Shown piece by piece: positions 1 to 35,068 of a DNA stretch of 35,068 nt. A program made the position numbers and the translations under genes. Where the stretch lies: the IMG/VR virus record IMGVR_UViG_3300043445_000047, positions 1-35,068 of that record; one strand, 5' to 3'. The first letter of the stretch is position 1. Every line of letters starts with the position of its first letter. The notes below the pieces were generated by a model. That model searched no databases. It saw only the letters and a program-made list of their open reading frames with translations, and had not been told where the DNA came from. The DNA is from a virus.

Positions 1-2885
1 ACAAATCCTATAGTATCAGAGGTAGGGGAATATATACCAGTATTCAAATCTCCAATAAATGTTAAATCAGGAATAGCAGGATTTGCAGTATTATTGATCG
101 ATACTTGATTCGTATCCCTTCGGAATTGCATCAGAGTGTCTTGATATCCACCTGAAGCGTTATATGAATTAACACTTAGATGTGCGCCTGCAGACTCCAA
201 TCCACATTCAAACCCCCATCTTGCTGATGCTGCGACAGTGCCAGTATAGAAGAATATTGCTTTGCCAACAGAATCAGGGCCTTGAATTTGGAAAAGAGGA
301 GCAGAACCATCTTGTCTATTTATGTTGATATTCTTTTCAGCCGTTATATTCAATCCTTTTACGTTTAATCCATTCTCAAGTGTTGTATAACCAGTAGCTC
401 CAATTGAAACCCTTTCAACCCCGTTGGTAGAAAATCCCAATACGTTTGCACTAACTGAGTGAATCCCTGTATCTTCGTCCCCTATGAACGAATATGATGG
501 AGTTGAGACAGTACCTGCTAAAGAAAGTACTCCGTTATCGCCAATTCTTGCCCTTTCTGATAGAGTGCCCCCTGTATTTCTCGTATGAAATTCTATTCTT
601 GCAGGGACATTTGATGCAGAAGGAGTTGCTGAAGAAACTCCTACTATTCTTGCTCCTCTTACAGGATTGCTTCCATCGGAAGCTTCGTACACAATTTCGC
701 CTAATACGTTTCCAGACTGAATCGATCCTTCCCAACTTCCATTGACTCCTGACCTGGACTTAGCAAGTATCAAACGAGGGCCTGTACCATCATTGGAGAA
801 TCTTCCAATTCCCGTTGATGATTCGTTAGCATTAGCTCCAAATACTTGAAGGTCTGGGACAACGCCTTCGCTTGAAGTCCATTTTAATGCCGATCTTCCG
901 ATTCCGCCAATTGCCAATCCATTTCCAATATCAATCCAACCATCCCTACCATCCATTTGCATACCGACCCATTCAGTCGAGGCAGTACCATTAGAAGTAA
1001 CTCGGAGCTGTATTCCGCTTCCATGTGCTGTAGGAGCCCACGTTTCTGATGCATAACAACGAAGCCTTGCGGCAGTCGCATGCCCTGACACTCCATCATG
1101 AGAACCATATTGATATGCTGCTATAAAATCATTAGCATTTGGAGGGGTGCTTCCTGCCCTCCATGTCTGTATTCCACCCTGACCAATTCTTGCAGCCAAT
1201 CTCCCTGCGCCTATAATATCAATTTGATTTGCAGTTGGGGAAGCAAAACCTGTATCTTGGTCTGCGGAGAATGATATACTAGGATTTGAAACACCTGAAG
1301 AGTCTGTTGTTCCTGTAGGAAATTGAGCCTTTGTTCCTGAATGAATTAAGTTTCTTGCAAATACTGTGACATCACCACCACCAGTAGAACCGCTACCCGA
1401 AACAACCTGAATACGAACATCATAATCTATATTTGCTCCTGCATTGAAATCAATATAAGGAGTGGAATTTTCTCCAGTCTGTCGGCCAATTGAAACAGAA
1501 CCACCACCATCAGTGCCAAGACCTACTCTACCAGTAGAAGTTGAGGCGACGAATCCAGTAGAGTTTAATATTCCTGTCATTGTATCACCAGATTGATTGA
1601 CATACCTATTGTCATAATCAGACAAGAATGTTCCTGATGTTGGTATGGAGGAAGTTAAAGCAACTTGCGAGATATCAATAGAAGAATCGGTTAAACCTGT
1701 AGAGCTATTGAAATATGGGACTTTATTATTAAATCCACCTGAGACGGCGGAATTTTTAAGAATTTCTTTGCCAGCAAATGATGCATCTGATATATCATTT
1801 GCTACATGATTATGACCTATTACTGACCTATTATTAATTTGAGTCTGCAAACCACTTGAAATCGAAGAGACTTCAGTCCGGAAAATGTCAGGAATTGGAC
1901 GGGCTTCTAAAGTCGTAACTCTGCTATTCAAAGCACCAGTTATTGATGCTCCTGTGGTAGTATCGAATCTATTTAACGAAGGATTGAAAACGGCAAAACC
2001 ACCATTAATAGGATTGTCTTCTCTGGTTGCAACAACTTGTAGGGTGGAAACTTGTCCAGAGGTCTCTGAAGTAACTGTGCCAACTACGAATCTGTCACGA
2101 ACTTCATCGAAGGCGAACATGAAGTCGTTTTGACTACCCCTATCGACTCTTAGTCCTGCAAATCCACGGGTGACACCAGGGCCAACTTCACCGCCGTTAA
2201 TTTCGATAACATTATCACTTGCCGAGACAGTTTGGGTATTGACGATGAATTGAGTACCGTTAATGTAGACATTATTGTTAAATACTGTTTCGCCTGTAAA
2301 AGTCTTCACTCCACTTATGTTTTGATTTCCTGTAGTCTGAACAGTAGTAGAAATATTTGCTTTTAGATTAATTTGCGATTGAAGGTTGCCTGAAATGGAA
2401 GCAACAGTAGCATTAGTAGGCAACGAATTGATTTGTGTCTGTAAACCAGAGGAAATAGCCGCTACCTCAGTTCTGAAAATGTCAGGAATTGGACGGGCTT
2501 CTAAAGTAGTAACTCTGCTATTCAAGCCAGCAGATATAGCCGCTACAGTGGTTGTCAGAGCCCTAGTATTGATATTTGAATTTAGACCAGCAGATATAGA
2601 AGCGACCTCAGCCCTCAATATATCAGCACTTACTTTATTGTTTATTTGATTTTGTAGATTCGAGGATATGGAGGCAGTAGTGCTCAATAATGTTAGTTGG
2701 CCAGTAAGAGAAGCAACTTGAGCACTCGTAACATCACCACTTCCACCTCCTGAAATTGAGGCTAAAATAGTCTGCAATTCGTCTTTATCATAAATACCCA
2801 AATTATCTTGAACTTGAGTCAAAGTTCCATTATAAAGAGTCTTTATGGATAAATTTAATAGATTTGGTATTCTGACTATTGGCAT
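1..2885 (-). CDS. Long tail fibre protein, N-terminal 962 residues (runs through the circular join)
   Basis: Starts at ATG 2885, 15 bases after a GATAAATACT promoter and behind GTGAGGAAC. The frame stays open to base 1 and, because bases 1-127 equal 34942-35068, continues to a stop at 34764. The joined gene is 3,063 bp, 1,020 residues, exactly in frame. The protein begins MPIVRIPNLLNL and carries heptad-like repeats (QINS, ISSGLQTQIN) over about residues 40-360. Glycine/serine-rich beta modules follow (YDNRYVNQSGDTMTG near residue 425), then receptor-fibre-type segments ending in GQISYDSNYIYVCTAANTW, a tail common in phage fibres. A 105-bp direct repeat (1832-1935 and 2423-2528) lies in the stalk. 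Known of the family: such trimeric fibres bind the host surface. Host receptor unknown. Gene real: very sure; fibre role: fairly sure. Confidence 0.85.
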   Translation of the reverse strand, partial: MPIVRIPNLLNLSIKTLYNGTLTQVQDNLGIYDKDELQTILASISGGGSGDVTSAQVASLTGQLTLLSTTASISSNLQNQINNKVSADILRAEVASISAGLNSNINTRALTTTVAAISAGLNSRVTTLEARPIPDIFRTEVAAISSGLQTQINSLPTNATVASISGNLQSQINLKANISTTVQTTGNQNISGVKTFTGETVFNNNVYINGTQFIVNTQTVSASDNVIEINGGEVGPGVTRGFAGLRVDRGSQNDFMFAFDEVRDRFVVGTVTSETSGQVSTLQVVATREDNPINGGFAVFNPSLNRFDTTTGASITGALNSRVTTLEARPIPDIFRTEVSSISSGLQTQINNRSVIGHNHVANDISDASFAGKEILKNSAVSGGFNNKVPYFNSSTGLTDSSIDISQVALTSSIPTSGTFLSDYDNRYVNQSGDTMTGILNSTGFVASTSTGRVGLGTDGGGSVSIGRQTGENSTPYIDFNAGANIDYDVRIQVVSGSGSTGGGDVTVFARNLIHSGTKAQFPTGTTDSSGVSNPSISFSADQDTGFASPTANQIDIIGAGRLAARIGQGGIQTWRAGSTPPNANDFIAAYQYGSHDGVSGHATAARLRCYASETWAPTAHGSGIQLRVTSNGTASTEWVGMQMDGRDGWIDIGNGLAIGGIGRSALKWTSSEGVVPDLQVFGANANESSTGIGRFSNDGTGPRLILAKSRSGVNGSWEGSIQSGNVLGEIVYEASDGSNPVRGARIVGVSSATPSASNVPARIEFHTRNTGGTLSERARIGDNGVLSLAGTVSTPSYSFIGDEDTGIHSVSANVLGFSTNGVERVSIGATGYTTLENGLNVKGLNITAEKNININRQDGSAPLFQIQGPDSVGKAIFFYTGTVAASARWGFECGLESAGAHLSVNSYNASGGYQDTLMQFRRDTNQVSINNTANPAIPDLTFIGDLNTGIYSPTSDTIGF

Positions 2886-2899
2886 AGTTCCTCACTATT

Positions 2900-2909
2900 A
2901 GTATTTATC
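2900..2909 (-). promoter_or_regulatory. Late promoter GATAAATACT, copy 1
   Basis: Exact decamer read on the minus strand, followed by AATAGTGAGGAACT and the fibre ATG at 2885. By analogy with T4 late promoters, where transcription begins about six bases after the eight-base core, the leader is very short and holds only the ribosome binding site. It serves the unit fibre - membrane protein - short fibre protein - 33914 gene. Confidence 0.75.
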
Positions 2910-2917
2910 GCTTCTTT

Positions 2918-5900
2918 TTATAATGCGGCAGGGATAAGTCCTGTATTCTTTACAACTTTAACAGCATCAGGATATTCCCAAATTTGGGCAGGAGTTGCTC
3001 CTCCACCAGCCGAAGTTGCTCTAGTTGAAACGGCAACATCTATTCTTGCCATTTCAGTTGCCAATTCTGCACGAACCCAGGCCTTAATCTGAGCCTCTGA
3101 TGGTGAGATTCCTCCAGTTGTAGTAGTCAAAATCTTACCACCAGAATACATCGTCAATCCTCCTCCTCCGGTGGTCGGATTTACAACTGGTAAGGTTGAT
3201 GTAGAATTAACAACGTTGATGTTATCAGCCTGTTTTGCTGTATTAGCTGATAGATTGTCAAGTAATAGAGTACCAATTGATAAGTTGGCTGCATCAGAAG
3301 CAGAAATTTCCAAGAAGAATGCTCTGCGACCTGAGTTAAACCATAGATCATATTTGTCCCACATGAACATTCTGTGTGCAAACCAGTTATTATCAGGATC
3401 ATCGATATCAATTTGAAGATTCACTCCGTCTCTTGCAAATTCTCCTGTAGAATAAACATCTTCACCTGTAACAGAATAAGTAGAATAGTAGGCGGCATAA
3501 GTAGTACAAGTTTCCTGTTCAAGCAATGCATTCCAACCATTAGGACCAGCCTGAGTAGTTGTTCTTGCTTTCTTAGTTGCTGAGCTTCCATCGGCAGCAA
3601 CCCATACATGATATATACGAAGGACATCACCATCAGTAAAATCAGTACCTTCATCATAATTGAATGTCAGTGGACTTGAGGCTGCAATATCATCATAAAC
3701 TACCGTATCAGTTGTTTCATTATATACAATTATTCTTGTATTATTTGCGAATCCTTCAATTGTTCCTATATTCTGAGTAACGGGTAACGGATATTGAATT
3801 CTCTGATCAGTAGAGTTTGTCACGCCATCAAATCTGATATATCTCAAGGCATTTGTTGCGTTTGCAGTATTGACATCAGCACGAACCTTGAATTTAACAC
3901 CTTCATTTGGATCGATGGCACCTATACCGCTCAAGTTTGTTCCATTTAATGTCAACCATGAACCGTTCCAACCACTTCCTACATCATATTGAAAGTCTAG
4001 GGTGAAGTTTCCTGTGTTTGTCCCTGTAATTGTAGGAGCGACATTTGCCATTCCAGTGTAACCTAGAGCATAATAAGGCATTTCCCAAACCACTTCATCA
4101 GTCAAATTAGGCATTGAAACTTCACCTGTAGAAGTGAATCCTGCACCTACACCCAATGTTGCTGAAACTTGAGAAGCAGTTGAGGCTAATGGCTCATTAC
4201 ATGCAATTAAGAATCTTCCTGAAGTTGGAGTTGTAAATGCATCTTCCCAGTGGCGACCATATACAGCAGCTTGTCCTGTAGTGCTATTTGTCCAACGGCA
4301 TCCTCTTGCCGTAACTGCTAGAGCGGCTATTGCTTGAGTATCTGCACCATCACCCCATACATTATCAATCGTGACGTTTTGTACGGTGTTTGCTAATGAC
4401 AATGCTGTTGTACGAGTATTATCAGCATATAAACGGCGGAGAGTCAAATCCAAAGTAACTGTAGCCTGAACTATCAATCCGCAAGCATTTGTCGATCCCA
4501 TGTTATAGGGACTCGATGCCGTTCCTAAATTTCTGAATTCAATATCCGAACTGCTACCTCCAGTCAATAGGATCGCAGTGTATGGGTGGACGTTTGATAT
4601 TCCTGCAAAATTAGAGAAGCCATCAATAAAAATGTTGCTACTTGTATCAACTACTTCAAATGCTCCTACAAGAGGGTTAGTATTCACTGTTGTTCCGTTT
4701 ATTTGATCGGCATATTGAGTATTTGATATTGTGCATCCTGAAACTTGAGACAGACGAATTCTACCACCTAATGATTTCAAGTTAGAAATTGAAACATTAA
4801 AGCATCTTGTAAGAGATAATGTACGAGCATCAGCATTTCCTCTGGTTATTGCTGTCGTGCTTCCGAAGATTCCCATACTAGAGCCTGAAATAGAAACATT
4901 AGCACAGTCTGATATTGAAACAGGCTGTTGAGTTGCACCTGAAGAGGCATATCTTGTAGCAGCAATATCATGTAGTGTTGCATTTGTGAATAGACTTGAA
5001 AGGGTGATAACAGTTGCTTCTCTTGTACTTTCCAAGCCTACTATCACATTTCTCAAAGTTGTATTGTTTGCAGTATTTGATATTGATAAAGAGTTACCTA
5101 ATGAAGAATCTTCAACTATGACATCATAAGCAGCGGAAGCATTTAAGTATAGTCCAGGTCCCCATACATGGTCCCACTTGATAACCCCCGCAGAAGTAGT
5201 AAGAGGTTCCCATCTATCAGCTATTGTACCTCTACTAATATTTCCTGCAAATCCTGAAATTGAAAGGCTTACGATAGCATTGGGAATTCTAATTTTGCAT
5301 CCGGATGCTGGTTTGAATCCACATGAGTTTGAGGATCTTCTTGCCAATGTTATACTGGCTTCATATCCTGTTATTGTTCTGCCTGTTCCAGTTGCGTTTG
5401 AAGTCTGGTTTACTGTTATAGAAACTCCAGGATTGATGGAAACAATGTATAGCTGATCTGAGTTTGCAAAACCTGCTGACATTACAACAGGGGCACCAAC
5501 TGCGAATCCACTTGTGTCAGAAACAGAAATTACTGCGCTGCCTGAAGTAGTTGATGCTGATCCTCTATTGAAGCATTGCCCGAAGAATTTACCTCTTTCG
5601 TCGGTTGGAATGAATTGAGTAGCAGTCCCCCATCTCAATCCTGCCGCCTCCCACTGTTCATATATTCCGCTTCCTGGAGAAGTTTCAATCCACACACCAT
5701 CACAGACATCTGCGACTGGTAGAGGAATTACTTGATCGTCAGTTCCATCAGTAACCCCCAATTCATACCAGTCTCCTGTTATTCTCCATTCTCCAAGTCG
5801 AGGAACTGTGACCAGACCTTGATATTCAGCAACAAAGTGTAACCAGCTTCTTTTTCCTCCAGTTGAGGAGTTTACTGTTATTGTTGCTCCACCAGGTAGT

Positions 5901-6325
5901 GTAACAACTTCATTATCAGCGAAGTTTCCAGTTTTACTTCTCAATTTAATCCATCCTGAAGTTGGCATAGCACCACCTGATGCTCGAGGCTCAAGTTCTC
6001 CGCTTGCCCAGACTCTCAGAAGCTCACCACTTCCAGAAATTGAACCAGTAACAGTGTTTGTCCCTAATGTCCCTAGCGTTGGAACATTTCCTGTTGACGC
6101 ATCAAATGGAAGCTCCCATACATTTCTGGCATCCATATGAAACAAACCACCTAAAGTTGCTGATATAGTGACATTTCCTAAGACAGCATTTTGTTGCGCC
6201 CATCTCATGTCGCTATCAATTGTTAGTGAGCCTCCATTGAGTGTTATATCTTCACCATTCAATAGACCTGATATCGAAGAGTCATCATAATTTGTATTTG
6301 TTCCTGAGATTGTTTGGTTAGCCAT
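2918..6325 (-). CDS. Tail spike or fibre with right-handed beta-helix character
   Basis: 1,135 residues. Start ATG 6325 has GAGGT about 8 bases upstream, and the upstream gene stops 2 bases before it, so the two are translationally linked. From about residue 300 to 700 the protein has repeated rungs of the type NVSISN, TTLRNVIV, NVTIDNVWGDG, rich in N, S, T, V and I at regular spacing, as in pectin-lyase-like parallel beta-helices of phage tail spikes. The C-terminal 350 residues hold beta-sandwich-like segments (TGTNTGNFTLDFQYDVGSGW). Many spikes of this shape cleave or bind host polysaccharide; no catalytic residues can be assigned here. It shares the promoter at 7713-7722 with the gene before it. 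Structural role likely; enzymatic activity only possible. Confidence 0.75.
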   Translation of the reverse strand: MANQTISGTNTNYDDSSISGLLNGEDITLNGGSLTIDSDMRWAQQNAVLGNVTISATLGGLFHMDARNVWELPFDASTGNVPTLGTLGTNTVTGSISGSGELLRVWASGELEPRASGGAMPTSGWIKLRSKTGNFADNEVVTLPGGATITVNSSTGGKRSWLHFVAEYQGLVTVPRLGEWRITGDWYELGVTDGTDDQVIPLPVADVCDGVWIETSPGSGIYEQWEAAGLRWGTATQFIPTDERGKFFGQCFNRGSASTTSGSAVISVSDTSGFAVGAPVVMSAGFANSDQLYIVSINPGVSITVNQTSNATGTGRTITGYEASITLARRSSNSCGFKPASGCKIRIPNAIVSLSISGFAGNISRGTIADRWEPLTTSAGVIKWDHVWGPGLYLNASAAYDVIVEDSSLGNSLSISNTANNTTLRNVIVGLESTREATVITLSSLFTNATLHDIAATRYASSGATQQPVSISDCANVSISGSSMGIFGSTTAITRGNADARTLSLTRCFNVSISNLKSLGGRIRLSQVSGCTISNTQYADQINGTTVNTNPLVGAFEVVDTSSNIFIDGFSNFAGISNVHPYTAILLTGGSSSDIEFRNLGTASSPYNMGSTNACGLIVQATVTLDLTLRRLYADNTRTTALSLANTVQNVTIDNVWGDGADTQAIAALAVTARGCRWTNSTTGQAAVYGRHWEDAFTTPTSGRFLIACNEPLASTASQVSATLGVGAGFTSTGEVSMPNLTDEVVWEMPYYALGYTGMANVAPTITGTNTGNFTLDFQYDVGSGWNGSWLTLNGTNLSGIGAIDPNEGVKFKVRADVNTANATNALRYIRFDGVTNSTDQRIQYPLPVTQNIGTIEGFANNTRIIVYNETTDTVVYDDIAASSPLTFNYDEGTDFTDGDVLRIYHVWVAADGSSATKKARTTTQAGPNGWNALLEQETCTTYAAYYSTYSVTGEDVYSTGEFARDGVNLQIDIDDPDNNWFAHRMFMWDKYDLWFNSGRRAFFLEISASDAANLSIGTLLLDNLSANTAKQADNINVVNSTSTLPVVNPTTGGGGLTMYSGGKILTTTTGGISPSEAQIKAWVRAELATEMARIDVAVSTRATSAGGGATPAQIWEYPDAVKVVKNTGLIPAAL

Positions 6326-6326
6326 A

Positions 6327-7685
6327 TTATATTACCTCTATATTTGTTAAGTTTCCATTACCGTCGTAGGAAAATGATTTACTTCTATATTCTCCACTGC
6401 CTGAAATACTAATTAAATTTCCCGAACCATCATAATTAAATGTTTGAGTACCTTTAGAAGTTGTTTTGCTAGTGAGGGTTCCTGAAGAATAACTTAGGGT
6501 TGCATCGTCTCCATTGATAGTAGTCAATTCTACTAAACGGATGTTTTCAGTCTGAAGCAATCCTACAGAATTGACAGTAACTATTTCGGATGTGTTGCCT
6601 GACAATCCACCAACTATAACACCACCTGCAAAAGTAGCACCATTACCACCACCTGCACCCAAGGATAAGACATCATTACCACTCTGATTCTTCAAATGGA
6701 AACCTGAAGAATTCGATGCTTGAATATTAGTACCGATTAATGTACCTGTGAATGTGTCACCTGAAGAATTAAGATAACGAGCATCATAACCACCCAAGAA
6801 ATCCCCTGATGTTGGAACTGTGACACTCCCTGAAACAGAAACAACTTCCCACCCTCCATTTTTTCTACCATATAAAGAGCCATCTATTGGTGCTTCAGGG
6901 ATGCCTCCTCCACTTCCACCACTTATTCCTTCAATTGAGGAATCGATCATTGATTGTACTACCGAACGACTAACCCCTCCTCCAGTCTGAACTACTTTTT
7001 GGACTATTTGAGGGATATCTACAGAGATTCCAACTTCATTCCCTCTATAATCGATATTGACATTGCCTGAGTCTGCTACTATAGTTGGAACGCTTGGAAT
7101 TTTTATGGAAGCTATTTTAGCAGAGAGTCTATTATCAACCGCTTCCAATTCACTTTTACTTGCCTTGTTTGTTAAAGCAGAATTTATGTTATTGACGACC
7201 TTTAATAGATCCGTTGCTATGATAGAAATCGATGAATTCAATTCTTCTTTAGAGGCTTTATCGTTTAAGGAATCGTTTATGTTTTCAAGCCTATCATTCA
7301 ATTCTATTAAGGCTGAATCGAAGACACCATTTGCCAGTTCCTGACTGCTCTTCCAATCATTGAGAGTCCCTAAGGCAGTCTCTATGGCTGCTTTATTAGC
7401 CTCTGATGTTGTTTTTATCAAAGCATTTAAATTCTTTTCTAACGCTTCTAATTTTGCATTTGGTGAAGGTACTCTGATGACATATTCAACGGCATCTTCA
7501 GTAGTATTCACTTCTGCCTTTGCTATTTTTATTTCTGTTCCTACTGGCTTAACATTACCTGCAAAATCTACAGTCTTCAATGTTCCATTTTCTTGAAATA
7601 ATTTTAAATCTTGGGAGGTCTGGGGTGGTAAGGGATTAGGAGTGCTTGTTAGGTTGATCGTTCCATTATCGAATTTTGTAGCCAT
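6327..7685 (-). CDS. Tail fibre protein with coiled-coil stalk and YD-like C-terminus
   Basis: 452 residues. Residues 75-210 are a long predicted coiled coil (LEALEKNLNALIK, ALIELNDRLENINDSLNDKA). A glycine-rich hinge follows near 265-275 (GISGGSGGG), then a module YDARYLNSSGDTFTGTL that closely matches YDNRYVNQSGDTMTGIL in the long fibre. The last 45 residues contain two YD/RHS-like units (FNYDGSGNLISI, FSYDGNGNLTNI). First gene behind the promoter at 7713-7722; the next gene starts 2 bp after its stop. A receptor-contact or fibre-connector role is inferred from position and architecture. Shadow frames on the other strand are non-coding. Confidence 0.75.
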   Translation of the reverse strand: MATKFDNGTINLTSTPNPLPPQTSQDLKLFQENGTLKTVDFAGNVKPVGTEIKIAKAEVNTTEDAVEYVIRVPSPNAKLEALEKNLNALIKTTSEANKAAIETALGTLNDWKSSQELANGVFDSALIELNDRLENINDSLNDKASKEELNSSISIIATDLLKVVNNINSALTNKASKSELEAVDNRLSAKIASIKIPSVPTIVADSGNVNIDYRGNEVGISVDIPQIVQKVVQTGGGVSRSVVQSMIDSSIEGISGGSGGGIPEAPIDGSLYGRKNGGWEVVSVSGSVTVPTSGDFLGGYDARYLNSSGDTFTGTLIGTNIQASNSSGFHLKNQSGNDVLSLGAGGGNGATFAGGVIVGGLSGNTSEIVTVNSVGLLQTENIRLVELTTINGDDATLSYSSGTLTSKTTSKGTQTFNYDGSGNLISISGSGEYRSKSFSYDGNGNLTNIEVI

Positions 7686-7712
7686 ATGACCCTTTCATCA
7701 GCAGAGTATATA

Positions 7713-7722
7713 AGTATTTATC
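7713..7722 (-). promoter_or_regulatory. Late promoter GATAAATACT, copy 2
   Basis: Exact decamer on the minus strand, lying between the stop of the 60-residue gene (7724) and the fibre start at 7685. The next bases are TATATACTCTGCTGATGAAAG, giving a leader of about 20 bases. Serves the two fibre/spike genes 6327-7685 and 2918-6325. Confidence 0.75.
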
Positions 7723-7723
7723 T

Positions 7724-7906
7724 TTAGCATCCACATCCTGATTTCTTTTTTGGATATTCTACTATTTTCCACCCAATAAGTCTCCCATCAAATGAGAATT
7801 CCTGCCAGAAATAGCCTTCAGGTGGTGCAGGTTTTAAATTACCTGAAACTTCCCAATCATAATAATGAGGAGACTGGTAAATCGTTTTCCATTCTTTTAT
7901 ATTCAT
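7724..7906 (-). CDS. Small protein, 60 residues, function unknown; near-leaderless
   Basis: Starts MNIKEWKTIYQSPHYYDW and ends with SGCGC; rich in aromatic residues (W, Y, F) with no membrane segment. Its ATG (7906-7904) lies only four bases after the decamer GATAAATACT, so a T4-type start site would fall at or one base before the ATG: there is no room for a Shine-Dalgarno site. It is flanked by the capsid terminator upstream and the fibre promoter downstream, so it forms its own unit. Lying between capsid and fibre genes, it could be a minor virion or capsid-decoration protein; that is inference only. The start codon could be further in if the promoter assignment is wrong. Confidence 0.6.
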   Translation of the reverse strand: MNIKEWKTIYQSPHYYDWEVSGNLKPAPPEGYFWQEFSFDGRLIGWKIVEYPKKKSGCGC

Positions 7907-7910
7907 ATAT

Positions 7911-7920
7911 AGTATTTATC
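7911..7920 (-). promoter_or_regulatory. Late promoter GATAAATACT, copy 3
   Basis: Exact decamer directly abutting the T-tract of the capsid terminator (minus strand: TTTCTTTTTT then GATAAATACT) and four bases before the ATG of the 60-residue gene. Terminator, promoter and start codon occupy under 50 bp. Confidence 0.75.
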
Positions 7921-7953
7921 AAAAAAGAAACCCACTGACCAGAAGCCAGTGGG
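7921..7953 (-). terminator. Intrinsic terminator after the capsid gene
   Basis: On the minus strand CCCACTG (7953-7947) pairs with CAGTGGG (7937-7931) around a 9-base loop, followed at once by TTTCTTTTTT. It lies about 40 bases after the capsid stop (7995) and isolates the capsid message from the downstream unit, as expected for a very highly expressed gene. Confidence 0.8.
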
Positions 7954-7994
7954 ATCAATCCGAATGAGGGAATAAGGATTTTTACTCTTTAATC

Positions 7995-8858
7995 TTATAT
8001 ACCAGTCAATACTGCGAGAGCTTGTGGGTTCAGACCAATTCCAGCAACATGGCAATATACTCTCCAAAGTTCTTTCATTTGAGTCTGGGACTTGCCAAGT
8101 GATTCGAGAGCGAAGATACCACCAATTTCCTGATCTTCCTTCTCACCAAACATCAAGCGATAGCCAGTTTCAGGATTCACGAAGTAAAGCTTACCAGAGT
8201 CAACGAACTCAGACTTCAAAAGGTTATATCCCATGTACTGAGGAGTACGAAGAGCAGTACCTGCAAGAGTCTGATAGTCCATACCACCCGATTCAGCACG
8301 AAGCTCTGCAACTACCTTACGAACAGTAGCGGGAGCACCGATGAATACGTTTCTGGAACCTTTATCTTTCACTTCATCAATCAAGCGATCAAGATCACCA
8401 ACGTCAACTGAACCACCAGCGATTGCGAATGAATTGGTTGCGAAAGTCTCTATACCTTTGATTGCCGTAGAACCGTTACCACCTTGAACGATATCATTTG
8501 CAATCTTTTCATTCAAGCCTTTAAGAGCACCTGCAACTTCAGAACCAACAACATCTGTGTAAGAGCTGTAAAGATTCTGGCCAATTTTGCAGACATCGAA
8601 TTGCACTGCAAGAGTCAACAGGCTTTCAGTGAACTTAGAACCTGAGATATTCTGTGAAGTGAAGTTAGTATTGCAGTCTGCATATACTGGAGTTGGAACA
8701 GAAGCGAGTCTGTTGTAAGTGATGCTTGGACGATCAGTTACGCCTGCAGCTGCTACGAAAGCAGCAGTAACTTCATCATGCTTTAAGAGAGCATCAACGA
8801 AGCCTGGAAGCAATTGATCCTGGGTTGTATTTACGAGTTCTGTTAGGGAACGAGCCAT
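7995..8858 (-). CDS. Major capsid protein, HK97-like
   Basis: 287 residues, beginning MARSLTELVN, start ATG 8858 behind AAGGAAAT. Features expected of the HK97 fold: an N-terminal helix, a long spine-helix region (GALKGLNEKIANDIVQGG, about 115-132), a helix and turn with DVGDLDRLIDEV, and P- and A-domain segments GNVFIGAP-like and YRLMFGEKEDQEIGGIFALE. The short length suits small HK97-like capsids that use a separate scaffold, which this phage has at 21552. It has its own promoter (8978-8987), a 120-base leader and its own terminator, so expression is set apart from neighbours. It lies far from portal and terminase, an unusual order. No protease gene was seen. Identification rests on pattern and context, not a database search. 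Confidence 0.82.
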   Translation of the reverse strand: MARSLTELVNTTQDQLLPGFVDALLKHDEVTAAFVAAAGVTDRPSITYNRLASVPTPVYADCNTNFTSQNISGSKFTESLLTLAVQFDVCKIGQNLYSSYTDVVGSEVAGALKGLNEKIANDIVQGGNGSTAIKGIETFATNSFAIAGGSVDVGDLDRLIDEVKDKGSRNVFIGAPATVRKVVAELRAESGGMDYQTLAGTALRTPQYMGYNLLKSEFVDSGKLYFVNPETGYRLMFGEKEDQEIGGIFALESLGKSQTQMKELWRVYCHVAGIGLNPQALAVLTGI

Positions 8859-8977
8859 AGTTTTATTTCCTTATAAAAGGGGTTAAAGTTAAATTGTTTG
8901 TTTTTCTATTCCAATGGGACATCCGTCAACATTGGGGTGGCTTCTCTTAGAAATCCATCATGGGAGAGCCTTATAAT
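8859..8977 (-). promoter_or_regulatory. Long 5' leader of the capsid mRNA with a hairpin
   Basis: About 120 bases separate the promoter from the capsid ATG, far more than the 5-60 base leaders of other units. On the minus strand GGCTCTC near the 5' end can pair with GAGAAGCC (one bulged A, 8939-8970), giving a 5'-terminal stem that could stabilise the message. No leader peptide of note: the longest small frame is eight codons. Function inferred. Confidence 0.4.
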
Positions 8978-8987
8978 AGTATTTATC
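8978..8987 (-). promoter_or_regulatory. Late promoter GATAAATACT, copy 4 (capsid)
   Basis: Exact decamer on the minus strand followed by ATTATAAGG. Only gene served is the major capsid protein. Confidence 0.75.
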
Positions 8988-8997
8988 TTGGAGGTGG

Positions 8998-9025
8998 AAA
9001 AAATTTAGGAAAAACCTTCCCTAAA
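8998..9025 (-). terminator. Possible terminator of the 15795-9427 unit
   Basis: Minus strand: TTTAGG (9025-9020) pairs with CCTAAA (9009-9004) around a 10-base loop, then six T. It would stop transcripts that have read through the 9427 stop and across the whole sigma-like gene in antisense. The stem is short, so moderate confidence; the same palindrome sits next to the sigma gene promoter and could also be an operator. Confidence 0.45.
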
Positions 9026-9028
9026 GTA

Positions 9029-9036
9029 TATAAATA
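9029..9036 (+). promoter_or_regulatory. TATAAATA late-type promoter of the sigma-like gene
   Basis: Exact T4 late core TATAAATA on the plus strand. The predicted start site would fall near 9042, just upstream of or inside GGAGGG, leaving a leader of about 13 bases to ATG 9055. This choice of promoter excludes the earlier ATG at 9040. The surrounding 20 bases resemble those at 28433-28452. Confidence 0.5.
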
Positions 9037-9054
9037 AGAATGGAGGGAATATTG

Positions 9055-9432
9055 ATGAGAAAAGCGCCTTATGTAGATCGAGAGAAATTTGATATAGAAT
9101 TTAATAATTGCTTAGGGATTGGGAAGTTGACAGATGAGCTATGTGACATGTTCAGATTGATAATGATCCATAATCTTAATAGAAAAAAATGGTCAACATG
9201 TTTGGGTCAAGAATCCAGAGAGCATATAATGTCTGATGGTTATTTGAGACTTGCAACATATTGGAAGTGCTATAAGCCTGGTAAAGGGAGTCCTATTGCT
9301 TATTTTTCACAATTATTTGAATGTGTCATTTTAAATTATCTTAATCAACATAAGAGAACATATTCAAGGTTATGTTCCCTAGATGTCAAATTTGATAATA
9401 ATTATGAACCTATTGTTGATAATGTTTTATGA
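9055..9432 (+). CDS. T4 gp55-like late sigma factor
   Basis: 125 residues from ATG 9055 (GGAGGG 8 bases upstream; a second ATG at 9040 lacks a site). Residues 24-105 resemble region 2 of T4 gp55: a helix ELCDMFRLIMIHNLN, then EHIMSDGYLRLATYW matching gp55 EMIADGIEASIKGLHNF, then SPIAYFSQLFECVILNYLNQHKR matching the gp55 pattern [22 protein letters not shown]. T4 gp55 has 185 residues; the C-terminal extension that binds the clamp is shorter here. Known: gp55 binds host core polymerase and reads TATAAATA with no -35 element. Ten GATAAATACT sites in this genome support that job. It is the only plus-strand gene in the structural block and ends tail-to-tail with the 9427 gene (6-bp overlap). Similarity judged by eye. 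Confidence 0.7.
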   Translation: MRKAPYVDREKFDIEFNNCLGIGKLTDELCDMFRLIMIHNLNRKKWSTCLGQESREHIMSDGYLRLATYWKCYKPGKGSPIAYFSQLFECVILNYLNQHKRTYSRLCSLDVKFDNNYEPIVDNVL

Positions 9433-10623
9433 TTTCCTAATGAATATCGCAAATGGTTGGGTGGTCTGAGTCTCCTTCAAGGCCAAATTCTCAACAAGCT
9501 TATCATCAGGATCGAATCTACCAGCCCTTAGCAGTCCATTGTTAGGGGTTGAATTCTTTCTGATGTATGCCATATCCCAACCACCAATTTTTTCATACGC
9601 AAAGAATCGATCATTAGCATCCGATTGAATGGAAGGGATGCTCCCTGCAACTCGAACACCTGGCTCACCTGGGAATATGCAGATGGCAGGATCAGTGTCA
9701 GTGAAGCGAATCATGCTTAAATCACCGCCTGTAATGTTAGGAACTTCCGTTGCATAATCGGATGTGAGGCTGCCGTTGAAATTGTAAGGGCTCATGTAAT
9801 ATAAGAAAATATAATTCTGGAAATATGCCTGATATGTTGGATCACCTGTATATTCCCCTAAGCCAGCAATGTAATATCTATCAAAGTCAGAACCGAATTC
9901 ACTTGATTGGATTCCAACATCGAACATTCTACCTTTGCCAGTGAAAAAGACTCCGATATTAGGAACTACTTTCTGCCATCCACTTGTCAGGCTGTTGCTC
10001 CACCACACTTCACTTCCGGATAATGGAGTAGTCCAACCAACAGCAATCCACTTGTCCTTTATTTTCTTTACACATTCAAAGGTTGCTGAAGCTGCAATTG
10101 TTAGAGTGTTCCAATAGCTGATATCATTTGTATATTTGACGGCATCGTTAGCAGGATCAACTGCAACGATATAACCATCCCCTGAAGACAATTTCTTGGC
10201 AGTAACATAGTCGCTTAAGTTATAATCATACACTTCAACAATACTATCATCAGAAGGGTTGTATTCCCATACTCGGTTGTCTCCTGGAACTGGAATGTAG
10301 TATTTCCCTCCATAATAAGCACCAACTCCTCTGACTGGATTTGAAGTTGTGGTGACGTAGACCGAAGACTCCACTTCACCATTCTTTAATTTCTTTACAG
10401 TCAAGTCATAAGAACCACCGTTCCATTCCGAAACTGCCAATATACCTTCTGTTTCTGTTGGGGCTGCTCTATATGCTATTTTCTTTTCGTCGGGCTGATA
10501 CCATTTTTCTACTGGTACACTACCTCCACTATCAATCCTACCTCCAGCATCGGTAGTCAATGATTGTATTTTTTGATAATTGAATGCTGGTAATTCTGTT
10601 TGAGGATTTCTTGGTGATGTCAT
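9427..10623 (-). CDS. Virion protein with repeated beta blades, possibly beta-propeller
   Basis: 398 residues, start ATG 10623 overlapping the stop of the previous gene by 4 bp (ATGA). The chain is almost all beta, with repeating units of 45-50 residues that end in W/Y-rich strands (YYGGKYYIPVPGDNRVWEY, IKDKWIAVGWTT, SEVWWSNSLTSGWQKV, FFAYEKIGGWDMAYI), as in propellers that display binding surfaces. Last gene of the unit from the promoter at 15824-15833, after two large tail-tip-like proteins, so probably distal tail or adsorption apparatus. No enzymatic motif recognised. Function unknown beyond a structural role. Confidence 0.6.
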   Translation of the reverse strand: MTSPRNPQTELPAFNYQKIQSLTTDAGGRIDSGGSVPVEKWYQPDEKKIAYRAAPTETEGILAVSEWNGGSYDLTVKKLKNGEVESSVYVTTTSNPVRGVGAYYGGKYYIPVPGDNRVWEYNPSDDSIVEVYDYNLSDYVTAKKLSSGDGYIVAVDPANDAVKYTNDISYWNTLTIAASATFECVKKIKDKWIAVGWTTPLSGSEVWWSNSLTSGWQKVVPNIGVFFTGKGRMFDVGIQSSEFGSDFDRYYIAGLGEYTGDPTYQAYFQNYIFLYYMSPYNFNGSLTSDYATEVPNITGGDLSMIRFTDTDPAICIFPGEPGVRVAGSIPSIQSDANDRFFAYEKIGGWDMAYIRKNSTPNNGLLRAGRFDPDDKLVENLALKETQTTQPFAIFIRKS

Positions 10624-13052
10624 AATTCTATTCTCTCCTTGGTACTTGGTATTTCTATATATCGCCTATTTACTGCTCTTGTTTTGTCCAGTTCTATAAC
10701 TTCAAAGACTTTGGATGCTATCGCTCCTACATCCCATCGCTCATAAATGTAAGTATGGGTTATCATGAATGTCAATCGATAATCAACAGCCCCTACTATT
10801 GGAATTGTATAGTAGAATGATGGGTCAGGATCGTAATAGTCTATTTGATATGGACCACCAGGATCTCCACTACCACCCCAATACTCCTTCTGCCATCCTC
10901 CATTGTAGACTGTTCTGTTTCCCTTATCATCTGTTCGGTAAATTGTCAGACGCTTAAAAATATTCTTAAATTTAAGTTGAGGCTTATCGAAATTGAATTC
11001 TGTTGGTGTTGATGATGATCCTAAAACTTTTAAGTCTGATTTAATGTTTAGGTTGTTTCCATCAAAATAGAATAGAGTTGATCCTGAGAATGAAGCAGAA
11101 TCATATTTGGCTGAAGGAGTCTGTCTAACTATTCCTCTATAACTTGCTGTTTCTACACCATTCAGAACTTGACGAGTGACAGTATAAGGATATGGCTGAT
11201 AACGATAAGAACCAACCAAGGCAACTTTTTGACCGTCAAGATTTTGGTATTTGATTCCTGATATTGTTGTTATGCTATTATGATATATTTGCGCCAAATG
11301 TTCATTGCCTGAAGTTGCAAATTCAATTGATTTAAGCCATTTTGTATAATCCCCAACCATAATATCATAAAAATTGCCACCTTCATCGTTAGGCATTATA
11401 TTATCGATATATTTTTTGCTATTCCAGGCTGTAGAAGTTGGTGAAGGGTGAGGTTCTTGTACTATCAGTCTATGGAGCTGTTGTGATGGCTTGGCCGACC
11501 CGTAGAAATATAATTTTTGAGAAGTTTCAGAAAACCCTAATATGCTTCCATAAGACAATCCATCAGAGTCAGGAATGGGGGAACTTTCATCGACTACTCC
11601 TAAGTAGCTAATACTAGTCCCAACATCATTAGGGATCATTATCAATGGAGTATATGCATAATTTCCACCAGTTGTATTGATTGATACTGTCAATCCTAGG
11701 TCCGAATCAATGGAGAATGAGGAAGAGTTATTTGTTTCGTTCCCTTCGAATGTCTTCATGCAGCGTAAATTATTATATATCCATCCTTCAAATGGTGGCT
11801 TATCCTTCAAATACATACCACCCTTACCATTTCCATCCCAAATAAAAGAGACCTTCGATAAGAATGATAGATATGGAGAAGAAGCAAAATGGGATGGTCT
11901 AGTATAGCTAGTACCATCATAAGCGAAAGGAACGATCCCATCTGTCAAGGATTGTTCAGGGGCAACTGTCAATATTTTGATTCTCCAGGTATCAAATACT
12001 GGATTGTCTGTTGCAGGTAGACTAACAAAAGACTGGGCATCATATATTGTAAATTCGTATGTTGGGGTTGGGTTCAATACCGTCCATGACCCTCTTGCAA
12101 AACAATTGGCATATCGTGGTGGAGGAGCCATATTAAGAATGATTCGGTTTTCTGATGTTTCTTTTGAAGGAGTAGAATATAAAAACTTCCCCGATAGTGG
12201 TTCAGTCTTTGAAGTGATCATACCTACTACAGCTGAGTCTCCATCATTGACTGTATTAGAATTTGTCACATATGATTTATCAGTCCTATATACTCTTGCA
12301 ATTCTATTAAAACCAACGGAAGTTGCTTCGGTTGGCTTCTTAAAAGTATTTAAGAATCTGAAGGCAAAAGTTGGATGTGATAGAGGCAAATCGAAAGGGC
12401 AACCTGTAGCATATGTTATTTTGCTCGCTGATGCTGAATAAGTACCCATCGAAAATCCTAGGCGCTCTTTACTTTTGGAATCAATCAGAGGGGATCGATC
12501 CCCTAATTGAGGGTCTTCATGCTTATATGTTGTAGTGAGTACCAACCCTCTATTGTCTGTTCCTTTTGCATCATATCCATTCGTTTCTCGGTCATACCAG
12601 AAATCAATATTAGTGCCTCTGTATACATTTGAAGACTGATAACCATTCCCTCTGAATGCTGAGTGGCCATTTCTTGTCTTTTCTGTTCTCTCATATAGAG
12701 TTGATTTTGTACGATTGAAGGATACTATTGGTGAGGCTGATATTGTTGCTGTTCCTGCAATTGAGGCTGATGTTGGATTTGTTACAAACCCATCAGGTTG
12801 TTTGAAGTCTGTCAATGATAGTGCTCGATCATTCCCTACAACCAATGTTCCATCCTTGTCATACCCTACTACATATACTCCCACTGTAGAATTGGCTGGT
12901 ACTCTGGTATTCTTTGTTATTCTTGCATTTTCTGTCTTGGCAATTACAGGATTGATACTTCCGTAAGTATTTCCACTCGCATCTGTGACATAAGAGACTG
13001 TCACATGCGATTCAAGGTGCTTAGGAACTATGATCCATTCTTTCATTGGCAT
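10620..13052 (-). CDS. Large tail-tip or baseplate-like structural protein
   Basis: 810 residues, starting MPMKEWIIVPKHLESHVTVSY; ATG 13052 is 2 bases after the stop of the preceding gene, and a second ATG (13046) is equally possible. Mostly beta with many Y, S, T and N residues; no transmembrane segment and no known motif. Its 3' end overlaps the next gene by 4 bp. Sandwiched between the tail-hub candidate and the propeller-like protein and translationally coupled to both, it most likely forms part of the tail tip. Several long minus/plus shadow frames overlap it and are not genes. Not recognised at family level. Confidence 0.6.
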   Translation of the reverse strand: MPMKEWIIVPKHLESHVTVSYVTDASGNTYGSINPVIAKTENARITKNTRVPANSTVGVYVVGYDKDGTLVVGNDRALSLTDFKQPDGFVTNPTSASIAGTATISASPIVSFNRTKSTLYERTEKTRNGHSAFRGNGYQSSNVYRGTNIDFWYDRETNGYDAKGTDNRGLVLTTTYKHEDPQLGDRSPLIDSKSKERLGFSMGTYSASASKITYATGCPFDLPLSHPTFAFRFLNTFKKPTEATSVGFNRIARVYRTDKSYVTNSNTVNDGDSAVVGMITSKTEPLSGKFLYSTPSKETSENRIILNMAPPPRYANCFARGSWTVLNPTPTYEFTIYDAQSFVSLPATDNPVFDTWRIKILTVAPEQSLTDGIVPFAYDGTSYTRPSHFASSPYLSFLSKVSFIWDGNGKGGMYLKDKPPFEGWIYNNLRCMKTFEGNETNNSSSFSIDSDLGLTVSINTTGGNYAYTPLIMIPNDVGTSISYLGVVDESSPIPDSDGLSYGSILGFSETSQKLYFYGSAKPSQQLHRLIVQEPHPSPTSTAWNSKKYIDNIMPNDEGGNFYDIMVGDYTKWLKSIEFATSGNEHLAQIYHNSITTISGIKYQNLDGQKVALVGSYRYQPYPYTVTRQVLNGVETASYRGIVRQTPSAKYDSASFSGSTLFYFDGNNLNIKSDLKVLGSSSTPTEFNFDKPQLKFKNIFKRLTIYRTDDKGNRTVYNGGWQKEYWGGSGDPGGPYQIDYYDPDPSFYYTIPIVGAVDYRLTFMITHTYIYERWDVGAIASKVFEVIELDKTRAVNRRYIEIPSTKERIEL

Positions 13053-13053
13053 A

Positions 13054-15795
13054 TTATAGACTCGTAACTAGATAGAATTTTTCTGAAGTGCCTGAAATAC
13101 CGATTGTACTGGAAGCGAATACTCTGTCTCCTGCCATTAAATCTCTAGAAGTCAATGAACGATTATCATTTACTAGAAGTTCCAGTTTTCCTGATTCAAT
13201 ATTGATCATGCTTCCTATTCCATCGGGCAATATTGTAGTTGGGAGGATATCACCTGAAACTGGAAGGGTGACAGAAGGGATGGTTTCAACCATTCTCTTT
13301 ACTCCCATTTGTCCGGGGAATATTTCATTACCTCCAACTACTGTGTAGATTCGAATAGCATCACTCTGAGAAGAACCTCCCCTAACACTCTCAATAGTTG
13401 GTTGAGTTGGACCGTCAATTTGATTTTTAGTTCTCTTCACTACACCTGCAACAGTATCTCTTATTGGTTGAGGTGCTGATGGAGATATTCTTACACTTTC
13501 CATTCTCTTTAATATAGGCAATTCTGGTATTTGAGTTGATATGACGAATCTAGGAGTTTTCTCAGAATAGTCTATTTCAATTGAATTTACAACAGAATTA
13601 ATTGCAGTAATTATTTTACCGTCTTTTAATTCCTTTATCATTTGACCAATCTTAACTATATCGGTGGAAGTATTATTTAAAGCATAATCTATTTTTGCAG
13701 ACTTTCTTTCAGAGAAATACCAAGAACAATATTTTTCAAGATTATCAAGCAATTGAGGCATGTCGTTTCTTATTGCTGTTGGCATAACTTCCAATGTACC
13801 TGAAATATCAACAGTACCTGTAACAGAGAGTAGTTTTGTTGTCAAGTTTTTAGCATCAATCCCATAATAAGTATTAGGATGGACCATATGCAATTGAAGA
13901 GATGGATCTGAAATAACCTTTATTCTGCTCCCTGAAGAATATACTGGACTACCATCAGGACCAACTGTACTTCTTCTCTTTCTCCAGAACAGCTTTTGAT
14001 TTGAGAATGCTGCTATAGTAAATAAGAATCTGGCCCAATGTGATCTGAATGGATAACCTTCTGATTGATTAGGATTTCTTTCACTTACTCCAACTTCATC
14101 ACCATCCCAATAAGTAACGGGCTGCCCTATGATTGTTGGGACACCTGTAGTTGGTGGTGTTGGACTATCATAAAATAGAACTTCATTGTCCCATGAGAAT
14201 GTTTCAGGGATTGGACTCTTCAACCATATTCCATTTGTATCGAAAGACATTTCGCTGCCTTCACCACCGGCTACGAATTTAGTTGGTTCGAACCATAATA
14301 TTTCATCGTTTGGATTGAGTGTTGGAGCAAAAACAGTTGGCTTGTAGTAGCGATTTTCAGAGTCTACATCAACTTCCTTACCATCAACTTCATCTTTTAT
14401 CTTTTCTTTTATTTTTATAGGCAATTCAGGGGCAAACTTAAGATTACCTCTATTTGGATGGGAAGATGAATTAAGAGTACCTGGAACAGTTGATAATGGT
14501 CGGGCATATATATCTTTTGTATTGAAATAGACAGTTGGGAAGAATGGCTTTTTGCTGCTATTATCTTCCTTATCATATCTCAATGCATTCTTAGGAACGA
14601 CGAAAGGATTTTCAGCAGTCTCAATATCAATCCACTTGAAGTATTGAAATACTCTTGGATGTTGACTTTTACGATAATTCGAGACTTCTGCTAATTTTTC
14701 TTGATCGGTAATAGCCTCATCATCACTACCAGCAACATACTTGGCTGCTTCTAATGATGTCCATCCAGGCTTTAGGGATCTTTTATTGAATGCTCCATCA
14801 GTTGTGACAGTCCCTGCAAATAAGATATTATCACCTTCTAAGATAACCTCATCGTATACTTCATCAACATCAGTGACATTTACATTTATTTCCGCCTTAT
14901 CATCTATCTTGAATTGGTAGCCTGAAGCGGGTGCGCATAATCCTGAGACTGCTATTGGAGACTCGCAAAAGATTACCAGAGTAGTCTCGAATGATGATGT
15001 ATAGTCGTAATAATAATCGAAAGGTGCTTCCAAAACAGAAGCCAGCCATTCATTCAATGATAATCCAACTGGCGAAGGATAAGAAACACATTTTGTCTTA
15101 TCATTGAAAATTGCAAATTCTTTTTCAGTATTTGAATCCCAAGGGAACTTGACACTTGATATTCCAGACAGCCCTGCACAGTATTCTATTGCTTCTTTTA
15201 GACTCCATACATTGGCCTGAGCATCAGCAGGCCACTTTGAATTCGTTGTAAATTTACCTAGATTTGTATATCCGCTACCACCTTCAGACATATTGGCATA
15301 AAAGCCCCCATTTTCACCTGGAATGTAAGGGTTGAATGGTGGGTAGTCTTTCCCATTCGTCTTCATTGGATTTCGGGTAAATTCCATTCCAATTTCTTCT
15401 GCCGCTGCATATCCTATATAATCTTCTTCTCCCTTGAAGGCATCTAAAGTTACCTGACGAAGACGACCATAGAAAACAACATGAGTAGGGGAGTTGAGGA
15501 TATTCCAGTTGACTTTACTACCTTGAAGAGTTTCATCTTTAGTGTCCAATATCCATACATATTGACCAGCCTTTGGAGTGTTATCTTCTCCTGAAGGATT
15601 CTTATCAAGTATTCTATTTTTTCTTAAAACATTGAATGATGCTGCTCCAATACCTTTATTCTGTCTTCTTGAATTGATAGGAATTAAGCGATTATTTAGC
15701 TTACCATTGCTCCCTGCACTATCAGAAGTATAGACTAAGAATCTACCTTTCCATTGTTCAGGCTTCTTATTCTCATTTGAATTATTAATTGGCAT
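13054..15795 (-). CDS. Tail hub / tail-tip protein candidate
   Basis: 913 residues, ATG 15795 with GAGGATCTG ahead. The first 150 residues (KGRFLVYTSDSAG, INSRRQNKGIGAASFNVLR, QYVWILDTKDE, HVVFYGRLRQVTLDAF) look like the beta-barrel start of baseplate hub proteins: definition of a path or curve, then a statement of output values. The middle contains a long loop-rich section and residues 640-760 resemble hub insertion domains (MVHPNTYYGIDAKNL, LDNLEKYCSWYFSERKS). The C-terminal 90 residues repeat a short beta module. It follows the tape-measure unit, the place where hub and tip genes sit in siphophages. Family not certain; role inferred from position and architecture. Confidence 0.6.
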   Translation of the reverse strand: MPINNSNENKKPEQWKGRFLVYTSDSAGSNGKLNNRLIPINSRRQNKGIGAASFNVLRKNRILDKNPSGEDNTPKAGQYVWILDTKDETLQGSKVNWNILNSPTHVVFYGRLRQVTLDAFKGEEDYIGYAAAEEIGMEFTRNPMKTNGKDYPPFNPYIPGENGGFYANMSEGGSGYTNLGKFTTNSKWPADAQANVWSLKEAIEYCAGLSGISSVKFPWDSNTEKEFAIFNDKTKCVSYPSPVGLSLNEWLASVLEAPFDYYYDYTSSFETTLVIFCESPIAVSGLCAPASGYQFKIDDKAEINVNVTDVDEVYDEVILEGDNILFAGTVTTDGAFNKRSLKPGWTSLEAAKYVAGSDDEAITDQEKLAEVSNYRKSQHPRVFQYFKWIDIETAENPFVVPKNALRYDKEDNSSKKPFFPTVYFNTKDIYARPLSTVPGTLNSSSHPNRGNLKFAPELPIKIKEKIKDEVDGKEVDVDSENRYYKPTVFAPTLNPNDEILWFEPTKFVAGGEGSEMSFDTNGIWLKSPIPETFSWDNEVLFYDSPTPPTTGVPTIIGQPVTYWDGDEVGVSERNPNQSEGYPFRSHWARFLFTIAAFSNQKLFWRKRRSTVGPDGSPVYSSGSRIKVISDPSLQLHMVHPNTYYGIDAKNLTTKLLSVTGTVDISGTLEVMPTAIRNDMPQLLDNLEKYCSWYFSERKSAKIDYALNNTSTDIVKIGQMIKELKDGKIITAINSVVNSIEIDYSEKTPRFVISTQIPELPILKRMESVRISPSAPQPIRDTVAGVVKRTKNQIDGPTQPTIESVRGGSSQSDAIRIYTVVGGNEIFPGQMGVKRMVETIPSVTLPVSGDILPTTILPDGIGSMINIESGKLELLVNDNRSLTSRDLMAGDRVFASSTIGISGTSEKFYLVTSL

Positions 15796-15823
15796 CAGAT
15801 CCTCACATAGACAATCATGTATT

Positions 15824-15833
15824 AGTATTTATC
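15824..15833 (-). promoter_or_regulatory. Late promoter GATAAATACT, copy 5
   Basis: Exact decamer whose first two bases lie inside the TGA stop of the upstream gene (TGATAAATACT). It is 28 bases ahead of ATG 15795 and serves the three large tail-tip-like genes. Confidence 0.75.
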
Positions 15834-16242
15834 ATGAGTCATCGCCATAGACGATCCCCAAGATTGTTATAAAACAAGTTGGCTTAGGGGAGAAATCCTT
15901 AATAGTATATGAGAAGTCCAACATCACATAATTTTCTATTTTTTCACCTGCTTCATCAGTCCATACTCCAGGTTGACCAATATACTCCTTCAATTTTCTT
16001 ATTTTTTCTTCCAATTTCTTTATTTTATCCTCAGAAAAGTTAGCATTCGAAGTAGTCTGTAATGACTCTTCTTTTACTTTTTGGATAGTAGGGGAAGAAG
16101 CCCCCAATCTCGTGTAGACTTCGACAACTGGCTTGGGCAATTGAGGGCGACCTGTCCAAGAATCAAATTCTATATCATAGCTCCCTTTCTTCTTTTCATT
16201 TTTTGGGTCGCCTTTGAATGTCAATTTAACTTTTTTAATCAT
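15832..16242 (-). CDS. Small tail protein of unknown function
   Basis: 136 residues, ATG 16242 overlapping the stop of the preceding gene (ATGA). N-terminal beta segment KKVKLTFKGDPKN, a central charged helix (KIKKLEEKIRKLKEYIGQP, about 72-92), and a C-terminal beta segment YVMLDFSYTIKDFSPKP. The pattern and location, between tape measure genes and the tail hub, fit a distal tail adaptor, but no family is recognised. Its stop codon overlaps the next promoter. Confidence 0.55.
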   Translation of the reverse strand: MIKKVKLTFKGDPKNEKKKGSYDIEFDSWTGRPQLPKPVVEVYTRLGASSPTIQKVKEESLQTTSNANFSEDKIKKLEEKIRKLKEYIGQPGVWTDEAGEKIENYVMLDFSYTIKDFSPKPTCFITILGIVYGDDS

Positions 16243-17144
16243 CGTGTCCTCTCTTTTTGTATTATCATTCTCTCTAAGTCTATTGGCTGCAATTCATAAG
16301 AAACTTTAGGCATATCCAACATTTCTTGCTCTCTTGTTCCAGGTGTTCTCAACCCTGTAAATGTAGCTGCTGATTGAAGAGGGGTAGTTGGTTGTGCTTT
16401 CTTCATTAATGCTTCTGTCTGAGCAGCCATTATTTTTGAAGAATATTCTGATGACTGTTGTCCATATCCTGCTCTTCTCATTATTTCACTTGTTGATGCT
16501 GGTGAAGGCATTGTTCCGATATTGCTTGGGATTGCTACTTCAGTTGCTATCTGAGACTCCATTCTCTTGGTGAATGTTGAAGTCCCTCTTCTCATTTCAC
16601 CTTTTAATTCTCTATCAATTACATTTTCATACAACTTCCCTATTCTACCAGTTTCTTTTTGGAGGGCATTTATTCTATTATTGAATATTGCTGCCTCTTC
16701 TGCCAATCTAGTCTTTAAGGCTGTTTCACGATTGCTATATACAGCTTCTAACATCTGGCTATTAGTCTTCACGCTTTCTTTTACTTTTTCATGAATGACA
16801 TCATCTATTTTTTTACCTTCCCAAGAAAACATATGCATTCTTTTATTGCCAGGCAGCCCCGAAACCCTAATAGCCATAAAATGCTTATTTGCTGCTTTAG
16901 CCTTTTCTATTAATGTTTTTCTCTGTGCTGGTGTCAAATTTGGCATTTTTGTTTTTGCTCTTGCAATAGCACGACCTCTCTTACCAATTTTAGCACCCAA
17001 GGCAGCAGCAAGTAAGTTTTGAGCAAAACCACCGGCGGCAGCCCCTGCTACTCCCCTAACTGCCCCTGAAACTCTAGGAGCCAAGACTTTAGGAGCATTA
17101 TCAGCAACCATTTTGAATTTTATTAGGTAGTTCTCGTCAGCCAT
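16239..17144 (-). CDS. Tail protein, possibly a second tape-measure-like or core protein
   Basis: 301 residues, start ATG 17144 behind GGGAGTAAAAG. Residues 24-60 are Ala/Gly-rich and hydrophobic (GAVRGVAGAAAGGFAQNLLAAAL), like the membrane-prone segments of tape measures. Residues 95-185 are mostly charged helix likely to form coiled coil. The first residues MADENYLIKFKMVAD resemble the start of the preceding tape-measure gene (MADKIVFQADDQ), so the two may have arisen by splitting or duplication. Between 18248 tape measure and 15832. Role inferred from context. Confidence 0.5.
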   Translation of the reverse strand: MADENYLIKFKMVADNAPKVLAPRVSGAVRGVAGAAAGGFAQNLLAAALGAKIGKRGRAIARAKTKMPNLTPAQRKTLIEKAKAANKHFMAIRVSGLPGNKRMHMFSWEGKKIDDVIHEKVKESVKTNSQMLEAVYSNRETALKTRLAEEAAIFNNRINALQKETGRIGKLYENVIDRELKGEMRRGTSTFTKRMESQIATEVAIPSNIGTMPSPASTSEIMRRAGYGQQSSEYSSKIMAAQTEALMKKAQPTTPLQSAATFTGLRTPGTREQEMLDMPKVSYELQPIDLERMIIQKERTR

Positions 17145-17147
17145 CTT

Positions 17148-18248
17148 TTACTCCCTTGTCAATCTGAAGAATGCTTTATTAAAGCTCTCTTGGTTAGCCT
17201 TAAATTCTGCTTCAAGTTGTTCTTTGAATAGTCTGCTTTTTCTTTTGTTGAACCAATAAGTAAGATTAGCAGGGTTGGATTCTGCTCCATAAGACTTGTA
17301 TAGAACATTATCCTCCATGAAGCGGTTGGCATCCTGGCCATTTAAGAGAGTTTTACCACCCCTTTTAGTTATTCTACTCCCTTCAAAGTAACGACTCTTA
17401 TAATCAGGATTTATTACACTTGATTGGGCTTCATCATACATTCTTGTTCCAAATGTTATTGCTAAATCTGCTGCCATATATGCTAAGGCTGCAGGGCCCA
17501 ATCCACGAGCCAGAGCACCAATTCCTCTTGCTGCTGCTCCAATACCCCTTCCAGCACCAGTTACCATCGGAAGTAAGTTTGGACCCATTGTTTTTGGCGC
17601 TCTTCTACCCAATCTTTGAGAAGTTTTTATTCTGTTCAAATATGTAGCATTACTTGCTAGCTCTTTCATTCTTTCCCCTCTACGATTCACTGGAATAAAA
17701 CGTTGGATTGCTGGTTGAAATAAATCAGTCAATCGGGGGTTCATTGGATTGTTACCTGAGAAGAATCCCGTATCAACTCTTTTCTTTATTCTCGCTCTGA
17801 AGTTCTTTACATCAGGATAGAACATATTAAAAGGACCATTGTAGCGACCTGATTTATAAGAATTTTCAGGTCTTCTACTGGTCAATTTTGGAGGGTTGAT
17901 GAGAGGGGTAGTTATTTTTGTCTTAGCACGATCATAAGACACTCTTGTTCTTCTGGCTGCATTGACTGCATCGGCCATATTAAATTCATTGAAGGCAGTT
18001 GCTATAGCACCACCTAAGAATGCCCCTGCTGCTGGTTTTAAGATTTCTTCAATGTTGCCTCCAGCGCCCGCTGCACCACCTAAAGCGCCACCAGTGAGCG
18101 TGCTTATACCCCTCATTGCTTCTTGAACATCTTTTATGTCTTTTCTGGCTCTCCCAAATTGACCTTTAAGCTGCTTGAAGTTTGAGGATACTCTATTTAT
18201 GGTGGCGGAGACCTGATCATCTGCCTGGAATACTATTTTGTCAGCCAT
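17148..18248 (-). CDS. Tape measure protein (short)
   Basis: 366 residues, ATG 18248 with a strong GAGGTGATCC site. N-terminus VFQADDQVSATINRVSSNFK is typical of tape measure proteins (a repeated ADKxSAxLNRV-type start), followed by coiled coil (30-50), a Gly/Ala-rich hydrophobic stretch (52-88), a basic middle and a second hydrophobic region (about 228-268). Tail length scales at about 1.5 angstrom per residue in known siphophages, so this predicts a tail near 55 nm, unusually short unless 16239-17144 contributes. Directly preceded by the chaperone/frameshift gene, the standard order. Good confidence from context plus N-terminal pattern. Confidence 0.7.
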   Translation of the reverse strand: MADKIVFQADDQVSATINRVSSNFKQLKGQFGRARKDIKDVQEAMRGISTLTGGALGGAAGAGGNIEEILKPAAGAFLGGAIATAFNEFNMADAVNAARRTRVSYDRAKTKITTPLINPPKLTSRRPENSYKSGRYNGPFNMFYPDVKNFRARIKKRVDTGFFSGNNPMNPRLTDLFQPAIQRFIPVNRRGERMKELASNATYLNRIKTSQRLGRRAPKTMGPNLLPMVTGAGRGIGAAARGIGALARGLGPAALAYMAADLAITFGTRMYDEAQSSVINPDYKSRYFEGSRITKRGGKTLLNGQDANRFMEDNVLYKSYGAESNPANLTYWFNKRKSRLFKEQLEAEFKANQESFNKAFFRLTRE

Positions 18249-18396
18249 TTTGGATCACCTCTATGAGTTTTACTAGTAATTTTGGAACAGCGTTATCAAT
18301 AGCTTTTATGTTATCTTTCATTGTATAGTATTCCCTTGCGGTCATTGGGCTGTCGAAGTCTCTTCTTGTGACGAGATATTCGATTCTGGTATTGCT
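18241..18396 (-). CDS. -1 frameshift extension of the tail assembly chaperone (51 residues)
   Basis: Minus strand: the upstream gene contains GAA AAA AAA GCA, with a run of eight A (18403-18396). A -1 slip on A AAA AAA continues in an open frame from 18396 to a TGA at 18243-18241, encoding 51 residues (RIEYLVTRRDFDSP, EYYTMKDNIKAIDNAVPKLL). This frame would not stay open and protein-like for 51 codons by chance in such AT-rich DNA. It ends overlapping the tape measure start by 8 bp. Lambda G/GT and many siphophages use the same arrangement: G plus a GT fusion. The fused product would have about 255 residues. An in-frame ATG at 18345 could also give a 34-residue protein. Confidence 0.7.
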   Translation of the reverse strand, partial: SNTRIEYLVTRRDFDSPMTAREYYTMKDNIKAIDNAVPKLLVKLIEVIQNG

Positions 18397-19007
18397 TTTT
18401 TTTCGAAGACTTCATCGCCAACCCCCATTGCAGCAAATACTATTCTCTCAATATCAAAATCTGAAGCCTGAATGAGAAATGGAAGAGAGTCAGGATGGAC
18501 TTCATAGCTTCTCATAAGAGCATGCCTCATTAGCATCATTTTTTCTTTTTTATCAATAGCCTCATTGTTTCTGTAAGCCAACCAAACTTTATAAGCCAAT
18601 TTACCATATTGGGTTATCATATTTTCAAAAGGGTTTTCGGTTTCTTCATCAACATCCAATTTACCGAAGAATAGCTTTTTTGGTTCTGCCTGAGCAGGTA
18701 TGATTTTTATAATTTCGCCACTCGCCAACTTTAAGACTACCTTAAAGTCGTCCAAGTCTTTATCTTTTTCAAGTTCTTCCAGGGTTGGGAAAGTTGTTGG
18801 AGGGTAATAAGTAACTCCTTTATGTTCATGGGAAGGAACTCCTTCACCATAGTTCTTGAATTTAGTATTTCTGACTCCAATAAGAATGTCATCATCTTTA
18901 GACTTCTTCCAAGTCAGCCCCTTTGGAAACTTTTCATTAAGCTCCAGCATTTCTTTAGTGGATAGACCACCTTTATAGCCATGTATTACAAATTTTTCAT
19001 TTATCAT
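18342..19007 (-). CDS. Tail assembly chaperone, gpG-like
   Basis: 221 residues. Chosen start ATG 19007 (MINEKFVIHGYKGG) lies behind GAGAGGAAAAC; an earlier in-frame ATG at 19022 (MRGKHM) sits on the promoter itself. The C-terminal half is helical (ENMITQYGKLAYKVWLAYRNN, MMLMRHALMRSYEVHPD), typical of chaperones that hold the tape measure before tail assembly. Near the 3' end eight A's provide a slippery site for a fused longer product (see 18241-18396). Position right before the tape measure supports the call. The promoter at 19024-19033 opens the tail-assembly unit. Confidence 0.65.
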   Translation of the reverse strand: MINEKFVIHGYKGGLSTKEMLELNEKFPKGLTWKKSKDDDILIGVRNTKFKNYGEGVPSHEHKGVTYYPPTTFPTLEELEKDKDLDDFKVVLKLASGEIIKIIPAQAEPKKLFFGKLDVDEETENPFENMITQYGKLAYKVWLAYRNNEAIDKKEKMMLMRHALMRSYEVHPDSLPFLIQASDFDIERIVFAAMGVGDEVFEKKAIPESNISSQEETSTAQ

Positions 19008-19023
19008 ATGTTTTCCTCTCATT

Positions 19024-19033
19024 AGTATTTATC
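19024..19033 (-). promoter_or_regulatory. Late promoter GATAAATACT, copy 6
   Basis: Exact decamer whose start overlaps the TGA stop of the large terminase (TGATAAATACT), continuing AATGAGAGG. About 17 bases to ATG 19007. Serves the chaperone, tape measure and following tail genes. Confidence 0.75.
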
Positions 19034-20300
19034 ATAACGACAGATTAAAGCCTGACAACCCTTTACCGGGTCTGAAGATTGAATAGACTACATAACGGCA
19101 TACATCCCCTCTATGAGGATCTTTATCACCTTTTAATGTGTCTAATGTCCCTTTCTTATATTCAGCATTCTCTAAATCTTTTATCAATAATTTGCAGTTA
19201 GGATTGATTCTTATTTTCCCATCTTCAAAACATTTATTGACACATTCAGCGGAAGTGAATACATCGTAGTTTTGCCTGTTGACTCTATCTGTTATAGAAT
19301 AGCCACGATTTCGCATTTCTCTGATGAAAATATCAACAAATCGATCCCCTATGGTGTTTCTTCTATTGATGGAAGAATCTCCAAACAAATCGAATTTTTT
19401 ATCGTCGGAATTGTAGCGAGTTATAAGCTGCATGACATTAGCATTATCTGATATTGAAACTTCACCCTTGAAATGGATTTTATCTTTGGTATAACGACCA
19501 TATAGCATCGTGAGTGGACTTATGTTTTCATCAATACCAACAAATGCCTTACCTTCATCATCCTTGACATAATCATCATTAGTGACATACTTTCTATCGA
19601 ATGCCCAAAATTGAAGATTGGCTGAGGCATTAATGAACTGACCATGGAGATAAGCAGCCTGGAGCTTTGAAGAATATGATGATTGGAGGGAATCGATATA
19701 GTCTTTTGGTAGTGCGGAATTATAGACTGTACTACCTACATATATTCTTCTTTCAGGAGTTATGTTTTCTACGAAATCACTATAGCACCACGAATCAGTG
19801 CCTTCAGGGGTAGTTGCCCAATTTATTTGCTTCTTTTTTGCTTTAGGATGGCGGATTCTAGACCTAATTAAATTGGGTACGTCGTTCATTGGAATGGATG
19901 AAGATTTTACTCTAGCACATTCATCAACCGCTGCACATGCAACTTCAAATCCTACTAGTCTATGAGGCTCAGATCCGCTAATTAAATATATTGGATTATC
20001 CAAAACTTCTATATATGGAAATTTCAAAGCGCCTTTACCGTTTGGAAAGGTAGAAAATTTAATCCCCCATTCATTTAAAGCAGCTTCTATATTGCTTACA
20101 GAAACTCTAAATAAATCAGAATAAGTAGGTGCTACTACTAGTGACGGACAAGAGTTCATCATATGCAATATAAGATGCTTTCGATAAAGACTGTAAGATT
20201 TTCCTGAACCAAACCCTCCCAAATAGAGGCATTCTTTGGAGGCAAAATCTTTAAGAAATTCTTCTTGCGCCTTTTGATTAGGACGGATCGTTATTTCCAT
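19032..20300 (-). CDS. terL: Terminase large subunit
   Basis: 422 residues, ATG 20300 inside the end of the homing endonuclease gene (23-bp overlap). It packages DNA into the prohead as ATPase plus nuclease. Visible: Walker A GGFGSGKS (28-35); Walker B ACAAVDE (121-127); coupling motif WATTPEG (161-167); nuclease acids FVGIDENIS (D257), DLFGDSS (D308) and DPHRGDV (D399), matching the RNase H-like centre. Length is normal. It works with the small subunit at 21038. An endonuclease gene separates the two subunit genes, unlike most phages. Confidence 0.92.
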   Translation of the reverse strand: MEITIRPNQKAQEEFLKDFASKECLYLGGFGSGKSYSLYRKHLILHMMNSCPSLVVAPTYSDLFRVSVSNIEAALNEWGIKFSTFPNGKGALKFPYIEVLDNPIYLISGSEPHRLVGFEVACAAVDECARVKSSSIPMNDVPNLIRSRIRHPKAKKKQINWATTPEGTDSWCYSDFVENITPERRIYVGSTVYNSALPKDYIDSLQSSYSSKLQAAYLHGQFINASANLQFWAFDRKYVTNDDYVKDDEGKAFVGIDENISPLTMLYGRYTKDKIHFKGEVSISDNANVMQLITRYNSDDKKFDLFGDSSINRRNTIGDRFVDIFIREMRNRGYSITDRVNRQNYDVFTSAECVNKCFEDGKIRINPNCKLLIKDLENAEYKKGTLDTLKGDKDPHRGDVCRYVVYSIFRPGKGLSGFNLSL

Positions 20301-21048
20301 CTATTAACTTCCAATCTAAAAAACGCTTAGTTTTAACTATACCAGTCCTAAAACTATCAGGATTTAAATTTATGTCTCTTGCTATTTGAGTGAGGCATCC
20401 TGTTATAGTCTGACCAGTCTTTATGTTGACCACAGTTCTTATTTTTGCTCTACCATTAGATATACCTTTTCTTGCTACTTTATCTCGCCTTTCTTTTGTC
20501 CATATTCCAGGATTTTTATTATATTCAGTTAAAAACTTATTCCTTTTACCTTTATTAGCGACTGATATTTTTTTTCTAATTTCATCGGAAGGAGAAATAC
20601 CTCTATTATATGCAGGCAATCCTTTATTCCATGATTTTCTTCCGATGCCTTTACCTTTATTAGCGACTGATATTTTTTTTCTGGTTTCAGGAGAATGCTC
20701 TTTACCTTTATTCCAAGGTATTACATTTTTACAACCATCTCCTCCGGCTGTCATATTGTATCCATAATTATCGTTTTGGAGGTTCCACAATGCTATTAAT
20801 TGAGTTTCTATATTTTTCATTCTTTTTTCATCATCTATTATTATGATAATTTCTTTATTTACATTTTCCCACCCATATTTTCTGATAGCATTAGCCAATT
20901 TAGAATTATTTTTAGGTCTTTTGGCTTCGAGTGCCTCACCTTTCCATCTATTTAAAATTCCTTTTTTACCGAAGGATATTCCAACATATCTTTTACCATT
21001 AGGAAAAGTTAGGCAGTATACTCCTTTTATTATTTTTTTAGTTACCAT
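20278..21048 (-). CDS. GIY-YIG homing endonuclease with NUMOD modules
   Basis: 256 residues. GIY-YIG domain: GVY (9-11) and YVG (21-23), a following arginine (34) and the catalytic glutamate in ETQLI (81). Then NUMOD3-type repeats PWNKGKEHSPETRKKISVAN (111-130), NKGLPAYNRGISPSDEIRKK (141-160) and KNPGIWTKERRDKVA (178-192), and a C-terminal helix-turn-helix-like segment. Known: such free-standing genes cut recipient DNA beside their own insertion site and spread by repair. It overlaps the small terminase by 11 bp and the large terminase by 23 bp, so it was fitted into the operon without breaking either. The cut site is probably in a terminase gene of rival phages (inference). Confidence 0.88.
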   Translation of the reverse strand: MVTKKIIKGVYCLTFPNGKRYVGISFGKKGILNRWKGEALEAKRPKNNSKLANAIRKYGWENVNKEIIIIIDDEKRMKNIETQLIALWNLQNDNYGYNMTAGGDGCKNVIPWNKGKEHSPETRKKISVANKGKGIGRKSWNKGLPAYNRGISPSDEIRKKISVANKGKRNKFLTEYNKNPGIWTKERRDKVARKGISNGRAKIRTVVNIKTGQTITGCLTQIARDINLNPDSFRTGIVKTKRFLDWKLIDGNNDPS

Positions 21049-21535
21049 TTAAAAGACCTTCTATTTTGATTATTATATTCTTGTCTTCTTCTTTGGCAAG
21101 ATTGGAATTTCTTTCTTTAATTTCTTCCAATTTAGCATTTATTTCTTGCGATCTAGTAATTCTGTCATTGAGTGTCTTAATTGCGTCATTTCTATCTTTT
21201 AATGATGCTGAGGGATCATTAATTATTTTCTTAAGCTCATTGAGAACAAATACCTCATCAACGAGGGTTGCTTCTTCAACCGCCTTTTGTCTGTCTCTTA
21301 TATACTGAATCAATTTACGGTTCTTAAAAAAATCAGTACAATGAGTTTCGGCATATTGTTCAGTATATCCAGCCTGAATCATTGCTTGTCGCATTGACAT
21401 GCCTTTTAAGTAGAAATTCCCACATCTTTGAATCTTAGGAGTTAGAGGCGTATCTCTATGTCTTTTCTTGGGTTCAGCAATATTTAAAATTTCCTCAATC
21501 GATTTAACTGAATCAGGCTTTGTCGGGTCTGTCAT
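21038..21535 (-). CDS. terS: Terminase small subunit
   Basis: 165 residues, ATG 21535 behind TTAGGAGAAAAGG. N-terminal helix-turn-helix pattern FYLKGMSMRQAMIQAGYTEQYAETHC (split here as motif: MSMRQAMIQAGYTEQYA, 44-60) is that of small terminases that recognise the packaging site. A long helix (120-160, LEEIKERNSNLAKEEDK) suits the ring-forming oligomer region. Directly upstream of the endonuclease and large subunit, and after the scaffold gene. Family assignment from the HTH and position. Confidence 0.75.
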   Translation of the reverse strand: MTDPTKPDSVKSIEEILNIAEPKKRHRDTPLTPKIQRCGNFYLKGMSMRQAMIQAGYTEQYAETHCTDFFKNRKLIQYIRDRQKAVEEATLVDEVFVLNELKKIINDPSASLKDRNDAIKTLNDRITRSQEINAKLEEIKERNSNLAKEEDKNIIIKIEGLLNGN

Positions 21536-21551
21536 CCTTTTCTCCTAAGAA

Positions 21552-22172
21552 TCAGCCTTTAATTTTTGTCATTCTCTCGGCAAGAAGCTCTGATATAGAC
21601 TTGCCATTTTGAGGCTTCTTTTCCCCTGTTGGTTCGTCTCTCTTCTTAGTGACACCACCTGCAGCCTTCCGAAAGATTGGTTTGGACTTGACGAATTCAT
21701 CTACAGCAGTCTTTACATCCTTACCACCCAATTTTACAGAGTCATCATCTCCATATTCCCCTTGGACTGTTGCTAAAATCAAATTTAAAGCATCATCCGC
21801 TGCATCTGGTAAAAATTCTGGGTGAGACACCAAGGCTGCTTTAATTTCTCTTTTAATCAGCCCATTTTTGAGACGGTTCAATTTGTCTTCTATTTTGGAC
21901 GACGCAATTCTCTCAGCCTCTTCAAGCGCACCAGTTTTGACCGCTTCAGCCATCTGTGCGCGCCTCTCAGCATCTTCTGCTTTCTTTTTGTATTCTTCTT
22001 GACGCTTGCTTCTCTCACCTTGATCTTTGAGTAAGTTTTCATACTTATCTCTCATTTCTATGATTCGTTTCGCTTCATCATATGGTAGCTTCACTCTGCT
22101 GCCACCTGGAATATCGACTTCTAAGGTCTCAGGTTTTGCAGTTTCTTTGTTTTCTTTGTTCTCAACTTCCAT
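21552..22172 (-). CDS. Capsid scaffolding protein
   Basis: 206 residues, ATG 22172 with a perfect AGGAGG. Highly charged, with a long coiled coil at 33-105 (DEAKRIIEMRDKYENLLKD, ERSKRQEEYKKKAEDAER) and a basic C-terminal tail (ISELLAERMTKIKG) that would bind the capsid subunit's inner face. Typical length and composition of HK97/P22-like scaffolds. First gene behind the back-to-back promoter. It is separated from the capsid gene by about 13 kb, whereas most phages place the two side by side. Not a protease: no catalytic motif. Confidence 0.72.
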   Translation of the reverse strand: MEVENKENKETAKPETLEVDIPGGSRVKLPYDEAKRIIEMRDKYENLLKDQGERSKRQEEYKKKAEDAERRAQMAEAVKTGALEEAERIASSKIEDKLNRLKNGLIKREIKAALVSHPEFLPDAADDALNLILATVQGEYGDDDSVKLGGKDVKTAVDEFVKSKPIFRKAAGGVTKKRDEPTGEKKPQNGKSISELLAERMTKIKG

Positions 22173-22236
22173 GGTATGTCCTCCTATGGGTGTTTCTAGT
22201 TTGGTTATATTTTATGATTAGCAACTACCCCTCATT

Positions 22237-22246
22237 AGTATTTATC
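22237..22246 (-). promoter_or_regulatory. Late promoter GATAAATACT, copy 7 (scaffold/terminase unit)
   Basis: Exact decamer on the minus strand, about 65 bases ahead of ATG 22172. Serves scaffold, small terminase, endonuclease and large terminase. Confidence 0.75.
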
Positions 22247-22255
22247 AGGGAGAGT

Positions 22256-22265
22256 GATAAATACT
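22256..22265 (+). promoter_or_regulatory. Late promoter GATAAATACT, copy 8 (plus strand)
   Basis: The only plus-strand copy of the exact decamer, 17 bases ahead of the ATG at 22283. Shows that at least one plus-strand gene is expressed with the virion genes. Confidence 0.72.
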
Positions 22266-22282
22266 AATGAGGGTTGAGGGAA

Positions 22283-22453
22283 ATGACTAAAAATGAAGAA
22301 GAACGGGTTGTGAGGATACTAAAGTCCTTAATGAAGAGGGGTTATAGACTAGAGGATATCCACATTGAAGAAGAAGGATTGAGAAAGCATACGATTGAAA
22401 GCTATGTGGTTATTGACGGAGAGAATTTTGTTATTTATGTCGATGATGAGTGA
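22283..22453 (+). CDS. Small acidic protein, 56 residues, unknown function
   Basis: ATG 22283 to TGA 22453, behind TGAGGGAA; translated MTKNEEERVVRILKSL at the start and FVIYVDDE at the end. Helix in the first 25 residues, then two short beta strands (SYVVIDG, FVIYVDD) and an acidic tail. Driven by the plus-strand late promoter of the divergent pair, so expressed late with the virion genes. Its small size and acidity could suit a transcription co-activator (the gp33 role), an anti-host protein or a packaging factor; none can be shown. Immediately followed by the TAGTGCAA array. Confidence 0.65.
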   Translation: MTKNEEERVVRILKSLMKRGYRLEDIHIEEEGLRKHTIESYVVIDGENFVIYVDDE

Positions 22454-22464
22454 GGAGTTTTGCG

Positions 22465-22758
22465 TAGTGCCACTAGTGCAAGTAGTGCAAGTTAGTGCAA
22501 AAAAATTCTGCACTATCAAAAAGGGCCGTTTTTACAGGGAAATCATATAATATATATATAAAAAAGTATTGTAGTGCAAGAGTGCAAGCGACATCGCCTC
22601 AGAAAAATTTTAACCCTTATCTGACATCATCACCACCCCCAAGAAGCGACCCTTCTTGCACTCTTGCACTAGTGGCATTTTTTTCATATAAGTCTTTTAT
22701 TTTCAATATGTTATATAGTGCAAAAAAAAGTTGCACTAACTTGCACTAACTTGCACTA
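22465..22758. repeat. Array of 13 TAGTGCAA elements in mirrored order (origin or operator)
   Basis: Plus-oriented copies: 22465 (TAGTGCC variant), 22474, 22483, 22493, 22572, 22581, 22716. Minus-oriented copies (TTGCACTA or close): 22509, 22656, 22664, 22731, 22741, 22751. Three plus copies at the left are spaced 9-10 bp and three minus copies at the right exactly 10 bp, one DNA turn. The left and middle groups are tied by a perfect 15-base inverted repeat (TGCCACTAGTGCAAG 22468-22482; its complement 22663-22677). An AT-only stretch at 22546-22566 lies between. Iterons plus an AT-rich stretch is the classical origin layout; it also lies upstream of a helix-turn-helix gene and so could be its operator array. 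Confidence 0.75.
22546..22566. other. AT-only stretch inside the iteron array
   Basis: About 20 bases of alternating A/T (ATATAATATATATATAAAAA at 22546-22565), the lowest-stability stretch of the region and placed between the two iteron groups. It would melt readily, the usual property of a duplex-unwinding element. Function inferred. Confidence 0.4.
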
Positions 22759-22777
22759 AAGAGAATTCTTATAACTA

Positions 22778-22786
22778 TGTTATAAT
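22778..22786 (+). promoter_or_regulatory. Extended -10 promoter upstream of the helix-turn-helix gene
   Basis: TGTTATAAT: TG one base before TATAAT, a host-type extended -10. No good -35 is seen, as expected for extended -10 promoters. The last iteron triad (22731-22758) ends 20 bases upstream, where an activator or repressor could act. Predicted early or constitutive expression of the 22851 gene. Confidence 0.5.
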
Positions 22787-22850
22787 CAATCTCATAATAA
22801 AAGTATAAAACACGACCTATTTGTTATAAACACTTTTAAGGAGAAAAAAT

Positions 22851-23036
22851 ATGATTATAAACGACATAGACTACTTAACCGTAAAAGAGACATCGCAGCT
22901 TACAGGTCTTCACGAGCTAACAATTAGAAGCTACATGAAGAAAGGGCTGATGCAATTTATAAGACCCTCTTATAAATTAATTCTCATACCACGAAAGATT
23001 GCAGAGAGCTTTAAAAAAGAAAAAACTAGCCCATGA
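22851..23036 (+). CDS. Small helix-turn-helix DNA-binding protein (excisionase/MerR-like)
   Basis: 61 residues, ATG 22851 behind a strong AAGGAGAAAA. DYLTVKETSQLTGLHELTIR (6-25) followed by YMKKGLMQFIRPSY and a C-terminal IPRKIAESFKKEK has the pattern of HTH_17/excisionase domains: helix, helix, basic wing. Its natural partner is the TAGTGCAA array upstream, so it may be iteron-binding replication initiator or repressor. Its own promoter lies among these sites. The stop codon falls inside the loop of the following terminator. Assignment of the DNA-binding fold is good; its role is inferred. Confidence 0.75.
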   Translation: MIINDIDYLTVKETSQLTGLHELTIRSYMKKGLMQFIRPSYKLILIPRKIAESFKKEKTSP

Positions 23037-23050
23037 GACGAGCTAGTTTT
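23022..23050 (+). terminator. Intrinsic terminator after the helix-turn-helix gene
   Basis: AAAACTAGC (23022-23030) pairs with GCTAGTTTT (23042-23050), 11-base loop that contains the stop codon, followed by TTAC. T-rich on both strands, so it may work in both directions. It separates an early, self-contained regulator unit from the genes that follow. Confidence 0.8.
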
Positions 23051-23082
23051 TTACACATTCACACATAAAGGAACTTAATTAT

Positions 23083-23322
23083 ATGAAAGATATTATAACA
23101 CTGAATAAATATAAGTCAACTCTCGATTTTATTCTAGAGGCAAATGATTATCAGATAATCGTTAATGATGATGATTCTTCACAGATATATTTTTACCGTG
23201 TCTCGAATGGGATAGAATATATATTGAAAGAAAACGATATTAATGATTTTTATTCTGATAGAAAAAAATATGAAAATAGACAAAAAGAGACAAAAACAAA
23301 CAGCCGAGCATTTTACACCTGA
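23083..23322 (+). CDS. Small protein, 79 residues, unknown function
   Basis: ATG 23083 with AAGGAACTT ahead. Starts MKDIITLNKYKSTLDFILEA, then a beta segment DDSSQIYFYRVSNGIEYIL and a lysine-rich end. Its 3' end overlaps the methyltransferase start by about 50 bases, so the two are expressed together. Soluble, no motif recognised. The overlapping N-terminal part of the ORF at 23243 uses the same DNA but is not the true methyltransferase start. Confidence 0.55.
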   Translation: MKDIITLNKYKSTLDFILEANDYQIIVNDDDSSQIYFYRVSNGIEYILKENDINDFYSDRKKYENRQKETKTNSRAFYT

Positions 23323-23614
23323 CCCTTTGGTGAATGAAATATTGGATAAGCTGGAACATTATGATCCTGATTGTTTTAAGAAGGCTGACAAGAAGTGGTT
23401 GGATCCTTCTTGTGGTAGAGGGGCTTTCTTGATTGGAGTGAGGGAACGATTGCGAAAATACCACCCTGAAGAATGGATCAATGAGAATATGATCTATGGA
23501 GTTGACTTGATGAGAGATAATTGCGAATATTGTAAGTCATTGGGATTTAAAAATATAGTATGCGCAGATGGATTGAAATACGATTATTCATTTAAGGTTG
23601 AGGATTTAATATGA
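23270..23614 (+). CDS. DNA adenine methyltransferase, N-terminal half (AdoMet-binding)
   Basis: Chosen start ATG 23270 (MKIDKKRQKQTAEHFTPD); an upstream ATG at 23243 is in the same frame. About 114 residues. Motif X-like RQKQTAEHFTP (7-17) and motif I WLDPSCGRGAFLIGV (42-56, binds S-adenosylmethionine) are clear, and an acidic motif II follows (YGVDLM). The catalytic NPPY motif is in the next frame: this gene stops by ATGA overlap with 23611. Together they form a normal-sized adenine-N6 enzyme. It probably protects phage DNA from host restriction or adjusts phage promoters; the target sequence is unknown. Confidence 0.8.
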   Translation: MKIDKKRQKQTAEHFTPDPLVNEILDKLEHYDPDCFKKADKKWLDPSCGRGAFLIGVRERLRKYHPEEWINENMIYGVDLMRDNCEYCKSLGFKNIVCADGLKYDYSFKVEDLI

Positions 23615-24465
23615 AGTTCGACTATATCGTTGGGAATCCACCTTATCAAAAGCCTCAGGAGCATGATGGCAAGCGTGGTGGAGGGGAAACCCTTTGGGAT
23701 GAGTTTGTTAAAGTTGCTATCAATTCGATGGTAGTTGATAACGGATTCATCTGCATGATTCATCCTTGTGGTTGGCGTGCTCCTAAGGGGTCGTACCATG
23801 AAGTGAAGGATGCTATGATGGCGAATCAGCTTCACTACCTGGAAATCCATAATTCAGGTGATGGTTTGAAGACCTTTGGTGCGGCTACTCGGTATGACTG
23901 GTATGTTATGCAAAAGTCTGCTCCTAAGAAAAATACTGATATCCTTGATGAAGAAGGGGTATCTTGGAACATCGATTTGAAGACTCTGCCCTTCATCCCT
24001 AATGGAAAAATTGATAAGGTTATGGAGCTGATTGCAGGAGTTGGAGAAGAGAAGGTTGATGTTCTATATTCTAGGTCAGAATACGGAAGTGACAAGGATT
24101 GGATCAGCAAGACAAAAACTCCTACGCATATTTATCCTGTTATTCATTCTATTAAGAAGGCAGGACTTAATCTTCTTTGGTCAAGCAAGAAAGGTACGAT
24201 GATTGGAGTTCCTAAGGTTGTTTTCGGATGCGGTCAAAGCGATACTTTCGTCGATTATAAGGGAGAATATGGAATGTCCCAGCATGCCAGGGCGATTGTT
24301 GCCGATCCTAAAGATCTGGAAAATATAAACAAAGCAATGAACAATCCTGAATTCCTAGAAATTTCTTCGGCTTGCACTCTAGTTTCTACGGGTATGTTCG
24401 TTGATAAGTATAACAAAGATGTCCTCCAGTTGTTCAAGAAGGATTTCTGGAAGGAGTTTGTTTGA
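23611..24465 (+). CDS. DNA adenine methyltransferase, C-terminal half (catalytic NPPY)
   Basis: 284 residues, ATG 23611 in a 4-bp overlap (ATGA) with the N-terminal half. Starts MKFDYIVGNPPYQKP: NPPY (9-12) is the catalytic motif IV of adenine-N6 methyltransferases. Next VVDNGFICMIHPCGWRAPKG is typical of the fold, then a target-recognition region (140-220). Alone it lacks the AdoMet site. Likely a functional two-subunit enzyme made by stop-restart translation, or a fusion if ribosomes slip by -1. No matching nuclease was seen, so this is a solitary methyltransferase. Confidence 0.82.
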   Translation: MKFDYIVGNPPYQKPQEHDGKRGGGETLWDEFVKVAINSMVVDNGFICMIHPCGWRAPKGSYHEVKDAMMANQLHYLEIHNSGDGLKTFGAATRYDWYVMQKSAPKKNTDILDEEGVSWNIDLKTLPFIPNGKIDKVMELIAGVGEEKVDVLYSRSEYGSDKDWISKTKTPTHIYPVIHSIKKAGLNLLWSSKKGTMIGVPKVVFGCGQSDTFVDYKGEYGMSQHARAIVADPKDLENINKAMNNPEFLEISSACTLVSTGMFVDKYNKDVLQLFKKDFWKEFV

Positions 24466-24560
24466 AAGGAATGAGGAAGAAATATATAGGTGGACTGCCA
24501 GGGGCAGGACGCCACTGAGCGAAGCGAATGTGCCACTATAAAAAGCATACATCATATTAT

Positions 24561-24592
24561 TGAACCAGGTATTCGGTATGCCTTTTCACCTG
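24561..24592 (-). repeat. Repeated RNA hairpin module, copy R2
   Basis: Minus sense: CAGGTGAAAAGG, a hairpin, then CTGGTTCA. Matches the copy at 24688-24721 over 32 bases with changes mostly inside the hairpin stem, so shape is kept. GGTTCA resembles the T-loop sequence of tRNA, a frequent tertiary docking element. Also part of a longer stem AAAAG/CTTTT plus CATAC/GTATG. Confidence 0.55.
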
Positions 24593-24687
24593 AAATTTAG
24601 GATTAAATTTATCCCTCACACCCAGAGACCTTCTTCAGTCTTGGATGATTGATCACTCTTTTTTTCGTTGCTTATTTTTTAGTGTTC

Positions 24688-24721
24688 TGAATCAGTATAT
24701 TCGTATATACCTTTTCACCAG
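24688..24721 (-). repeat. Repeated RNA hairpin module, copy R1
   Basis: Minus sense: CTGGTGAAAAGG, then GTATAT-ACGA-ATATAC (6 bp), then CTGATTCA. Near-copy of 24561-24592, about 130 bases away. Confidence 0.55.
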
Positions 24722-25188
24722 TAAGCCCTACTTCAGTATGAGTGTCTTTTTCTTATGTCCCCGTCTCAGTTACCTTCGACGGTCCTACGATCCTTCATTC
24801 TTCAGGATCGTGAACCTTTAAGTTTTAAACTACTTTTCTAACGGATGTTTCTATAGATTTCCTCCAACCCCCTTAGCAGAATTTTTATCCAGCCTTGGAA
24901 GTTGCGTGCATGGGATGTTATGTTGCACTGTTGATAATTGATAAGTCCCATACTCCCTTAACTTTTCTGATCTTCCCCAACGCTATCATGATGCGTAGTA
25001 GGCCCTCACTTACTAAGACGGCCATTATCGTAGCCGTAGACGGATTGCAAAGCACTAACTTGTGGTCCTTCCACTTTCGGAGTCTTTGCACTTTACCCCT
25101 GGGCTTTCACCCACTCATCTTACCCACGCACCGCTCGCGTCTCAGATGATCTCAACGTTCTTTTTAAATGGAACCGTTTAACCATGTC

Positions 25189-25196
25189 TATTTATG
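25189..25196 (-). promoter_or_regulatory. Late-promoter-like CATAAATA ahead of the structured RNA
   Basis: CATAAATAG on the minus strand, differing from the late decamer only at base 1 and beyond base 8. Start expected near 25183, just before the structured region. A TTGACA overlaps it but no good -10 follows. Confidence 0.4.
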
Positions 25197-25218
25197 TCAA
25201 TGAACTTAATCTGATAGT

Positions 25219-25226
25219 TATTTATA
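25219..25226 (-). promoter_or_regulatory. TATAAATA late-type promoter ahead of the structured RNA
   Basis: Exact TATAAATA, followed by ACTATC, on the minus strand, overlapping the stop codon of the 25222-25560 gene. Start expected near 25213, about 30 bases upstream of the structured region. Same stop/promoter overlap as in three virion units. Confidence 0.45.
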
Positions 25227-25560
25227 TCAGGGACTTCAAAATTTTTCTAAGTTTTTTTCTTTTCTTTAATTTGTTAGTTATTGCTTTTCTTAGTGTTGCG
25301 TTTTTAGACACTCCATGTTCATCTTTCCAACACTTAAATCCTCTATTGTTCAAATATTCAACATCATATATAACCAAATTCTTGTATTCATTAGGATTTT
25401 CATCATCGCTTTTAATGGAGTTCTTATGATGATCATTAATCAGCTTATATAGTCTATGCGTAACCTTTTTATTATCCAAGGCTATTTTAAATACTTCCAA
25501 ATTGTCCTCAAAGAATTTTGTTCTGAAAAAATTATCAAGGTTTTTAAAGATTGGTTCCAT
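25222..25560 (-). CDS. Unknown protein, 112 residues, upstream of the structured RNA
   Basis: ATG 25560 behind AGGAGAAGAATT, a good site. Lysine- and asparagine-rich; the final third (SKNATLRKAITNKLKKRKKLRKILKSLI, given in parts) is strongly basic and helical, as in nucleic-acid-binding proteins. It is the only minus-strand gene in the plus-strand block and ends at the promoter of the structured RNA, so it may be the RNA's protein partner (inference). No family recognised. A candidate TTGACA / TAGAAT promoter lies at 25578-25604. Confidence 0.6.
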   Translation of the reverse strand: MEPIFKNLDNFFRTKFFEDNLEVFKIALDNKKVTHRLYKLINDHHKNSIKSDDENPNEYKNLVIYDVEYLNNRGFKCWKDEHGVSKNATLRKAITNKLKKRKKLRKILKSLI

Positions 25561-25577
25561 AATTCTTCTCCTATTTA

Positions 25578-25604
25578 CTATTCTATATCACCTTTTTAAT
25601 TGTC
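25578..25604 (-). promoter_or_regulatory. Possible host-type promoter for the 25560 gene
   Basis: Minus strand: TTGACA (25604-25599) and, 15 bases on, TAGAAT. Spacing is two bases short of ideal, so weak. It follows the T-tract of the terminator at 25606-25672. Confidence 0.35.
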
Positions 25605-25605
25605 A

Positions 25606-25672
25606 ATAAAAAGAAAAACCCTAAGTATTGAAGAAGTTTTTGGCTTATAGGTCAGAACTTCAATACTTAGGG
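25606..25672 (-). terminator. Strong minus-strand hairpin terminator, 15-bp perfect stem
   Basis: CCCTAAGTATTGAAG (25619-25633) and CTTCAATACTTAGGG (25658-25672) pair perfectly around a 24-base loop; minus strand continues TTTTTCTTTTTAT. No minus-strand gene lies upstream for 4 kb, so it may stop antisense transcripts or shield the 25560 gene and RNA from read-through. Plus strand lacks a T-tract. Confidence 0.7.
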
Positions 25673-25828
25673 TCTTCTATGTAGCATTAGACACGACAAC
25701 TTGTATTCGGAGAAATAATCCATTGTTGCTACTCCAATATTATAATGGGAAAAATACAATTGTCAAACTATTTTTTATTTCTAAGGAAAATACAGGATAC
25801 GGGAAGAGGGTGTTTTAGAGGACTTGAA
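25673..25828. other. Gene-free spacer, 25673-25828
   Basis: No reading frame or RNA gene seen. Contains TATAAT at 25741 without a good -35, and a GGAG..CTCC pairing around 25709-25735. Probably holds promoter elements for the small-gene operon. Confidence 0.35.
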
Positions 25829-25836
25829 TATAAATA
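25829..25836 (+). promoter_or_regulatory. TATAAATA late-type promoter of the small-gene operon
   Basis: Exact TATAAATA on the plus strand, 59 bases upstream of ATG 25895. Its leader contains a 7-bp hairpin AATGGTT/AACCATT (25849-25872) directly ahead of the ribosome binding site. Confidence 0.45.
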
Positions 25837-25894
25837 ACAATATATACAATGGTTCATTGAAGACAACCATTAACAACTAAAGGAGAAAAAAGAC

Positions 25895-26395
25895 ATGGCA
25901 TATACACAATTAACAAATTATAAGGATGAAAAGCATGAGCTGAGAATAGAATCTTTTTTGAAGTTTCTAAATCATACATTCTTCCTTATGTTTGGTGATG
26001 AAAAAATAAAAGAAGGAACTTTTCCAAAAATAAAATGTGATGTTCTAGACACTGTCATATCATGGGATGATGAAGCTGTTGCTGCTAGAACACAAAAAGA
26101 GCATGTTGAGAATTATAAAGCTAAGCTAAAGGATGATGAAAAGGCTGCAAAGAGAATCAGAAAAATAAAACATTCAAAATGCAATTTATTTCAATTGAGA
26201 ATAACTAACAACAATAAAGAATTGGGAAACGAGCTGAAGAGACTATTCAAGCTTATATTAAAATCAAAAGTATGCATAGAAAATACCCCTCAATGCTACT
26301 TATATGAGAATAGAATGAGTGGTAAACTTAATTTCAGTCATCCAGGCGGTAAAGAATTGTACATAAGAATAATTTGGATAGGAGAAAACATATGA
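25895..26395 (+). CDS. Unknown protein, 166 residues, first gene of the small-gene operon
   Basis: ATG 25895 behind AAAGGAGAAAAAAG. N-terminal half may be a small folded domain (FLKFLNHTFFLMFGDEK); the centre is strongly charged helix (HVENYKAKLKDDEKAAKRI). Then mixed alpha/beta (FQLRITNNNKELGNELKRL) and a C-terminal strand YIRIIWIGENI. Overlaps the next start by 4 bp (ATGA). No family recognised. First gene of a run joined by overlaps, so products are probably needed in similar amounts. Confidence 0.6.
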   Translation: MAYTQLTNYKDEKHELRIESFLKFLNHTFFLMFGDEKIKEGTFPKIKCDVLDTVISWDDEAVAARTQKEHVENYKAKLKDDEKAAKRIRKIKHSKCNLFQLRITNNNKELGNELKRLFKLILKSKVCIENTPQCYLYENRMSGKLNFSHPGGKELYIRIIWIGENI

Positions 26396-26679
26396 AAAGA
26401 CTAATAACAGCACTAATAAAAGGTGGAGATATTGAACAGACTATCAATGAATTGGAGGAGTATTTTGGCATGGATAAGTGGAAAAAGCCTTATGCAGTTG
26501 ATATTTCTTATGATGTCTATGGTGGTGAATATATCCCTAAATTGCAGCTTAGTATATCAGAACTTGAGGGTGGAAAAACCCGATTGGCTGCTGAAGAATT
26601 TGAAGGGGCTGAAAAAGAAGTACACGATATAAACGGAACACTATGGACTGTTTTTAAATTCAAGGAGGCAGGAGAATGA
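26392..26679 (+). CDS. Unknown protein, 95 residues
   Basis: ATG 26392 with AGGAG seven bases upstream; a TTG further up (26374) was rejected. Starts MKRLITALIKGGDIEQTINE, followed by a beta-rich, acidic part (DISYDVYGGEYIPKLQLSIS) and IN GTLWTVFKFKEAGE. Compact alpha/beta character, soluble. Overlaps both neighbours by 4 bp. Not recognised. Confidence 0.6.
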   Translation: MKRLITALIKGGDIEQTINELEEYFGMDKWKKPYAVDISYDVYGGEYIPKLQLSISELEGGKTRLAAEEFEGAEKEVHDINGTLWTVFKFKEAGE

Positions 26680-26924
26680 AAAAATTTGTAGGAGCAGTAG
26701 AATTTGGAGAATTAAGGGAATTAATACTAATCGACCTGATTAAGAATCGAGAACTTTATCTTGGACGAACACTCAACCTTGCTGAAATGGAGGTATTACA
26801 TCAGTCCGCTGATATATTATTTGCAAAGATAATGAGGGAACATCGTGAAAACATTGAAAAGCAGAAGGCGGCATTTCAAGAGCAGACAAGGAGAATAAAA
26901 GCGAATATGGAGGAAGTGAAATGA
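26676..26924 (+). CDS. Small helical protein, 82 residues
   Basis: ATG 26676 overlapping the previous stop, GGAGA immediately upstream. Nearly all helical: a helix FGELRELILIDLIKNREL, then a coiled coil (HRENIEKQKAAFQEQTRRI) over the last 30 residues. Could be a small adapter or regulator. Next gene overlaps by 4 bp. Confidence 0.58.
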   Translation: MKKFVGAVEFGELRELILIDLIKNRELYLGRTLNLAEMEVLHQSADILFAKIMREHRENIEKQKAAFQEQTRRIKANMEEVK

Positions 26925-27346
26925 TATATACAAGCTCAATGAAAGGCAGACAAAATTACGGATCGAGGGACTACAATTCCTTGATTCAGGAAGTCTTAAC
27001 AGTAGCAACCGCCAGGAATGCGGTCGTACTTGATATGAAGTTTTGCTTAAAACCTGATATAGCTGAAGCCTCTGAATGGGCTAAAAATGTAACGGAAAAC
27101 TACAATCCTGAAGTTAAAGCTAAAATTCAATATTTAGATAAGAGCTGGGATTTGAAAACTGACGAAATATATATTCGGGAAATTGTTCAGCTACTAAAAA
27201 CAGACTATGAAAATGAAAGAACAAGGGAAGAAGTGTCGAGTTTCCCTGTTCAAATCTATATTGAAGCAACATTAAAAGATGTACCAAGGAAAGCAGAATA
27301 CGACATAATGTTGTGTGACAAAAAATATAACATAATGAGGCTATGA
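26921..27346 (+). CDS. Unknown protein, 141 residues
   Basis: ATG 26921 in ATGA overlap, GGAGG nine bases upstream. Starts MIYTSSMKGRQNYGSRDYNS; helix LIQEVLTVATARNAVV; C-terminal beta pair PVQIYIEATLKDVPRKAEY and DIMLCDKKYNI. Mixed fold, no motif. Next gene begins in 4-bp overlap. Confidence 0.58.
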   Translation: MIYTSSMKGRQNYGSRDYNSLIQEVLTVATARNAVVLDMKFCLKPDIAEASEWAKNVTENYNPEVKAKIQYLDKSWDLKTDEIYIREIVQLLKTDYENERTREEVSSFPVQIYIEATLKDVPRKAEYDIMLCDKKYNIMRL

Positions 27347-27720
27347 AAGAAATTAACCCTAACAAAGAAGGAAACAAAATGAGAATCGCAACACAGCTTG
27401 AAATAAAGGAATCAGAAATAAAAGAAGCAAAAGCTAAAGCAATCGAAGCATTAAAAGAACATGCTGAAAAGGATGGATTGAAAATTATTGGACCAATTGA
27501 AACTATGATATATGATCATGCCCCTAGACTGGTCATGGAACACCTAGGTGATGTTGATCCTATATTGGCAAAATTGAAGGATATTCGTGCTGAATATCGG
27601 ACACTTGAAGATGATGAGAAATGGAATGCCTTCGTAAATAATAACAAAGAGAAATTAAAGGATTGCAAAAGAATTGTCAGAATTTTTTGTGATGCAGTAA
27701 AAGTAGAAGAAGCAGGTTGA
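27343..27720 (+). CDS. Unknown acidic helical protein, 125 residues
   Basis: Start ATG 27343 follows the overlap rule of this operon; the ATG at 27379 (GAAGGAAAC ahead) is a good alternative and would give 113 residues. Lysine/glutamate-rich helices (IKESEIKEAKAKAIEALKEH), a central segment GPIETMIYDHAPRLVMEHL and a final helix NKEKLKDCKRIVRIF. No family recognised. Confidence 0.55.
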   Translation: MKEINPNKEGNKMRIATQLEIKESEIKEAKAKAIEALKEHAEKDGLKIIGPIETMIYDHAPRLVMEHLGDVDPILAKLKDIRAEYRTLEDDEKWNAFVNNNKEKLKDCKRIVRIFCDAVKVEEAG

Positions 27721-27729
27721 GGATATAAA

Positions 27730-27837
27730 ATGAAACCAAAAATTGCCTTCAGAATCCGTAGAATCGTTCATGCAATATTCAGAAGGCAATTGTTGGAGGT
27801 GTATCACTATTATTATGCAATTGATTTTAAGGATTAA
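27730..27837 (+). CDS. Very small basic protein, 35 residues
   Basis: ATG 27730 with TGAGGA upstream, TAA at 27837, and the next gene starts two bases later. Translates MKPKIAFRIRRIVHAIFRRQ at the start: a basic amphipathic helix, then VYHYYYAIDF. It could bind nucleic acid or membrane. Small size makes it uncertain, but the tight spacing and good binding site favour a real gene. Confidence 0.45.
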   Translation: MKPKIAFRIRRIVHAIFRRQLLEVYHYYYAIDFKD

Positions 27838-27839
27838 AA

Positions 27840-28424
27840 ATGGAAGAAAAGCTACCAAAAGGCATATATCTTAAAGACGGAAGGTTTTATAAGGTGTCCT
27901 ATTATAATCCTAACTTAAAGAAAGTTGAATATGTTGGTTCGTCAACTACTTTAGAAGAAGCAATCCGAATCAGAGACGAATATGTGAATAGTGGTTATAT
28001 GAATAAGGCTGGAGGTGGAGTATTTGGAAAGAAGTGGGACGGATGGAAAAGGGAAGAAATAGACGGAAAAATGGTTGATGTCCTTTACGATTTGGATGCA
28101 TTTTATGAATATATAATGGCCGAAGAAAAAGAAAAACTCCGAACGATAAAGGTTGAAGAGGAAGAAACGGAAGAAAATGATGATGAAATTGAAAAAACTG
28201 TAAAAGAAAAACCAATACAATGGGCAACCCCTACAGATTATAAAAGAGTATTCATGAGAAAGGGAGGGTCTTACTTCTATACATTGAAGGGCGCTAAAAA
28301 ATATTTCGGGTGGTATATGAATATTGATGATGCTTTATATGCACATTTGCTCCACGAATATTTAGGTGAATATGAATACGGTTCTATGAAACCCTGCAAA
28401 AATACTAGAAAAAAAAGTTGTTAG
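27840..28424 (+). CDS. Protein with two AP2-like DNA-binding domains
   Basis: 194 residues, ATG 27840. Residues 7-48 (KGIYLKDGRFYKVSYYN, YVGSSTTLEEAIRIRDEY) match the AP2 fold: three strands and a helix. A second, weaker copy lies at 136-175 (RVFMRKGGSYFYT, YFGWYMNIDDALYAHLLHEY). Between them is a very acidic linker (KVEEEETEENDDEIEKT). AP2 domains in phages usually accompany homing endonucleases, but no nuclease motif is present. It may be a remnant or a free-standing binder. Confidence 0.6.
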   Translation: MEEKLPKGIYLKDGRFYKVSYYNPNLKKVEYVGSSTTLEEAIRIRDEYVNSGYMNKAGGGVFGKKWDGWKREEIDGKMVDVLYDLDAFYEYIMAEEKEKLRTIKVEEEETEENDDEIEKTVKEKPIQWATPTDYKRVFMRKGGSYFYTLKGAKKYFGWYMNIDDALYAHLLHEYLGEYEYGSMKPCKNTRKKSC

Positions 28425-28441
28425 GAAATTGCCCTAAGTTA

Positions 28442-28449
28442 TATAAATA
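28442..28449 (+). promoter_or_regulatory. TATAAATA late-type promoter before the HNH gene
   Basis: Exact TATAAATA, 39 bases upstream of ATG 28488. The flanking bases match those around the sigma gene promoter: CCCTAA, five to six bases, then TATAAATAA in both. Confidence 0.5.
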
Positions 28450-28487
28450 AAAGTATAACAAGCATAACACGACAAGGAGAAATGATT

Positions 28488-29009
28488 ATGCAAAACAACT
28501 TTGAAGACTTAATCGAAATAATTCCTGGAATATACTATAACAAGAAGAACGGAAAACCATTTTCTACAAGAAAGCCAGGTGGAGGTTACTATCCAAAACC
28601 AAGACCACTATGCTCTCAGGATAAAGACGGATATATGAAGATATCAAATGAAGGTAAAGGCATATTATGGCATCGCGCAGTTTATGAATACTTCTATGGA
28701 GAGATTCCTAAAGGTAAAGTTATAGATCACAAGGACAACGATACAAAAAACAACCTTATAAGCAATCTCCAGTTGTCCGACATAGCAGCAAATGTCCAAA
28801 AAAGAAAAATGCAAAAAAATTCAACAACAGGACTGGCAGGAGTGACCTTGAGAGCATGTGGTAGATATTATGCTCAGCTACAAGTAAACAAAAAGCAATT
28901 GCACTTAGGATCATATGAGACTAAAGAAGAGGCTTACGCTGCTTACTTGGCTGCAAAGAGAGTATTGCATGGTAAAGAATCAATAGCACCTTTGGAGCAC
29001 GGTAAATGA
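28488..29009 (+). CDS. HNH homing endonuclease with C-terminal AP2 domain
   Basis: 173 residues from ATG 28488 (AAGGAG eight bases upstream); the ATG at 28482 sits too close to it. HNH core: LWHRAVYEYFYGEIPKGK with H62, IDHKDNDTKNN with D80, H81 and N84, and NLQLSD with N93. AP2 domain at about 114-160 (GLAGVTLRACGRYYAQL, LGSYETKEEAYAAYLAAKR). This pair is the well-known mobile homing endonuclease type of phages. It has its own late-type promoter. Overlaps the next small gene by 4 bp. Confidence 0.85.
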   Translation: MQNNFEDLIEIIPGIYYNKKNGKPFSTRKPGGGYYPKPRPLCSQDKDGYMKISNEGKGILWHRAVYEYFYGEIPKGKVIDHKDNDTKNNLISNLQLSDIAANVQKRKMQKNSTTGLAGVTLRACGRYYAQLQVNKKQLHLGSYETKEEAYAAYLAAKRVLHGKESIAPLEHGK

Positions 29010-29161
29010 ACCACGACATCCGTCAAAATTTAATAGACTATTATACTCTCTTATTAAATAGAGACTTAAAACCATCAGAAATAAAAGTAATCGATGAATG
29101 CTCACAAAAAATACAGGAGAAAATAGATGCTAAAACAATACGCAACCGTTCTGAAGTTTGA
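29006..29161 (+). CDS. Small protein, 51 residues, unknown
   Basis: ATG 29006 overlaps the endonuclease stop (ATGA); TGA at 29161 lies 35 bases inside the next gene. Sequence begins MNHDIRQNLIDYYTLLLNRD and continues LKPSEIKVIDECSQKI; helical and charged. Good overlap linkage and protein-like composition support it as a gene missed by length limits. Function unknown. Confidence 0.55.
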   Translation: MNHDIRQNLIDYYTLLLNRDLKPSEIKVIDECSQKIQEKIDAKTIRNRSEV

Positions 29162-29612
29162 TCATAAAGGAAGACCTGTGGAAGAATTCCGATTGCATTT
29201 CGAATTGGAAGAGAACATGTCATTTTTCGATTGGTCAACTCTCCGACAGAATATATTCAGAGAATTGCATGAAAATTACTACAAAACCTGGACAAGTCTA
29301 TGCAGAGAATGGTCTGAAAATGATGATGATATGAAAGGGGCAGTATTGGTGAGATGCCCTATTAAAGAAACTGACGAAAAGATATTCTCTACATTGCCTA
29401 AGCTGCCTATTCCTAATAGCAAGAAAAATGCTGGTGCAAAAATTAAAACAACCAAGGCATCAACTAAAAGTGGAATTAAAGGTGTGATCCCTAATGGTAA
29501 ATCCTGGACTGCAAAAGGATACAGAAATAGAAAGCAACATTATTTAGGCACATTCAAGACTATAGAAGAGGCACGACAGGCAGTTCTTGACTTCGGAAAG
29601 ACACCAGTATAA
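29127..29612 (+). CDS. Protein with C-terminal AP2-like domain
   Basis: 161 residues, ATG 29127 behind CAGGAGAAAATAG. N-terminal half unrecognised, with a helix LRQNIFRELHENYYKTW. AP2-like domain at about 114-156 (SGIKGVIPNGKSWTAKG, YLGTFKTIEEARQAVLDF). Third AP2 protein in 1.8 kb, but no HNH or GIY-YIG motif. Could be a transcription regulator or a degenerate homing protein. Confidence 0.6.
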   Translation: MLKQYATVLKFDHKGRPVEEFRLHFELEENMSFFDWSTLRQNIFRELHENYYKTWTSLCREWSENDDDMKGAVLVRCPIKETDEKIFSTLPKLPIPNSKKNAGAKIKTTKASTKSGIKGVIPNGKSWTAKGYRNRKQHYLGTFKTIEEARQAVLDFGKTPV

Positions 29613-29640
29613 TTCGCGAAACAACGATGGAGAATAAAAT

Positions 29641-29922
29641 ATGAAGAGTCTCTTGGCACCCTTATCAATAATCGCATTCATAATTTTGCTTGCTTTATGG
29701 TGGAATTATGAGGAGAGAAAAGAAGCATCCAGAATGAGAGAGACTACTGAGCTTCGGAAGGAAATACAAAAGGAGAGGATAAAAAACAATTTGCAGGATG
29801 CTAAGAGACTACAAGAACGTATACAAAAGGCTAATGAAGAAGCCATTAAAAAGAGAGACGATGCGATTATTCGGGGGCAGAAGAACGAGTGGGAGTCGAA
29901 TCGCTTGAGACACTTCCCTTGA
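29641..29922 (+). CDS. Membrane-anchored coiled-coil protein, possible i-spanin
   Basis: 93 residues, ATG 29641 with GGAG ten bases ahead. Residues 4-21 (LLAPLSIIAFIILLALWW) form one N-terminal membrane helix; the rest is charged coiled coil (RETTELRKEIQKERIKNN, ERIQKANEEAIKKRDD). That is the layout of Rz-type inner-membrane spanins which fuse membranes at lysis in Gram-negative hosts; no partner lipoprotein was found. The last 56 bases overlap the end of the portal gene on the other strand, a tail-to-tail overlap. Lysis role inferred. Confidence 0.5.
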   Translation: MKSLLAPLSIIAFIILLALWWNYEERKEASRMRETTELRKEIQKERIKNNLQDAKRLQERIQKANEEAIKKRDDAIIRGQKNEWESNRLRHFP

Positions 29923-31120
29923 CGTATAATCTTCTAAATTCTTCGACTGCATATTGCTTTATGTCATCAGGAACACCTAATGCCAATATGTCTCTCAATT
30001 TCAAGATTTCTTCCGAGTAATCAACAGGTAAGAAATCACGATTGTATACTACTTCTTCATCAATTCCCATAAGTCTATTCAATTCGTTTTCCCCTGCTTC
30101 CATCATAGTAGCCATCTTATTTGCGAACAGATAGAATTTTTCACGATCCAATTTTAATGCGATTCCACTGACATTTGTAACAGGGTCAGCATTCATACCA
30201 ACTGAACGATATAATGCGTGCTCTTCATCTTTTATAGATTCTCTGATGGAGTCTGCTTGAGACTTATCAGATCCAAGTCTATCGATCTTAATTTGATCAC
30301 GAACTGTCAAAATTCTTTTGTTTCCTACTGTATAGCCTTTACTTCTTGAACCTTCCTCTTCTTCTTGGTCATTAATACCTGAGAATACGAAGCGAGTGAA
30401 TACGTTTGAATATATCTCTTCTGTCAATAATGAATCCAGATTGGCCAATTTCTTTTGTATATTTGAGATTGATGATATGAAAGAAGCATTAGCGATATCC
30501 AGTGATAATTTTACCAATGGAACACCATCAAAGTAATGAACACCTTCTTCCATGGATTTTACAACATTCTTGTCATCAACCTTTATATCAATGAATTCTT
30601 CCTTATTCAGATAACGATAGAACGATTCTCCCATATCATCAACCATTTTTATGATTGCTTCAAATAGCTCACCATCAACTTCTGTATAATTCACAACCGA
30701 ATCTGCAGGTGCGAAGAATGAATATAATTCTGATGCTTGGGCCTGCGATACCATTCCAGTTTCCGACATGCTCCAAGTACCCAACCAACCAACACCATCT
30801 ATCAAAACATTTTCAAGTGCTTTGCTTCTCCAAGGCTGTTCTGGTCCTTCTGGTTCTTGTCTCAAGACTATAGAAACATATTGATCAACAATAGGTCCTA
30901 CATAATTTCTTGGCTTACAACGAGTTAATCTTTTATTGTAATCAATTCTCTCTTCGCAGTCATGACGAACTATCATATTTTCGCCAATTGCATCAACTTC
31001 ATGAGGATAGTTTTCATCAACTGAATAAGAAACCCTCCAGAAATTTATTTTTCTGGCAAGCTCTTTCCAGCCTGGAAGCTTGGGAAGCTCTTTATTCAGC
31101 AGGATGTTTTCTTTTATCAT
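29867..31120 (-). CDS. Portal protein
   Basis: 417 residues, ATG 31120 behind TTAGGATAAAA. Portal-like features: an N-terminal helical region with RKINFWRVSYSVDENYP, KPRNYVGPIVDQYVSIVLRQE (start of the wing/clip), beta segment YSFFAPADSVVNYTEVDGE, and a long helix LANASFISSISNIQKKLANL (as DIANASFISSISNIQKKLAN) with DSLLTEEIYSNVFTRFVF. The C-terminal helix region ends VPDDIKQYAVEEFRRLY. This is the pattern of DUF4055/SPP1-like portals. The portal ring is the DNA gateway in the capsid. Its position, last after the tail tube and far from terminase and capsid, is unusual. Confidence 0.75.
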   Translation of the reverse strand: MIKENILLNKELPKLPGWKELARKINFWRVSYSVDENYPHEVDAIGENMIVRHDCEERIDYNKRLTRCKPRNYVGPIVDQYVSIVLRQEPEGPEQPWRSKALENVLIDGVGWLGTWSMSETGMVSQAQASELYSFFAPADSVVNYTEVDGELFEAIIKMVDDMGESFYRYLNKEEFIDIKVDDKNVVKSMEEGVHYFDGVPLVKLSLDIANASFISSISNIQKKLANLDSLLTEEIYSNVFTRFVFSGINDQEEEEGSRSKGYTVGNKRILTVRDQIKIDRLGSDKSQADSIRESIKDEEHALYRSVGMNADPVTNVSGIALKLDREKFYLFANKMATMMEAGENELNRLMGIDEEVVYNRDFLPVDYSEEILKLRDILALGVPDDIKQYAVEEFRRLYVKGSVSSDSTPTRSSAPE

Positions 31121-31144
31121 TTTTTTATCCTAATATTATGATTC

Positions 31145-31570
31145 TCAGGCTATTACTTTTCCAAGAGGATAGTTGTTATCATCAGACCAACATTCGAAGT
31201 TGAGAGTAACAGTACCCGCCCCGTCTGTTGGAATTTCAGAAGTGATGTCAACTAGAACTGCATTATCACAAGTAAAAGTCATTGTACCTGCAGCCATCGC
31301 ACTACCTTTACCTCTCTCTTTTCCTTTCAATACCAAAGTAGCGTTCTTACCGCTCTGGAATTTAGTCACATCGAGTGCTTGATTTTGTAATGTCGCACTT
31401 ACGGTAACTAAGATAGCATCGCTTACGATCTTATTGACGTAGCGGCTTCCATCTGTGGTTAGTCTTGTAGTTGTTGATGTTTCATTTATAGAGAAACTGA
31501 TCCCGTCAAGTAAAGTCTCACCATCGAAAGTGCTACCTGGCTCCAAGGAATATGTTGTTGCTTCTGTCAT
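31145..31570 (-). CDS. Major tail tube protein candidate
   Basis: 141 residues, ATG 31570 behind TAGGAGCAACTAAC. All-beta with alternating hydrophobic strands (TFDGETLLDGISFSI, GRATLVLKGKERGKG-like, FTCDNAVLVDITSEI) and a C-terminal strand VTLNFECWSDDN, the pattern of tail tube proteins. Its own promoter (31595-31604) sits within the end of the preceding gene and permits high expression. Located after connector and completion genes, before portal. Confidence 0.6.
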   Translation of the reverse strand: MTEATTYSLEPGSTFDGETLLDGISFSINETSTTTRLTTDGSRYVNKIVSDAILVTVSATLQNQALDVTKFQSGKNATLVLKGKERGKGSAMAAGTMTFTCDNAVLVDITSEIPTDGAGTVTLNFECWSDDNNYPLGKVIA

Positions 31571-31585
31571 TGTTAGTTGCTCCTA

Positions 31586-32032
31586 TTATATTATAGTATT
31601 TATCGTGTTCGCCTTAGAATGCAGCATACCACCCTTCTGCATTCTCTCATACCAAATGTCTCTCCAGATTTTCAATTCTTTCCTGTCTGGTTGGGTGAAA
31701 TCTCTTCCCATATTGATTTGATAAATGCCATATTTTGGGAAGTCTAATAGCAATTCTCCTCTGGCATTCACTTTACTGCTTGTGAGAAGCTCTCTCATGA
31801 GACGACCCGAAGCATAAAGCTGTGGAAGAGCGCCCAATAATTCCCTTTTTCTTCTTTCATATTCAAAAGTATTAGGCTTATATCGTTCTCCGTTTGCAGT
31901 CTCAAAATGCTTCTCGATTCTATTTCTGAGATAATCATAAGCAGCTTCTTTCCTGCTCTCCGTTATATCTTCTTGTAAATGATTCAATCTGTTTTGAAAG
32001 CCTTCAGGAGTTACGGTTGCATTAAAGACCAT
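31586..32032 (-). CDS. Tail completion / head-tail joining protein (HK97 gp10-like position)
   Basis: 148 residues, ATG 32032 overlapping the stop of the preceding gene (TAATG). Helical N-terminal two thirds (QNRLNHLQEDITESRKEAAY, EYERRKRELLGALPQL), then LTSSKVNARGELLLDFPKYG, and a basic C-terminus. Such genes lie between connector and tail tube in siphophages. The promoter for the tail tube gene lies in its last codons. Assignment by position. Confidence 0.45.
   Translation of the reverse strand: MVFNATVTPEGFQNRLNHLQEDITESRKEAAYDYLRNRIEKHFETANGERYKPNTFEYERRKRELLGALPQLYASGRLMRELLTSSKVNARGELLLDFPKYGIYQINMGRDFTQPDRKELKIWRDIWYERMQKGGMLHSKANTINTII
31595..31604 (-). promoter_or_regulatory. Late promoter GATAAATACT, copy 9 (tail tube and portal)
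   Basis: Exact decamer inside the final codons of the 32032 gene, followed by ATAATATAATAGGAG and ATG 31570. Allows separate high expression of the tail tube and portal. Confidence 0.75.
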
Positions 32033-32742
32033 TATGCATCCCTCGTAAATTGTCTACGAACTCCGATTGCAAATTCAGCAACAGTCTTTTTAAGAGCATT
32101 GTTAGTTAATGCTTGCAAGTCACTATATACAGTAGTCTCTTCCTGATCCAATGGTACTAAATCTTTAGTTGCTGATGCTGCGAATGTCAATGTCATACTC
32201 TTTGAGGCAACATTTATATTTGATATGACGAAATCTCCGATATAACCACTAACAGGATCAACAAGAGAAGTTTCATTGCGAATTGATGCTCTCCAGTTAG
32301 TCCATCCACTTATACTTGTGGTGATCGAATCTGGAATAGTATAATCAAGCACCCAATCATCACCTTCTTTATATGGACCAACTTCACTAGTCTCATAAAC
32401 GCTTACATTCAATGAATTTATATTTAGACCAACCCTATTTGTCACTGCATATATATCATCTGTAGAATATATATTGACATCTAAATCATACGCAGGTGGA
32501 GAAATTGAAGCTGCTGATGCGTTGCGAAATTCTATAAAACCTTCACCAGGAACTGGAAGATCAACTTCAAAATGATACCAACCTGGTGCTGAAGGATTTT
32601 CAATTGGAGTTATTGAACCACCAACTATGGGAGTAGCATCCAATGCACCTCTATATGTCCAACCAGAGAGCAGACCTGATACCTGATTACCTGAAACATC
32701 CTCAACTGATACGGAAAACGTATTTAGTCCAACTTTTCTCAT
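32032..32742 (-). CDS. Beta-rich structural protein, 236 residues
   Basis: Chosen start ATG 32742 (MRKVGLNTFSVSVED), sharing a base with the stop of the preceding gene (TAATG), AGGAGGGC ahead; 18 upstream residues in the same frame are untranslated. All-beta: TFSVSVEDVSGNQVSGLLSG, GWYHFEVDLPVPGEGFI, YIGDFVISNINVASKS and a helical end LQALTNNALKKTVAEF. Between connector and completion genes. Could be a tail terminator, a head-tail adaptor or a decoration protein. Confidence 0.55.
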   Translation of the reverse strand: MRKVGLNTFSVSVEDVSGNQVSGLLSGWTYRGALDATPIVGGSITPIENPSAPGWYHFEVDLPVPGEGFIEFRNASAASISPPAYDLDVNIYSTDDIYAVTNRVGLNINSLNVSVYETSEVGPYKEGDDWVLDYTIPDSITTSISGWTNWRASIRNETSLVDPVSGYIGDFVISNINVASKSMTLTFAASATKDLVPLDQEETTVYSDLQALTNNALKKTVAEFAIGVRRQFTRDA

Positions 32743-33434
32743 TATGCCCTCCTGATTTTCTGAGACACTATTGAATTTGATAATGGATAGAACCATTCAA
32801 GGCTCTTCAATTCTGACGGTACTTCTATTTTCTCTTTTGCATTGTCGCAAAAATTAGTCACATGCTTCCATTCTTCTGTCTGTACTGAATAGAGATTTCT
32901 TCCAAGATAGCAACATACAATATCTCTCATTGACGATGCTAGTGAAGGGATGTTCAATAAAGAACGGTCTACATGGAAGCTCATCCAATAATTACCATCC
33001 CTTATTCCATCAACACGAATTTCATATGTTCCGACTGATTTCACTATAACTTCTGAAAGATCAGTAAGATAACGATTTGGACAATCTACGAAGTCATCAC
33101 CACATAAGGACTTATATTCTGCATCCTCATAATCAGCCTCATAAAATACTTCTACTTCTTTTGTCGTGTCTATTGGAAGATATGATGTGAGTATGTCTTC
33201 GTTAGCTGTTATGTCTGGTATTACTGTCGATGGCGCCAATCCATTTGCCTTAATTAATCTTTTGGCTATTCTTGGACTTAGGCGATTTAAGATCTTCCCT
33301 TCAGCAAAAGTCATTTCTTTTTCGATGATATATTGCCCTGAAGTAGAATTTGTTGAAAAATCTGACATCACAGCCCCTGAAAAGGAGCTTACAACATCAG
33401 CAGCAGTCAATCCAAAATAATTATATTCGCTCAT
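32742..33434 (-). CDS. Head-tail connector candidate
   Basis: 230 residues. Chosen ATG 33434 (MSEYNYFGLTAADVVSSF) is behind GGAG; the earlier TTG at 33446 falls in the promoter region. Helices EMTFAEGKILNRLSPRIAKR and SLASSMRDIVCCYLGRNLYS and a mixed middle are like HK97 gp6-type adaptors, which have a helical bundle. First gene behind the promoter at 33448-33457. Position supports neck role. Confidence 0.45.
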   Translation of the reverse strand: MSEYNYFGLTAADVVSSFSGAVMSDFSTNSTSGQYIIEKEMTFAEGKILNRLSPRIAKRLIKANGLAPSTVIPDITANEDILTSYLPIDTTKEVEVFYEADYEDAEYKSLCGDDFVDCPNRYLTDLSEVIVKSVGTYEIRVDGIRDGNYWMSFHVDRSLLNIPSLASSMRDIVCCYLGRNLYSVQTEEWKHVTNFCDNAKEKIEVPSELKSLEWFYPLSNSIVSQKIRRA

Positions 33435-33447
33435 TAGTATCTCCAAT

Positions 33448-33457
33448 AGTATTTATC
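33448..33457 (-). promoter_or_regulatory. Late promoter GATAAATACT, copy 10 (connector unit)
   Basis: Exact decamer overlapping the TGA stop of the preceding gene (TGATAAATACT), then ATTGGAGATACTA and ATG 33434. Serves 33434, 32742 and 32032 genes. Confidence 0.75.
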
Positions 33458-33914
33458 AGGGGTTTGATCTATCCTTAGAATATGTATTTCTTAAGGTGAT
33501 AGTATGGATTATTGAAAAACCAAAAGGGTCTCCTACAACTTTTTGTGTCAGCCCATCACTCTGATTAAAATTCCAATTCTCTGAAAGTTTTGCCAAGATT
33601 GCTTCGAGGATTTCATATGCTTGGATTTCGTTGGAATCGTCTTCTTTTCTTGAGCGATATCCAACATTTATCTTAATTGTCCATGTCGATTCTACTGTCC
33701 CACCATTTTCTTGTTCATGTTGATAGTCAGAATCTTCTCTTTCAACTGAGACGAAAGGGAGTCTGCCTCTATTCTTGCCTCTAATGAAGTGGGAAGAAGA
33801 ATTGAATACATGGTCAGCCCAAGCACCAGTGAAAGGTGTTGCTGCTGTCTGTACTGATATATCCTTACAAGCATCCATTATTTGTTTTTTTATTTCTTCA
33901 TGATAGTTTGCCAT
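33456..33914 (-). CDS. Minor head/tail-joining protein, gpU/tail-terminator-like candidate
   Basis: 152 residues, ATG 33914 behind GAGGTAAAAC. N-terminal helix (EEIKKQIMDACKDISVQ), a beta portion (WTIKINVGYRSRKEDDSNE), helix EIQAYEILEAILAKLSENW and strand SIIHTITLRNTYSK: a small alpha/beta fold like tail terminators. Upstream of connector genes. Its stop overlaps the next promoter. Assignment tentative. Confidence 0.45.
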   Translation of the reverse strand: MANYHEEIKKQIMDACKDISVQTAATPFTGAWADHVFNSSSHFIRGKNRGRLPFVSVEREDSDYQHEQENGGTVESTWTIKINVGYRSRKEDDSNEIQAYEILEAILAKLSENWNFNQSDGLTQKVVGDPFGFSIIHTITLRNTYSKDRSNP

Positions 33915-33922
33915 GTTTTACC

Positions 33923-34348
33923 TCACTTATACAAAGGGACGAAAAAGGGCCCCCCTGAGATGTTTTCGATCTTTCCCCACTTATTTATTGAGCCTGTTAC
34001 CGCTGGAGTGCCTGAATTGATCATTATATGATTAAAGATGAGGTCAGTTAAAGAAACATCAAGATTGATTATATCAATCTGGGCTTGAGCAGAAACATTA
34101 TCAACTTCAACATTTAATGATGCTAATCCCCCTGTAATTGAAGGGATAGTTGCTTCCAATACATCAATTCTAGCATCCAAAGCACCAGATATCCCTGCTA
34201 CTTGGCTAGATACGTCAATTGCAGCAATGGCAGCATCAACTTCAGACTTGCTATAAATTTGAAGAGGGTTTCTAACAGACGCTTCCATATTGGCTGCATC
34301 TGTTCTGTTTGCTAATTGTGTTAGTGTTGGTATTCTAGTAATAGGCAT
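33923..34348 (-). CDS. Short fibre-like protein, paralogous N-terminus to the long fibre
   Basis: 141 residues. ATG 34348 overlaps the preceding stop (TAATG). Begins MPITRIPTLTQLANRTDAAN, clearly related to MPIVRIPNLLNLSIKT of the long fibre (2885), then IYSKSEVDAAIAAIDV (compare IYDKDELQTILASI), then heptads (ALDARIDVLEATIPSITG) and a beta end. It could be a fibre attachment or trimerisation factor. Lies four genes after the long fibre's start in the same unit. Confidence 0.6.
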   Translation of the reverse strand: MPITRIPTLTQLANRTDAANMEASVRNPLQIYSKSEVDAAIAAIDVSSQVAGISGALDARIDVLEATIPSITGGLASLNVEVDNVSAQAQIDIINLDVSLTDLIFNHIMINSGTPAVTGSINKWGKIENISGGPFFVPLYK

Positions 34349-34740
34349 TAAAACCCTCCAATCTTCATTTTAATTTTTTCAACATCAATCGTCAATTTTG
34401 TCGTGTCAGATTTAATATCCTTAGTTCCTTCTTTTATTTCATTTAAGACTTCAAAATTCTTTTCGATAACAGTTACTCGGGTATTCAAATCCGAAACAGA
34501 ATTTACGAGATATACATTGAGAGATATGATGGATGTCAATACTATACCGGCGGCCCATGCTAAGACTGCTTTAGAAATACCACCTACTCCTCTTTCAAAA
34601 CTGTCTTCAGGTTTTTGAGAGGATATTGCATCATGAGGTTCGAAATCTTTAGTTTCAGCAACTCTCCTCTTTACTTCTCGGGCAATCTTTTTCTCAATTT
34701 CTCGGTCCATGATTATTTTTGTCGTATCATTGTCGGTCAT
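34348..34740 (-). CDS. Single-span membrane protein with coiled coil, possible holin-like
   Basis: 130 residues. Chosen ATG 34740 (MTDNDTTKIIMDREIEKKIA) with TTTAGGAGAAATAA ahead; the TTG at 34794 overlaps the fibre's end. N-terminal charged helix (to 50), one membrane segment at 57-79 (KAVLAWAAGIVLTSIISLNV), then coiled coil (DLNTRVTVIEKNFEVLNEIK, IKSDTTKLTIDVEKIK). It might be a holin or tail-associated membrane protein. Located in the middle of fibre genes; no endolysin follows. Confidence 0.55.
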   Translation of the reverse strand: MTDNDTTKIIMDREIEKKIAREVKRRVAETKDFEPHDAISSQKPEDSFERGVGGISKAVLAWAAGIVLTSIISLNVYLVNSVSDLNTRVTVIEKNFEVLNEIKEGTKDIKSDTTKLTIDVEKIKMKIGGF

Positions 34741-34763
34741 TTGTTTATTTCTCCTAAAGTTTT

Positions 34764-35068
34764 TTACCAGCTTGTTAAGGCTGCTCGCTTCCAAGTATTA
34801 GCTGCCGTGCATACATAGATATAATTACTATCGTAGCTTATTTGACCAGTCGATCCTGTAGCGCCTGAAGTTCCAGGTACAGTTGTGCTTACCAATCGCA
34901 TTCCGTTATTATTAATTTGGAATCTTTCCGTTCCGTTAGTAACAAATCCTATAGTATCAGAGGTAGGGGAATATATACCAGTATTCAAATCTCCAATAAA
35001 TGTTAAATCAGGAATAGCAGGATTTGCAGTATTATTGATCGATACTTGATTCGTATCCCTTCGGAATT
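34764..35068 (-). CDS. Long tail fibre protein, C-terminal part (same gene as 1-2885)
   Basis: This is the 3' end of the fibre gene that starts at 2885. Frame arithmetic supports the join: 2,885 bases plus 178 bases (34941-34764) is divisible by three and no stop interrupts it. The translated end contains TGIYSPTSDTIGFVTNGTER and GQISYDSNYIYVCTAANTW, the pattern of many fibre C-termini where a short beta module caps the trimer. The next gene in the operon starts 24 bases further on (34740) behind its own ribosome binding site. The MNTGIY methionine at 34988 is internal, not a start. Confidence 0.85.
   Translation of the reverse strand, partial: FRRDTNQVSINNTANPAIPDLTFIGDLNTGIYSPTSDTIGFVTNGTERFQINNNGMRLVSTTVPGTSGATGSTGQISYDSNYIYVCTAANTWKRAALTSW

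Follow-up and report, generated by a model that had tools for sequence, protein, structure and literature searches.

The phage fragment analysed here, a linear IMG/VR record of 35,068 bases (the window), is approximately 92% coding, with an intergenic share of about 8% of its bases. Its largest gap, 756 bases at positions 24466-25221, raised the question of what such a long stretch might encode, if anything. We found that the gap is best read as a structured non-coding RNA of about 720 nt on the minus strand, a reading to which we give a probability of roughly 0.6. It is likely that this putative RNA is a novel large phage RNA. A first-pass annotation of the same DNA had proposed a large non-coding RNA under late control. 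The minus-strand non-coding RNA stood as the best reading, whereas the late link did not, since the sites cited for it do not match the late-type promoter of this phage, and the suggested GOLLD and ROOL families were not matched either.

The genes for the large and small terminase, the portal protein and the major head protein were all present in the window. The structural genes are on the minus strand and flank a mostly plus-strand region of about 22.3-29.9 kb, within which a 112-aa ORF (25222-25560) and the gap form a small minus-strand block. On the other side of the gap an N6-adenine methylase is encoded on the plus strand (23243-24465) in two overlapping ORFs, 23243-23614 with the N6_Mtase part and 23611-24465 with the Eco57I part. 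A GIY-YIG-type homing endonuclease gene (20278-21048, minus strand) separates the genes of the small and the large terminase and overlaps the latter at its start. The large terminase was about 27% identical to terminases of known phages and no terminase relative above 31% identity was found in IMG/VR; with these values the phage is, by sequence comparison, an orphan within the collections searched. No close phage relative was found when the methylase, the head protein, the terminase and the 112-aa ORF were used for searching.

The open frames of at least 40 codons in the gap had codon-usage scores of -0.44 to +0.09 bits per codon, compared to 0.17 to 0.45 for the phage genes, and the six frames of the gap that were scanned had no match in Pfam or PHROGs. 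The earlier claim that the stretch holds no gene was thus confirmed. A match to a protein-coding or intron family was also looked for, and none was obtained with Pfam, PHROGs or the group I and group II intron models. A decayed gene was rejected, as the open frames had no protein match. The G+C content of the gap was about 38-46% versus 27-32% in the DNA to its right, and it was not above that of the DNA to its left. The minus strand of the gap was purine-rich.

Folding was specific to one strand. Over the full length, the minus strand had a fold z of -2.47, which was equalled by 2 of 80 shuffles, while the plus strand was unremarkable (z = -1.09). The excess resided mostly in the 3' part of the minus strand, where z was -2.90 and was equalled by 1 of 200 shuffles. 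The many stems that had been noted were therefore borne out moderately, and on the minus strand only. The preference of G-U pairs for the minus strand was also borne out: 19 confident G-U pairs were counted there, as against 1 for the plus strand, and none of 60 shuffles reached this difference. The total number of confident pairs on the minus strand was not unusual (15 of 60 shuffles had as many), and the long-range stems that would close the domains were weak, with P of about 0.2-0.4.

Several local helices were predicted on the minus strand. Hairpin GGUUCACGAUCCU/AGGAUCGUAGGACC with loop GAAGAAUGA (24781-24816) and hairpin CAUCCAAGACU/GGUCUCUGGGUG (24619-24647) each had a mean pair probability of 0.98. 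The stacked helices CAACUUCC/GGGGGUUG and GGCUGGAU/AUUCUGCU at 24865-24904 (0.98 and 0.88) contained an AA/AA internal loop and many G-U pairs, and helix UGCAAAGACU/AGUGCUUUGCA at 25046-25090 enclosed an inner hairpin GUGG/CCAC (0.89 and 0.97). On inspection, the GNRA loop that had been reported was found as a GAAA tetraloop, GGGU-GAAA-GCCC, at about 25112-25101. The repeated hairpin module proposed by the first-pass annotation comprised a hairpin with GGUGAAAAGG at 24565-24593 (mean pair probability 0.87) and a second GGUGAAAAGG stretch with hairpin GGUAUAU/AUAUACU at 24688-24724 (0.93). The two 19-nt copies were 84% identical; shuffles showed self-similarity as strong in 50 of 200 cases when gaps were allowed and in 16 of 120 when they were not, so the module was not upheld.

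The candidate RNA was placed at 24488-25211 on the minus strand. We infer both ends: a promoter-like motif at 25250-25218 sets the 5' end, and a weak stem (P about 0.25) that would pair 24775-24759 with 24503-24488 and close the structure sets the 3' end. The statement that the RNA ends in a hairpin was left uncertain: small hairpins and this weak possible closing stem were present, but no intrinsic-terminator match was found in 24000-26200.

The motif at the 5' edge has counterparts elsewhere in the window. Four copies of ATATAAATAA were found versus 0.33 expected, and three of the four were part of a composite, TTAGRAAA-N12-15-ATATAAATAA. This composite had three exact copies in the window and none in 100 shuffles, and the next best places in the window carried 2 mismatches. 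One copy (9005-9037, plus strand) lies ahead of a weakly sigma-like ORF (9040/9055-9432) and another (28421-28450, plus strand) ahead of an HNH gene at 28482. The third, TTAGAAAA-N15-ATATAAATAA at 25218-25250 on the minus strand, lies at the 5' edge of the RNA and overlaps the final codons of the 112-aa ORF. One of the two promoter sites of the first-pass annotation is part of this composite. Because the motif was defined after the fact, it is a lead and not proof. If the composite is a promoter class, the RNA would begin near 25211 and be timed with the middle genes, and the motif offers a testable handle on the timing of RNA synthesis. The ORF at 9040-9432 (plus strand) had a weak match to sigma-70 region 2 (Pfam E 0.0026, NCBIfam E 0.0061, both below the curated cut-offs). 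No relative of it was found in phages or the PDB, and its AlphaFold model was uninformative (pLDDT 38). It is a candidate late sigma factor, which would fit the late-type promoters of this phage.

Ten near-identical late-type sites of the form GATAAATACTAWT were present, one of them reading GATAAATACTTAT. Nine were on the minus strand (2908, 7721, 7919, 8986, 15832, 19032, 22245, 31603 and 33456), most of them upstream of structural genes, and one was on the plus strand at 22257, forming an inverted pair with that at 22245. With a weight matrix made from the same nine minus-strand sites, the late-type sites scored 17.8-23.7 bits, and 12.0 was the highest score elsewhere in the window. The T4 late promoter is TATAAATA, and the ten GATAAATACTAWT sites were strongly T4-late-like. 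The two sites cited as late-promoter-like upstream of the RNA, TATAAATA and CATAAATA, scored 0.4 and -1.7 bits and ranked 207 and 420, and shuffles yielded about 180 and 360 places as good, so the cited pair was at background. With such scores the claim of late control fails as stated, and late control through this pair was rejected, since neither is the late-type promoter of this phage.

The RNA reading had two main rivals, idle sequence and a long 3' UTR belonging to the 112-aa ORF. The 112-aa ORF adjoins the candidate RNA upstream, has a basic C-terminus and showed gene-like codon usage (0.24). Searches returned no relatives of it, and its predicted structure was all-helical with low confidence (pLDDT 62). 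It is possibly a partner of the candidate RNA or a co-transcribed gene. The stretch could be a long structured 3' UTR on the mRNA of this ORF and not an independent RNA, considering that the ORF ends at 25222 on the same strand, directly at the 5' edge of the RNA, that a TTGACA box is found upstream of the ORF at 25606 and that no terminator match lies between ORF and RNA. However, the composite promoter-like motif is located at the 3' end of the ORF, and more than 700 nt would be unusual for a 3' UTR in a phage about 92% coding. We regard this explanation as unlikely.

The stretch could also be non-functional, whether as idle spacer, as the remains of a decayed gene or as a scar left by recombination where convergent units meet. 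In agreement with this, homologues were absent from all collections searched. DNA patterns taken from the RNA found no homologue in IMG/VR and nothing in the GTDB genomes; the sole pattern with hits matched sequences unlike the RNA, all but one of them inside long open frames. BLASTN against phages and against plasmids gave only chance hits. The pattern scans register only sequences identical to a short pattern and would therefore overlook diverged homologues, and records very close to the window may have lain outside the set searched. The moderate fold z and a self-similarity not above chance would likewise be expected of idle sequence, but the G-U asymmetry between the strands was matched by no shuffle, the open frames carried no protein remnant and this genome has few large gaps. 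We consider a lack of function quite improbable. For the RNA reading we counted the non-coding character, the strand-specific fold, the G-U asymmetry, the purine-rich strand, the motif, and the size and setting; against it we counted the missing homologue, the moderate z, the weak long-range stems, the missing terminator and the post-hoc motif.

An iteron-like cluster of AGTGCAA, with at least ten copies in 300 bases and in both orientations, was observed at 22466-22757, and from its sequence this cluster is a candidate replication origin. The gap itself might be a DNA element as well, serving as a replication origin, a packaging site or a regulatory site, given the AGTGCAA cluster 2 kb off (22475-22757) and AAGTTAGTGC, one of whose four copies is within the stretch (25052-25061). 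Yet just two AGTGCAA copies were found in the stretch, and G-U asymmetry is a property of RNA, which makes a DNA element very unlikely. Since this pattern was picked post hoc, the occurrence of AAGTTAGTGC in both the iteron cluster and the RNA region is probably a coincidence.

The minus-strand RNA was also compared with known RNA families. Rfam gave nothing at gathering scores, and up to E 10 merely chance matches to small RNAs. The GOLLD model (RF02032, conserved 3' region) was unmatched at the gathering score, at E 10 and in a targeted search. ROOL (RF03087) gave no match, and its targeted negative is weaker because the ROOL control genomes gave no match in that search either. For the group I intron core (RF00028) and the group II intron domain V-VI (RF00029), nothing was found at E 10, and the control genomes were matched in both cases. 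The idea of a distant GOLLD, to be checked by Infernal with the Rfam GOLLD and ROOL models, was thus left without a match, targeted searches included. Membership in the GOLLD or ROOL families, in either intron group or in any other Rfam family was rejected for lack of an Infernal match, and a suspected resemblance to a group II intron segment was backed by no search. The candidate RNA is like GOLLD in size class (many members exceed 800 nt) and phage setting, and like ROOL in the same two respects (the env-120 member has 659 nt) (PMC12286853). In contrast to GOLLD, in which tRNA neighbours are frequent but not universal, it has none, and ARAGORN found no tRNA gene across the 35 kb fragment. 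It likewise differs from ROOL in lacking tRNA neighbours and an RF03087 match.

The closest analogue in the literature examined is the RNA of Vibrio phage ICP1, a noncoding RNA of about 800 nt that is the most abundant transcript of that phage and comes from an ORF-less gap (PMC7567579). This gap is at about 80.1-81.1 kb of NC_015157. Both RNAs are large, ORF-less and from tailed phages, and tRNAs are absent from ICP1 (PMC7567579) as well as from the window. BLAST of the ICP1 RNA against the window RNA gave chance hits only. Diverged relatives of the ICP1 RNA were detected in further Vibrio and Shewanella phages, and a model of one domain of the RNA (R1) was built from an alignment of 7 phages, with copies at L015:8431-8549 (minus strand), L123:1247-1361, L124:1201-1316, L127:1121-1256 and L129-L131:1098-1233. 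This domain contained 12 pairs with compensatory changes, its covariation score was 0.438 versus 0.161 in shuffles, and it had no Rfam match. With this strong covariation and no Rfam counterpart, the domain in the diverged Vibrio phages is an undescribed RNA family. In some phages it adjoins tRNA genes. The R1 covariance model scored its own members at 104-161 bits and gave zero hits in 24489-25226 with filters off. Homology to the ICP1 RNA was thus unsupported by BLAST or by the one-domain covariance model, and by this comparison the window RNA is not detectably of the ICP1 family as far as the one domain modelled is concerned. By analogy, it may still work like the ICP1 RNA.

A member of a known family so highly diverged that the models miss it, be it a degenerate self-splicing intron, GOLLD, ROOL or the ICP1 RNA, would fit the size, the phage setting and the sequence conservation of GOLLD/ROOL-type classes, which is not high (PMC12286853), but Rfam up to E 10 gave chance small RNAs only, the targeted searches were negative (that for ROOL less tellingly, its controls being silent) and the ICP1-domain model was silent in the region with filters off, so we hold this to be extremely improbable.

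What we infer for the transcription, timing, stability and role of the minus-strand RNA would be as follows. The RNA would be transcribed as its own unit from a promoter at 25250-25218. The same promoter class would precede the weakly sigma-like gene (9055-9432) and the HNH gene (28482), and this points to timing that is middle or delayed-early, not late. GOLLD, ROOL and the ICP1 RNA are large phage RNAs that can reach very high levels, and two of the three, ROOL and GOLLD, assemble into homo-oligomeric RNA nanocages; to our knowledge, the function is known for none of them. By analogy with them, the window RNA would most likely accumulate during infection as an abundant, stable, folded molecule, and would most likely act through its structure and not as an antisense regulator or mRNA leader. 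It is possible, and we propose it only tentatively, that it founds a class of its own among the large ornate RNAs of phages, with no sequence relationship to GOLLD, ROOL or the ICP1 RNA, and that a phage-specific promoter of its own drives its synthesis together with the middle genes, the presumptive late sigma factor among them. If this were true, RNAs of this type would have arisen in phages on several independent occasions; an unrelated RNA in a phage with only about 27% terminase identity to known phages would argue for their repeated origin.

Beside the large RNA, at 25766-25600 on the minus strand, a perfect promoter of the form TTGACA-N16-TATAAT precedes a strong hairpin and a T-run. 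By its sequence, this is a candidate for a small RNA, about 130 nt long, that is made independently.
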